DNA of 64,000 bases from NCBI RefSeq assembly GCF_024868665.1, contig NW_026634375.1, positions 1,617 to 65,616 of the forward strand, written 5' to 3'. This document shows positions 1 through 64,000 of the stretch, piece after piece (the stretch's first letter is position 1; every line of letters starts with the position of its first letter). The position numbers were made by a program, and so were the translations under genes. The DNA comes from Triplophysa rosa (lineage: Eukaryota; Chordata; Actinopteri; Cypriniformes; Nemacheilidae). Under the pieces are notes generated by a model, which was not told the origin of the DNA, did no database searches, and worked only from the letters and a program-made list of their open reading frames with translations.

Positions 1-187
1 AAAGGTGAATGAATGAGCACGCCGGCTTCCCTCTTATACCCGGACATCCGGGGAGGAGCCCGGCATGCAAATTTCATTCGCCAATTTTCATTGGCCTTTT
101 CTAAATACTCAGAAGATGATAGGTTCTCAAGACAAACCCCATTCTGTCGGTTCGACACAACGTCGAGAGACCGACAGAAAGGGAACT
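1..187 (+). repeat. Dispersed repeat, copy A (cut by window edge)
   Basis: This stretch matches 2780-2967 almost base for base, from AAAGGTGAATGAATGAGCAC to the shared end GAGAGACC(G/A)ACAGAAAGGGAAC. The end holds a near-palindromic core in which GACACAACGTC is followed by GAGAGACC. A short open frame across it is fortuitous, since the same frame is not kept between copies. The block looks like an interspersed repeat that I associate with cyprinid genomes; its class is not determined. Confidence 0.7.
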
Positions 188-1064
188 ACCTTTATTTGGT
201 TTTGTGAAAACTGACTTTGCATTGTATCATCTTTATTTGCAACAGTTACTGATGTAGTCATATTAATGGAGACTCTTTTAATTCTAGATTATAATCTATA
301 ATATCTATAATCTGTCATAATCTTCAAAAAAACTTGTTTAACACTTCAGTACACACTAACCATGATGATTAATTTGCATTGCATTAGAGGATGAAGGTTT
401 GGACGGGAGTATAGAATGAAACGTTAGGCACACAGTTACAGGTCCAATATGTAAAGGATAATCCACAGAAAGCCGTGCGTTAAAGGGTTTTAATGCACGA
501 CGTGGAGGCCAAGAACCACCCGACGCGAAGTGGAATCGCTAACGTTATTTTAAAGGATTTTAACACACGGCTAGCTGTAGATTATCCCGCTTCTACCATG
601 GTCATTTGCCAAGTTAAATCTTTTATTGATGTTTACAGTGAAAATTTTGTTAAAACATGTGAAAATGACAGTGATTTTGTCAGTTAAATTTCAAATGTAA
701 ACAAATTTACTGGAACTACCTTTGAGATTAAGGGTTTTAATGCACACCTTCCAGCCACGGTACCATGGTAAAAGTCATGTAATATATGCCTTTTAAATTA
801 ATGTATTTCAAATATATCCATTTTAATTTTTTGGTTTGACTTTGTTAGTGAAAAGGCTGTGGCTTTCCAATTGTTAAAAAAGGTGGAAACAGCCGATCCT
901 GAAAGTCAAATTGTAATTTGGAAAAAGGCCTTTCAATACTAAACTGTAGGAGGAGGCTGAGGATCAGAAAGAAATTTTTAAGGAATACAGTCTAAGTCTA
1001 AGATTTTTATGTATTTTTTCATGTAAATGGGTTTAAAATTATAATAAGAATTTAAATATGTGAA

Positions 1065-1152
1065 CAGTATGCCATGGTGATTCCATTGGGGGTCACCTAA
1101 TAAAGCCTTGGAAACCTGCCAGCCTGGGAATCAAACTTGCAACCTTTGAGTT
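1065..1152 (-). mobile_element. tRNA-derived SINE, B-box half (split by a transposon)
   Basis: Read on the minus strand this contains a tRNA-like B box (AGTTTGATTCC) followed by SINE body sequence. The matching A-box half (TGGCCTAATGGTTAGAG) is at 2328-2361. The two halves join into one tRNA-like head once the TTAA-flanked element at 1157-2323 is removed. The outer limit near 1065 is approximate. Confidence 0.65.
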
Positions 1153-1156
1153 TTAA

Positions 1157-2323
1157 AGGGGTCATATGGCCGAAGTATGTGTTTTTCTGTGTCTTTGGTG
1201 TGTTATAAGTTGCCCATGCATGTATTAGACACGTAAAATTGCTAAAATGAAAGTGTGGGAACAAAAGATGCATTTCTATCTAAAAGCGAATGCTCACCCA
1301 GACCTGCTTGAAACACCTCGTGTAACCACACCCCCACAAATCTACGTCACTTCGTAACATGATTTGACTTAAGACCGCCCAAATCTAAACGCAAGTGAGG
1401 TGGGCGTACTTGTAAATCTCATTGTATCGTCGCCAGCGCAGCCATGTCGCGGAGACGATGTGTGTTTCTTTGCGAAAAGAAAGAGTCTTTGTTTGCCCTG
1501 CCAAAAGATGAGACGACTAAAACGGAATGAGTCTGTTGTGTGTTTGTAGCGCATGTTGTTTCTTTGTGTGATCCGTAAATGCAGACAAGCACGTAGCGAA
1601 AAGACAACATAAGTCCTAATAATCAGTAATTATGTTCCAACTAGAGGCAACAAATGTCGTGTTTATAATGGGGTTTATTGTCTTTGTTGAGTCGCGACGA
1701 GAGGTGTAGCGTGTTATTAATTGTGTTACCATTCCCTGCTGTAATGCGAGCTTGTTTCTATCTCACACAAACTCTGTATGATGTATATGCTTGTTTGTTT
1801 ATAGTCTTTATAACGTCGTATATAAAAGGTAAAACAGTTAGCTATAGTTTTAAACTATTTAACATCATATTTTTTTAATAAAACCTTATCAATCCTTTAC
1901 ATCCTGCTCAAGTCGCGCTGGCAAAGTTGATGTATCGGCTTGATCACCTTCCTTTTCCGGATCAGATTCGGGCTCGAATTGATATAAGGAAGTACCGATG
2001 ACATTTGATCACCTGTCAGGAGAATTGAAGAGGAACCTGATGTTCCCAATATAGTAAGAGGCGTTACATTTCCCTCACACGCTTGCAGTATTCCACCAAT
2101 CACTACGCACTGGTGAACTGGCCAATCACAGCACACCTCTCTTTTCAGAGCCATGAGCTTTGTTAAACATCAGCGCGTTTCAGAGAGGCGGAGCAAAGAG
2201 GAGATACAAACATGCACGGTGTGTGGAGAATACAGCGTTTTTTAAACTTTAAATGGTGTATACACATTACATCACATCTAAAACAAACAATAATATTCAT
2301 TTAAGCCGTGCAATATCACCCCT
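1157..2323. mobile_element. Kolobok-like DNA transposon, non-autonomous
   Basis: The left end AGGGGTCATATGG and the right end, read in reverse complement as AGGGGTGATATTG, form terminal inverted repeats. They are flanked by TTAA at 1153-1156 and 2324-2327. TTAA duplications together with a THAP-domain protein are the hallmark of Kolobok elements. A 28-codon remnant at 1444-1530 begins MSRRRCVFLC and continues with LFALPKDE, which resembles the start of a THAP zinc finger (spaced cysteines, then a F-x-x-P-like turn), and then hits a stop. No full transposase is visible. Superfamily assignment is inference. Confidence 0.65.
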
Positions 2324-2327
2324 TTAA

Positions 2328-2361
2328 ATCTGGCTCTCTAACCATTAGGCCACAACTATCT
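2328..2361 (-). mobile_element. tRNA-derived SINE, A-box half
   Basis: On the minus strand this reads GTGGCCTAATGGTTAGAGAG, an A-box-like tRNA head. It is separated from its B box at 1065-1152 by the TTAA element. Confidence 0.6.
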
Positions 2362-2599
2362 TTGACCCAATGCATCAAATATTGCATAATAAGTGGACAA
2401 GAGTAATGATTCTCGTCGTTAGAGAAACAAGGCCTCCGCCTGTGACAGCCGGTGGCAGGGGCTTCCCACCTTTCCAAAGCTCTGGGACCCCTACCTCCAC
2501 TGGTAGGTTACAATTTCTCGCTAGCGCTCACGTCTGACACACCCAGGCCAGTCAGCGTCGCTTCGCTAGAGATTGTGACGCAGCACAGCGCCATGGCGT

Positions 2600-2967
2600 T
2601 TTCCAGAGGAACCCCTTCTGTCGGTTCGACACAACGTCGAGAGACCGACAGAAAGGGAACGTCTTGGTTACGGATGTAAGCTCAGTTCCCTGATGGAGGG
2701 AACGAGACGTTGTGTCCTCTTGCCACAACACGTGCTGTCCACTGCAGCAGTCGAGGTATGCTCTCGGGCTCCTCAGAACAAAGGTGAATGAATGAGCACG
2801 CCGTCTTCCTTTTATACCCGGATATCCGGGGCGGAGTCCGGCATGCAAATTTCATTCGCCAATTTCATTGGCCTTTTCAAAATTAGTCAGAAGATGATAG
2901 GTTCTCAAGAGCGAACCCCATCTGTCGGCTCGACACAATGTCGAGAGACCAACAGAAAGGGAACTAC
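2600..2967 (+). repeat. Dispersed repeat, copies of the GACACAACGTC family
   Basis: The core CTGTCGGTTCGACACAACGT followed by GAGAGACCGACAGAAAGGGAAC is at about 2615-2660. It recurs at 2923-2967 with a few substitutions. Between them, GGAACGAGACGTTGTGTC (about 2699-2716) is close to the inverse of the core. Positions 2780-2967 duplicate copy A at 1-187. The block is a head-to-tail and partly palindromic repeat cluster, and no protein is supported. Confidence 0.7.
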
Positions 2968-4043
2968 ACCTCACAGAGAACATGTCAGATATTAACATGA
3001 GAACAATCTGCCTATATGAGGTGTAATAACAATTCTAATGTAAAATCATTAAACTGATCACATACAGGGTTAATGGTCATTACGTTCTTCTTCCAGTATT
3101 GTTGTATTTGTTCTTGACAATATAAGATAAAGCCGATACTATCATCACATAAACAACATGAGATGAACTCACAGTTTGTTTAGTTGTTATAGAAATGACA
3201 TCATCTCCGTCAGTGAGTTTGAGACAGCGGTGGAACAAAAGGTCTGTTATCAGGTCACTGTTTTACATTCAACTTGATCTTCTTTATTATTTATAGCTGA
3301 GAATCATGGTGGTATAACTCTTTCATAATGCTTTTGCATATTTCTCTTTAAAGATCTTCCTTCACACTAATACTTTATGTAGATGTGATCTTTTGACATT
3401 ATGAATAAAGCATTCTTTCTAAAGGCCTTCAGATGTTTTATTTGACCGTATTTGAGTTTGTTTTACTGTATTCATATTTGAGAAACACACAAGCTTATAT
3501 GCAGGTGTAACTCCTGTACTGGAGGTGAAGCCCGCGTCAAAATAACTTCACAAGAAATCCTCATTTCTCACTTCAGGCAGGAAGACAAAGCTGTCAGAGA
3601 TTGACTCTTTTTGGATGATTCTTTTCACCTTATAAGAAGTTTTATGGCTGACTTTAAGTGTAAAGTTGATCAATCATGTGTTTCATCCTCAGATGTGTTT
3701 GACTTTATATGATTATTCATTATACATTATTGTTCCTGTGGAGATTAAAGCTCATCACTGGGATCATAAGTAATGTGTGAGTTTATATCGTGACGCTCTG
3801 TTGACATCCTGTTTTTCACATCTCATTTATGTGGCACAGATTTGATCCATTGGCTTGTTAGCCGCTAGAGAATTAAGGCTTGCTTATCTTTTCTGATGTG
3901 GCTTTATTTGGGAATGCCCCCAGGCCTCCTTAAAAATCCTTTGGTGACACTTTTTGAAGGCTTGTGATCCACTGATGATGAAACTTTATAAACTCTCCAC
4001 AGTGAACATAAAGATCAGTCAGTAAAACATGATGATGACTTTG
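2968..4043. other. Intergenic spacer, no gene seen
   Basis: AT-rich single-copy-looking DNA without a convincing exon, tRNA or transposon end. Confidence 0.5.
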
Positions 4044-4047
4044 TTAA

Positions 4048-4435
4048 AGGGCCAGTTCACCCAAAAATGAAAAATCATTTACTCACCCTCATGTCTTTTC
4101 AGCCGTATCATTTGTTTGGTTGAACACAGAGAACGATAGTTGGTAGAATGTTAGTTTTTTTAGTTGTGGGACATCATTGACTACCATAGTAGAACAGATG
4201 AAATGGTAGTCAAAAGTGCCCCAGAACTGTTTGTTTTCCTAAATTCTTCAAAAGATCTCATTTTGTGTTCAGCAGAACAAACACAAATACATCATAAGAA
4301 CTGAAAATTGCTAACATTCTTCCAAATATCTTTCTCTGTGTTCATCAGAACAAAGTCATTCAAACAGGTTTAGAACAACGTGAGGGTGAATAAATGATAG
4401 AAGACAGAATTGTTATTTTTGGGTGAACTGTCACT
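4048..4435. mobile_element. TTAA-flanked MITE (TTCACCCAAAAAT family)
   Basis: The left end AGGGCCAGTTCACCCAAAAA and the right end, in reverse complement AGTGACAGTTCACCCAAAAA, are inverted repeats. TTAA flanks lie at 4044-4047 and 4436-4439. Inside, the ACTCACCCTCATG block also recurs inverted near 4375-4395. Noncoding. The TTAA target and the AGGG start resemble the elements at 1157 and 28922. Confidence 0.7.
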
Positions 4436-4439
4436 TTAA

Positions 4440-5906
4440 GGGGAGACTCTTCAACAGAAACAGCCATCAGTTCTTGTTCATGTTTGTCAGCAGAGCGAGA
4501 ACACACACAGCCCTGACAGATATAGCTCATGCACACTTGTCTTCTGAAGTGATATTCACACCGTGTCTGATAAGATGAAATAGAGAACATGCATCATCAG
4601 TGTAAGTGATGTCAGACAGCGTGTGATCGTATTGGCCCGTGATGTTACCGGTGGAGTGCTTGTAGAGCACATCAATGATCATCAATCTCTTTGTCTTCCA
4701 GAGCTGTTTCTTGAGCACATCTTGAAGGTGGTGATTACGGAACCAATGGATGTCTGAGGAAACACATGACTTGTGCGGTTTTCATGGGTGACGAGCATGT
4801 GTTCAGTTCTCCAGGAAGATTATATTCAATTTAGTTGTATTCATTTAGTACAATTTTGCATCGCTTGTTTGCAGTCATGTGGTTCTGATGACGTGTGAAA
4901 TTCAGATGGAGGACAGGAAGTGAGGAGCAGAATGAACGAGATGGAGTAAAGTCCATATAGTTACAAGAGAGGTATAAACAGAAAACCACAACATGTTATG
5001 AAGAGAAGTGATTTTTCTACTGAAATGAAAAACTTTAACTACTTCACCCAATCTACATCATCTAAAACACAAGAGCAGCTTTAAACCTGCGTCTGCGCTC
5101 ACCAGGAGTCCAGTCAGGTAATGCTCCACTCTGTGAAAGTGAAGACAAACTTACACGTGCTGTTGATGGAACATGAGCTGATTCTCTACTTTGTAAAGCA
5201 CAAGTTATTGTTTCTTTGTGTGAGTGTGAACACCTGGATATAACTGAACGAAACATACTGTAGCAAAGCCAACAACAGCGTCATTGCAGGGTTCAGACAC
5301 AGCTACAGTGTTGATCTCTTTAGAAGTCACTTTTTCCGTTCTGGACATAATAAAAGCTCCCTGTGGTTTCTCTGTGTGATTGACACAAATGATGCAAAAC
5401 ATCCATTTTGAGTTTGTGATAGTAATTCCCATGTAGTCCTTCACTACAGAAACACAACCCATCACTGTAAAGCAGCATACTGTAATAAAGAGATATAATT
5501 ACGCCCAACAAAGAGGAGAGCACATGGTATTACAATACACAACAAACTTCCAGAAACTGCTTCAGATGAACAAAGTACAAAAGTTGAGTTTGATGGTTTT
5601 ATGTTAAATACAGTACATAAAAACCAATAAGATGAATTATTGAGAACAAAATCTGGGTAGTAATCTTGTTATTAACAGTTTGTATAAGACCAATGAAACA
5701 CTGAAGTGAAGATGAAAGTCATATTGATGCTGACAGCCGATCAGACGTGACGACAGATGTCACTCACAGAGCAAACTCAGAAACTTTTATAATGCAGAAG
5801 TCTGGACAAAAAAGAAATAGAATTTAAATGCTTACAATGACATCAACGTGATTTGTATACAACAAAACGGAACTACAAATCAATGATAAAAGCATAAAAT
5901 GATTTT
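4440..5906. other. Spacer downstream of utp18
   Basis: No complete gene. On the minus strand a 191-bp open stretch (4528-4718, extending to a CCTCAG acceptor near 4755) reads as protein-like sequence beginning IHWFRNHHLQDV. Two further open stretches (about 5062-5256 and 5205-5523) have no clear homology. The utp18 3' UTR must lie somewhere here, but I could not place its poly(A) signal. Confidence 0.4.
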
Positions 5907-8900
5907 TCACCTGAACAGGAGCGCATGGCCTTTATTATTGGCCACAGTGTAGAAGCCGCTCCTCGGAGAGAAATCCACACAGCGGGTTTGAAAGATCGTC
6001 TTTTTCCTCATAAGTGGAAAGTTAGAGAACACTGTGAAACTGGGAATGTGAACCTAAAGGGACAAATGACAGGACTCTCACCAAGCCCCATACGCCTTAA
6101 ACTCTCAGCATCTCAACACATCGACAATGATTTCATGTGATATTAGTATTGATTTTGATATTACAGAATAATCTAAAGAAAATAACCTCAGACATCACAC
6201 AAACATTTGTGCATTTACACCATTATTAGATGACAATGTTTTATCTCTAATTATTATTAATGATGTATCAGAAATAAACCGTCACTACAGTTAATTATCA
6301 AACTTCAGTATAAAACATAGCACGTGATGAGTTAAGTTATGACTTAAAATCATGCAGCTTATTAACAAGACAGGACCTATGACTTCTATAGGTGATCTGA
6401 GGTGTGCTTTGACTTCTATAGGTGATCTGAGGTGTGCTTTGACTTCTATAGATGACCTGAGGTGTGACTTCTATAGATGACCTGAGGTGTGTTGTGACTT
6501 CTATAGATGACCTGAGGTGTGCTGTGACTTCTATAGATGACCTGAGGTGTGCTCTGACTTCTATAGATGACCTGAGGCGTGCTGTCACTTCTATAGGTGA
6601 CCTGAGACTTCTATAGATGACCTGAGGCGTGCTGTCACTTCTATAGGTGACCTGAGACTTCTATAGGTGACCTGAGGTGTGCTGTGACTTCTATAGATGA
6701 CCTGAGGTGTGCTGTGACTTCTATAGGTGACCCGAGGTTTGCTGTGACTTCTATAGGTGACCCGAGGTGTGGTGTGACTTCTATAGGTGACCGGAGGTGT
6801 GCTGTGACTTCTATAGGTGACCTGAGGTGTGCTGTGACTAGGGTTGGGAATCGAAAATCAATTCCAATTTGGAATCGGAATCGAAAGGCTAGGAATCGGA
6901 TCGGAATCGAAAGGAATAGGAATCGGATACTTGAGATTAAAATTTGAATTCCTCTTATCAATTTCTGTGTGCATATTTTCAGAAAAGTACATGTGTTGCA
7001 TGATCTGCTGATATCTCAATAAAAACCCTTATGAAAATTATCGATATTTTTTACTATAGTAAGCATAGTTTAGCTATAGAATTTGCATTAAAGCACAGGA
7101 ATCACAAATTAACCATAGTTGCATTATAGTAACTGCAGTTTAACCATGATGTAGTTCAACTATGATAATACAAATTGTAATAAATCAGAAAAGGTGTGTT
7201 TCTATGTGTAAATATACACAAAACGGTGCTCAAAAATATATAAATATATTTAGCAAACAAGTCAATATGCAGGCTAAATGACCACACAGGTTGATATCTA
7301 AATGTTTTACTTCAACTGTGAAATCGAAACTGGGAATCGATAAGAATCGAAATCGATAAGCAGAATCGGAATTGGAATCGATAAAATTGAAACGATTCCC
7401 AACCCTAGCGGTGACTTCTATAGGTGACCTGAGGTGTGCTGTGACTTCTATAGGTGACCTGAGGTGTGTTGTGACTTCTATAGGTGACCTGAGGTGTGCT
7501 GTGACTTCTATAGGTGGCCTGAGGTGTGTTGTGACTTCTATAGGTGACCTGAGGTGTGCTGTCCCTATAGGTGACCTGATGCGTGCTGTGACTTCTATAG
7601 GTGACCTGATGCGTGCTGTGACTTCTTATAGGTGACCTGAGGTGTGATGTCACTATAGGTGACCTTGAGGTGTGTTGTGACTTCTATTGGTCATCGCATG
7701 AAATTTATAGGCGATCTGAGGTGTGCTATGAAGTGACCTTCTTTAGGTGATCTGAGGTGTGACTTCTATGGGTGATCTGAGGTGTGCTGTGACTTCTATG
7801 GGTGATCTGAGGTGTGCTGTGACTTCTATGGGTGATCTGAGGTGTGGTGTGACTTGTATAGGTGATGTGGGCAAAAAAGTATGAAAGACTAAAGATTGTT
7901 CAGGGTTTGGAGGTTGAGAGTGTGACAGGGATTTGGGGTTAATTGTGTGACGCACCAATCGATTGGCCTCATCATCCGCTCTGGATCCAATGGCCAGAAT
8001 CTCAGAGGTGTTATTGAAGCACAGAGACGTGGCAGCTGTCACCAGATTCATGATGGCCTTCAGAGGTTTGGGCTCAGTATTCTGCAGACAATCCTTCTGA
8101 GAGTACACGTTCACCACACCAGACTGAGACCTACAAATAAAACATTGACAAACAATCTTCAACACAGCCTGTGCAGAAAAAAGTCACTTATGCAGTTATG
8201 AATATAAAGCACTGCTAATGTAAGAGCGTCTTCGCAGTAAAGCGACATCTTTTACTGCATCTCACAATCTGAAAAACCTTACGTCAATGTTTTAAGTTCT
8301 TACTGAATTATTATCGGCATAGATGCTTTGATTCTTATGACGTCTTCTGAACCGGTCGATCATGTTCACGACACATTCACTTACACCTTTATTGTGTTAG
8401 ATCCTCAATTATATGAAGGACTACATTTTTTGAATCAAGGCTGTATATCATGATGGCGCTCCTCGCTGATACTGTACACACCTACAGAGGTTTTCTTCAT
8501 TTGTGTTCATCTGAACTTACTACATGTTTTGGTGAACTACTTCAAAGAGTCAATATCTACAGTGGCTTGCAAAAGTATTCATCCCCCTTCATTTTATTCA
8601 CATTTTGTTATGCTGCTGCCTTATCTTAAACTACTTTAAATGATTTTTTACATTAATCTACACTCCATGCACAATAATGACAAAACAAAAAACTGATTTT
8701 TGACAGCTTTGCAAATTTATTAAAAATAAAAAACAAAAATAAGTACATTGCATAAGTATTCATACCCTCAACTCAGAAAATGGTTATAGCGCCTTTACAG
8801 ACTCAAATCTTTTTGGGTATGATGTGAAAAGCTTTACACATCTGCATTTGGCAATTTTCTGTCATTCTTCTCCTCAGATCCTCTCAAACTCTGTCAGGTT

Positions 8901-11900
8901 GGATGGAGATCATCAGTAGACAGACATGTTCAGGTTTCTACAGGGATGTTCAGTTGGGTTCAAGCACTAGCTGGGCCACTCAAGGACATAGACAGAGTTG
9001 TCCATAAGCCACTCTTGCATTGTTTAAGTTGTGTGCTTAGGATCATTGTCATGTTGGAGAATGAACCTTCTGCCCTGTCCGAGGTTCTGAATGTTCTGGG
9101 CTAGGTTTTCATGATCATTATCTCTGTATTTTGTGTACAGTCCCTGAAGCTGAAAAACACCCCACATCATGATGCTGTTTCCACTACACTTTACTGTTAA
9201 GACAGTATTGTACAGGTGTTGAGCAGTGCTTGGTTTTCTCCAGACATGATGCATGAATCTGAGATTCATCAGACCAGAATCTCCTGTTTCTGACAGTTTG
9301 AAAGATTCGTTGAAGTACGTTTTTGCATATTTCAAGTTTCCATGTGTCTTCACTGAGCAAAGGCTCGAGTCTGGCCACTAAGCCATAAAGCCCAGATTGG
9401 TGGAGTGTTGCAGTGATGTTTGTCCTTCTGTAAGTTTCTCCCATCTCCATATATGATCATGGAGCTCAACCAGAGTAATCATCAGCTTCTTGGTCACCGC
9501 TCTAACCAAGACCCTTCCTCATCGATGGCTCAGTTTGGACAGGAGGTCAGCTCAAGTAAGAGATCTGGTGGTTCCAAACCTCTTTCACTGAGGATAAATG
9601 GAGGCTACATGCTTCTGTGAACCTTCAATACAGCAGATTGTTTTCAGAAGTCTTCCCCAGATCTGTGCCTTGATACAATCCTGTCTCAGAGCTCTACTGG
9701 CAGTTCTTTTGACCTCATGTCTTGGTTTTTACTTTGAAATGCATTTTCAGCTGTTGCACCCTTTATAGAGAGGTATGTGCCGCTCCAAATCATACTTAAT
9801 CAATTGAATTTGGCACAGGTTAACTCCACTCGAAGTGTAGAAACATCAACAAGCAAAACTAATGCTTCCGAGCTAAATTTCAAGTGTCCCAGAAAAGGGT
9901 ATGAATACTTATGCAATGTACTTATTTATGTTTTTTATTTTTAATAAATTTGCAAAGCTGACAAAAAAATCAGTTTTTTGTTTAGTCATTATTGTGCATG
10001 GAGTGTAGATTAATGTAAAAAAATAATCATTTAAAGTAGTTTAAGATAAGGCAGCAGCATAACAAAATGTGAATAAAATGAAGGGGGATGAATACTTTTG
10101 CAAGCCACTGATAAGGCAAATCAGATCATAATGCTGACAGCAAACAAAGCAGATGATTATTTATTCATTACTGTCACTATTTGACCCATGTAAATGGGAG
10201 AAACAATCAGTCGGAGTGATTTTGTGAGTGTATTTATGTTTCCTCACCCGCAGGCCAGATACATGTCATCTGGTGACAGAGCCAATGATGTGGCTCCTAC
10301 ACATCCATCATCTGTAAACTTCTTTAAACATTTACTGCTCCTCACATCCCAGATAAACACATCACCATCCACTGTGACACAATTACACAACATCAAGACC
10401 ACATCCAGTGCTAGAGTTTAGCCATTGAAATCTCTTTTAATGTGTAGGGTTTATACTGACTGTGAATATTGTAAAACTGACCCGAGCTGCTGAAGATCTT
10501 ACTGCTGTCTGCAGTGAAACCTGCTGAACACACATTCCCATTCATCTTCATACTGCCAATCACTTCTCGAGTCTGAAACACACAACACATTTCACTCAAC
10601 CAAACTAACAGAGACAACACTTAATTTGTTAAAACATGCACTTCATGAGATTGAAATCAAGGAAACAGCTAAACTAACTGAACATCCATTCATTCAAACA
10701 GCTGAAGAAACACACGTTCAATAAACTTGTGTCCTGTCAATCACTGTGTGTGAGTTTAATTGACACGAAATCTGATCTTTTCTTATTTTTCTCAAGTCTG
10801 GCCTGAAAGTCTGAAGTTTGTTTCATCTTGTTTCAAGTGTTGTTGCTAGGGTATTCTAGCTGGTTACTAGGTGTTATTCAGGAGTTTGAGCAGGTTGCTG
10901 GTCACTGTCAGGTTAGTTTCTGCATGTAAATCAAAAAATCTTGATCTCTTTCTTTCCACATTGATCAAAACAACAAATTCATCTTCACTGCTGCGACTGC
11001 TGATGGAAACGTACGTTAGTTACTGCTGACACTGTATTCTCGTCTCGCTTGTGTTCTATGTGACGTGTGGTTTTCTCTGTAGTGAACGCTGAAGGGCTTC
11101 ACTCATTGATCATCATTTCTACACGTGCTCTTGACATGAGCGTGTGTGTCGTACCTTCATGGTCATGAGATGAAGATAACCTGATGATCCCGAGAGGAGA
11201 AGACACTTTCCATCTGGAGATAACTCAAAGTCTTTCACCCTCTGTTCATTCAAACCTAACCGAGAAGAAAAGAGTTTAATGAGCCTTCTGTACAACTCTA
11301 CAAGAACTCAACAAAAATCCTACAGTCATTCCCTTCATATCAGCTCAAACGTGTTCTTTGTGACTAGCTGACATGTACATACACTAGGGCTGTCACGATG
11401 AAGCGACAATAAATATCACGTGATTTATTCCCAGCTTTTGAGCGAAGTACGGGAAAATGCTGCTGCATCCTAAAGCCAGAGGGCGCTCTCGTGCGGAAAC
11501 TCCACATACGCACTGCAGAAGAAGACCATAACACGCTCTAGAATCTAGGAAATGCCTACGGACATCTTTTTATCACGGTTACTGAAGCCTCATCAGGTAT
11601 TTTCATGATAATAAAGTACATTTATAATGATCATGTTTGACGGTGTTGCTTTTTCAAATGCACATTATAAGCGACTCAAACTCGCGCTGCTTTTAGATCA
11701 TCGAGCAGCATTTCTACTGATCCCAGAGCCGTGCTTCACGGACAAGCTACGCATTAAAACAAATATCGACACATTGCATATCGCAGCCAGCTCGAGTACA
11801 ATAGGGTTTAGTGGTATCGCGATAAATGATCGTGCAGCCCTAACATACAGTATTATGCCAAAACGCACACAAACACACGGTTGTTAAATATTAAAGCAAC

Positions 11901-13606
11901 GGTGATGTGTTGTACCTCGTACAGTAGTCACAGGCAGGATTTTGCCCTCCATCATGTCATACATGTAGAAGAGTTTGTTTCTCAATCCTGTGGCTACAAT
12001 ACGCTCTCCATCAGCGCTAAATGAAGCTTTATTCACCGGAAAATTCTCCAGATGAATGCTCTGGATCTTCGGATTCGTCTTGCCATCAACCTGTTCCACA
12101 GAGTGCATAAATCATGATCTTTACTCCTTTATTACAGTTTGAGTTTGTCATGAGAGGTGTCCTGATGTTGACATTGTGATTCAGTGGTTTCAGTTTTAAT
12201 GGACAGAGGGCTGTGGGTTACCTGAAAGAGCGATACCGAACAATCCAGACCGGCCGTCATCACAATCTGAGCGGACGAGTGAAACTGTACTGAGGTCAGT
12301 CGATCGTCACCTGGACGTTCATTATTGGCATTCAAGCACTTTTTGATCTGGAAACAGCGAGAAAAACAGATGACACGGTTACTACACCTAGCACTCACGT
12401 TCACATTATTTCAATCTACAGTAGAGAAAAACAACATTTCTGAACATCTCGAAGTGTGAAGTGAGCACATTTGAAGCAGACACCTTAATAATTCCTTTAG
12501 GAAGACTGTCAGATGAGCCGATGAAGTTTCCGGTCCGCTGCATCAATTCATCATCGCCATCGAACTCATCTTCTGCTTTACAGGAGAAATAACCTCATGA
12601 ACGTATAACAGCACCGCTGTGATCGTAGCATGATAACAGACCACAGTTACATTCACAGATCTGAAGGTCTTGATTACCTTTTCTCTTGGCCGTTTTGACA
12701 GTCACCTCCGCCCAGCTCGGTGTTCCACCCATCGCTTTCTGAAACCTATAAAACAAGTTAGTGTCTCGATTCCATCTTGATTTATTTCGATCTTTCTTTC
12801 TTTCTCTACGCCTTACTGTTCCTTTAGGTGTCGCTGTAGCTTCTGTTTGCTCATCTTAGTTTCCGTTTTGCTCTTTTTGTAGTCCACACGATATCGATGC
12901 GTCACGTCCACACTGACCGACAGAAAATGAGAAAGATTACATCACAAACGTATCTGCAGATGTCATTCGAACACGATGTCATGAAGGCTGTGAGATCACG
13001 GGTCAACACGCGTGCTTTTCTCTACACATGAACCACTTTCTTTAAATGTCAACTATACGAAAACCGTGAAAGCTGAGGTTGTCTTACTCTTCTTCCACGG
13101 CATCCTCCTCATCCTCCCATACAGGTTTGTTCTTTGCAGGATGCTGATGAATGTCCTCATCATCCTCTGAAGAAGAGCTGCAGACGTCATCTTTCAGTAG
13201 CGCGTCACTCTCCTGTTCACAGACATTAACAACACCATTCCTTAAATATTATGGTACGGTTCAAAACATCATAGTGTCTAGGACAGTTTACTGTAGTAAA
13301 ACTACAGACGTGTTTCCAGCTATTTGCTGTAACCGTAATATGGTTAGTGCACTATAATAAAACCGCGGTTAATATCATATGAACCTGAGTGAGTCGTTCA
13401 GTGAGTCGCTCGTCCGCCCCGAACACGAGCTCCTCCAGCAGTTTGACGGACGCGTCGTCCTCGCCGAGCGTCGCGCACAGCGCCGCGTGTTTCTGCTGTT
13501 TACTGCGCTCCTCCGCGACGCGCGCGGCGGGGTCCGACTCTTCGCTCAAACGCCGCTTCGCGTTCCGTCTCTGTTTCTTAACTAAAGACACAGACGAGTC
13601 CATCAT
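5907..13606 (-). CDS. utp18: U3 snoRNP-associated WD40 protein Utp18 (12 coding exons)
   Basis: Utp18 is a UtpB subunit of the nucleolar small-subunit processome, needed for early cleavages that release 18S rRNA. Exons (minus): 13385-13606, 13088-13212, 12817-12912, 12678-12745, 12484-12575, 12222-12347, 11916-12090, 11155-11255, 10482-10572, 10248-10371, 7956-8130, 5907-6053. All junctions are GT-AG and all phases agree, giving 513 aa (human about 556). Diagnostic segments are LEELVFGAD near the N terminus, the acidic EEDEFDGDDELMQRTGNFI region, AGLDCSVSLFQVDGKTNPKI in the propeller, and KAIMNLVTAATSL. The C-terminal two thirds is a WD40 propeller. The start is the ATGATG at 13601-13606; an in-frame upstream ATG would add 35 residues lacking clear similarity. 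The protein ends LLFR, shorter than the human tail; the stop overlaps a CAG/GTGAAA donor-like site, so a further tiny exon is possible. Confidence 0.93.
6370..6838. repeat. 30-bp minisatellite, left block
   Basis: About 15 head-to-tail units of the form TGACTTCTATAGGTGACCTG followed by AGGTGTGCTG, with point variants (GATGACC, CCCGAGG) and shortened units near 6460 and 6605-6665. It lies in the last utp18 intron (6054-7955). Because 30 is a multiple of three, reading frames stay open on both strands. The resulting repetitive peptides are not evidence for a gene. Confidence 0.9.
6839..7407. mobile_element. hAT-type MITE inside the minisatellite
   Basis: Terminal inverted repeats start TAGGGTTGGGAATCG on the left and end CGATTCCCAACCCTA on the right. 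The 8-bp flanks are GCTGTGAC (6831-6838) and GCGGTGAC (7408-7415), a target duplication with one mismatch taken from the minisatellite unit. The TAGGG start and the 8-bp duplication fit hAT. GAATCG motifs recur inside both ends. There is no transposase. Confidence 0.85.
7408..7860. repeat. 30-bp minisatellite, right block
   Basis: Continuation of the array at 6370-6838 beyond the inserted MITE, again about 15 units. Units become more divergent (GATGCGTGCTG, GTGATCTGAGG) toward 7860, close to utp18 exon 11. Confidence 0.9.
8560..10110 (-). mobile_element. Tc1/mariner-like transposon with about 210-bp TIRs, dead
   Basis: The ends CAGTGGCTTGCAAAAGTATT (from 8560) and its exact complement ending at 10110 extend into TIRs of about 210 bp (8560-8767, 9897-10110) that are nearly identical. 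TA lies at the left flank (8558-8559); the right flank reads ATA. It sits in utp18 intron 10. Confidence 0.9.
8975..9640 (-). pseudogene. Tc1-like transposase remnant
   Basis: Minus-strand fragments in different frames read NRRFWSDESQ (the second catalytic block of Tc1 transposases) and, downstream, FILQHDNDPKHTT, the conserved QHDNDPKHT block around the next catalytic acidic residue. Between them SIMMWGVFQ matches the usual IMVWG block. Frameshifts and stops break the frame, and the N-terminal DNA-binding part is not continuous. It is carried by the element at 8560-10110. Confidence 0.85.
11385..11842. mobile_element. hAT-type MITE in utp18 intron 7
   Basis: The left end TAGGGCTGTCACGAT and the right end ATCGTGCAGCCCTA are imperfect inverted repeats. 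The 8-bp flanks are ACATACAC (11377-11384) and ACATACAG (11843-11850). Length 458 bp, with no coding content. Confidence 0.8.
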
Positions 13607-14383
13607 GAGCTCGAGACATTCAGTTTTTATACAAGACACGAGGACTGTTTTCAGTTCATCTGCCTCGCATGCGAACGACACTTCCGCTCGTGACCTGCAC
13701 GCTCTCGACACACGTGTGAATGGGTGAGAATACAGCTTTGCGGCGCATTACCGCCACCTGCTGGTTATAAGTGCAGCTAACACTGTGAAATATCGCTTTG
13801 GGAAATGTTTGTACAGGTTTGAGATGACAAGAGGGTGAGTAATGATGACATCTTATATTTTGAAGGTCAACTATTGCTTTTTCTGTTCTTCCTTCCGTGG
13901 TTGGTTTGTGCCATACACCCTTCACTTCACTTCATTTCATTCTCTACTTTACCTGCACGTCGACATCTGTCTTCTTTGCCGTGTGCGCACTCATTGGCCA
14001 ACCCTGTTCCTTTAACACCTGTACTGAACACGAGCATACCCAACAGAAAGCTGCCTAAATACCCATCATCTGAATTCCATATATTGTTTAAGTAATCTCA
14101 GTTGAAATATTAAATCAGAGCTCTGTTATCTCAATAGGTTTTGAATTACAATCTCGTTTCACTTGTTTCTTATTTTCTCAGCATGGTTTTGTTGTTCGTC
14201 CCTATCAGAGCAGGAAGAACTCTAAAAATGCCCAACTGGGATGGCATCAGGATGAATGAGTTATGAGAGAACTGTCTCTTTAATGCTGTGCACCCTTCAG
14301 AGCGCTCTACGTTGACTGCGCGCGCAGTGTGTAGGATCCAGTCAGCGTTGGCCCAGTTCAGCCCCGCCCACCGGCCCAGTCTT
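13607..14383. promoter_or_regulatory. Divergent promoter region utp18 / nme2
   Basis: Less than 0.8 kb separates the utp18 start codon from the nme2 TATA box, so the two genes must share or abut promoters. The utp18 side (13385-13700) is CpG-rich. The nme2 side carries a CCCCGCCCA GC-box-like site at 14362-14370. No repeats interrupt the centre. Confidence 0.6.
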
Positions 14384-14389
14384 TATAAA
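14384..14389 (+). promoter_or_regulatory. nme2: TATA box of nme2
   Basis: TATAAA lies about 30 bp upstream of a pyrimidine-rich stretch (CTTCCGTCTTCTTCTGTCC, from about 14404) that could hold a TOP-like start. The noncoding first exon ends at a CACCC/GTAAGG donor (14469/14470). Confidence 0.65.
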
Positions 14390-15379
14390 CGCACAGCACA
14401 CGTTCTTCCGTCTTCTTCTGTCCGTCTGTGCGACAGCTCACACAAGTCTCACATCATCTCATCTCACCCGTAAGGTGCGCGTGCTGTTTCTGTCTTGTAT
14501 GTGCTGCGTCGCGTTTCTGTTCAGCATGTTGGAGATTGTTGCGAAACTTTATCAATTGACGAACAGTCTTCATTTGTGGAAATGATTTTTTGTCCGTCGC
14601 TGCACGCGCGTCAGGCCTCGATTGTTGTCTCGCGCGCCTCCCTCTCTCTATCTCGACCAGCGACATGAAGATTAACGGCATATTAGAACGCTGTGATTTT
14701 GGCAAGTGCGAGGTGAAGATAATAGACGTGTTCATCATAAATAAAATCTGTTGCTTTGTGAGCAGTGTTGTGCGCGTGCGCTGGAATATGGCCGCTTCCT
14801 CCTCAGCTGTTCTGAACGCAGCAGCTGCTTTTTTGAAACGCATGCACAGAATTACAAAAATACTTTTTTTTTTAAAGCCATCATATCTCCACTTGATCAA
14901 AGTGACCGTTTTACTTTTAGACTCGAGGTTATGCCCTACATAGTCAACGCTATATGCCTAATCATACTTTTCAACAGAACGTGGGTGTTTAATACTGTTT
15001 TATAAGGCTAATGTGATGCTCAGACTACACGACTCGGATATTTTACAGTCCTGTTCATCTGTTGCTCTTATCATAACACCTCAATAAAAAGTTGAATTCG
15101 GTTATATATTCATACATACAGAATTAGTTCAGGTGTATAATTTTACATTCTGTAAATGTTGAACTGCCACTTTAATGAAAGGTGCTTCAGAAGGTTCTTC
15201 ACAGCCATGCAATAGATGGAAAAAGTGGTTCTTCTGTGGCAGAATGCTTCTAAAGTAGCAAATGTGTCCTTTTCTTTTGAATGCACTGATTATATGTCGT
15301 CATTCTATGCGTGTAAACCCGGAATCTGAATATGCGGTGGTTCAGTGAATGAGCATCATGTCTTCTCTCTTTCAGTGCT

Positions 15380-16347
15380 ATGGCTGCAAAAAGCGAGCGC
15401 ACCTTTATCGCCATCAAACCTGATGGTGTTCAGAGAGGTCTGATCGGAGAGATCATCAAACGCTTCGAACAGAAGGGCTTCAGACTGGTGGCTATGAAGT
15501 TTCAGCAGGTTTGTCAGCAGACGTAGAGTTATGGATCATCTGTTTATTATGTGTATAACTGTTTGTTTCCAGTCTCCTGAGAAAATCACGGGATGCGTGA
15601 ATGTGTGCTCATGACGTCATATAGAAACATCTGCAGCAAACGCTTGAGATTCAGATCTGTGTGTGTGTGTGATTATATGTCAGGCTTCTGAAGACTTGCT
15701 GAAACAGCATTACATTGATCTTAAAGACCGGCCGTTTTACGCTGGACTTGTCAAGTACATGAACTCTGGGCCTGTTGTTGCAATGGTGAGTGTTGACCAC
15801 CGTCGTGACTTTCAGTGGATGACTGTTTTCAAAGTTTCTCTTGAATGCACAAGACAACATTTTTTGTCTAATAATATGAAATGTCTTCTTGTGCGATCTT
15901 ATTATGTATATCTGTCGTTTGCGTTAAAGGACTCCGTATGTCGGGCTCATATGCCACACTGTGTATCTGAAAATGTTTCTGATGCTGGAAATGTTTGCTG
16001 CGTTTAGGTATGGGAGGGTCTGAATGTTGTCAAGACTGGAAGAGTGATGCTGGGAGAGACCAACCCTGCCGACTCCAAACCCGGCACCATCAGAGGAGAT
16101 TTCTGTATTGAAGTGGGCAGGTAAGTGTGTTGTGTAACACTACTCCAGTGGTGTTTTGTGAGGATGGTAAAGGGTCTGACGCTCATGTGTAATGCATCAG
16201 TTGAGATGTTGTTTTGTTGTGTGGTTTAGGAACATCATTCATGGCAGTGACTCTGTGGACAGTGCCAATAAAGAGATCGGTCTGTGGTTCACCGCTGAGG
16301 AGCTGGTGTCGTACAAGAGCTGCGCACAACACTGGATCTATGAATGA
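15380..16347 (+). CDS. nme2: Nucleoside diphosphate kinase, NME1/NME2 type
   Basis: The enzyme transfers the terminal phosphate from ATP to other nucleoside diphosphates through a phosphohistidine, working as a cytosolic hexamer. Coding exons are 15380-15508, 15684-15785, 16008-16120 and 16230-16347, giving 153 aa, against 152 in human NME1/2. It begins [20 protein letters not shown]. The catalytic motif NIIHGSDSV places the phosphorylated histidine at residue 119 (118 in human numbering), and the C terminus is the canonical CAQHWIYE. A 5' noncoding exon ends at 14469. Residues are mixed between mammalian NME1 and NME2 (AMKF and [12 protein letters not shown] as in NME2, EIGLWF as in NME1), as expected if the mammalian pair split later. 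The nme2 name is therefore an orthology guess; the family is certain. Confidence 0.95.
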
Positions 16348-16460
16348 ACTCTCCCAACACACGGGTTGAGACTCTCTGCACTTACTGCTGGACATGTTCC
16401 CCACTCGTACACGCGTGTGCGTGCGTGTGTGATCTCTCTCTTGTCTGAAGCGCTTGTTTG

Positions 16461-16466
16461 AATAAA
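16461..16466 (+). terminator. nme2: Poly(A) signal of nme2
   Basis: AATAAA about 115 bp after the stop, followed by a T/GT-rich stretch. Confidence 0.75.
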
Positions 16467-16943
16467 CGATACGTCTCTGATCTCTTTCTGCAGTGGTCAT
16501 TCTTCTGCCGTTTCGGTCACACTCTAAACTTCTTGATTTTTACACAAGTTCGCCACATTTGCTTACTGTGCTACACCAGCTAATGTTCACTGGTGTTTTT
16601 TGTTGTATTTTACCCAGTGAAGCGTGACCGTTACAGTACCAGCGTCCATAGCATGACTGCAGTCATCATTCAGAGATCAACAGCGTGCTTCCAGTCAGTG
16701 CAGTTGAAATGCATTTTAACATGACGTTTACACTCAAAGGCCTGTAATCCCCATTGTGGTGTACAGTATTATCACAGTGCTGAATTGAATTATGCAAACT
16801 GTTATCAATAATCAGTGTAAATTGAAATGTAAGAAGAAACCAGCTGTGAAAACCGTATCAAATGGGTCCGAACACAACCATAAAGAGTAATAATAAATTA
16901 GTGTGAGGACATTTTCCACTCATGTATTTTTGTTAGTCTAGAT

Positions 16944-17157
16944 CCGTGGTTCTCTAACGTTTTCATTGTGAGGCCTGCTTGGTGTATAGAGTGCATTGCT
17001 TTGCAGCCCCCAAATCAAAACCTATTCAGTTATACAATGCTGGAACATCAATCGGTTGAGTTGGTGGTCATTCTTTCCTGATGTTTGATTGCATAGATCT
17101 ATGATAAACTTTGAGGTTTCATAAAATACTACAAAATCTGTGGTCCGAGAAGCACTG
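16944..17157. mobile_element. Short hAT-type MITE
   Basis: The left end CCGTGGTTCTCTAAC and the right end, in reverse complement CAGTGCTTCTCGGACC, resemble the CAGTGGTTCTC ends of Charlie-like hAT elements. Perfect 8-bp duplication GTCTAGAT at 16936-16943 and 17158-17165. Confidence 0.8.
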
Positions 17158-18979
17158 GTCTAGATGAACGGATTCCATGACTGTATTGTTCTTCAGTCAC
17201 TCTCATGTTTCATTCATTGATACTCATATGATATTATACACAACAAATTGAACATCTAGAATATAATGTGTCCATAGAGTTTGTGTGATGTGATTCTTGA
17301 TGTTGTGTAGGTACACGCTGTGTGCGTTCGTTCTGAACGTGTTTTTACTCTCATCTTAACTCGACGCTTGTCATTCTATGATGAAAGCATTACAGTTTTT
17401 CTCGATTGCTAACACACAATTCACCGTTTTCTCGCAACTTTAAACACATTCTCAGAACGAAACACCAACCAAAAACCTGAATGGTTTTGAGAAGAGAGCT
17501 TCATTTTGACCTGAAAATAGGAAGTTTTATTAAAAGTATTAAAAACAGAAGTTAGGGATTTGTGTTAAGAGTTTGGAGAAAATGAGGAATCGTTTCAAGA
17601 AGCCTGTAATAAACTGTAATAAGAGGTGAAATTTCCCCCGTCTAACACACTTGTGTTGTTGTGTGATATGTCGTGTGTATCTCCTGAGCAAACACACACT
17701 GGCACAGCCTGTCAGACTCACCTGACTGCATTACCGGCCCTGACCAAACCCTCTGCGTGTGTGTCACACAACACAATGACATGTTTACACTGACGAGACA
17801 TGCATTCAAACTCAACAAAAGAACACGAGAGTGAGGTAGGTGAGATGTAGCAGATGTTATTATGAATGGGAATGTTGTGTTTGAGATACTTCAGCAGAGA
17901 TTTCTGGGGTTTTCATGTTGTGACAGTGACACACAGTCAGGCTAGATTTACAGCTCCATTTCAGTGGTTAAAAAACTCAAATGATGTACTGTCCTGAGAT
18001 TCTAATCCTTTATCATAACGCGTATGTGTGTTTGTTAGTTTTTATAGGATGAGGTGGTTTTCAGTCTCTACCAGAGACAAAACAGCTTGGGAAACTCTTG
18101 ATGTTTCATATTAAGCAAATGAAAATGTGAAGTTTGTCATTCTTTTTAATGAAGCATTCCATAGAAACTGTACAGAATAGACTGTAATTTAGTGTAAATG
18201 ATCAAAGAATTGTGATGTCACTGCTGGTGTACACATTAAGCGTTTCATTTTCATTTGTTCGTTCGTTCGTTGTGGATGAAGTACAGACACAGCACAAAGA
18301 TCATAACGCATCTTAACACATGTACTGTAAGGTGTGTGTGTCTTCTGGAATTGTGCAACTCACTACAAAGACTCGACTTTCTGCATTTTACACAGTGTTT
18401 GTGCACATGCCCTACTCTGAGAAACACATTTGCCTTCCTTTCTACATATATAATCAGACGCGTGTCTGATGAAATGACCGTCTCACATCAGCATGAAAGA
18501 GTTTTCACTGGTTTGACTTAGGAACCCAAAACTCCAGTGGAGAACAAAAAACCTCGAGAGACTACACCCGGGGAACCAGTTCTCCTCTGGCACTACTGCT
18601 GCATCTCTACAACTAGGCTAAATAAAGGGAAATCAAGTGGAAAGGTGGACAATAGATTTAAGATGATCTTAATATTCTAATAGCTATTGTAGTTACAGTT
18701 TTGTAGTGAGGACCTCCCTCTTTAGCTCCAGCATCTGGTCTGGGTGCAGACTGCATCTTGCTCACACCTGGGAGCAATGAGAATAGACAAACTGTTCTTT
18801 TTCTTCGAATTCTTCTTTCTGCATGCATTCACGATTCAGCACGGTTCATTCCGAGCAGAGAAAAGTTTGTAATCATGGCGTGTGGAACCAGGTTCACGTG
18901 GAAACATAACTGTAACCTTTTCAGGCCGAGATTAGAAAGGTTCGGCGCGATGGTGGAAAAGCGCTCAAGTTGTTATAGG

Positions 18980-19260
18980 AAGTGTTCCTGGTTCTCATTA
19001 ATGCAGCCTAACAACGCCTTAGGAGATTTGTATTATAGACGTGTTGTGTATGCACGGCTGAAGACATGCGTCTTTAATCTAGATGCAGACTGACTTAAAC
19101 TGAGTGCGACTGCCTCCTGCACAGCACTCGGAAGTTTGTTCCAAAGTTTAAGCGCTACATAGGAAAAAGATCTACCACCTGCACGAGATTTTGAAATTCT
19201 AGGTATTACCAACTGGCCAGAGCTTAATAAATCAGAAACAACATCGGAGTGTCTTTAAAA
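18980..19260. repeat. Teleost interspersed repeat fragment
   Basis: Contains the string CTGAAGACATGCGTCTTTAA followed by a tract ending AGGTATTACCAACTGGCCAG. I recognise this as a repeat common in fish genomes. Family and ends are unresolved. Confidence 0.4.
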
Positions 19261-19345
19261 TTGGGAACTACTTTCTCCCAGCCAAGCATACGGTAAAACC
19301 AACCTCCGGTACTAATTCCAAACCGTCACGTCTTTTAAAATATGC
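19256..19345. repeat. Shared repeat block, copy 1
   Basis: Contains GGGAACTACTTTCTCCCAG and later CCAAACCGTCACG-CTTTTAAA. The same order is found at 34252-34348. Confidence 0.6.
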
Positions 19346-19581
19346 GCCGTGCTGCTTCAGGGAAGTTATTCGTGAGGAATAATGAGGCAGGCCGTGCGTG
19401 CGAATAAAGAGAGAGACTGCAAAAGGCAACTCACCTAGAATGTGTTCATCCCAATGTACTGCGACACGTTCCATGGCTTTTTAATGTAAACATGCGCTTC
19501 TTTACTGTGAAGCGCGTCTGTCGAGTCCTGAGTGCTGTGAAATGCTCTAAGAGACACTGCTAATGTGTGTGTGTTACTTTC

Positions 19582-19595
19582 AGTTTCACTTTCAT
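19582..19595 (+). promoter_or_regulatory. Interferon-stimulated response element (ISRE)
   Basis: AGTTTCACTTTCAT matches the ISRE consensus AGTTTCNNTTTCNY at every fixed position. It sits about 280 bp before the TRIM start codon, and a 5' intron acceptor (GTGTTTCAG, ending 19864) places the true transcription start nearer to the ISRE. It would make the TRIM gene responsive to IRF/ISGF3-type factors. Confidence 0.6.
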
Positions 19596-19865
19596 AAGTC
19601 CGAGTTAGTTTAGTGTTAGTGTGATACAGACTGTGAAGCGGTTTCCGTGGTGATACTGGTGGAATATCCTATCAGCCAATCAGATTCGAGAACCAGAAAG
19701 AACTGTTGTATAATAATTAAATGACACCAATATGTGGGCTTTTTGTGTTCTTTTTGCTTTTGTTCTTTAAAGTTCCAACAGATTGAAGCAGCCTCAGTTT
19801 TTTTCCGTCAGTGGTTCGGTTTCTATTACGGTAAAAGAATCGTTGTATATTGTTTGTGTTTCAGG

Positions 19866-22629
19866 ATGGCAGAGTTTGATGTGGAGTTGTTCTCTGAACA
19901 GGAGCTGACCTGCTCCATCTGTCTGGAGATCTTCATCGAGCCCGTGTCCACACCATGCGGTCATAACTTCTGTCAGAGTTGCATTGGTGGTTATTGGGCT
20001 TCCAGTTCAGTCTGCACCTGTCCGCTGTGTAAACGTCCGTTCGGCGAAAGACCTGAACTCAGCATCAACCGTGTGTTTGCTCACATCGCGCAGAAATACA
20101 AAGAGAAGCGCTACGGGGAGCCGCCCAAACCAAAACCGCGACAGAAATCCATTTCAGCTGGAGTTTCACCGACCGATGCGCACGAGCAAATATTCTGTGA
20201 CATCTGCAGCGGCAAGAAACAGAAAGCCGTCAGTTCATGTCTGACGTGTACTGCGTCGTACTGCGAGATTCACGTGCTGCCACATCGCCAGACGTCCTTC
20301 TACTCATCCCATCGGCTGCTGGACCCTCACGAGGCCCTGCGGGGTCGAACCTGCCCTCAACACGGACGACTTCTGGAGGTTTACTGTCGGACAGATGAGA
20401 AGTGTATTTGTGCCATCTGTGTGTTAGAGGAGCATCGCACACACGCCACAGTCTCCGTGCAGACAGAGAGAGCTTACAAACAGGTCAGATCTCCTCTCTC
20501 GTACACACCGACACCAATCAGAACACTGGGAAATTAAACAAACGTCCAGTACATCTTCCTTTAATTTACCGACATTTCCGCTAATGCTACAATGTCATTT
20601 AATGCAGCGCAAAATGTGAAATACACTTAAAACAACTGTCAAAAAAGAAAATTCCTTCATATTATTGTGCCCTGGTTTTACAGTTTAGTGTTTTGTCATC
20701 GTGTTCGTCGTATTTGTGTTTTACCTTAAAGTCTTCTGATTGATTTCTACTAGACTCACATCCTCTTCTATATACACTTCTATGTTTACTTGACTTTACG
20801 TGATGCACACACAATTATACATCCGAGAAATATTTCCTTTCAAAAGTTTTAAACACGACTCATTTCTATTTGATAAAATAACCCTTTTTCCCTCATAAAA
20901 CACAGTACGAAACCTTAAATCGCACAAAAGTATCTGAAAGATTTCTTATATTCTGTACAATTCGTGGTTATTTGCGAAACATTTTGCAAAAAAACTCAAG
21001 TGAAAGTTTAAGACCACAAAGAGCCTCATGGATCCAAATCCTCCCTTGTTTTCTCATCTCATCTCCTAGAGACTTCTGGGAAAAACCGAGCTGGACGTTC
21101 AGATGTGTATTGAAAGAAGAAGTGTGGACGTAAATGAGCTGAAGAGTAAACTGCAAACCCTGCAGGTATTTATTCTGCAGAATACATCGAGTCATTTAGC
21201 GGACGCTTTTATCCAAAGCCACTTACAGACGAGGGAAACGAGGGAAGCAGTCGGATCGAGCAACATGAGGTTAACAGAACAGAAAGAGTCACACAGTTCA
21301 CTCCACAGATGAGGATGGGTTCATCTGTGAACTGGTTTAGGAGATCCAGTGAAACCTAGCATTGACTCTTCATGTCATCGTACCGTATGTTTGTTATCAG
21401 TTTAGCGAGTGTGACTGTTTGTGCTGAAGCCTGTTCTAATGGAAGTGTGTGTGTGTGTGTGTGATAGAGTTGTGCTCACTCAGAGCTGTCTGAAGTGGAT
21501 CAGCTTCTGTCTGACATCACACAGTCTGTGGATCGCATCCGGAGCGAGCTGCTGGCCGGTATCCAGGAGAAACAGGAGGCTGTGATTGGACGAGGACAGA
21601 GAATCGTCTCTCAGCTGGAATCCAAGTTAACTCAACTGCGAGAGCGGAAAGACGGACTGGAGGCTCAGGCCGTTTCTGAAGATCACATCAGCTTTCTCAA
21701 GGTATATTTCTCTCATTCTCATTCACAAATCCTCTGATTCTTCCAACGGTTCTCTGAGCATTTTTACTGAAGAATGTTACTGATTTCTCTATCAAGTGAG
21801 AATGCCTGAAATGACCGCATGTATTTTCAGACTAAAGGCTTTTTTTTTAAAAACGGAAGTTTTATTCAAAGTGACCAAATGAAACATGTTGTTTTCAGGT
21901 TAAATAAGTAACAGGATAGTGTTTGGGGTCAGAGGTCACACAAAACAAATGTGAAAACGTAAGACCTTTGTTCTCCATCAGAGCCGTCGCTGGACCTGAA
22001 TGAAGCCCTGGATGTTTTAGCTTCGGGTGTGTTTGATTACCACACAGCCTCGGACCAGATGACCAAAAACTGAGACCAAATCCTACTGTATATCTCAAGT
22101 CAGTCTTGTCTTCTAAACAACTCCTGTCTTTGTTTGTTTGTCGTCAGAGTTTTGAGGAGATGAACCGTCCCGTTCAGGACACAGACACACATGATGAGCT
22201 GGAGGAGGATCTGACGTTACACTTCTCTCTCGGAGATGTGAAGAGAGCTTTAGGAGAGATGTGCGAGCGACTGGACGACATCCGCTACGGTGAAGTCCAT
22301 TACAGACACTCGGGTGAGATATTCTTATCTGTCAACTCCGTCTCGGATGTTTCTCTCAGGAGAAATGGAAAGAGTCTGGAGGTGATTGCAGCGCTGAAAT
22401 CATCTGGATTTGAGTCAATGTGAGGAGAAATGTTTGAGTTGATATTGAGATCTTCAGTCATACTGACTTTTGATCGCAGACGAGACCAATCGGCGCTCAG
22501 TTTGACACGTTGTTGACATCTCTTCTCAAACTCTCATGACACACACATTTCTGACTCGTTTTCTGCAGCAAAAGTTTCCTTTTTTTCTCCTTTTAATCTC
22601 ACTGACGTCTAAGAGAAATCTGTTTCTGT

Positions 22630-22724
<95 letters not shown>

Positions 22725-22725
22725 N

Positions 22726-22818
<93 letters not shown>

Positions 22819-25230
22819 CAGTGTCGGGTGTGGCAGAGAGCGAAAGTTTGACAAGTCTTCAATTCATCAGGAGGAAAGACCACTGGTCATTAAAAGGTAA
22901 ACAAACAAACATAATCTATCTGTATCCTTATCTTTGGAGAAATATTCATCTTCTTTTCTTCTACTCTTGAATGTTTTATAGATCTGCGGAAGATCAAGAC
23001 AGGTATGGAAAGCGCACAGCAGCAGCAGACATGTTCTTCTTCTTGTGTCAGTCAGTGTATTTTCTGACGATGACGATGTTATTCTGTCTTTGATCGGGAC
23101 CCATTATTCATATCAAGAGCGATTCATTACAGCTTTATTTTCACGTCTGCTCATGTTGAATAGAAACGACATGACTTGCTGTCTGTTATCCGAGTTCTCA
23201 ACTTGTGCTTTACATGAATCTTCTCTACGGTATTGTGTTCTGGATCCCTAATAACCAACAGCAGCAGTTAGAGCTGGACCTTTCTCTCACCGTGCTCAGA
23301 GTTGATCGGTGTTTTCTGCACTACTCGTGTGTCATGTGGAGACGAACGGTTACTTACGTACATGTGTACATGTGTGTCTTCTAGGTCACAAAAAGATTAA
23401 AGGCTTCCTTGGTGAGTATTATTGATTCTTCTTATCATATAAGTTATCAAACACATCCGTGAAGTAATGTTAAAACAACATAATATATGTCCTAGCTAAA
23501 ACAGTCTAAAAAGTTCAAAACGTATTTCAAAATATTATTTGTTGAATATTTCAAAGCATTCAGAAATAATTCGAATGCTCTTAGAACATATTTTTTTGTT
23601 AGACTGAGCACAAACCTTAATACCAAAAAGGAACGAAACAAGTATAAAAAGAAAGATTTGCTCTGGAATTTGCAAGGTTTTAACTGAGCCGTTTCGAGAG
23701 ATTGAGCTTCAACAGTTTTGCGTTCTATTTGAATTTGTAGATACAACTTTTTTGTTTTCTAAAAAAAGTCCCAAAATATTCACAATGCTAAGAAAAACCA
23801 GCGCATAATATGAATATTTGAATAACATTAAAACACATTTTGAATGAACAAATATTTAAATGTATTTGCATTTTATTTCTTAATCTATTATTCAAATAGT
23901 AAAATTTGTAGTTTTATTTTCAAAATACACTCATTCTATGTTTGATGCTCATATTTCTTAACAGGGGTTGTGTTTGTGTCGTTATATTTAACACTGAAGA
24001 CGCTAGTTTTCCTGCTTTAGCCGCTCAACAGTTCAGGAGAGTTCCACTCTCATATTCAGCGTTCATAACCAGTTTTAATAAGACATTAATGCACACCATA
24101 AGAAACACTGACTTCAGTGCCGTGCTGAGACCTTTGGATGGGCAGGTGCTCAAGACTTTCTGATCACGTTCCGCCCATGCATCAAAATGGGCACTTTGGG
24201 CAAAGGGGCTCAAGCACCCTCCCACCTCCCAAGTCCCACTGCATTCGATCATTTCATCACTTGAAACTCATCTTTAAGCATTACACTAGCATGTGTATAA
24301 TATGTTATATGTATATTTTTTCCTAAAATGACTTGAATGTAACTCTACACTCTTGCTTCGTTTAGTATATGCAGATTCATGAATATGCATATTAGTCCCG
24401 ACTCAGACCGTTGATTCTATATCTATGGCCAAAATCTGTGAACGTGATTGGTTACAGGGTTATGATGTGGTAAACAGAATACTTCATTCAAGTGTACACG
24501 TAACGTAGACATTGCTGCGTTTCAAGTACAGCAACTTGACAATTCCTTCATTTCAGAGGACATATCACTGAATCCAGTGACGGCTTACCCGTTCCTCATC
24601 CTGTCAGACGACAGAAAACAGCTGAAGAGAGGCGAGAAGCTGCAGTTCTACAGAAACAGCGTCCAGCGCTTCGACGTCTGGTCCTGTGTGCTTGCGAAAG
24701 AAGGCTTCGAGTCAGGACGACACTACTGGGAGGTTAAACATCTGATTTGATATCTTCTATGTTCTGCTCCAACAACAGTATTCTACTTTTGTGAACAACA
24801 GAGCCCTGTGAAGAGTGAGCTGTTGCCGATAAATGAAAGGTTTGAGACGTTTCTTTCTGACTTCCAGGTGAATGTTGGTGAGAATAAGGACTGGAAGTTA
24901 GGAGCGGTGCGGGAATCGTCTCAGAGGAAAGGTCTGTTTGACATGAGTCCTGACAGCGGTTACTACACCATCTGGTGGAGCGGGAATCATTTGAGAGCTC
25001 TCACAGCTCCTCCTCCTGTTAAGATTAAAGTCAGCGGTCGTCTGCGGCGGGTCGGTGTTTATCTGGACTGTGAGGAGGGGCAGCTCATCTTCTATAACGC
25101 CAAGACGGGTTCAGAGCTGTATTCATTTACCACAGTGGAGTTCTCCGAGAAAATGTTCCCGCTGTTTGGCACCAGTGATAAAGACCTACCGCTGGTGCTG
25201 ATGTCCGTGGCTGTCAGTGTCCCCGAATGA
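19866..25230 (+). CDS. TRIM family E3 ubiquitin ligase (RING, two B-boxes, coiled coil, PRY-SPRY)
   Basis: Exons are 19866-20483, 21070-21165 (96 bp), 21468-21701 (234 bp), 22148-22313, 22822-22896, 22982-23002, 23385-23411, 24557-24732 and 24868-25230. All are in phase and give 591 aa. The C3HC4 RING uses C16, C19, C31, H33, C36, C39, C52 and C55 (CSICLEIF, PCGHNFCQSC, CPLC). Two B-boxes follow (CDICSGKKQK near 105, CPQHGRLLEVYC near 165), then a coiled coil (about 207-370). A Lys-rich linker (372-412) is made by three mini-exons, and a PRY-SPRY domain fills 413-591. The 96- and 234-bp exons are typical of class IV TRIM genes. The RING suggests ubiquitin transfer and the SPRY target recognition. 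It resembles fish bloodthirsty-related or TRIM25-like members, but I cannot name an orthologue. The ATG lies just after an acceptor; an in-frame upstream ATG at 19734 lies in the intron. Confidence 0.9.
21193..21228 (+). repeat. Conserved fish repeat tail (SINE-like), copy 1
   Basis: The motif CATTTAGC-GACGCTTTTATC followed by CAAAG-CACTTACAG. Reverse copy at 41171-41202 and another at 51015-51050. This core is widespread in fish retroposons; the family is not determined. Confidence 0.6.
22633..22817. repeat. (GT)n microsatellite, about 185 bp, with one N
   Basis: Uninterrupted GT dinucleotides except for an undetermined base at 22725. Its right edge runs straight into GACAG, the acceptor of the TRIM 75-bp exon. 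The single N suggests unresolved length or base call in the assembly. Confidence 0.97.
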
Positions 25231-25280
25231 CCAGCTCTCCTCATCTCAAAGAGGGAAACAATGATCACTTTCACCCAAAG

Positions 25281-25286
25281 AATAAA
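25281..25286 (+). terminator. Poly(A) signal of the TRIM gene
   Basis: AATAAA about 50 bp after the TGA stop. Confidence 0.65.
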
Positions 25287-26999
25287 GAAGAACGTTCAGA
25301 CTCTGTCACAGCCATTCTCACTTTTTAAACATGGTTCCTATTATATCAACTCCATGTAACAAACATTAAAAGAATGAAAATCATTTTGAGAATTTGAACT
25401 TCAGCTGCAAACACGAAGATCTTTGTTTAACCTCACCACAGCTTTTAAATCCAGAATATTCCCGTACATCATTTTAAGCAAATGATCAAATCGGGTTACA
25501 ATATTATTACATAAAGCAAAAATACTAAATAACTACCATTGACTGAAAGATTAAATAAGAGTCTTTTGCAATTCCTTCACATTCATGTAATCACGAGTTA
25601 TATTTCATGTCGTGTGTCCACCACATCATTGGTGTAATATTAATGTATATTCAGGACTTTGTTTCAAATTCCACCGAAGGGTTAAAAACCAGCCTTCATT
25701 TGTCAACACAAATGGAGTGACCCAATGCAAGTAAAGTTAAAGTAGTGAAGCCAAATGTCACACACTGTCGGTTTAAGGACTAGAGTGTCGTCATGGAAAC
25801 AAACCCGTCTTATGAAGAAGTAACTTTGACTGCACAAACACTCAACAAATTCCATCAGACTCGGAATCAATACGCCCTGTGCACAAGCGTAGCGTATCGA
25901 CGAACTTCCGCTGTCGCCAGAAGTCGGCATGTCAGTTTCCGGTTTGCTCTCGCACCGCACAGAATGTCAGTGTTCACAAGATGTCTTCAAGATCTGCCCA
26001 AAATAAGCATTAACGATGTACACCGCATCGCTGACGCCTGGTCTCCTGCTCCAACAAGCAAGCGGGACAAAAGATTGAGCTGCCAGTGTAAATCTTTACA
26101 TTTATTCAATACACCAGGAATTTGTACAAGATGTTTTTTGCTTAAAGATAATAAAATAAGTCAAGTAAAATAAAGAGAATTTTCAGAGGTTTTTTCTTCT
26201 TAAGTTTTTACTGTTCCTGTCACATAAGCATAAAACAATCAAAAAACACTTTAATGTGCCAAAGCCATCCGAACCGAAAACGGTGGGCCATACACTGAGG
26301 TTCGTATTGAACCGTGAATGAGCTGTATTGTTGCATCCCTAGTAAACAGCCAATAACATGAATGATGTTATCGTGATGAATGTGTATTACACTCATTTAT
26401 ATATATATATATATTTGTCATCTCCAGATGCACTTGTGTCTTTATATCAAACTTTCTGAGTGATAAGCGCTGCTTACTTCAGTACCTTCGGTGAGAGCAC
26501 CAAGTACTTTTCTAACGCTCGTGTTAAACTTAAAAACTGCTGAAATATTCCTGCAGCCTCGACCACTTAAAGGTCCGTCTAGTGGTGAGGTTGTGAATTG
26601 CAACCAATGGCTCACTCCACCCCTCCCTTTCAAAGCAATAGGGGGCTGACACAGGACTATGATGGCATCACGTTTTCACTTCTTTGCTTAAGAAGATTAG
26701 ATATTTAGGAAACACGTTCTGTAGAGCAGTTTGTCCGTTTAGGGCTACTGTAGAAACAACATCATGAATTCCATGTAAGAGGTGTGTGTAGATAGAAATA
26801 GCTCATAAAACATAACGCTTCATTTAGCAAGTCTTTATACACCTCTGAGGATGTATACGATATTGCATTTCTGTCCATAGATCCTCCAAAAAACTACAGA
26901 TTGGTCCTTTAAACACGTCTTTAAAAAATAACATTGAAATCTGCATGGTGGCATCACGAGAAACATGACAGGAGAGAAAATAAAAACAACCCCACTGTC
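25287..26999. other. Convergent spacer between the TRIM gene and fbxl19
   Basis: No gene is supported. GTTGCATCCCTA at about 26331-26342 looks like one end of a hAT-type element whose partner end is missing. A short TA microsatellite lies at about 26399-26415. Confidence 0.5.
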
Positions 27000-27005
27000 T
27001 TTATT
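27000..27005 (-). terminator. fbxl19: Candidate poly(A) signal of fbxl19
   Basis: AATAAA on the minus strand, about 1.38 kb beyond the stop codon. The stretch 27006-28384 is free of recognisable transposons, consistent with a long 3' UTR. It contains CA/GT microsatellites at about 28265-28284 and 28337-28370. Confidence 0.45.
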
Positions 27006-28334
27006 TAGTTAGACATTTTACAGTAGTCACTCTTATAGTAGCTGCCTTGAGTTTCTCTTTTTCTCATTGTTTTATCTATCTTTAATCACTTAGATCAATG
27101 CAATGGAAGAAATATGAAAAACCAAACAAAAGAAAAAAGGACATTTTGGCAAGATATAGTAATATGGATCCAAACCCAATACTGGATTCAGTTCAGACAT
27201 GGCATTTCTGTAACGTGGCCTTTTGAACCGGCACGAAACACATCGAGATGAAATAGGAACTGTAATTAAAACTTCATCTGACTGCTTCATATAGATTCCT
27301 TTCAAACCGTCAGTGTTTGATATGTAAGCGTCATCTACGCACAGGTCATTTCAGATGGACGTAACTCAAGTTAAACGGCACTGAACATGATCCCTAAAAT
27401 GTACATGAAATAAAACATCACGATAAGGATCCTTTGTATCAATATGGTGTCAACAACACTTCAGGTTTCACGGTTGCAACTACATCGTCGCCGTCGTGGT
27501 GGTGGGCTTTTGTAAGAGTCGAGATCACTTTTAAGGGAGGATGCCGTCTGTGGAGTTACAACAGCGCAATGGAATTCTGTCATTTCTTCCCGTACTGCCG
27601 TCCAACACGTTCAGCTGTGATGTACTGGACCCAATACTGAATTAAAGTGTGCAAGGAAAACAGTCAGTGCAAGATGTCGACATGCATCGCATTCTGGAAG
27701 CTGCAGGAGATTAAACACAAGCTGCTTTAGGAAGAAACAGACGGCGATGTCAGCGAGCACGTGATGCCACGGAAGAGGACGATAAAGTCCGCTTCAATCC
27801 GTGCTTGCTTTGGGTTTTGTGATAATACTGAACCATGCTTTGAAAACACCGGCAGTCTGCACGAGTGACGCCCGGCGGGTCAGCAGCAGCTTTAATGGAG
27901 ACAGTAAATCAAAGACAAGCCCTCAGACTTTCAGCTTATAGCAACACAAGAGGAATAGAAAGCAGAGAGTAGACGGTGAATGGCACGTGGACACAGCGAG
28001 CGTCCTGACCCGGAGACAGAAATGACCCAAGGACAGAAGACATCCGTCACCTAACGCTGAGTCAGCGCTGTTTACATGTTAACAGCAGAGCTAAAGAGAG
28101 TGACAGCTGTCGCACGGGAACGACACCGCGGCGTCACCTCCGTCACATTCACACACGCACGGACAAATTCAACATTCGGCAGAGGAGAGGGGGCGGGACT
28201 CCAGGATGAGGGGGCGGGATCTGTGTACACAGGTAAATAATTTACAGCAAACTACAAATGTACATACACACACACACACACACAGTTATATATGTACATG
28301 GATTTGATTTGTCCGATCCAGGGAGTAAGAGCGT

Positions 28335-28371
<37 letters not shown>

Positions 28372-28384
28372 GTGTAGTGTGTCT

Positions 28385-31300
28385 TTAGCTGTTCTTCAGC
28401 AGCAGTCTGTCTTCAGGAGAGGGGAAGCAGTGCAGTTGGCAGATGTCCGGGGCGAGCGTGCCGCATGAACGCAAGTCAACGCTCTGCAGCGACACGCAGC
28501 GACGCAACAGAGACAAACACTGATCCGTCACCTTTACACACCCTGAAACACACAAACACACTCGATGAACATCAGTCTCACACACTGCCTGAAAGACATC
28601 TACATCTAGTCTTGTGATGATGTTCGTTCTGTGTATATTTGGATATAATGTGGTTCTCTTCAAAGAAATATAGTGCTATAGTTTACACAACACCGTCTTC
28701 AACTAAAAACACAACACTTTGTTTTGGCTGGTCATTTACAGAACAACTGCATTTTGGGGACCTGAGAATGTGAAACTTTTGGAAAACCCTGCTTTTGTCC
28801 CTCCACTTTACCCGGGGTTATAAAACGCTGCTCCGCATTTTGCGATACCCCAAGCTGTGTACGGTCAAAGAACAATCGTTTCAATTTTTTATTTGAGGAA
28901 GTAACGTCCCAGGAGGCTTAAAGGAGTAGTTCAATTTCAAATGAAAATGTCAAGCTAATTCACTCACCCACGTGTCCGTGTGTTTGTTTCTTCAAATTGA
29001 GGAAAGCTTTCCAGGGTTCTTCTCCATATAATGCACTTCAACGGGGGGCTCTTGGTTAAGGTCCAGATATCATATTCAAACAGCTCTACACGACACCAGC
29101 CGCGTTTAGCCAAACGATTGGTCATTTTCCAAGAAAACTAAAAAATGATATACTTTTTAAACATGAATATATGGCTTGCACTGCCTCAGCGATGCAGTCC
29201 ATGACTTTCGTACTACGCAATCACGTTGGAAAGGTCACACAGGATTTTAACATCCCTGATACGCACACGAACTGACCATTTTAAACAATAATCTTGCACA
29301 AAGACATATAAGTGAAAAAGTGAAAGTGACCTATTAGTCATGTGACCTCTGCATTTAACCCATCCAGAGAGTAGTGAACACACGCACAGCAAGTGGTGAA
29401 CACACGTACACCCGGAGCAGTGGGCAGCTATCACTGCAGCGCCCAGGGAGCAAGTAGGGGTAAGGTGCCTTGCTCAAGGGCTCCTCAGTCGTTACCCGCC
29501 AGCCCTGGGAATCCAACCAGCAACCTTCTGGTCACGAGTCCAACTCTAACCATTAAGCCACGTATATAACGTGTCATTCAACATCCAAGAGCTTTTGGGA
29601 CAGAACTTCACCTTTCTAACGTGATTACAGAGTACGTGAAGTCGTACGCTACATGGAGGACCTGCCAGGCAGAGCAAGCCGTATATATTCATGTTTAAAA
29701 AGTATATCAATTTTTAGATTCGTTTTACTAGACAAAACCCTTGTTCATCGGCTGCTGCGATGAAACGGAAATTTAGACCTTAACCAACAGCCCCCCGTTG
29801 AAGTGCATCACATGGAGAAGAACCCTGGAAAGCTTTCGTCGAAAGCCTCAATTTGTTTTCCACAGTAGAATTAAACACACGGACGGCTTGTATGACGTGG
29901 GTGAGTGAAATATCATGAAATTTAAATTGTATAGTGAACTACTCCTTTAAAACAGCCTCCTCCTTTTCTCAGCTGTGGAACAATTCACTTATTTAAAGAG
30001 ACCACGCACAATTTGTATTCAGTCAGTTTGACGCTGCAGTATTTATCCAATCATGACTGTTGACACCACTGATGTGCAAATAAGAATGTTAACCCAGGGT
30101 TTAGTGATGCACAGTGTGAAACATCAGGTTACGAAGAGCCAGGGTTCTCTCTTCACCCCTGGTTAATTATAAGCAGTGTGAAACGTGAACCAGATAACCC
30201 AGGATTCTGTGTCTACCCAGGGTTTAGAATAACCTGGGTTAACCACATCACAAGTGTGAAGAGCCCTACTGACTGATGAAGTGCAGTGGTTTGTTGTGTA
30301 CCTGCCAGGTTGACGTGTGTCAGACTCTCTCTGAGCGGTGACATTGGTGATGTCAGTGTGTAGATGGTCTGATCTGTGATGTGGCAGCAATGACTCAGGT
30401 CCAGTTTGGTCAGATGAGGCAGATATCGCACTAAGAGCCGGGACACAGTGTCCGTCACTTCCAAACCAGCCAGCCGCAGCTCCGTCACATTCTGGAAACG
30501 TCCACCTCGGTTTTCTCCATGAGCTGTGAACAACACTTACAGTCGGTTCATCTCAAACATGTCCCACCACACAGATCCATACTTCGTAATGAAACGTTAA
30601 ACCCCTTTTCCTTCCTAAGCTCTCATTTTGAGTGGTATGTGTACCATGGGCGGGACAGTGGAGCGCTAAGGGGTTAAAAAACTTGGCTCCACCATCACAA
30701 CAAAATCTTTGACACAGAGAGTGATAAAGAAGGACCTGATCAACATCAATCTTTCCAATCTTTAGCATGTCACTACAGACACACAAAACTCTGGCTCTAT
30801 ACAGCGCTTACATTCCCACAGAAGAACACAAACACCTGCTACAGGTCAACACAACACACAACTAGGGATGCCGAGGTTCACTATTAACTGCGCTTAAAAA
30901 CCTCACGGTTAATTAATCGTAAAGGCTTCGTTACACCGCATGTTTCTGTTGCACAAAACGGAACTGTTGCAACTTGCACAAAATGAAAACAAAGTTACAC
31001 CAGCTTAAAGAGCCGTGCTTATCAGAGCCACGACACACACTAGATTAACTCCAATCTTACATGTACATTCACCATCAAGGCTGTAGCGGTGACAGTTGAG
31101 CTTTCAGTGCAACGTAAACAAACAAAGCGCCATGTAAGTTAACGGAGTCGCACACCGGACGAGAAGCGTCGCGTCAAGGACGGCTCACAGGATGAGGACA
31201 TTCTGTATGCGCAAGCTCAAATTCAAAGTCTACTTCTGAGGCAAGTTGAACCAATTGAACTTATTTGTTGTTATTATTTAGAGTATGGGCTCTATATCAC

Positions 31301-34300
31301 GTTGATAAATCCATAATAGTTTGCTGTAAAGGAAAACAGTGGTGGGAAATAAAAAGCATGTGATCCGTGCGCGCTAGCTCTTAAAGGGACAGCAGCATAA
31401 TAAATATATCTGTTTTAATGCTCATCAAACAACAAAAACCGAAGACAAAACAGACTCACTGCTCCTGACTGATCAACTTTAATATGGTTTGATCTATATT
31501 TCATTAATACTGTGAAGACTATGAAGTGTTATTTTACATTTGACTCCTTTATTCAGTTTCTGTCCTAATAACCACAGTTAGACCACCCTGAAACAGCTAA
31601 AAACCACTGTTAATTTTATTTGTGTGTTTGCTTTATTACATTTATTTGTGCTATTGCTCATAATTTGAACATTTGTTCTAATTTTATTACTAAATGATTG
31701 ACTATTAATATTACCGTTTTATGGTATTATGAACTTATTTATTAAGATTGCATAGGTAAAAAAACAAACTAATAACTAGACATTATTATTTATTTATTAC
31801 TTTTTCTGGCGGGCAAGTACAATTTTTGTCAGGGCCACTAAAAATGTAGAAATTAATGTATGCATAATAATCGTCATAATCGTGCAACCGTGATTATTCC
31901 TCAGACTATAATCGTACCAACAAAATCTATAGTCGTTGCATCCCTACACACAACAATATACAACTGAACCTCCAGCAGTTTACTGCATACTGAACTCTAC
32001 GTCATGTACATGAGCTCACCTGTATCTCCTTTCATCATGAGACATGGAGAAACGCTGAAAGACAAGAGTACTGAACGCTTTGCTATCTGGGTCGAGATCT
32101 AAACCCTTCAAACAACAGACGACAAGAGAGAATTCACCTCTAAACTCTCTTCACTCCACTGTGGAGTGCTAGAAATCTACAGGATTACACACACGTGCAC
32201 CTGATGATCGTGTACACGCAGACCTTATGAGATCCCCATTTCCAACTTACTGCATCGTCCCAGTATAATAAAATCCTGCAAGACACCAAACAGATGTTGT
32301 AGACGTCAAAGGTAATGTGACAAACCACAGCTCATGATAACAACAAATGCTAAAAAATATCAGCCAATCACACGAGGAGATGCAGTAAACCCCATAACTG
32401 ATGTTTTCAAACTGCACAAAAAAACATGATCTTGAATCAAAGAGCGAAGGATTACACACACACACACACACATATAAGCACACACATGGAGGGCCAATGC
32501 GGACCTAAAAATACCAGGGCCGATTTTTCTTCCCAGTCCAGCCCTCATGTCCAAAGAAGTTTAATTTATTTTTATGTCAAAGTATTGTTGTAGATAGAGG
32601 GATGGCAACAACTGTTGAAAAAAATAAATAGACATTATAATTTTAATTATATATTTTTTTCTCGCCGCATATTTGGCGCCCCTCACTAGATGGCGCCCTA
32701 GGCAAGCGCCTATGTCGCCTGTAGGAAGGCCCTGGCACAGACGGACTTCGTCTGCACTTTGCCGCACGCTTTAACTCGCTATAATACCCCTTTGCGCATC
32801 CGCTTCACTAAAAAGTCGTGAACAGACGCACGAATCATCCACACCGCGCACACGCACGAATCTACATCACACACACAAATCCATACCACACACACGCACG
32901 CATGAAACCACACCCTACACAGAAGCATGGATAAACTTTATAAAAGTGTGAAAGTGAGAGCAAAGACCTGAGCGTGTGTCATTAGAGGGCGGAGCCAGCA
33001 GTTCTTTAAGATGCGAGTCTTTGAGATCCTCCACCCGGCTGAGATCCAGGAGCCAGAGACACGGACACACAGACTGACAGAGCGCTGAAACTGATGACCA
33101 CGGACAGCCCGACACATTCAACTCCAGCAGACCTGAGGACGGAAACACAACTCTCTTCATCAACCAATACAGAAGTGTGTCACTTTGAGCTGTCATGACA
33201 TCCGCAGGTGGGATTTACCTTGTAAACGGTTTATCAGCCACATCAGCTGCTTTTTAGAGATATTAGTGTAACCAAGGTTCAGTGACACCGGCTGTCGACG
33301 GATAATACCACTCAGCATTATGGGAGTTATGGAGCGCTGTCGACTCAAATCAATCTGTGTCCATAACTTCTTGTCACAGCACCTGTAAAACAGGCACAAT
33401 TCAATCTTCTGTTACAGTTCACTTTACATTTAAAAACATTTTATGTAATATTACAATTAAAAACGTTTCATCGTTTATGTTACAGACAATGCATATCACA
33501 CACTATACCCTTTAACGACAGCATGAGAACATGGAAGAAAGAATACACATTCAATACATCTAAAGAACTTGGCTCTGATATTTTGTTAAGTTCAGTTGAA
33601 TACATCTACACAGGACCACAGTACTCTTGGCCAAAACGAAATATTCTGGAAAACCAAAATGCATATTTTAAACTAGCTTTTGTTCTGAATAGCAACAAAT
33701 TCTATCAGCTTTAGAGTTTGGTATGTGTGACTACTCACAACATTGATGCTTCAACTATTTAAAATAATGTTTGGTTGTAAAACACATCTGTATAAAATAG
33801 TGAATCAAAGCGATATATGTCAGCGCAAATCAATGCAGCGTTTATCAAAGTTTATTGACATACAAGTGTATCATAGTGTGCAGAGATGATGATTTTGGGT
33901 CATTCACAAAACACAACCTACAACACAAGATGCTGATTTAGTCTCTTACTGTGTGTGTGTAAGAGATAACACTTGGATCATTGATGTGTAACAATTTATG
34001 TTTTTCTGTCTTTTCCAGTGAATAAGATTTATTGATGCAGCCCTATAAAATACTTCTGAGACAAACAGAGAACGGTAGTACATGTATTATCTTAAAAGTT
34101 TCAAACAAAGTGTGCTGTGATCTTACGAGTTCTGTATTCCCACAAAAAGATGAACAGAGGAACTGCATTTGTGCTTATAATGCAATATCGCTCTAGGAAT
34201 ATAGGAGTGCAGCAATATGTCTCTATATGAGAAACCCTCCGGTTTTTAAAGGAACTGGGAAACTACTTTCTTTCGCCACAAATTCCAGCCCAGCATAATA

Positions 34301-37300
34301 GTTAAACAAACCTCCGTTACTAACTCCAAACCGTCACGCCTTTTAAAGGTGGGGTAACATGCTATATCATGCATTCTGACTTCTTTACACTGTTAAACGT
34401 GCCGGCTTCTCCTGTTTAACATGGTGAACTTGTCAAGTTGAACGTATGACGTTGTATTTCTGTGCTGGATTCACTCCACCAGGGTTTGTACAGGTTGATG
34501 AAAGTTTTTTCCAACATGGATTCCCGTTTCGTAACAAGGGTTCTTAGTCCCTTATTGGACAACTCTCCTTGAAAAACACGCCCACACGTCATCCAAAGAA
34601 CGAAAGAGGACGCCCACACGCTAGCGTGAGAGAAAGAGCAGGCCCACGTGTCACCAGCCAGCATGAGAAAGAGCAGCACGCACATCAATGCTGCTTCACT
34701 CGGCTGACGCAAGTTCAGCTGTGTTTGTTTGTTCACTGCATTTGGGAGATGGATGTTATACAAACAGTGGACCAGTGTGTGTTGAATTTCAACAGAAACC
34801 AGGGCTGTACAGTGCAACACACATGTGCCCAGAATAAATTAACCAGTGTAGCGCGCGTGCGATACAGTTCGGCCAGTGTGTACCGCTATTTTACTGAGCT
34901 TTAGTCTATTTTATAGTTTTCCAGCTGTATTGAGTCCATATAACTAGATGCGGACTCGTCGACGCGGAATCTGTCATCTGGCTGTTCTGCATGTCTGAGC
35001 TGCAGTTTAACGTGCTACACGCATGACAGTCATGGATTTGTCTGCGTCTGCACTGTATGAGTACATGAACACATGAACTTCATCTTCAAAGTTGCTCTGA
35101 GAGTTTGTATCATGAGCATTTTACTGTTTGAGTAAAGCTATCGTCAAACACACTCTGAAACTCCAGCGTCCTCGCGTCGACCCACCAACATAAAAGTCCG
35201 GTATCTAGGAATTTTACTGCAGTTTACTATTGTAAATTCTATAGTATACTACAGTCATTTTTGTGGACAAATACACAACTGTTGTATAGTAAAAAAAATA
35301 AAACAAAGTTCGCTAAACTAAAAATTATATGGACCTAATTTATCCATCTGTATGTAACATGAATATCATTTGTCAGTAAGCCTATTCATGTGATGAACTG
35401 CACTTGCTTATTTTTTAACGATGAAAACAAGACGTTTTATACTTGTGCTACTGCTACAACTGTTTGGCCTGTGCTACAACACTTTAAACCTCTGTAGCAC
35501 CAGTGCAATGTGCAAAAAAAGGTAAGGTACAGCCCTGGAAACAAATCTCAGAAAGGACATGAAGTCACCCAACAGTACTGAGAAAGGCTGCGTGAATGCA
35601 AACACACATGAAAGCTGCAAAAAATGTTATTTCATCACATATTTGAACAGATTGTGAAATGCATGTAAAAGCATTCGTATTGTGTTGTTTAAACATGTAT
35701 ATGCACTTGTTTTCTTTGCAATATTAAAGATCTGTAAACACTGCATTTTTTTATGGTTTTGACCAGCTTGCCCAGTATAAATGTTTTGCAACTAAAAAGC
35801 AACACTTTCATTTGGAATTTGGGAGAAATGTTGCCAGTAGTTCCCAAAATGAAACAGAAACGATGATTTTAGTTAAACACGTACCTATAAATGGTAAATT
35901 CAGAAATACTGAAAATAATTTTGGACCTAATTGACGGAGGGCAATGTTCCCTCTGAAGCTGCGGCTGCGAGCGGCTGCTCAGACTCATTGAAGGTCCTGT
36001 GCAGTGCAATTTCAGGCTGCACGCAAAAGCTTCATATCTACAAAGTAGGCAAACGTCCACCGAGGAAGCAACAGCAATAACATCATCTTAAGAAACAGAT
36101 AGACTATTATTATTATAAGCATGTTTGTCTTTCAGACTGTAATTTGAAATTAAGCGCGAGTCTCTCTCTCTCCCGTTGAGTTCAGACAGAGTGCGCGTGA
36201 AGGAAGTGGCGTTCCTATATTTCTGAACTTGGACGACTGTTTGAACCTGCTGACAGTTTTTAAAGATGTAACGCGCTATTTTTGACTGGCAAATGACACC
36301 ACACCGCGTCTGTATTATAAACGTATAAATTATAATGTTTTATAATGGTATTTAACTAGAATTTCTGTGATGGTTTCTTTTGTTTTTATCAGCAGGGTTG
36401 TTACATTTATAATCTGATCTCTTCAGATCAATCTGTCATATACAGGTATTTTCATATTTTGCAAAAATTCTTTATATAAACTATATCTAACATATTTGAC
36501 ACATTATCTTGAATGTACAGTGGGGGGCAGCGCCAGATCTTTAAATGGGTTTACTGGGGGGCGCAACCATGAAAAGGTTGAGAACCACTGTTCTACAGTA
36601 GTGATATAATAGTAAGATCGCCCAGCCATCATTGTGTGCATCATCATGTTTTAGATGGCATGCTATCTCACCAGCGGCTCCAGGTGCGGCAGACCCGCAT
36701 GCAGACACACAGCTGCCGTTGATTGAGGTGTTGGAAGACACGAAGCCACACCTCCCTCGGCAGCACGTGCGAAGCGCCGCCGTCCAACAGCAAGCAGTGC
36801 GGCTCAGGGCAGGCAGGTGGCGGACGGACCAAGTGCCGCTCCATCTGTACAGGCCTCGGAGGCGAGGGCACAGCGGCCGGACTACGCTTCACCAGCTGAG
36901 AGCGCGTGGGCCCCAAGCGGGACTGCTGAGAGCGGTGCACCGGCAGCGAGCCACTGACGGGGTTCGACAGGTTAGATGTGGCACTGCTGCCATTCGCAGT
37001 CCCGGAAGCCACCGCTGTCGTACCCGCACTCTTATTTGAGGGAATGTTCTGGCCTTGCCGGCTTCCGCTGCGAATCTTGCTGCCACGGACAGACTTTGCG
37101 GCTCCGTGCCGGTGATTAGCGACGCTACCGCTATTGGAATTCTCCTTCTCTTGAGTTTCTCGACCGCCCGCCCGCGTGCGGCCGTTGCGTGCCTCCTGTC
37201 CATTAGTGCGTCTGGATGAGGAGACACCCTCCGACGTAAGCCCGTGTCCGGTTGGCGGTGCTTGGGTCGTTGACAGTGGCGACGATGGGGCCAGCGTGGC

Positions 37301-40268
37301 GGTTTTGCGAGCGCGGTCCTCTGAGCCTTCCTCATCGTCAGCTTCCGTGTCCATAACCACTTTACGCACCCTGTGGGCCGCCTCTCCCCGACGCCGCTGT
37401 GGCTGGGGCTCATCCGTGTTGTCTTGCTCCTTTTCTGCTACGAAACTCTCACCTTCAGAGTCCTCGCTGGCACTGAAGCCCAGTTCTGCCAGACGCCGAC
37501 TGCGTTCGCGGGCGCTGCTGTTGCCGTATGTGGGGGCCGGAGAGGACGGTTCGGAGGCGGCAGCGGGAGACGGTGATTCAGAGACCGATTCGGAGTCACT
37601 TTCAGAACTGGACGATGAGGAAGAGCTAGAGTCTGGCACTCGCTCAAAAAGCTGACACATGCGTTTGAAGCGTTCCAGTTTCTCACGGTGATGAGAGCGC
37701 TGGTCCAGGCTGGGAGTTAAAGATGAGGCCTGCGCTGCAGCGGACCCTCCAGAAGAACTGTGGCCACCAGCTGAAGACGAGTTCGGCCCGTTCGCTTCAG
37801 AAGAGTCGGAGGAGTTGGGTTTCATTTTCTGCCGAGAAAGAGAAGTGATGTTGTGAGAGTCAATGGTCATTTTAAACAATACGTCTAGAGAATATAACAA
37901 TCATACCTTTTTCAGGTGCTTATCACGGGCGCCCTTGACCTGTTCGACAAAAGCAAAAACACAGACAACGTGCGTAAAGACAGAGGTCTGTGCTTTCAAT
38001 AAGATCTCATTGAAGTTAATTTACAAAAGTATTCCGCCAATTTTCATTTTAGTTTTTTGACTCTGTGCCCAGAAAAAACAGCATCAACAAACACAAAAAC
38101 ATTCCATATAGAAACCTAACTTCCTGTTCCATTACTTTTGTCATGACTGTACATTCCAAAAGATCTGAAGGTTTTGACAGGATTATGTCGAGGATCTTTA
38201 AAAAAAAATTGACTTCATGTTTTTAATTTAACTCAGTTATTTCCCACTTAAAGATAAGTGCTTGTTTTCATCTTTAGATTAGTACCAAACAAAAATCTTA
38301 TTTTTTTCTTACGTCATTTGATCAGAGAGATTGTAGTGACACGTCACACTTCATAATGATAACCCACCCAATCATTTTTTAGATTCACTGGCAGCTGGAA
38401 TTCATTTGATTTATTTTAAAATTTAGCAAATTTCTATTCTATTACCTCTACTTAAGTAACATTTAGAGAAATATAGTAGTTGTATATTGCATATATTGTT
38501 GTCATATAGAAGTAATAATAACGAGTACATAATTAATTTTCAAATCACACACTTTTACATGCAACTTCTGAAAATTGTAATTCATGCATGTAAAGCTCAA
38601 TAGAATGTTCATTTGAGACCAAACATCTTCACAGTCTTTTCATGTTTGTTTAAAGTGAAATTATTGGATTATTAGAAATGATTACATTCAAATTGAAGAG
38701 GCTGTTTTTAAATGAACTTGTACTTTTTGTTCTTTTGCTGTCGTGATCGTTCCTCATTTTTTACGTCTGCGAAATGATGTACATAAGAAAACATGCTTCT
38801 ATTTAAAACAAGGTTTCACATCCATCACATCCGGATCTTTCTGACCAGGAGTGACTGGTGAATAAATGCTGTAGAGGTTCTTAATTCATGTTAGCTATGG
38901 CATTCACTAATGTTAACAAACACAACCTTATCGTAGTGTTCGCATTTTTTTCTTCTGCAGAAAGGGAAACCTATTTTTGAAGATGAAGAAAAAGATATCA
39001 ATGAGATTTTTTGTTGGAGTGCCACCTTATGGGCACAATCAGAACACATTTGGCAAGCATCCCTTCCAGTGATCTGGTGTCTATAGACAATAGTTTTTAT
39101 TCAACATGAATGCTCGATAGGCTCTCGCCGTTAGATCAAATGTGAATGTGTGCATTATAGCCATAACTTGTGTCTTTTCGTTCCGTCCAAGTATTTGACA
39201 GCTTGTGTAACTGCTTGCTTTCTAAATAATGACTAAAAGCTGAGCCTGCCTTAAACCATCATTCATTTAGCACCTTCATTATTTTATTTTCGCTACTAAC
39301 ATTACACAGCACCAAAAAAAAACGGCACACGTTACCGGCGATTCCACATTCCAAACAGAATATCCAGAAGCTCTACAGGACTGACCTTCTTTTTGGAAGC
39401 GCTCTCCTGAGGCAGATCTTTCTCTTTCTTGCGCTTATGTCCATCCTGACGGGCCGTGTCTTCCAGAGACGGCGGCTTCTTTTTACTCGGTGGCGGATCG
39501 TCGGTCAGTTTCCAGCGACTCACCTCTCCGTTGTCCATTCGTCTCTTTCCTAAACCGTCTCCCTGATCCTTGAACATAAACACACTCTTGAAAGGCACTT
39601 CAACCTTTTATTTCATCTACGGCAAACTCACGAGGATCATCTCAAACTGTTCTTACCTTACTGGTCTTTCCTTCCTTGTGGCACTTTGGACACTCCCAGC
39701 AGTTTGGGATCTCATCATTAATAATGCCTTCAGATTTACCCATCTGCAGGAGACAGTTTGGTCATTTCAGGTGTGAGAGAATAAAGAGCTCAGATCAGCG
39801 ATGTTCTCGCACACACACACACACACACACACACAGACCTTCAGACAGCTGGGGTGAATGATCTCATTACAGATGGTGCACTCCATCAGAGACAGACTGA
39901 ACTTCTCCTCCTCCGACTCCACCGTGTCCTCCTTCCCCGCTTCACCGCACGCAAAACACACGGCTGTGTGAGGCAACACCGGCTGGAGGAGGACGACATC
40001 GTGACAGACACTTGTTACTCGCGTCTAGCCCGTGCAGGGGAAAGAACTTTGAGGGTTTCTTGTCATGTACGAGTGAGGTGTGTACGGCTGTATTTACCGC
40101 AGTGCACTGCCTGAGCAGACACGACTGCTTCATCCGGCCCGGTCCACCAAACTTCTTCATGTCTTTGCAGAAGTGGCACTCGCCGCACTCGGTCCGCATG
40201 CAGGCTTGACAGCGCCGGCAACGTGTCCGTCGCCGCCGCGCCCCTCCCAGCGCCTTACTGCCAGACAT
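28385..40268 (-). CDS. fbxl19: F-box/LRR protein 19 (CXXC, PHD, F-box, LRR)
   Basis: FBXL19 is a nuclear SCF substrate receptor whose CXXC finger binds unmethylated CpG islands. Exons (minus): 40098-40268 (coding part), 39839-39982, 39657-39743, 39386-39568, 37907-37939 (33 bp), 36672-37828 (1157 bp), 33219-33382, 32968-33132, 30302-30523 and 28385-28542. All phases agree, giving 827 aa; human is about 694, the excess lying in the Ser-rich middle. The CXXC domain (about 12-57) shows [18 protein letters not shown] and KKFGG. The PHD (58-134) shows [14 protein letters not shown] and CWECPKC. The F-box (about 555-600) reads [13 protein letters not shown] and [10 protein letters not shown]. Six or so LRRs end [14 protein letters not shown]. 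The JmjC domain of its KDM2 relatives is absent, which separates it from kdm2a/b. The start MSGSKALGG matches the shorter human form. Confidence 0.95.
28922..29946. mobile_element. TTAA-flanked DNA transposon with nested SINE
   Basis: The ends AGGAGTAGTTC and GAACTACTCCT are exact inverted repeats, flanked by TTAA at 28918-28921 and 29947-29950. Inverted similarity continues inward (the ACTCACCCACGT block at about 28963 against ACGTGGGTGAGT at about 29895). 1025 bp in the last fbxl19 intron. Noncoding apart from the SINE at 29312-29562. Confidence 0.8.
29312..29562 (-). mobile_element. tRNA-derived SINE
   Basis: The minus strand starts CGTGGCTTAATGGTTAGAG, an A box, and has a B-box-like GGTTGGATTCC about 45 bp on. 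The body contains AAGGCACCTTACCCC. Same family as the split copy at 1065/2328. Nested in the TTAA element. Confidence 0.75.
30863..31946. mobile_element. hAT-type element in fbxl19 intron
   Basis: The left end TAGGGATGC and the right end GCATCCCTA are inverted repeats, flanked by a perfect 8-bp duplication CACACAAC (30855-30862 and 31947-31954). 1084 bp, no transposase frame. Confidence 0.85.
32489..32735. repeat. Low-confidence interspersed repeat
   Basis: Contains GGCGCCCTAGGCAAGCGCC, part of a string I recognise from many fish repeats. The termini GGAGGGCC and GGCCCTGG could be imperfect inverted ends. Confidence 0.3.
34252..34348. repeat. Shared repeat block, copy 2
   Basis: Same motif order as 19256-19345, including CTCCAAACCGTCACGCCTTT. 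It continues into GGTGGGGTAACATGC. Confidence 0.6.
36500..36590. mobile_element. hAT (Charlie-like) end fragment
   Basis: Ends GGTTGAGAACCACTG, the complement of the CAGTGGTTCTCAACC terminus, followed by TTCTACAG. The partner end and the duplicate of TTCTACAG were not found, so only one terminus is called. Confidence 0.45.
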
Positions 40269-41170
40269 CCCCTCTGCATTCAACTGACACACGCACACAC
40301 ACACACGTTAGCCGTCCATACACCAAAGAAAGAACTGAAGAGACATCAACGGCATCCTCATCAAAGTCCTTTTAATGGTTTCGAGTGTAACGGTGTAACT
40401 GGTTAGATCATGGGTTTATCAGTCAAACTAGAGACTTGGAAGCAAGCACTGGACTCTTGACTACTGAATGAATGGTTTCATTAAACACTAAACGGTCTGC
40501 TGGGTCACAGGTCTGTTCCAACAGGATAGTCACAGACCGAAGAGAAAACCTGCGTGTGGTGTGAACAGCAGAAAACACTCATTAACCTTCTGAAAGGTAC
40601 CAGAAAACGATATCTTCATGTCAAGTGCTGCCTGTCAATATAAACGCGTGGCCAATCCTATGCAAATGTCGACCTGACTAGCATTAGGGTTTACACTCTA
40701 CCGATGAGTCAGATGTCAACGTTTAGAGGTTTAGCCACGTGTAGTCTGCATTACAGTTTGTAAAGCCTTTTTGTTGTTGTTTTCAAAGCATGGTTTCCAG
40801 GTAAGTGCTGCTTAATCCATAACGGTCCATTTCCCTTATAAACAGGTGCATAAAAATAGATAATATAACCGTTTGACGGTGTATGAAGATCCATCCCTTT
40901 CTCCGTTTTCTTCTGGTTTGTGCTTGTTAATTCACAGAAATCCTGATCTCTCAAAAACATGTGTCTGTTCTCGTCACATCCCTTACGTCAAACAGAAAAC
41001 GTGTCTACAGACTGATCTTTTTCTGATGTCTGGACGCTATCAACAGGGGGTTAAGAAAATACAAACGGATGCTACAATATATTGGTAATAATACCAAGGA
41101 GACTAGATTTCAATTTGAACATATTTGCTGATTTATGACAAAATGTTAATTCTCTCTTTCATATGTACTG

Positions 41171-41202
41171 TAAGTGGCTCTGGATAAAAGCGTCTGCTAA
41201 AT
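41171..41202 (-). repeat. Conserved fish repeat tail, copy 2
   Basis: Reverse complement of the core at 21193 and 51015: TAAGTGGCTCTGGATAAAAG then CGTCTGCTAAAT. Confidence 0.6.
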
Positions 41203-42069
41203 AAATAAGTCAATGTAATATTCAGTAACACAGTTGGTTATCTGTTCATGTGTTTGGCTGGTAGGAATCAAACTCTTGTTGTCATTTATATATTTACAGT
41301 GTTGTCAATCATCCTGTCAAATAACTTTACATATTACGTCGCAACGCAGACTGACAGCTCTCTATAAACACAGTAATCTCCATTAAAACACAGTTCCTGC
41401 AGTACAGATGTCACCTTCTCTTTTTTTCTCTTTAATTTCCATGTTTTATTAGAGTAACTGTAGTAACTAAAGCATTTTGGTGGAAACCATGGTTACCGTG
41501 GATCATGATTATAAATTCTTTGTGTAGGCCTGAAATTCTACTACAGGATGATGTACGTTAGAGTGAAACACTAAAAAATGAGATTTACTGTGACAGTGTG
41601 AAGTGATTGTGAGGACTGTTATGATCACATCTAACACACACGAGCTAACACGAGCAGCTAACCAGCACGTTTATAATAACACACAGCTTTACACCTCACA
41701 GAAAAACACCTCAGAAACTAATAAACATCCAATGCCACACGTGATTCACCTCAAGTGAAGCAAATCTCTCCTTCACACACACACACACACACATAAATGT
41801 AGTGTTCAGTTTACTCTCTATAATAACAGTAATGATGAATCCAGAAGGCTAGCATGGGTTAGCAGGTCCATTCTGATGCGATCCAGCGCTGCAGAGCAGC
41901 TTCACATCAGTCTGATGTGTTTGTAAACTTAAGCACTGCCGTGGGCTTTACCGAGCACCTTTATAAAGCTGCGGTATTACACCCAATAATGTTCATATGT
42001 AAAACACAGCACACAACATTACACACATAAAAACATCACGTTACAGCATCAGCAGCTAACCGCGCACGA

Positions 42070-42164
42070 GCGAGAGAGAGAGAGAGAGAGTTCAACTCAC
42101 CTTGTGTGGAGTCGCATACTCCTTGATCGAGCATTAGAAGGATGTTTTCTTATGAAAACACAAT

Positions 42165-42204
<40 letters not shown>
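42070..42204. repeat. Two (GA)n microsatellites around fbxl19 5' exon
   Basis: GA tracts at about 42070-42090 and 42169-42204 bracket a minus-strand 5' exon that ends at a GTGAGT donor (exon base 42101). Confidence 0.85.
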
Positions 42205-42208
<4 letters not shown>

Positions 42209-43306
42209 TAAAGGAAGATAGAGAAAGATCGCTTCCTTGTTTCTGGGCTCGTCTTTCCTGCTACCAGTCTTTTTTCACGCGCTTAACGTTACACGAGTGA
42301 CTCCTCCAAACGCCATTCACTAACACACCACACCATCCATTATCACCGTACCAACATTTATCATCGACGATCAATAACAATCTTGCGAGATCAGATAAGT
42401 TTTGATCTCTGACAATCTGAGGTCCAGCCCTCTGCTCTCAATGTGCTGCTCTCATAGGCGATTCAATCCTAAAAGATGATATCAAATCTTCACATGCGTA
42501 TCAAACACTCCTCTGTCATTTAAACGCACATTGTTGCGTTCGCCTGTTATTTCCCAATGATCGCCTGGAATGAGAGAAAACAGCAGAGACGGATAAACGT
42601 GGCTTTTGTTCGTCTTTCCTATTGTGTTGCTCTGCTGTAGGTGTGTGTGTGTGTGTCATGTAAAATAACGCGTAAGGTTCCAGTGATCACACAATACTGA
42701 TGCTAAATAATCCCGACGCCAACGCGCTTCATACTGCTGCTGGAAAATCAAATAAATAAATAAATATGGTAAATATAAAAAATGGAGAGTGAAAAATAGG
42801 GACGCTCCACCCGCTGTGTTCGTCATGGGTGAAATGCATCACGGGAAATGATGTCCACCTGTGCCCTACCCCAAAACCCAAATAACATTATAAATAAATG
42901 CTGATAACATAAAGTGTATAGTAACGTAAAATCGCATAATGTAACATAACATACTATTTTAAATAAACAGATATATGTTTCTGTGTGTTCATTACAGTAA
43001 TTTTAAAAATGATTGCCGCACAACTTGTATAAAAGTCCCCCAGATGGAGAAATATCGTAAAGTTCAGCGAGGTAAATTAATGCAACTGAGGCAGAAAGAA
43101 GTAAGAAAAGAGTCAGATTGACTCAGAATAGGGTGGTATAGTCCGAGAATAGCGTCTAAATCCAGAGAGCAGAGGCACAACTCTATTGTGTGTTTATTGT
43201 GCATGTTCTTCAGCGAATAAAGTGAGAAGCGAGTGAGAACACAGTGCTCTATAATGTTCCGCTAACATTAGCAGCTAACACACACACACACACACCAGCA
43301 CCAGCG

Positions 43307-43364
<58 letters not shown>

Positions 43365-43469
43365 AGCTGCTGTGAAACGCACACAGCAACACACACACAA
43401 CACGCGATATCTGAGGGTTCGGGTTCGGTTGATTTTGAGCTTGTTTTCTGAGCACAGAAGTGAGTGAAG
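42135..43469. promoter_or_regulatory. Divergent promoter region fbxl19 / ube2m
   Basis: About 1.3 kb between the probable fbxl19 5' exon and the ube2m ATG, with genes pointing away from each other. A (CT)n tract at 43309-43362 (one internal T) is in the likely ube2m 5' UTR or core promoter. No TATA box was identified on either side. Confidence 0.55.
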
Positions 43470-46400
43470 ATGATCAAGCTTTTCTCGCTGAAGCAACAGA
43501 AGAAGGACGAGGAGTCTGCCGGGGGAACGCGAGCGGGAGTCGGCGGAAAGAAAGCGAGCGCGGCCCAGCTGCGGATACAGAAGGGTACGACAGTAAAACA
43601 ACACGTAAACACCACGAAACAGTCATTTCTTTCACTTAACGTTACAGACACATTCAGCGCGACGTGAACGCTGTTTTGAGTTTTGTCCGTGTTCTCGCGG
43701 AGGCGATGTGAAGTGAAGGAAGAGAGTTGAGGCTGCACTGTTAGCCTGCGAGCTAATGTTTACATGACACTATCTGATCTCATTCTGACAAGCTGGTTTG
43801 AACATGCTTTCATCCTCTAGACATCTAAAGTCATACGTTTTCACTCTTACGAGGTTTCTCGGAGATAAAAGCTAGCAATGTGAATGTCAGTAGTGAGTAA
43901 TTTCACTCAAAATATTGAGGCCTACCCACTCAATGTTTGTGTTCACTTTACAGTACGTACACAAACAAACAGCATTGAATGAATCCGTTTAATAAGTGTG
44001 TGTTTCCGTACGAAATCCAAAGTCACACCTGAATCTACATTCGGGAACAAGCCAAACAGACCTCTAAACAAACGAGTTCACAGTCGATGTTCATGTTTCT
44101 AAGCTAGACGACAAGATAGAAGCCGACTGCACTACAAACCAACAAACACAATCCAGTTCATTCATACTAGAGAACATGTGAATCTGTGCTTTACATTGAT
44201 TCATTTAGCACACCCTTTTATTGAACATGGAAAGTGACCCTCGAATCCTCTCTTCAGCTGGTGTAGTAAATAATACCCTGGCTCTCTCTCTCTCTCTTTG
44301 TGAGAACGGAGAAGCTCAAGTGCAGAATGATGCCATAGAGATGTTGATCCGTTAGGGCAGAATGAGAAGCTGTGTGATTTGAATGCTTCATTTTGGCCAC
44401 GTGTCGGTGCACACTAGTTTATAAATTGTAAGGCAAAAAACGTCCTTTTTTTTGCGAGCACATCACATTGAAACGCAGGCATGTCCTCATAGTTCGGTGT
44501 GGTCTGTCTGACAAACACCTGCTGGCTCGTCTTGTCGGTGTGAAGAGTGAAGCTCATCTGCTTGATCAGGCTGTTAAAGTCTAACAGTGTTTTGGACATT
44601 CACACTGTTCAACAAAGCAGCCCTTCCTGACAGTGTTGCCTCCTTCACCTCCATCTCGCACAACACGGCAAAGATCTGATGAGAAACACCTTTACATTTA
44701 TTGGTGGTGAGGAAAATTCTCATCAGAGTGTGTGATTTGCCAAAGGTACTCTGAATAAACCCGTCAAGAGTTCGATTCGCAGAGCCAAAGTTTTTCTTCA
44801 ATGGTGTTAATGTTTCTCTCCGTTTGTGTGTCAGACATCAATGAGCTGAATCTTCCAAAGACATGTGAGATTGTTTTCCCGGACCAGGACGACCTGCTCA
44901 ACTTCAAACTCATCATATCACCAGATGAGGTTTGACTCTCACTCGCTCGCTCTTCTTCACAAGAATGAGTGATGCTCAGATGCTTCTGCTGTGTTTAAAC
45001 TGACATTTTATTGGGCTTTATTTGACCTTCTGTAAGTTGTGTGGCCGTGCACGTCACTTGCACATCCCACAGACAAACATTTTAAGTGAATCTTTGCAGT
45101 GATTGGATGAGGAGTTTGTTATAATTAATCCGGAGATCTGCAGCATTTGCTTATTTTCAAGTCAAAACTAAAGTGTCCATCATTTATCATTTCATTTGTC
45201 TTCATGATTGGAATGTAAACAACAATGTTTTTTCTAAAGCACATTGAGTGTTTTGAGTACACAGAAATAAGCTATATTTTAAGAGACCTGGAAAGTGTGT
45301 AACTATAGCTGCCAATAGAAATAAAACAGCATTTCAACTTTCAGTTGTGAAACTGTAACACTGAGAAGTTTCTATTGTTTCAAATTAAAATGATGATTGG
45401 TTGGAAAATATCATGTTGCAGAAGAATTTTGTTTTCTTGTTTTTTTACTCGTCTCAGATTTGTGAGTGTTCTGTGTTAAATGTGCTTCAAGGAAATCTCT
45501 GTTGTGTTTCTAAATCCAGAGCTTACTTGACAAATGCTGGAAACATCAGTATCCGATATACATACATTTAGATGCACTCGTGCTCTTCTCTGTTTATTTT
45601 GCAGGGATTCTACAAAGGAGGAAAGTTTGTCTTCAGTTTTAAGGTAAACACTTGACATTGTTGAATGCTGAGGTGTTTCTGCTGGCACAAAGAGCTTGAG
45701 GTCCTCTTCTTTTAACGCCTTTGGCTGACTGTTATTTCATTAGGGATGTAACGATTCACTCAGCTCACGATGCGATGCGAGTCACGATTCTGATCTCACG
45801 ATGCGATTTATTCACGATTTATTCACGATTTACTCACGATTTATTTTTACAAAATGAGTTGAAACAAATTAGAAATGAACAACTTCCCTTGCATTATTTC
45901 TTAAATGCTTCACGTTTCTTTGTATAATAAAATAATATTTTATTTAAAATAACAAAACTAAACTGCAATTTTATAACAAATTAATAATAGAAAAAGTCTC
46001 TTTAATATAAACAAACTAATACTGTCTGAGCTTTTCTTGGATTTTTTTGCATTTAAGAAATATCAGCATCCACGTTTAGGTTTGCAGTGAAAATAGCGGC
46101 CCCTGCTGTTCAAAAAATGTATTGCGATTCAGTTCACACCTCAACCGATTTGAATCGTCACTCATTATAACCGATTTTCAACCGGCTCACGGTGAATCGT
46201 TACATCCCTATATTTCATAGATTAATTCAAGATTTTTGTCTTCTGTTTTTAATAGATATTGTTTGCCTAACTTGCCTTGTCTGCAAATGGCCTGCACACA
46301 TTTCTCCCCTGACTTGAGTTTTTAATAGAACAAATTCAATAATTGATGGCACAAATCTATGCCATCTAATGGCAAGCTCACACCACGTGACTTTTGGCTG

Positions 46401-49400
46401 GATTTTGCTGTCGCGGACAGATTTCCAAGGTCTGCGACAAAACCTTCAGATCGCGACCAAATCGGTGCTCGTTTCGGTCGCCGAAGCTCGTTCAGTATAA
46501 GCAGGTGTGCAACGTGATCTGGACCTGTCTCGAGCTATCCCAGACCCTACGATACTTTCAAACCTGTTTGATATTATCGCCTAGTGATCTCGTTGTGTGC
46601 GCGATTGAACGACCACGTGGAACTAATCCAGCCAATCACAGTGCAGATGATGTAAACAGAGGAAAGAAGATGAAATTAAACGTATTTTCCCTGATGGTCG
46701 GGACCGCCTCTTCACCGAATGTTTTGCGATGCGTTGTGTAGTATGCGCGCAGCTATGACAAGACGACGACAGATGAGAAGGAACTTTGTTGTGTAGTGTA
46801 AGCGCCATAGCAATTCAAGTTGTCTCACAGTCCCGTAGTGTCAGCTCGGCTTTAGTTAGTGCATTTCCTCAAATCTGACAGGACACAGTACAAAGTATTA
46901 ATGAGCTGTGTCTTCAGTCTTCTGACTTCAGCTGACCTGTGACTTCACTCCCGTTTCACAATGTTGTTGCATTTACAATGTATATGTATAGTTATTTATT
47001 TATCTGCATGCTGTTTTTTTTACCATGACAAAAAGTGGGGAGTTTTGGGAGAGCATTACACAACTAGCACTGATGCTATATTTACAGTACAACACGTTGT
47101 AGACAGAAGACAGTCGTCTAACGGAGCCTGATTTACACCCAAATTCTGCTTGTTGCAAATTCCTTGTCAGTTGCTTTTAGTTTTCTCACCAAAAAATATA
47201 GAATTCAATGTTTTTTTTCTTTTACAGGTAGGACAGGGATACCCTCACGACCCTCCAAAAGTCAAATGTGAAACAATGGTTTATCACCCCAACATTGACC
47301 TTGAAGGAAATGTCTGTCTAAATATTTTAAGGTAAAAGTTTTAACCTGCTTTAAAACTGGCAACAGTGCCCTCAGAGATTTTACATTTTTACATACGTTT
47401 TTAAGGAATTTATTCAAATTCTTCATTAAAGAGTCAAGACATGAACCGGATCAATCTGCTCTGATGTGAATCACAATATTAACTTGTACTTCACTCCTCT
47501 TTTATTCAAAGTTTATGCAAGTTGCCAATATAAGTATAGAAAATATATTTCTTACAAGACCCATTTTCTCAAACTGTATAGATATATATATATACAAAGT
47601 ACGGTGTGTATTTGCATGTGATTTGACCAATATATATATATATATGGTAGAAAGTGTTCAATCGTGTCATGAATAATCAGGGTGTAATCCTAAAATAAAT
47701 GATCATCTGGTCCTCTGTAAGATGAATAGATTTCAGTCATCATCACATTAAAATGAGTTGTTGTTATGTTTCAGAGAAGACTGGAAGCCAGTGTTGACGA
47801 TTAACTCCATCATATATGGACTACAGTATCTGTTCCTCGTAAGTGTCAAGTTTGGATTCTTGGTTAAAGTGCACATTCTCTGCTTGTATTGAGGGGCATT
47901 TTTATACATTTGCTCAGAAAGGTTTTTTGCATGCTCCTCCCTCACATCAGGACGAGAGGATAGCTTGAATTGTTTCTTTAATGCTAGTGTAAAGGGCCGT
48001 TCACGTGATGACGATAACTGTAACTCTAAAAAGCTACGTTTGAAAGAGAATTCAATCGTTGGGATCACTTTCAGAACAATTCCAGCTGATGAAGGATAAA
48101 ACATCCCGTCAAACAGTTTCTGGCGAATTATGTTTGGCTATTGATCACAATGCCGGACTAAAGACTGTAGCAGTCGGAAAGCGGCGTATTTACGGCGGGA
48201 TCTTATATACGTAACACTTGAGCAAGCTGGCAAAATACATGCTTTACATCCCGGACACGATCGCACCTTCAGAAGGAGCCTCCAGCTTTTACTGTCATAC
48301 TTTGGAGAAAAGCTGTTCGGGAATGAAAACGTAAGCGTCAGCAGTAGGTCGTCTGCATTCATTTTAGTGACTGGGAACACTACAGCGCGCAAGCTTCAAA
48401 TAAACATGACGTTATCTTTTTCATCCGCTGGTGTGGACGCAAATATAGTTATAGTTATCGTTAAAATGTGAACGGCCCTCAAGAAAGCCTTCATACGCGT
48501 TATATTTGCTTCCTTCACTTTTATTGGCACAATTCAAGTGCTGAGATACCAAAATAAACTGCTAACATCATTGGCCAAGGCTTACTTAAATCTGTTTACT
48601 AAATACAGATAAAAAGAGCTTGATAATCACAAATGGATTGTAATTGCATAAATATGGAGGCAAAAAGGAACCGGCTCAATGTCTGAAACAGCAGCTCCCA
48701 CCCCTCGCATGTGTCGAGCTCGTGCGTGTCAGACTGAGACGGACGGACGGAAAGTTAACTTTACCCAGGCCTTAATTCCCCGTTTACACCGCCAACGACA
48801 GAGCGACGTGATCTCATTCTAAACATGATCGACAGGAAGTGGGCGTACCTAGTGAAACGACAAAGAGCGATGACGTACCTCCGCTAAAATCATATTGTCC
48901 TTAGGGAACTATGGCGTTAACTACATTACGCTATGGTGTATACCGTATGCAAATATGATAAACACCAACCTCAAACAGTGTGACAATTATCTTCTAAAAC
49001 AATAATCAAGAAAAAATACAAGTAATAAAGGTAAGTATGTACACATTAGTAGTATAATAATACGTCCCCCTGTTTCGAGCCGGTGTCCTCATCCGAGAGA
49101 GTTTGCAGTCCGTTTTTGCTGCTTGGCGCCACCGCATGGCCCGTGTCTTCGCACTGGACGAAAAAAAACAATTGCATTTGTGCGACCAATGTGAAGGTCT
49201 TCATAAGAAACTGTTGTTTTTGTAACGAACATTCGCACCAAATATTTGCGGGCAGTGTGGAACCTTCTTAAGACGTTTGTTCCGATACCTCACCTAGGTC
49301 ACAGCGTACGATTGATTTACATACTCGTCAGACTATTTATTGAGCCCATCAGGATGAAAGAAATGTGACATCATAGGAGTTAAGGTGATCACTCACAACA

Positions 49401-49692
49401 ACTGTGTATTGAATTGCAGTCACTCAAAGTGGGAGCGCAGCGCTGACGGCCTAAAGAATGAAATGTCAGCTCCAAGCCTTCAGCCAATCAGCCAGGGGTT
49501 GCTAAGCAAATGTCTTGGTATTCATGGTTCAAATTTGTGTCCCAATTTTAGGAGCCGAATCCTGAAGATCCATTGAACAAAGAGGCAGCAGAGGTCCTAC
49601 AGACGAACCGGAGGCTTTTCGAGCAGAACGTTCAGAGATCTCTGAGAGGAGGCTACGTGGGTGCCACCTACTTTGAACGCTGTCTGAAATAG
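43470..49692 (+). CDS. ube2m: NEDD8-conjugating enzyme UBE2M (Ubc12)
   Basis: UBE2M takes NEDD8 from NAE1-UBA3 and passes it with RBX1 to cullins, activating cullin-RING ligases. Exons are 43470-43584, 44835-44929, 45605-45643, 47228-47331, 47775-47838 and 49552-49692; phases agree and give 185 aa (human 183). The N-terminal tail [15 protein letters not shown] is the UBC12-specific extension that docks on UBA3. The UBC fold includes [16 protein letters not shown] with the catalytic cysteine at residue 113 (111 in human). It ends TYFERCLK. The 39-bp third exon encodes [13 protein letters not shown]. Length differs from human by two residues in the tail (TRAGVGGKK). Confidence 0.97.
45741..46210. 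mobile_element. hAT-type MITE in ube2m intron 3
   Basis: The ends TAGGGATGTAACGATTCAC and GTGAATCGTTACATCCCTA are exact inverted repeats, flanked by a perfect TATTTCAT duplication (45733-45740, 46211-46218). CACGATTTATT-type short tandem repeats lie inside the left end. Confidence 0.9.
47993..48479. mobile_element. TIR element in ube2m intron 5
   Basis: The left end AGGGCCGTTCAC and the right end GTGAACGGCCCT are inverted, with further inverted similarity (CGATAACTGTAACT against AGTTATAGTTATCG). No clear target duplication. Superfamily undetermined. Confidence 0.7.
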
Positions 49693-50433
49693 TCTCGAGT
49701 CCACTGGCCCTTACATCCCAGAATGCATTTATCGTTTACATGCGCTGAGAAATACTGACTGACACACTGACGGAGGAGAAGCGGGGGGGAGGGGGGTCAG
49801 GGGTTTCTCACGGGACAGGCTCAGCGCGGGTGGGTTCTAAAGGAATGGGCTTTGAAAGGCTGGTCAGTGATTGTTGCTCAGAGAATTCGGTCGTATTTGC
49901 CACTATGCTGGTACCCACTTTTTCTTTTTTTGGCCGCGCTTCATACGCTAACTTAACGCCCCCACCCACTCACAGACGTGAACCAAGCGAGAGAGACATG
50001 TTGAAATCATTTACACTTCTCTTGTATTCCATTATGAAGGCATGAGGACTGATGTTGTTTGGGCTACAGTGACGGGGGAACCCGCCTTGCATCGCACATA
50101 TTCAGCTGCGTTAAATAGTCACTCGTTTGGGTTTTTGCAAAACAACAACAAGTCGTGTAGAGTATCACATTTGACCAATGGAGAAAACGCTGACTGATTG
50201 AAGGCCTGACAAACTTACGGACTGCACTCGGTTACCATCGTATGCAAACGGGCTGTTGTGGGATTGGGAGAGAGTTATATGTTTTATTCAAGTTTTCGTG
50301 GTTGGGAGTGGATTTTCATGAAGAGGGAGGGGGGGCGCAGGGATGGAATGGAATGGTTGCGTAAATTGTTACAGTTCTGTTGTGTATATTAAAATCCCGG
50401 CTGTTCACAATGACTGCAATATGAATTATGTTA

Positions 50434-50439
50434 AATAAA
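50434..50439 (+). terminator. ube2m: Poly(A) signal of ube2m
   Basis: AATAAA about 740 bp after the stop. A second AATAAA at 50506-50511 could give a longer form. Confidence 0.6.
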
Positions 50440-50511
50440 ATATTGACTTGAATGCCTGCATTTTAAGATTAGTGTAAACGACAACAGCGGATTGTGTTTC
50501 AAATCAATAAA

Positions 50512-51115
50512 ATGTTTTATCTGACTTATACAATTATGAGTTGACCAAAGTGTCGCTACATCAAGGACTTTGTATTGAGAAAAAATTGCGACGTGGATTT
50601 TGTGTGTTACTTGTTGTGTGATGGATATTTTGTGCAAAATACAATATATTCACTATTGAACTTTAAAAGCTAAGCTTCCTGACAAATATTATAAAATATA
50701 CAACTCAAAAGTAGCTGCAAGATAAGCTCACATAACTATATTTGTTTATGTGCAGTCATAAGAAAACGAGTAATCTCGGAATTACAAAACCATCGAGACA
50801 AATGAATGATATCGTAATCATCAGAATTTGAACCAAGTTGTGCATCATGACAGAGGCAGAAATGATCCATGCAAGAAACTGACACACAATAATATCTGCC
50901 TCTGTCATCTAGAAATCACCAACATGCGCCAGGCCAAAAGAAAAAACATCATGAGACACAGTCACTGGGGGGGAGAGAATTCTAATCCGAAATGAACATT
51001 ACATTTACATTTCTTTATTTGGCAGACGCTTTTATCCAAAGCGACTTACAAGTAGGACAGCATATAAACATTCTTGTCAACACGCTAAACGGCACCATTA
51101 GTTTATCCCTATGCC
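50512..51115. other. Spacer downstream of ube2m
   Basis: No gene seen. The third copy of the fish repeat tail (TGGCAGACGCTTTTATCCAA) is at about 51019-51050. Confidence 0.55.
51015..51050 (+). repeat. Conserved fish repeat tail, copy 3
   Basis: Core GGCAGACGCTTTTATCCAAA followed by GCGACTTACA, as at 21193 and, reversed, at 41171. Confidence 0.6.
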
Positions 51116-51749
51116 CAGGGGTGCACATAAGTTTTTCTATCTGGTTCTCAAGAGAGCACCTGGAGATTCGGTTTGGTGCTCACATTGCACATAGTGTGAC
51201 AAATTATATGTACCTATTAAAAATAAAAGTAGTTACTTTTTAATGAACAATAAACAAAATAATAAAGTGGGATAATACTATATTTGTATTACACTTAAAA
51301 CACAATGATAATGTATTTCTTCTTGTTTTTCTTTTTACATTAGTAAATATTAATATTCTACACCAATTTTGAAACCTAAAACGACAACCTTTTTGGTTTT
51401 TGGCAGGTTGCTGGGAAGTGCCCTTGCGAACGCACATGGAGACTTGCGGTGCGGAGCTGGGATCGAGTATAGCAGAGAAACACAAGATGCGTGCAAGTGT
51501 CAAGTTTAAAAAAAAGTTTAAGAGAAGCGGTGTTTTGGGAGACGCGCAGCGCAGCGCAGGTCCAGTCATTCACAGAGGCTGCGCGCGCCGCCCGCGTGCT
51601 TCTCTAGTCACGAAAGCAGAACCAACAAAGGCGGAGCACCAATACTCCGTTTTTCATCATTTACACCCAGGTCCCGTTTATCACCGGGAACAAACGAGAT
51701 ATCAGTAGTTTTAGCAGCATTCAGTACAAACGGAAATCTTATCCAGTAT

Positions 51750-52738
51750 AATATGGAGCCAGAAATATGACAAAACAATCTGAATTTGAATTTCGTAAAT
51801 CTGAATTATTGACAAGTGTTTTTAAACAAAACTGAATATTATATGGGAGTTAAAATAGTTTTGAATTAGATTTTGATTTCGAATTTGAAGTTTTTTTACT
51901 TGAATATTGAACATTTGAAATTTAACACAATTGATTTTTTTTAAGGCAGAGTTTTATAGGCATGCATTTTCAAACAACATATTTTTTGCTCTGAATTCTT
52001 AGATTGCAAATATCCAGTTTTTTTTAATACAGCCTCACGTTTTCAAGATGAAGAAGAAATTCGGAACATCAAATTCAATTTTCTAAAATTCAAAACGCAG
52101 AAATTCAGATCGTACAGACAGTAGGTCAGAGGTCGTCCACAGGGAAGAGTAGAAGATCTCGGAAAAGTCAAACGGAGCGCTTTGGCCACAATGGCCAGTT
52201 ATTTGTTCTTATTATCCAATCAAACTCCAAACATGCTGTTTTGGAGAGTGGAACTTCTTACATTGCAATAAAAAGGATTTACATTTTTCAAATTGCGACC
52301 ACGCCCACAAGACTACACGGGTTGATCGTTTGTTGTTGCTGCAGCATAGCCAAGCTCATACCGCTGCAATCTTAGGCAGCTGCCCGGGATGTGTGCGCTC
52401 ACTGCCTGCGTTTTTGCCTGCTGTGCCTCCACTGTTTGCGCTCACTCCCAGCGTTTGCTGTTGGTGCTTTTACCCACTGTGTGCTTAGTGCACGCTCGCT
52501 GCTAGCTGCCCCACTATGCGCGCTGGCTTCGAGCGTTTGTGGGTGCATATACATTTAATATATTAGACATGTGGGTTTGTGGGTCCTGCAAAGTCAATGA
52601 CATACGTGGCACGCTGCAATAAAAGTTATGTAAAACATTTAATGCTACAATAGAGAGAAAATGAATAAACTATGTAAGCTACAGACTGCATTTAGACTGA
52701 AATAAAAACTTTAATAAAAATAGTGTGTAATAGTACTC
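51750..52738 (+). repeat. Long inverted repeat, left arm
   Basis: From GAGCCAGAAATATGACAAAA (51756) to GTGTGTAATAGTACT (about 52738). It pairs with the reverse complement of 53684-54686. In the inner 500 bp only a handful of differences are seen, so identity there is well above 95 percent. The outer part is AT-rich with repeated AATTTGAA motifs. Confidence 0.92.
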
Positions 52739-53683
52739 TTGTCTATTCTTTGGCTAAATGATTTTTTTGTCAGTGCAGCCAACATGCCAGTCGTAAACAT
52801 TAATCATGTTTAATCAAATCTTATTTTCACTATATTATGAATGGAATTTGATCATAATGGCTGACAATGCCCCAGCTGTGCTCAGTAGTTGTTCATATTG
52901 GGCAGATATGTGTTCACAGCTAAAGACTGAACACAGACAAACTATGAGATAGAGAAATGAGGAGAAAAATATAAAAGCTATTGTTGTGTTATTTCTATGT
53001 ACATTTTTTAAATGACAAAGACTGCAGTTTTAAAGTACTTTTATTCATTTATTAATATGAAGTACAAGTAGCAATGAGGTACAATTAAAACAAAAAGATT
53101 TTCATTTAGCAAACGAACACACCTCCATAAATATAGCCTATTGTCAACGCAAAATAAAAAAGCTATCAGTTTATGCCTTTTAGTGAATACAGTCTAAATG
53201 AAATAAAAATAAACACATTTTCTATCTACTATACAGTAGCCTGCAAAACGAACGCAGCAAAATGCACCTCGATATTAAGGTATGGCGTTTTCAGTCATAT
53301 ATTACTCAACATATTATTTATAGTGAACTATATCCACAACAAACTTACATTATATCCTGAGGAATAAATGCTCTCTTGTTATCATTATCAAAATGTTTAA
53401 TCTGCATGAAACAGAAAGTGCATAACCATACAAAAACACGAACATCATGGTTGCTTTACTGACAAAACGGGAATATAACATAGATCGATAGATTTGTTGG
53501 TTCAGCAGAACGTCCAGTCGTTGAATGTGTGGTGTAGTGGTCTGGCACAGCGGTTAGGTGTGTGCTCCTCTCTGACTGACAAAGACTGGAATCGGCTCTG
53601 GTCATAAGAAAACATCTTTACGTGTGTTGTGTCCAGATTGTTTCAGCTGGTCGTTAAATGTGTCCTGGATCAAAGTTACAGCA

Positions 53684-54686
53684 TTTCAATACTATTACAC
53701 ACAATTTTTTTATTACAAAAGTTATTATTTCAGTCTGTAGCTTACATAGTGTATTCATTTTCTCTCTATTGTAGCATTAAATGTTATACATAACTTTTAT
53801 TGCAGCGTGCCACGTAAGTCATTGACTTTGCAGGACCCACAAACGTTCTTTATAAAAATTGTATACATGTCTAATATATTAAATGTATATGCACCCACAA
53901 ACGCTCAAAGCCAGAGCACATAGTGGGGCAGCTAGCAGCGAGCGTGCACTAAGCACACTGTGGGTAAAAGCACCAACAGCAAACGCTGGGAGTGAGCGCA
54001 AACAGTGGAGGCACAGCAGGCAAAAACGCAGGCAGTGAGCGCACACATCCCGGGCAGCTGCCTAAGATTGCAGCGGTATGAGCTTGGCTATGCTGCAGCA
54101 ACAACAAACGATCAACCCGTGTAGTCTTGTGGGCGTGGTCGCAATTTGAAAAATGTAAATCCTTTTTATTGCAATGTAAGAAGTTCCACTCTCCAAAACA
54201 GCATGTTTGAGTTTGATTGGATAATAAGAACAAATAACTGGCCATTGTGGCCAAAGCGCTCCGTTTGACTTTTCCGAGATCTTCTACTCTTCCCTGTGGA
54301 CGACCTCTGACCTACTGTCTGTACGATCTGAATTTCTGCGTTTTGAATTTTAGAAAATTGAATTTGATGTTCCGAATTTCTTCTTCATCTTGAAAACGTG
54401 AGGCTGTATTAAAAAAAAACTGGATATTTGCAATCTAAGAATTCAGAGCAAAAAATATGTTGTTTGAAAATGCATGCCTATAAAACTCTGCCTTAAAAAA
54501 AGCAATTGTGTTAAATTTCAAATGTTCAATATTCAAGTAAAAAAACTTCAAATTCGAAATCAAAATCTAATTCAAAACTATTTTAACTCCCATATAATAT
54601 TCAGTTTTGTTAAAAAACACTTGTCAATAATTCAGATTTACGAAATTCAAATTCAGATTGTTTTGTCATATTTCTGGCTCTATAGT
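53684..54686 (-). repeat. Long inverted repeat, right arm
   Basis: Reverse complement of the left arm. The main indel is an extra segment near 53845-53870. The arms enclose a unique AT-rich spacer of about 945 bp (52739-53683) without a recognisable protein. Confidence 0.92.
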
Positions 54687-54843
54687 ATTACATTTAGTCG
54701 GTCTAAAACAGTGATTGTGCATCAAAAGGTTTCAACCATGTCAGTACGCAAATGAGCGGTCTAAACTCATTTACAGAGCGCATTTTTAATTTTGGTCGCG
54801 CATGCGCACCTGCGCACCACTTATGTGCAACCCTGCCTATGCC

Positions 54844-55897
54844 CTACTCACTTCGAAGAGCAGAACTATGATGCAAAACAACGGAGCGCCTCTGTGAGAG
54901 TGGAACTTATAGTTGTAGAGGTCGGCCACACATGTGTTTCAGCACATTTGAAGTTGCAAACTTGTAGATGTTATTTTCTCTCCCGCAAACACAACACAAC
55001 AGTTAGGCCTTCTTGAATCCTTCAGTGCGAGTGCACAAATCCAGTTGTACAAATCACAAACTGAGATACTCGTGCAGTAAATATGGCGCAAGACACATTC
55101 ACACACCTGCACCAAAAGCAAGCGTTCACAGACCAGTTTATGGGAATTCATGCAGTGAGAGATGAATGCTCGTCAAATATTTTCTCACAAATGAAAGGTT
55201 TTATTCTTGGACATCTTTCTAACACAAACACCAGAACACAACTACAAGTGCTTGAATCTGCTGCTGCGAGTCTCGGACACAAGTTCACACACTCTCTCAC
55301 ATCTGTGTGATGTGTGGAGCAAAAGTGATTTGTGCACTTGCAGAGGTCAGACCAGCTAGTTTTGAAGCGCAAGTGATGGAAAAGAATCATCCCGAGCTGC
55401 TTTAGTGCCCTAAAATCACTAATCTCCATAGAATACATTGGTTTAGTTTAAATACGTGTGCTGGTCAGCTACATTGACAATCCCTTACGAAAATTCAAAT
55501 GTGCACCCAAAATACCTTCATACAGAACTCTCTGACCTCGATGTGCTCAAGTTCAGAGCTCTCGAATGGTTCTCGCGATACTTTGATGTCATACACCGAC
55601 CCGTCTGCGCAGTTCCACGTTAAGTCTGTGACGATGCACGCTCGAGGGGATGGGTGGGGTTTCCTGACGTCAGTCCGTGATATCATTCCGCGGGCGGGAG
55701 TTCCGCGCGGCCTTTTCCTCGCGACGTCGGCATACGAGAAGAAGCGCTTAACCGCGCGTGTAGATAGCGAGAATTTGTCACGATAGTCTTCATTATCGCG
55801 CGTGGACGTGTGTTTGACTGTGAACGGCTAACTCTCTTCACCCCTGCCTTCCCGTCCGCGTCACTGCAGAAATCTCGTCGCGTTTGCGCGCGTCAGA
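54844..55897. promoter_or_regulatory. kpnb1: Upstream region of kpnb1
   Basis: From about 55550 the base composition becomes CpG-rich (GCGGGCGGGAGTTCCGCGCGG at about 55690-55710, cut here for length), consistent with a CpG-island promoter before the ATG at 55898. No TATA box was seen. The part before 55500 holds no supported gene. Confidence 0.5.
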
Positions 55898-62711
<6,814 letters not shown>

Positions 62712-64000
62712 GTATTCATGAGGACGTTAAGTGTTGTTGCAGGTCTCTCACTAGCATGTACTAGAGATGTGGCCGTGATTTAATTTTCCCACCGGTTAAT
62801 AGAAGCGTAAAAACACCGTTGCTTTGGTGTGGGGTGGTCGAAGATACGGCTGTGCGCATAACGCATTTTACTTTCAGGGTTGAATTAGCGGCAATTCTGG
62901 AACGGCAATGGTTTGAATTAACAGTGGGTTCAATGTCTTTCTTAATAAAAACACGCAAAACTACAAAAAATTACAATGACATTTGCTATTTGTTATATTA
63001 AACACAGACCGTACAAACAAATAACCACAGCACACACTGTGCAAAAAAATAAGAAATGAATATAGAAAACCTTAACGTCTTCTTTATACAGTTGTAAAGT
63101 CAGGCGGGTCTGCGCAAGCGGAGCGTCGTCTTTAAACAGCGCGAGCTGCACAATTATAAAGTCTGACGCGTCTGATCTGTATCGTGCGGGTTTATATGCC
63201 CCTTAAGCCTTGTTTATATATGTTTACAATGCAATTTGAAGCACAGAGCAGCGAGAATCACATAACAAAAGTGAAAGGGACAGCTTTTCGGACCTTTACC
63301 ATTTAAGAAGGGGGCAATTCTGACTTTTATCCACTTCTTCCATTTCACGTCTGACAGTAGCGATCCGTTTGCTATGTGAGCTAGTGGCATGAACCGGCGC
63401 AGAGAAACAGCCAATCAGAGGAGAGCTCAACATTAAAATTCATGACCCTTCCAAATAAGGTCATAACAGACCTTTTCATTCTAGGGAGAAATCCTGGGGT
63501 TGTAAACGGACATGTAAAACCGTTTCTGGATCATTTTGGCACTTAATAAAGCCACATACCTTCAATGTAGGTATCAGAGAACAATTTAACATATTGTTTC
63601 AATCAATTCTTTGGCACCTTTAACAAAATGAGTAATCACGACACACACTGTGCAACAAACAAACAAATAAGAAAGGGAATACGAAATGAAAAACATTTAT
63701 GTTAAATAAATGGCAAGGCACCCGCTTTTGAAAATTAGACCAAAACGAAAACTTTACCAGCTCTTGATGACAGTGCTCATATTCTACTACATGTTCTTTG
63801 ACAGAAAGCCTCTGTCATCGTCTTATCAGTTCACTTCACTCTCCTCACATGATGAATAAAATAAAATCAACCTGCTGTTGATCTTTGCTGAATGCAGCGG
63901 AGGCGTCCAGACATGCATCTATAATTTACTCTTTAACAAAACAATTTATTGTTATAAAAATAAAAATGACGGTGGGGGTCGGTGCGGTGGTGATGTAATC
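62712..64000 (+). other. kpnb1: kpnb1 intron 12, running off the window
   Basis: It begins at a GTATTC donor. AT-rich, with no exon or complete transposon recognised; the next kpnb1 exon is not in the window. Confidence 0.7.

Follow-up and report, generated by a model that had tools for sequence, protein, structure and literature searches.

A young, foldback-shaped transposon family of probable IS3EU affinity, represented by a palindromic copy inside a hAT element of Triplophysa rosa

The IS3EU superfamily (IS3EU/GingerRoot, Repbase/Kojima) offers the closest described match to the transposon reported here. Its members are characterized by TA..TA termini and a 6-bp TSD in the sections of Kojima's account that cover them (PMC10045372), and the fungal elements outlined in PMC12730594 have a TIR of more than 30 bp and the termini TAYGG..CCRTA. 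In shape, the closest systems are the foldback elements Tetris and Galileo. As far as their published outlines go, these have in common with our element long near-identical TIRs, a variable or absent middle, a non-autonomous nature, and rearranged and solo-arm copies. Tetris differs in its 8-10-bp TSD, the ~220-bp tandem repeats in its TIRs and its suggested Mutator origin, as summarized in PMC4079207; the element described here has a 6-bp TSD and 24-nt direct repeats, which are short and the only repeats of that kind in its arms. Galileo is placed in the P superfamily in the summary given by PMC4168063. Non-autonomous hAT elements share CAGGG ends and an 8-bp TSD with the outer element of this locus, which is the target of the insertion and not the palindrome itself.

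The window is a stretch of 64,000 nucleotides of the Triplophysa rosa genome, and the features of the locus are collected in Table 1. The outer element shows two features of hAT membership, an 8-bp TSD and a CAGGG-type TIR. Its limits had been placed in the preliminary description on the strength of CAGGG ends and an exact 8-bp duplication, and they hold: the termini, 17 nt long in the window sequence, are complementary at 16 of 17 positions, and CCTATGCC is repeated exactly at 51108-51115 and 54836-54843. Two relatives carry their own 8-bp TSDs, read by eye from the alignment as TTTATAAG (L062) and CAAATAAA (L063). The hAT family is numerous, the left part of the element giving at least 40 matches in the genome (all 40 scored of 204 candidates). 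The halt of matches near base 634 of this 635-base query carries no weight as evidence, since the query itself was cut there. A UnaL2 LINE 3' element, above the gathering score, lies immediately upstream of the hAT copy (51009-51062, minus strand).

Table 1. Positions of the nested elements and their parts within the window
Feature	Position	Strand	Basis and remarks
Outer non-autonomous hAT-type element	51116..54835	+	Ends, 8-bp TSD, relatives; 781 bp without the insert
Left 6-bp TSD, GTATAA	51746..51751	+	One base off the empty site
Inner long-TIR, foldback-shaped non-autonomous element	51752..54684	+	Own ends, TSD, empty site; 2,933 bp
Left arm, 984 bp	51752..52735	+	Arm alignment
Spacer, 954 bp	52736..53689	+	Without long reading frame; between the arms in other full copies too
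Right arm, 995 bp	53690..54684	-	Arm alignment
Single ATT, empty site of a ~620-bp nested MITE-like insert	53821..53823	+	Comparison with other copies
Right 6-bp TSD, GTATTA	54685..54690	+	Identical to the empty site

The palindrome is a transposon in its own right that entered a non-autonomous hAT copy of ~780 bp, because it has its own ends and 6-bp TSD and because hAT relatives preserve the empty site. It starts with TATGGAGCCAGA, is flanked by GTATAA on the left and GTATTA on the right, and ends in CTATA, one change from the CCATA of its family. The empty site reads CCAGTATTACATTT, with a single GTATTA, in three of the four hAT relatives fetched (L061, L062, L063); the fourth (L064) diverges at the insertion site. 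The preliminary description had offered two readings, a long-TIR transposon inside the hAT copy and a foldback element; the former is established, and the unit has a foldback shape as well. Its arms of about 1 kb are also borne out, with 957 identities, 14 mismatches and 37 gap positions in the arm-versus-arm alignment of the window copy and with recurrence at other loci; their length is far beyond chance. Two details need correction. The near-identity had been placed in the inner half of the arms and is found instead in the outer three quarters (just 4 mismatches and 3 gap positions), the innermost quarter holding 10 of the 14 mismatches and 34 of the 37 gap positions, and the spacer, given as 945 bp, is 9 bp longer. 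Neither arms nor spacer contain a long reading frame of note. A low-threshold Rfam search of the spacer returned four matches, none of which reaches the gathering score, and a tRNA search of the whole window found none.

The element belongs to a family that has recently spread as a young burst. With the whole window element as query, at least 165 matches were obtained in the genome (40 scored of 539 candidates), and the 26-bp family end occurs 189 times (104+85) with up to two mismatches, against 0+0 for the reversed-pattern control. The arm-spacer-arm unit recurs on several chromosomes with differing flanks and 6-bp TSDs, the arms and spacer travelling together. An exact 6-bp TSD is present in 19 of 22 end pairs, compared with a mean of 0.9 for shuffled right flanks, and no sequence is shared among the 19; none of the 22 pairs has an exact TSD at 4, 5, 7 or 8 bp. 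The window pair has one mismatch and L027 has no TSD. A pair of ends on C4 (L053/L055), 11,858 bp apart, has mismatched flanks and was not counted as a unit. Outside this tally, L011 has the 6-bp TSD CAGCAC. The 100 ends listed include 25 pairs of neighbours that face each other at distances from 217 bp to 11.86 kb, ten of them spaced by 3.49-3.56 kb. We regard the burst as young because 15 copies are 98.1-99.6% identical to the majority sequence (99.0% for the window copy); in addition, the tree built from 20 copies has a star-like shape, good support being limited to 2 of 17 inner branches. L044 (C682:124200-128500) and L042 contain partial arms that stand in tandem or in rearranged order and not as inverted pairs.

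Many copies carry in the right arm a further, MITE-like insert of ~620 bp; it has GGGTTTCCATC ends and, as judged by eye, a 3-bp ATT duplication. Among 23 copies examined, 22 are informative (L028 stops short of the site); 15 of these have the insert (L010-L017, L020-L025, L027), and it is absent from the window copy and six others. Given its presence in 15 of 22 copies, the insert was amplified as a passenger with the inner element. One copy without it, L018 (C25:11050400-11055400), is grouped weakly by the tree with an insert-bearing copy; perhaps the insert was lost precisely, or the site was converted with the left arm as donor.

Two larger units share the ends of the family. One spans 11.86 kb (C12:6463848-6475710, TSD TTTATG) and the other is a 5.04-kb pair of the same ends (C22:181234-186272). 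They have a common interior, unlike that of the palindromic family, since a 1-kb fragment taken centrally from the C22 pair is 97.6% identical to the C12 unit over 830 bp. The terminal repeat found on the C12 unit extends for just ~410-440 bp; a partner of this kind does not account for the greater arm length of the palindromic family. The C12 unit is interrupted by runs of N (6468718-6471152 and 6474061-6474938), and an apparent nested retroelement is visible by eye. None of ten frames from this unit scored above the cut-off against Pfam, the one weak match being to LAP2alpha (E 0.034). An exon-like frame of the shared interior (L051 1234-1551, minus strand) matches a single protein, the transposase-like P0001 (E 2.5e-13, 83% over 42 residues), and in both the C12 and the C22 unit the match is limited to residues 1-42 of P0001 (83%). 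Such partial matches are what internally deleted derivatives would show.

It was through this exon-like frame, and not through an IS481 profile, that a candidate partner was reached. P0001 has 46 matches in the same genome, the best of which (C8:9676552-9677010:-, 82%) is an open frame of 253 aa with no stops. Integrase-core (PF24764) matches, likewise with no stops, lie at C8:9674733-9674861:- and 9674377-9674634:-, and an exact family end at C8:9678933-9678958:- faces these transposase-like exons; the left end of the unit is absent among exact matches to the 26-bp end. The C8 locus thus has a fuller gene than the two larger units, and the C8 unit is here the candidate, and likely, autonomous partner that would carry the transposase. 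The genome search with the IS481 profile (67 scored of 4,173 candidates) yielded no partner, the four loci fetched (L057-L060) being LTR-integrase-like by eye. Genome-wide, PF24764 has at least 157 matches (150 scored of 307 candidates) and none in 14 control genomes. Many further related transposase copies are thus predicted in this genome.

Profile searches link the proteins related to P0001 weakly to the IS3 and IS481 transposases, with all scores below the curated cut-offs. HTH models are matched by P0001 (weakly) and by P0002, P0006 and P0007, and the matches of two of the six relatives extend to the beginning of the rva_4 integrase core (P0002, E 0.008; P0007, 4e-5). In the same HTH/rva_4 scan of the relatives, P0004 and P0005 gave no match, and the sole match of P0003 is to an unrelated B12-binding model. 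The NCBIfam result covers four of the seven proteins (P0001-P0007): the IS3-family model NF033516 is best for P0002, P0005 and P0006 (E 1.3e-6, 1.5e-5 and 1.1e-5) and the IS481 model NF033577 for P0007 (1.7e-6).

On the basis of these comparisons, we interpret the palindromes as a non-autonomous, foldback-shaped young family of IS3EU, an IS3/IS481-like group with an integrase-core transposase, probably mobilised in trans by an element of the C8 type (probability about 0.87). The TSD is 6 bp long, as counted above, with L027 and L053/L055 as the failures; the family termini are TATGG..CCATA, with one change at the right end of the window copy; the TIR is ~985 bp; and the foldback shape shows in the great length and near-identity of the TIRs and in the short or variable middle between them. 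The candidate partner, with a putative DDE transposase of IS3/IS481 type, would resemble IS3EU in combining an HTH region with an integrase core, its relatives being weakly IS3/IS481-like. The palindromic family is distinguished from described IS3EU elements in being non-coding and in its ~1-kb arms. The preliminary description had not recognised the family; its ends, its TSD length and the putative transposase of the candidate partner now point to IS3EU. It is a known kind of transposon and not a new class, so far as the literature searched shows, and that literature contained no paper plainly on an IS3EU foldback.

An ancestral deletion derivative would have turned palindromic when ~1 kb at one of its ends was duplicated in inverted orientation, and amplification would have followed. 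A transposase of the C8 type would cut palindromic copies at TATGG..CCATA and paste them into new sites, and the window copy landed in a hAT copy already in place. Likeness of the arms would be kept mainly by the recent burst, aided by occasional arm-to-arm homogenisation. On this interpretation, a little-studied superfamily gains a young foldback family that has probably moved recently, and the presence of a candidate transposase gene alongside it in one genome makes trans-mobilisation testable. Near-perfect palindromes of such length, dispersed in a genome, may also give rise to long dsRNA and to rearrangement. Apart from the IS3EU foldback and palindrome aspects, this is ordinary transposon biology.

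The strongest alternative concerns how the arms stay alike. The preliminary description held them to be young or maintained by gene conversion; they are mostly young, and arm-to-arm homogenisation makes a measurable minor contribution. Left and right arms of the same copy differ at 2-16 per ~800 sites in 18 of 20 copies; for the same 18, the closest arm in a different copy is 2-13 sites away. The two others (L018, 68/774, misaligned; L033, 11/532) were dropped from the substitution count. We consider it unlikely that continuing gene conversion between the arms, or re-templating of one arm from the other, outweighs youth in keeping the palindrome. In favour of this alternative, six substitutions in the 18 copies are common to exactly both arms of one copy, against 0.44 expected when left and right arms are randomly paired; none of 100000 shuffles reached six, and opposite arms of different copies have merely 2 common substitutions in 306 pairs. 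At position 13 the minority base A occurs in 8 copies, each time in the left and the right arm together and never in one arm alone. The window copy has one paired site in the 18-copy count and a second in the 20-copy arm comparison.

Against these paired changes stand 114 single-arm substitutions in the 18 copies. Same-side arms of different copies have 9 common substitutions in 306 pairs, and inheritance from common parents therefore contributes. The nested MITE-like insert is confined to the right arm, a 17-bp gap in the left arm of the window copy remains unrepaired, and the paired changes may stem from a single fixation in an unsampled parent. We conclude that arm identity is mainly due to youth, with some arm-to-arm homogenisation; arms have sometimes been homogenised, within a copy or its parent, which does not imply ongoing conversion at each locus. 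A bolder version, which we consider doubtful, is an IS3EU foldback family whose 1-kb arms are made alike again and again, either in the course of transposition or afterwards, for instance via a hairpin or by gap repair templated on one arm. If true, an IS3-type transposase would act on substrates whose ends are copied from each other, and the family would be, within the literature searched, the earliest described foldback lineage of IS3EU.

Assignment to other superfamilies is much less probable than the IS3EU reading. A deletion derivative of a Maverick/Polinton would be compatible with a 6-bp TSD and a long TIR: Mavericks too make 6-bp duplications, and PMC8097293 gives a TIR range of 46-1,447 bp for intact vertebrate elements. 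The same source gives (AGT)2, (AG)3 or (AC)3A for vertebrate Maverick ends, and the family ends in TATGG..CCATA; furthermore, the exons of the candidate partner match rva_4 and its relatives match IS3/IS481 models, which argues against Maverick and makes this origin very improbable. Equally improbable is a Dada-type or Mutator-type foldback. Dada elements of fish have TSDs of 6-7 bp according to the portion of PMC8869645 that treats them, and foldbacks are mostly assigned to Mutator in the overview of PMC4079207. However, PMC3706591 found no TIRs in Dada-U6 or Dada-U1 and describes small-RNA genes as the target of Dada, in contrast to the 1-kb TIR and the exact TSDs without common sequence seen here. 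Tetris, placed in Mutator, has the 8-10-bp TSDs cited above from the same overview, and none of our 22 pairs is exact at 7 or 8 bp. Least plausible of all, to the point of being negligible, is that the palindrome is only apparent, produced by assembly duplication or by separate insertions unrelated to each other, a reading for which no evidence was found; assembly duplication in particular explains the data poorly because the same arm-spacer-arm unit recurs at several loci, each with a different 6-bp TSD and different flanks.

Elsewhere in the window, a HEAT-repeat match slightly under the cut-off (61978-62373, plus strand) marks a stretch that we take to resemble importin beta. RING and B-box domains (19725-20534, plus strand) are followed by a SPRY domain (24751-25227, plus strand), and these perhaps form a single TRIM-like gene. 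An exon encoding a CXXC zinc finger lies at 39945-40307 on the minus strand.
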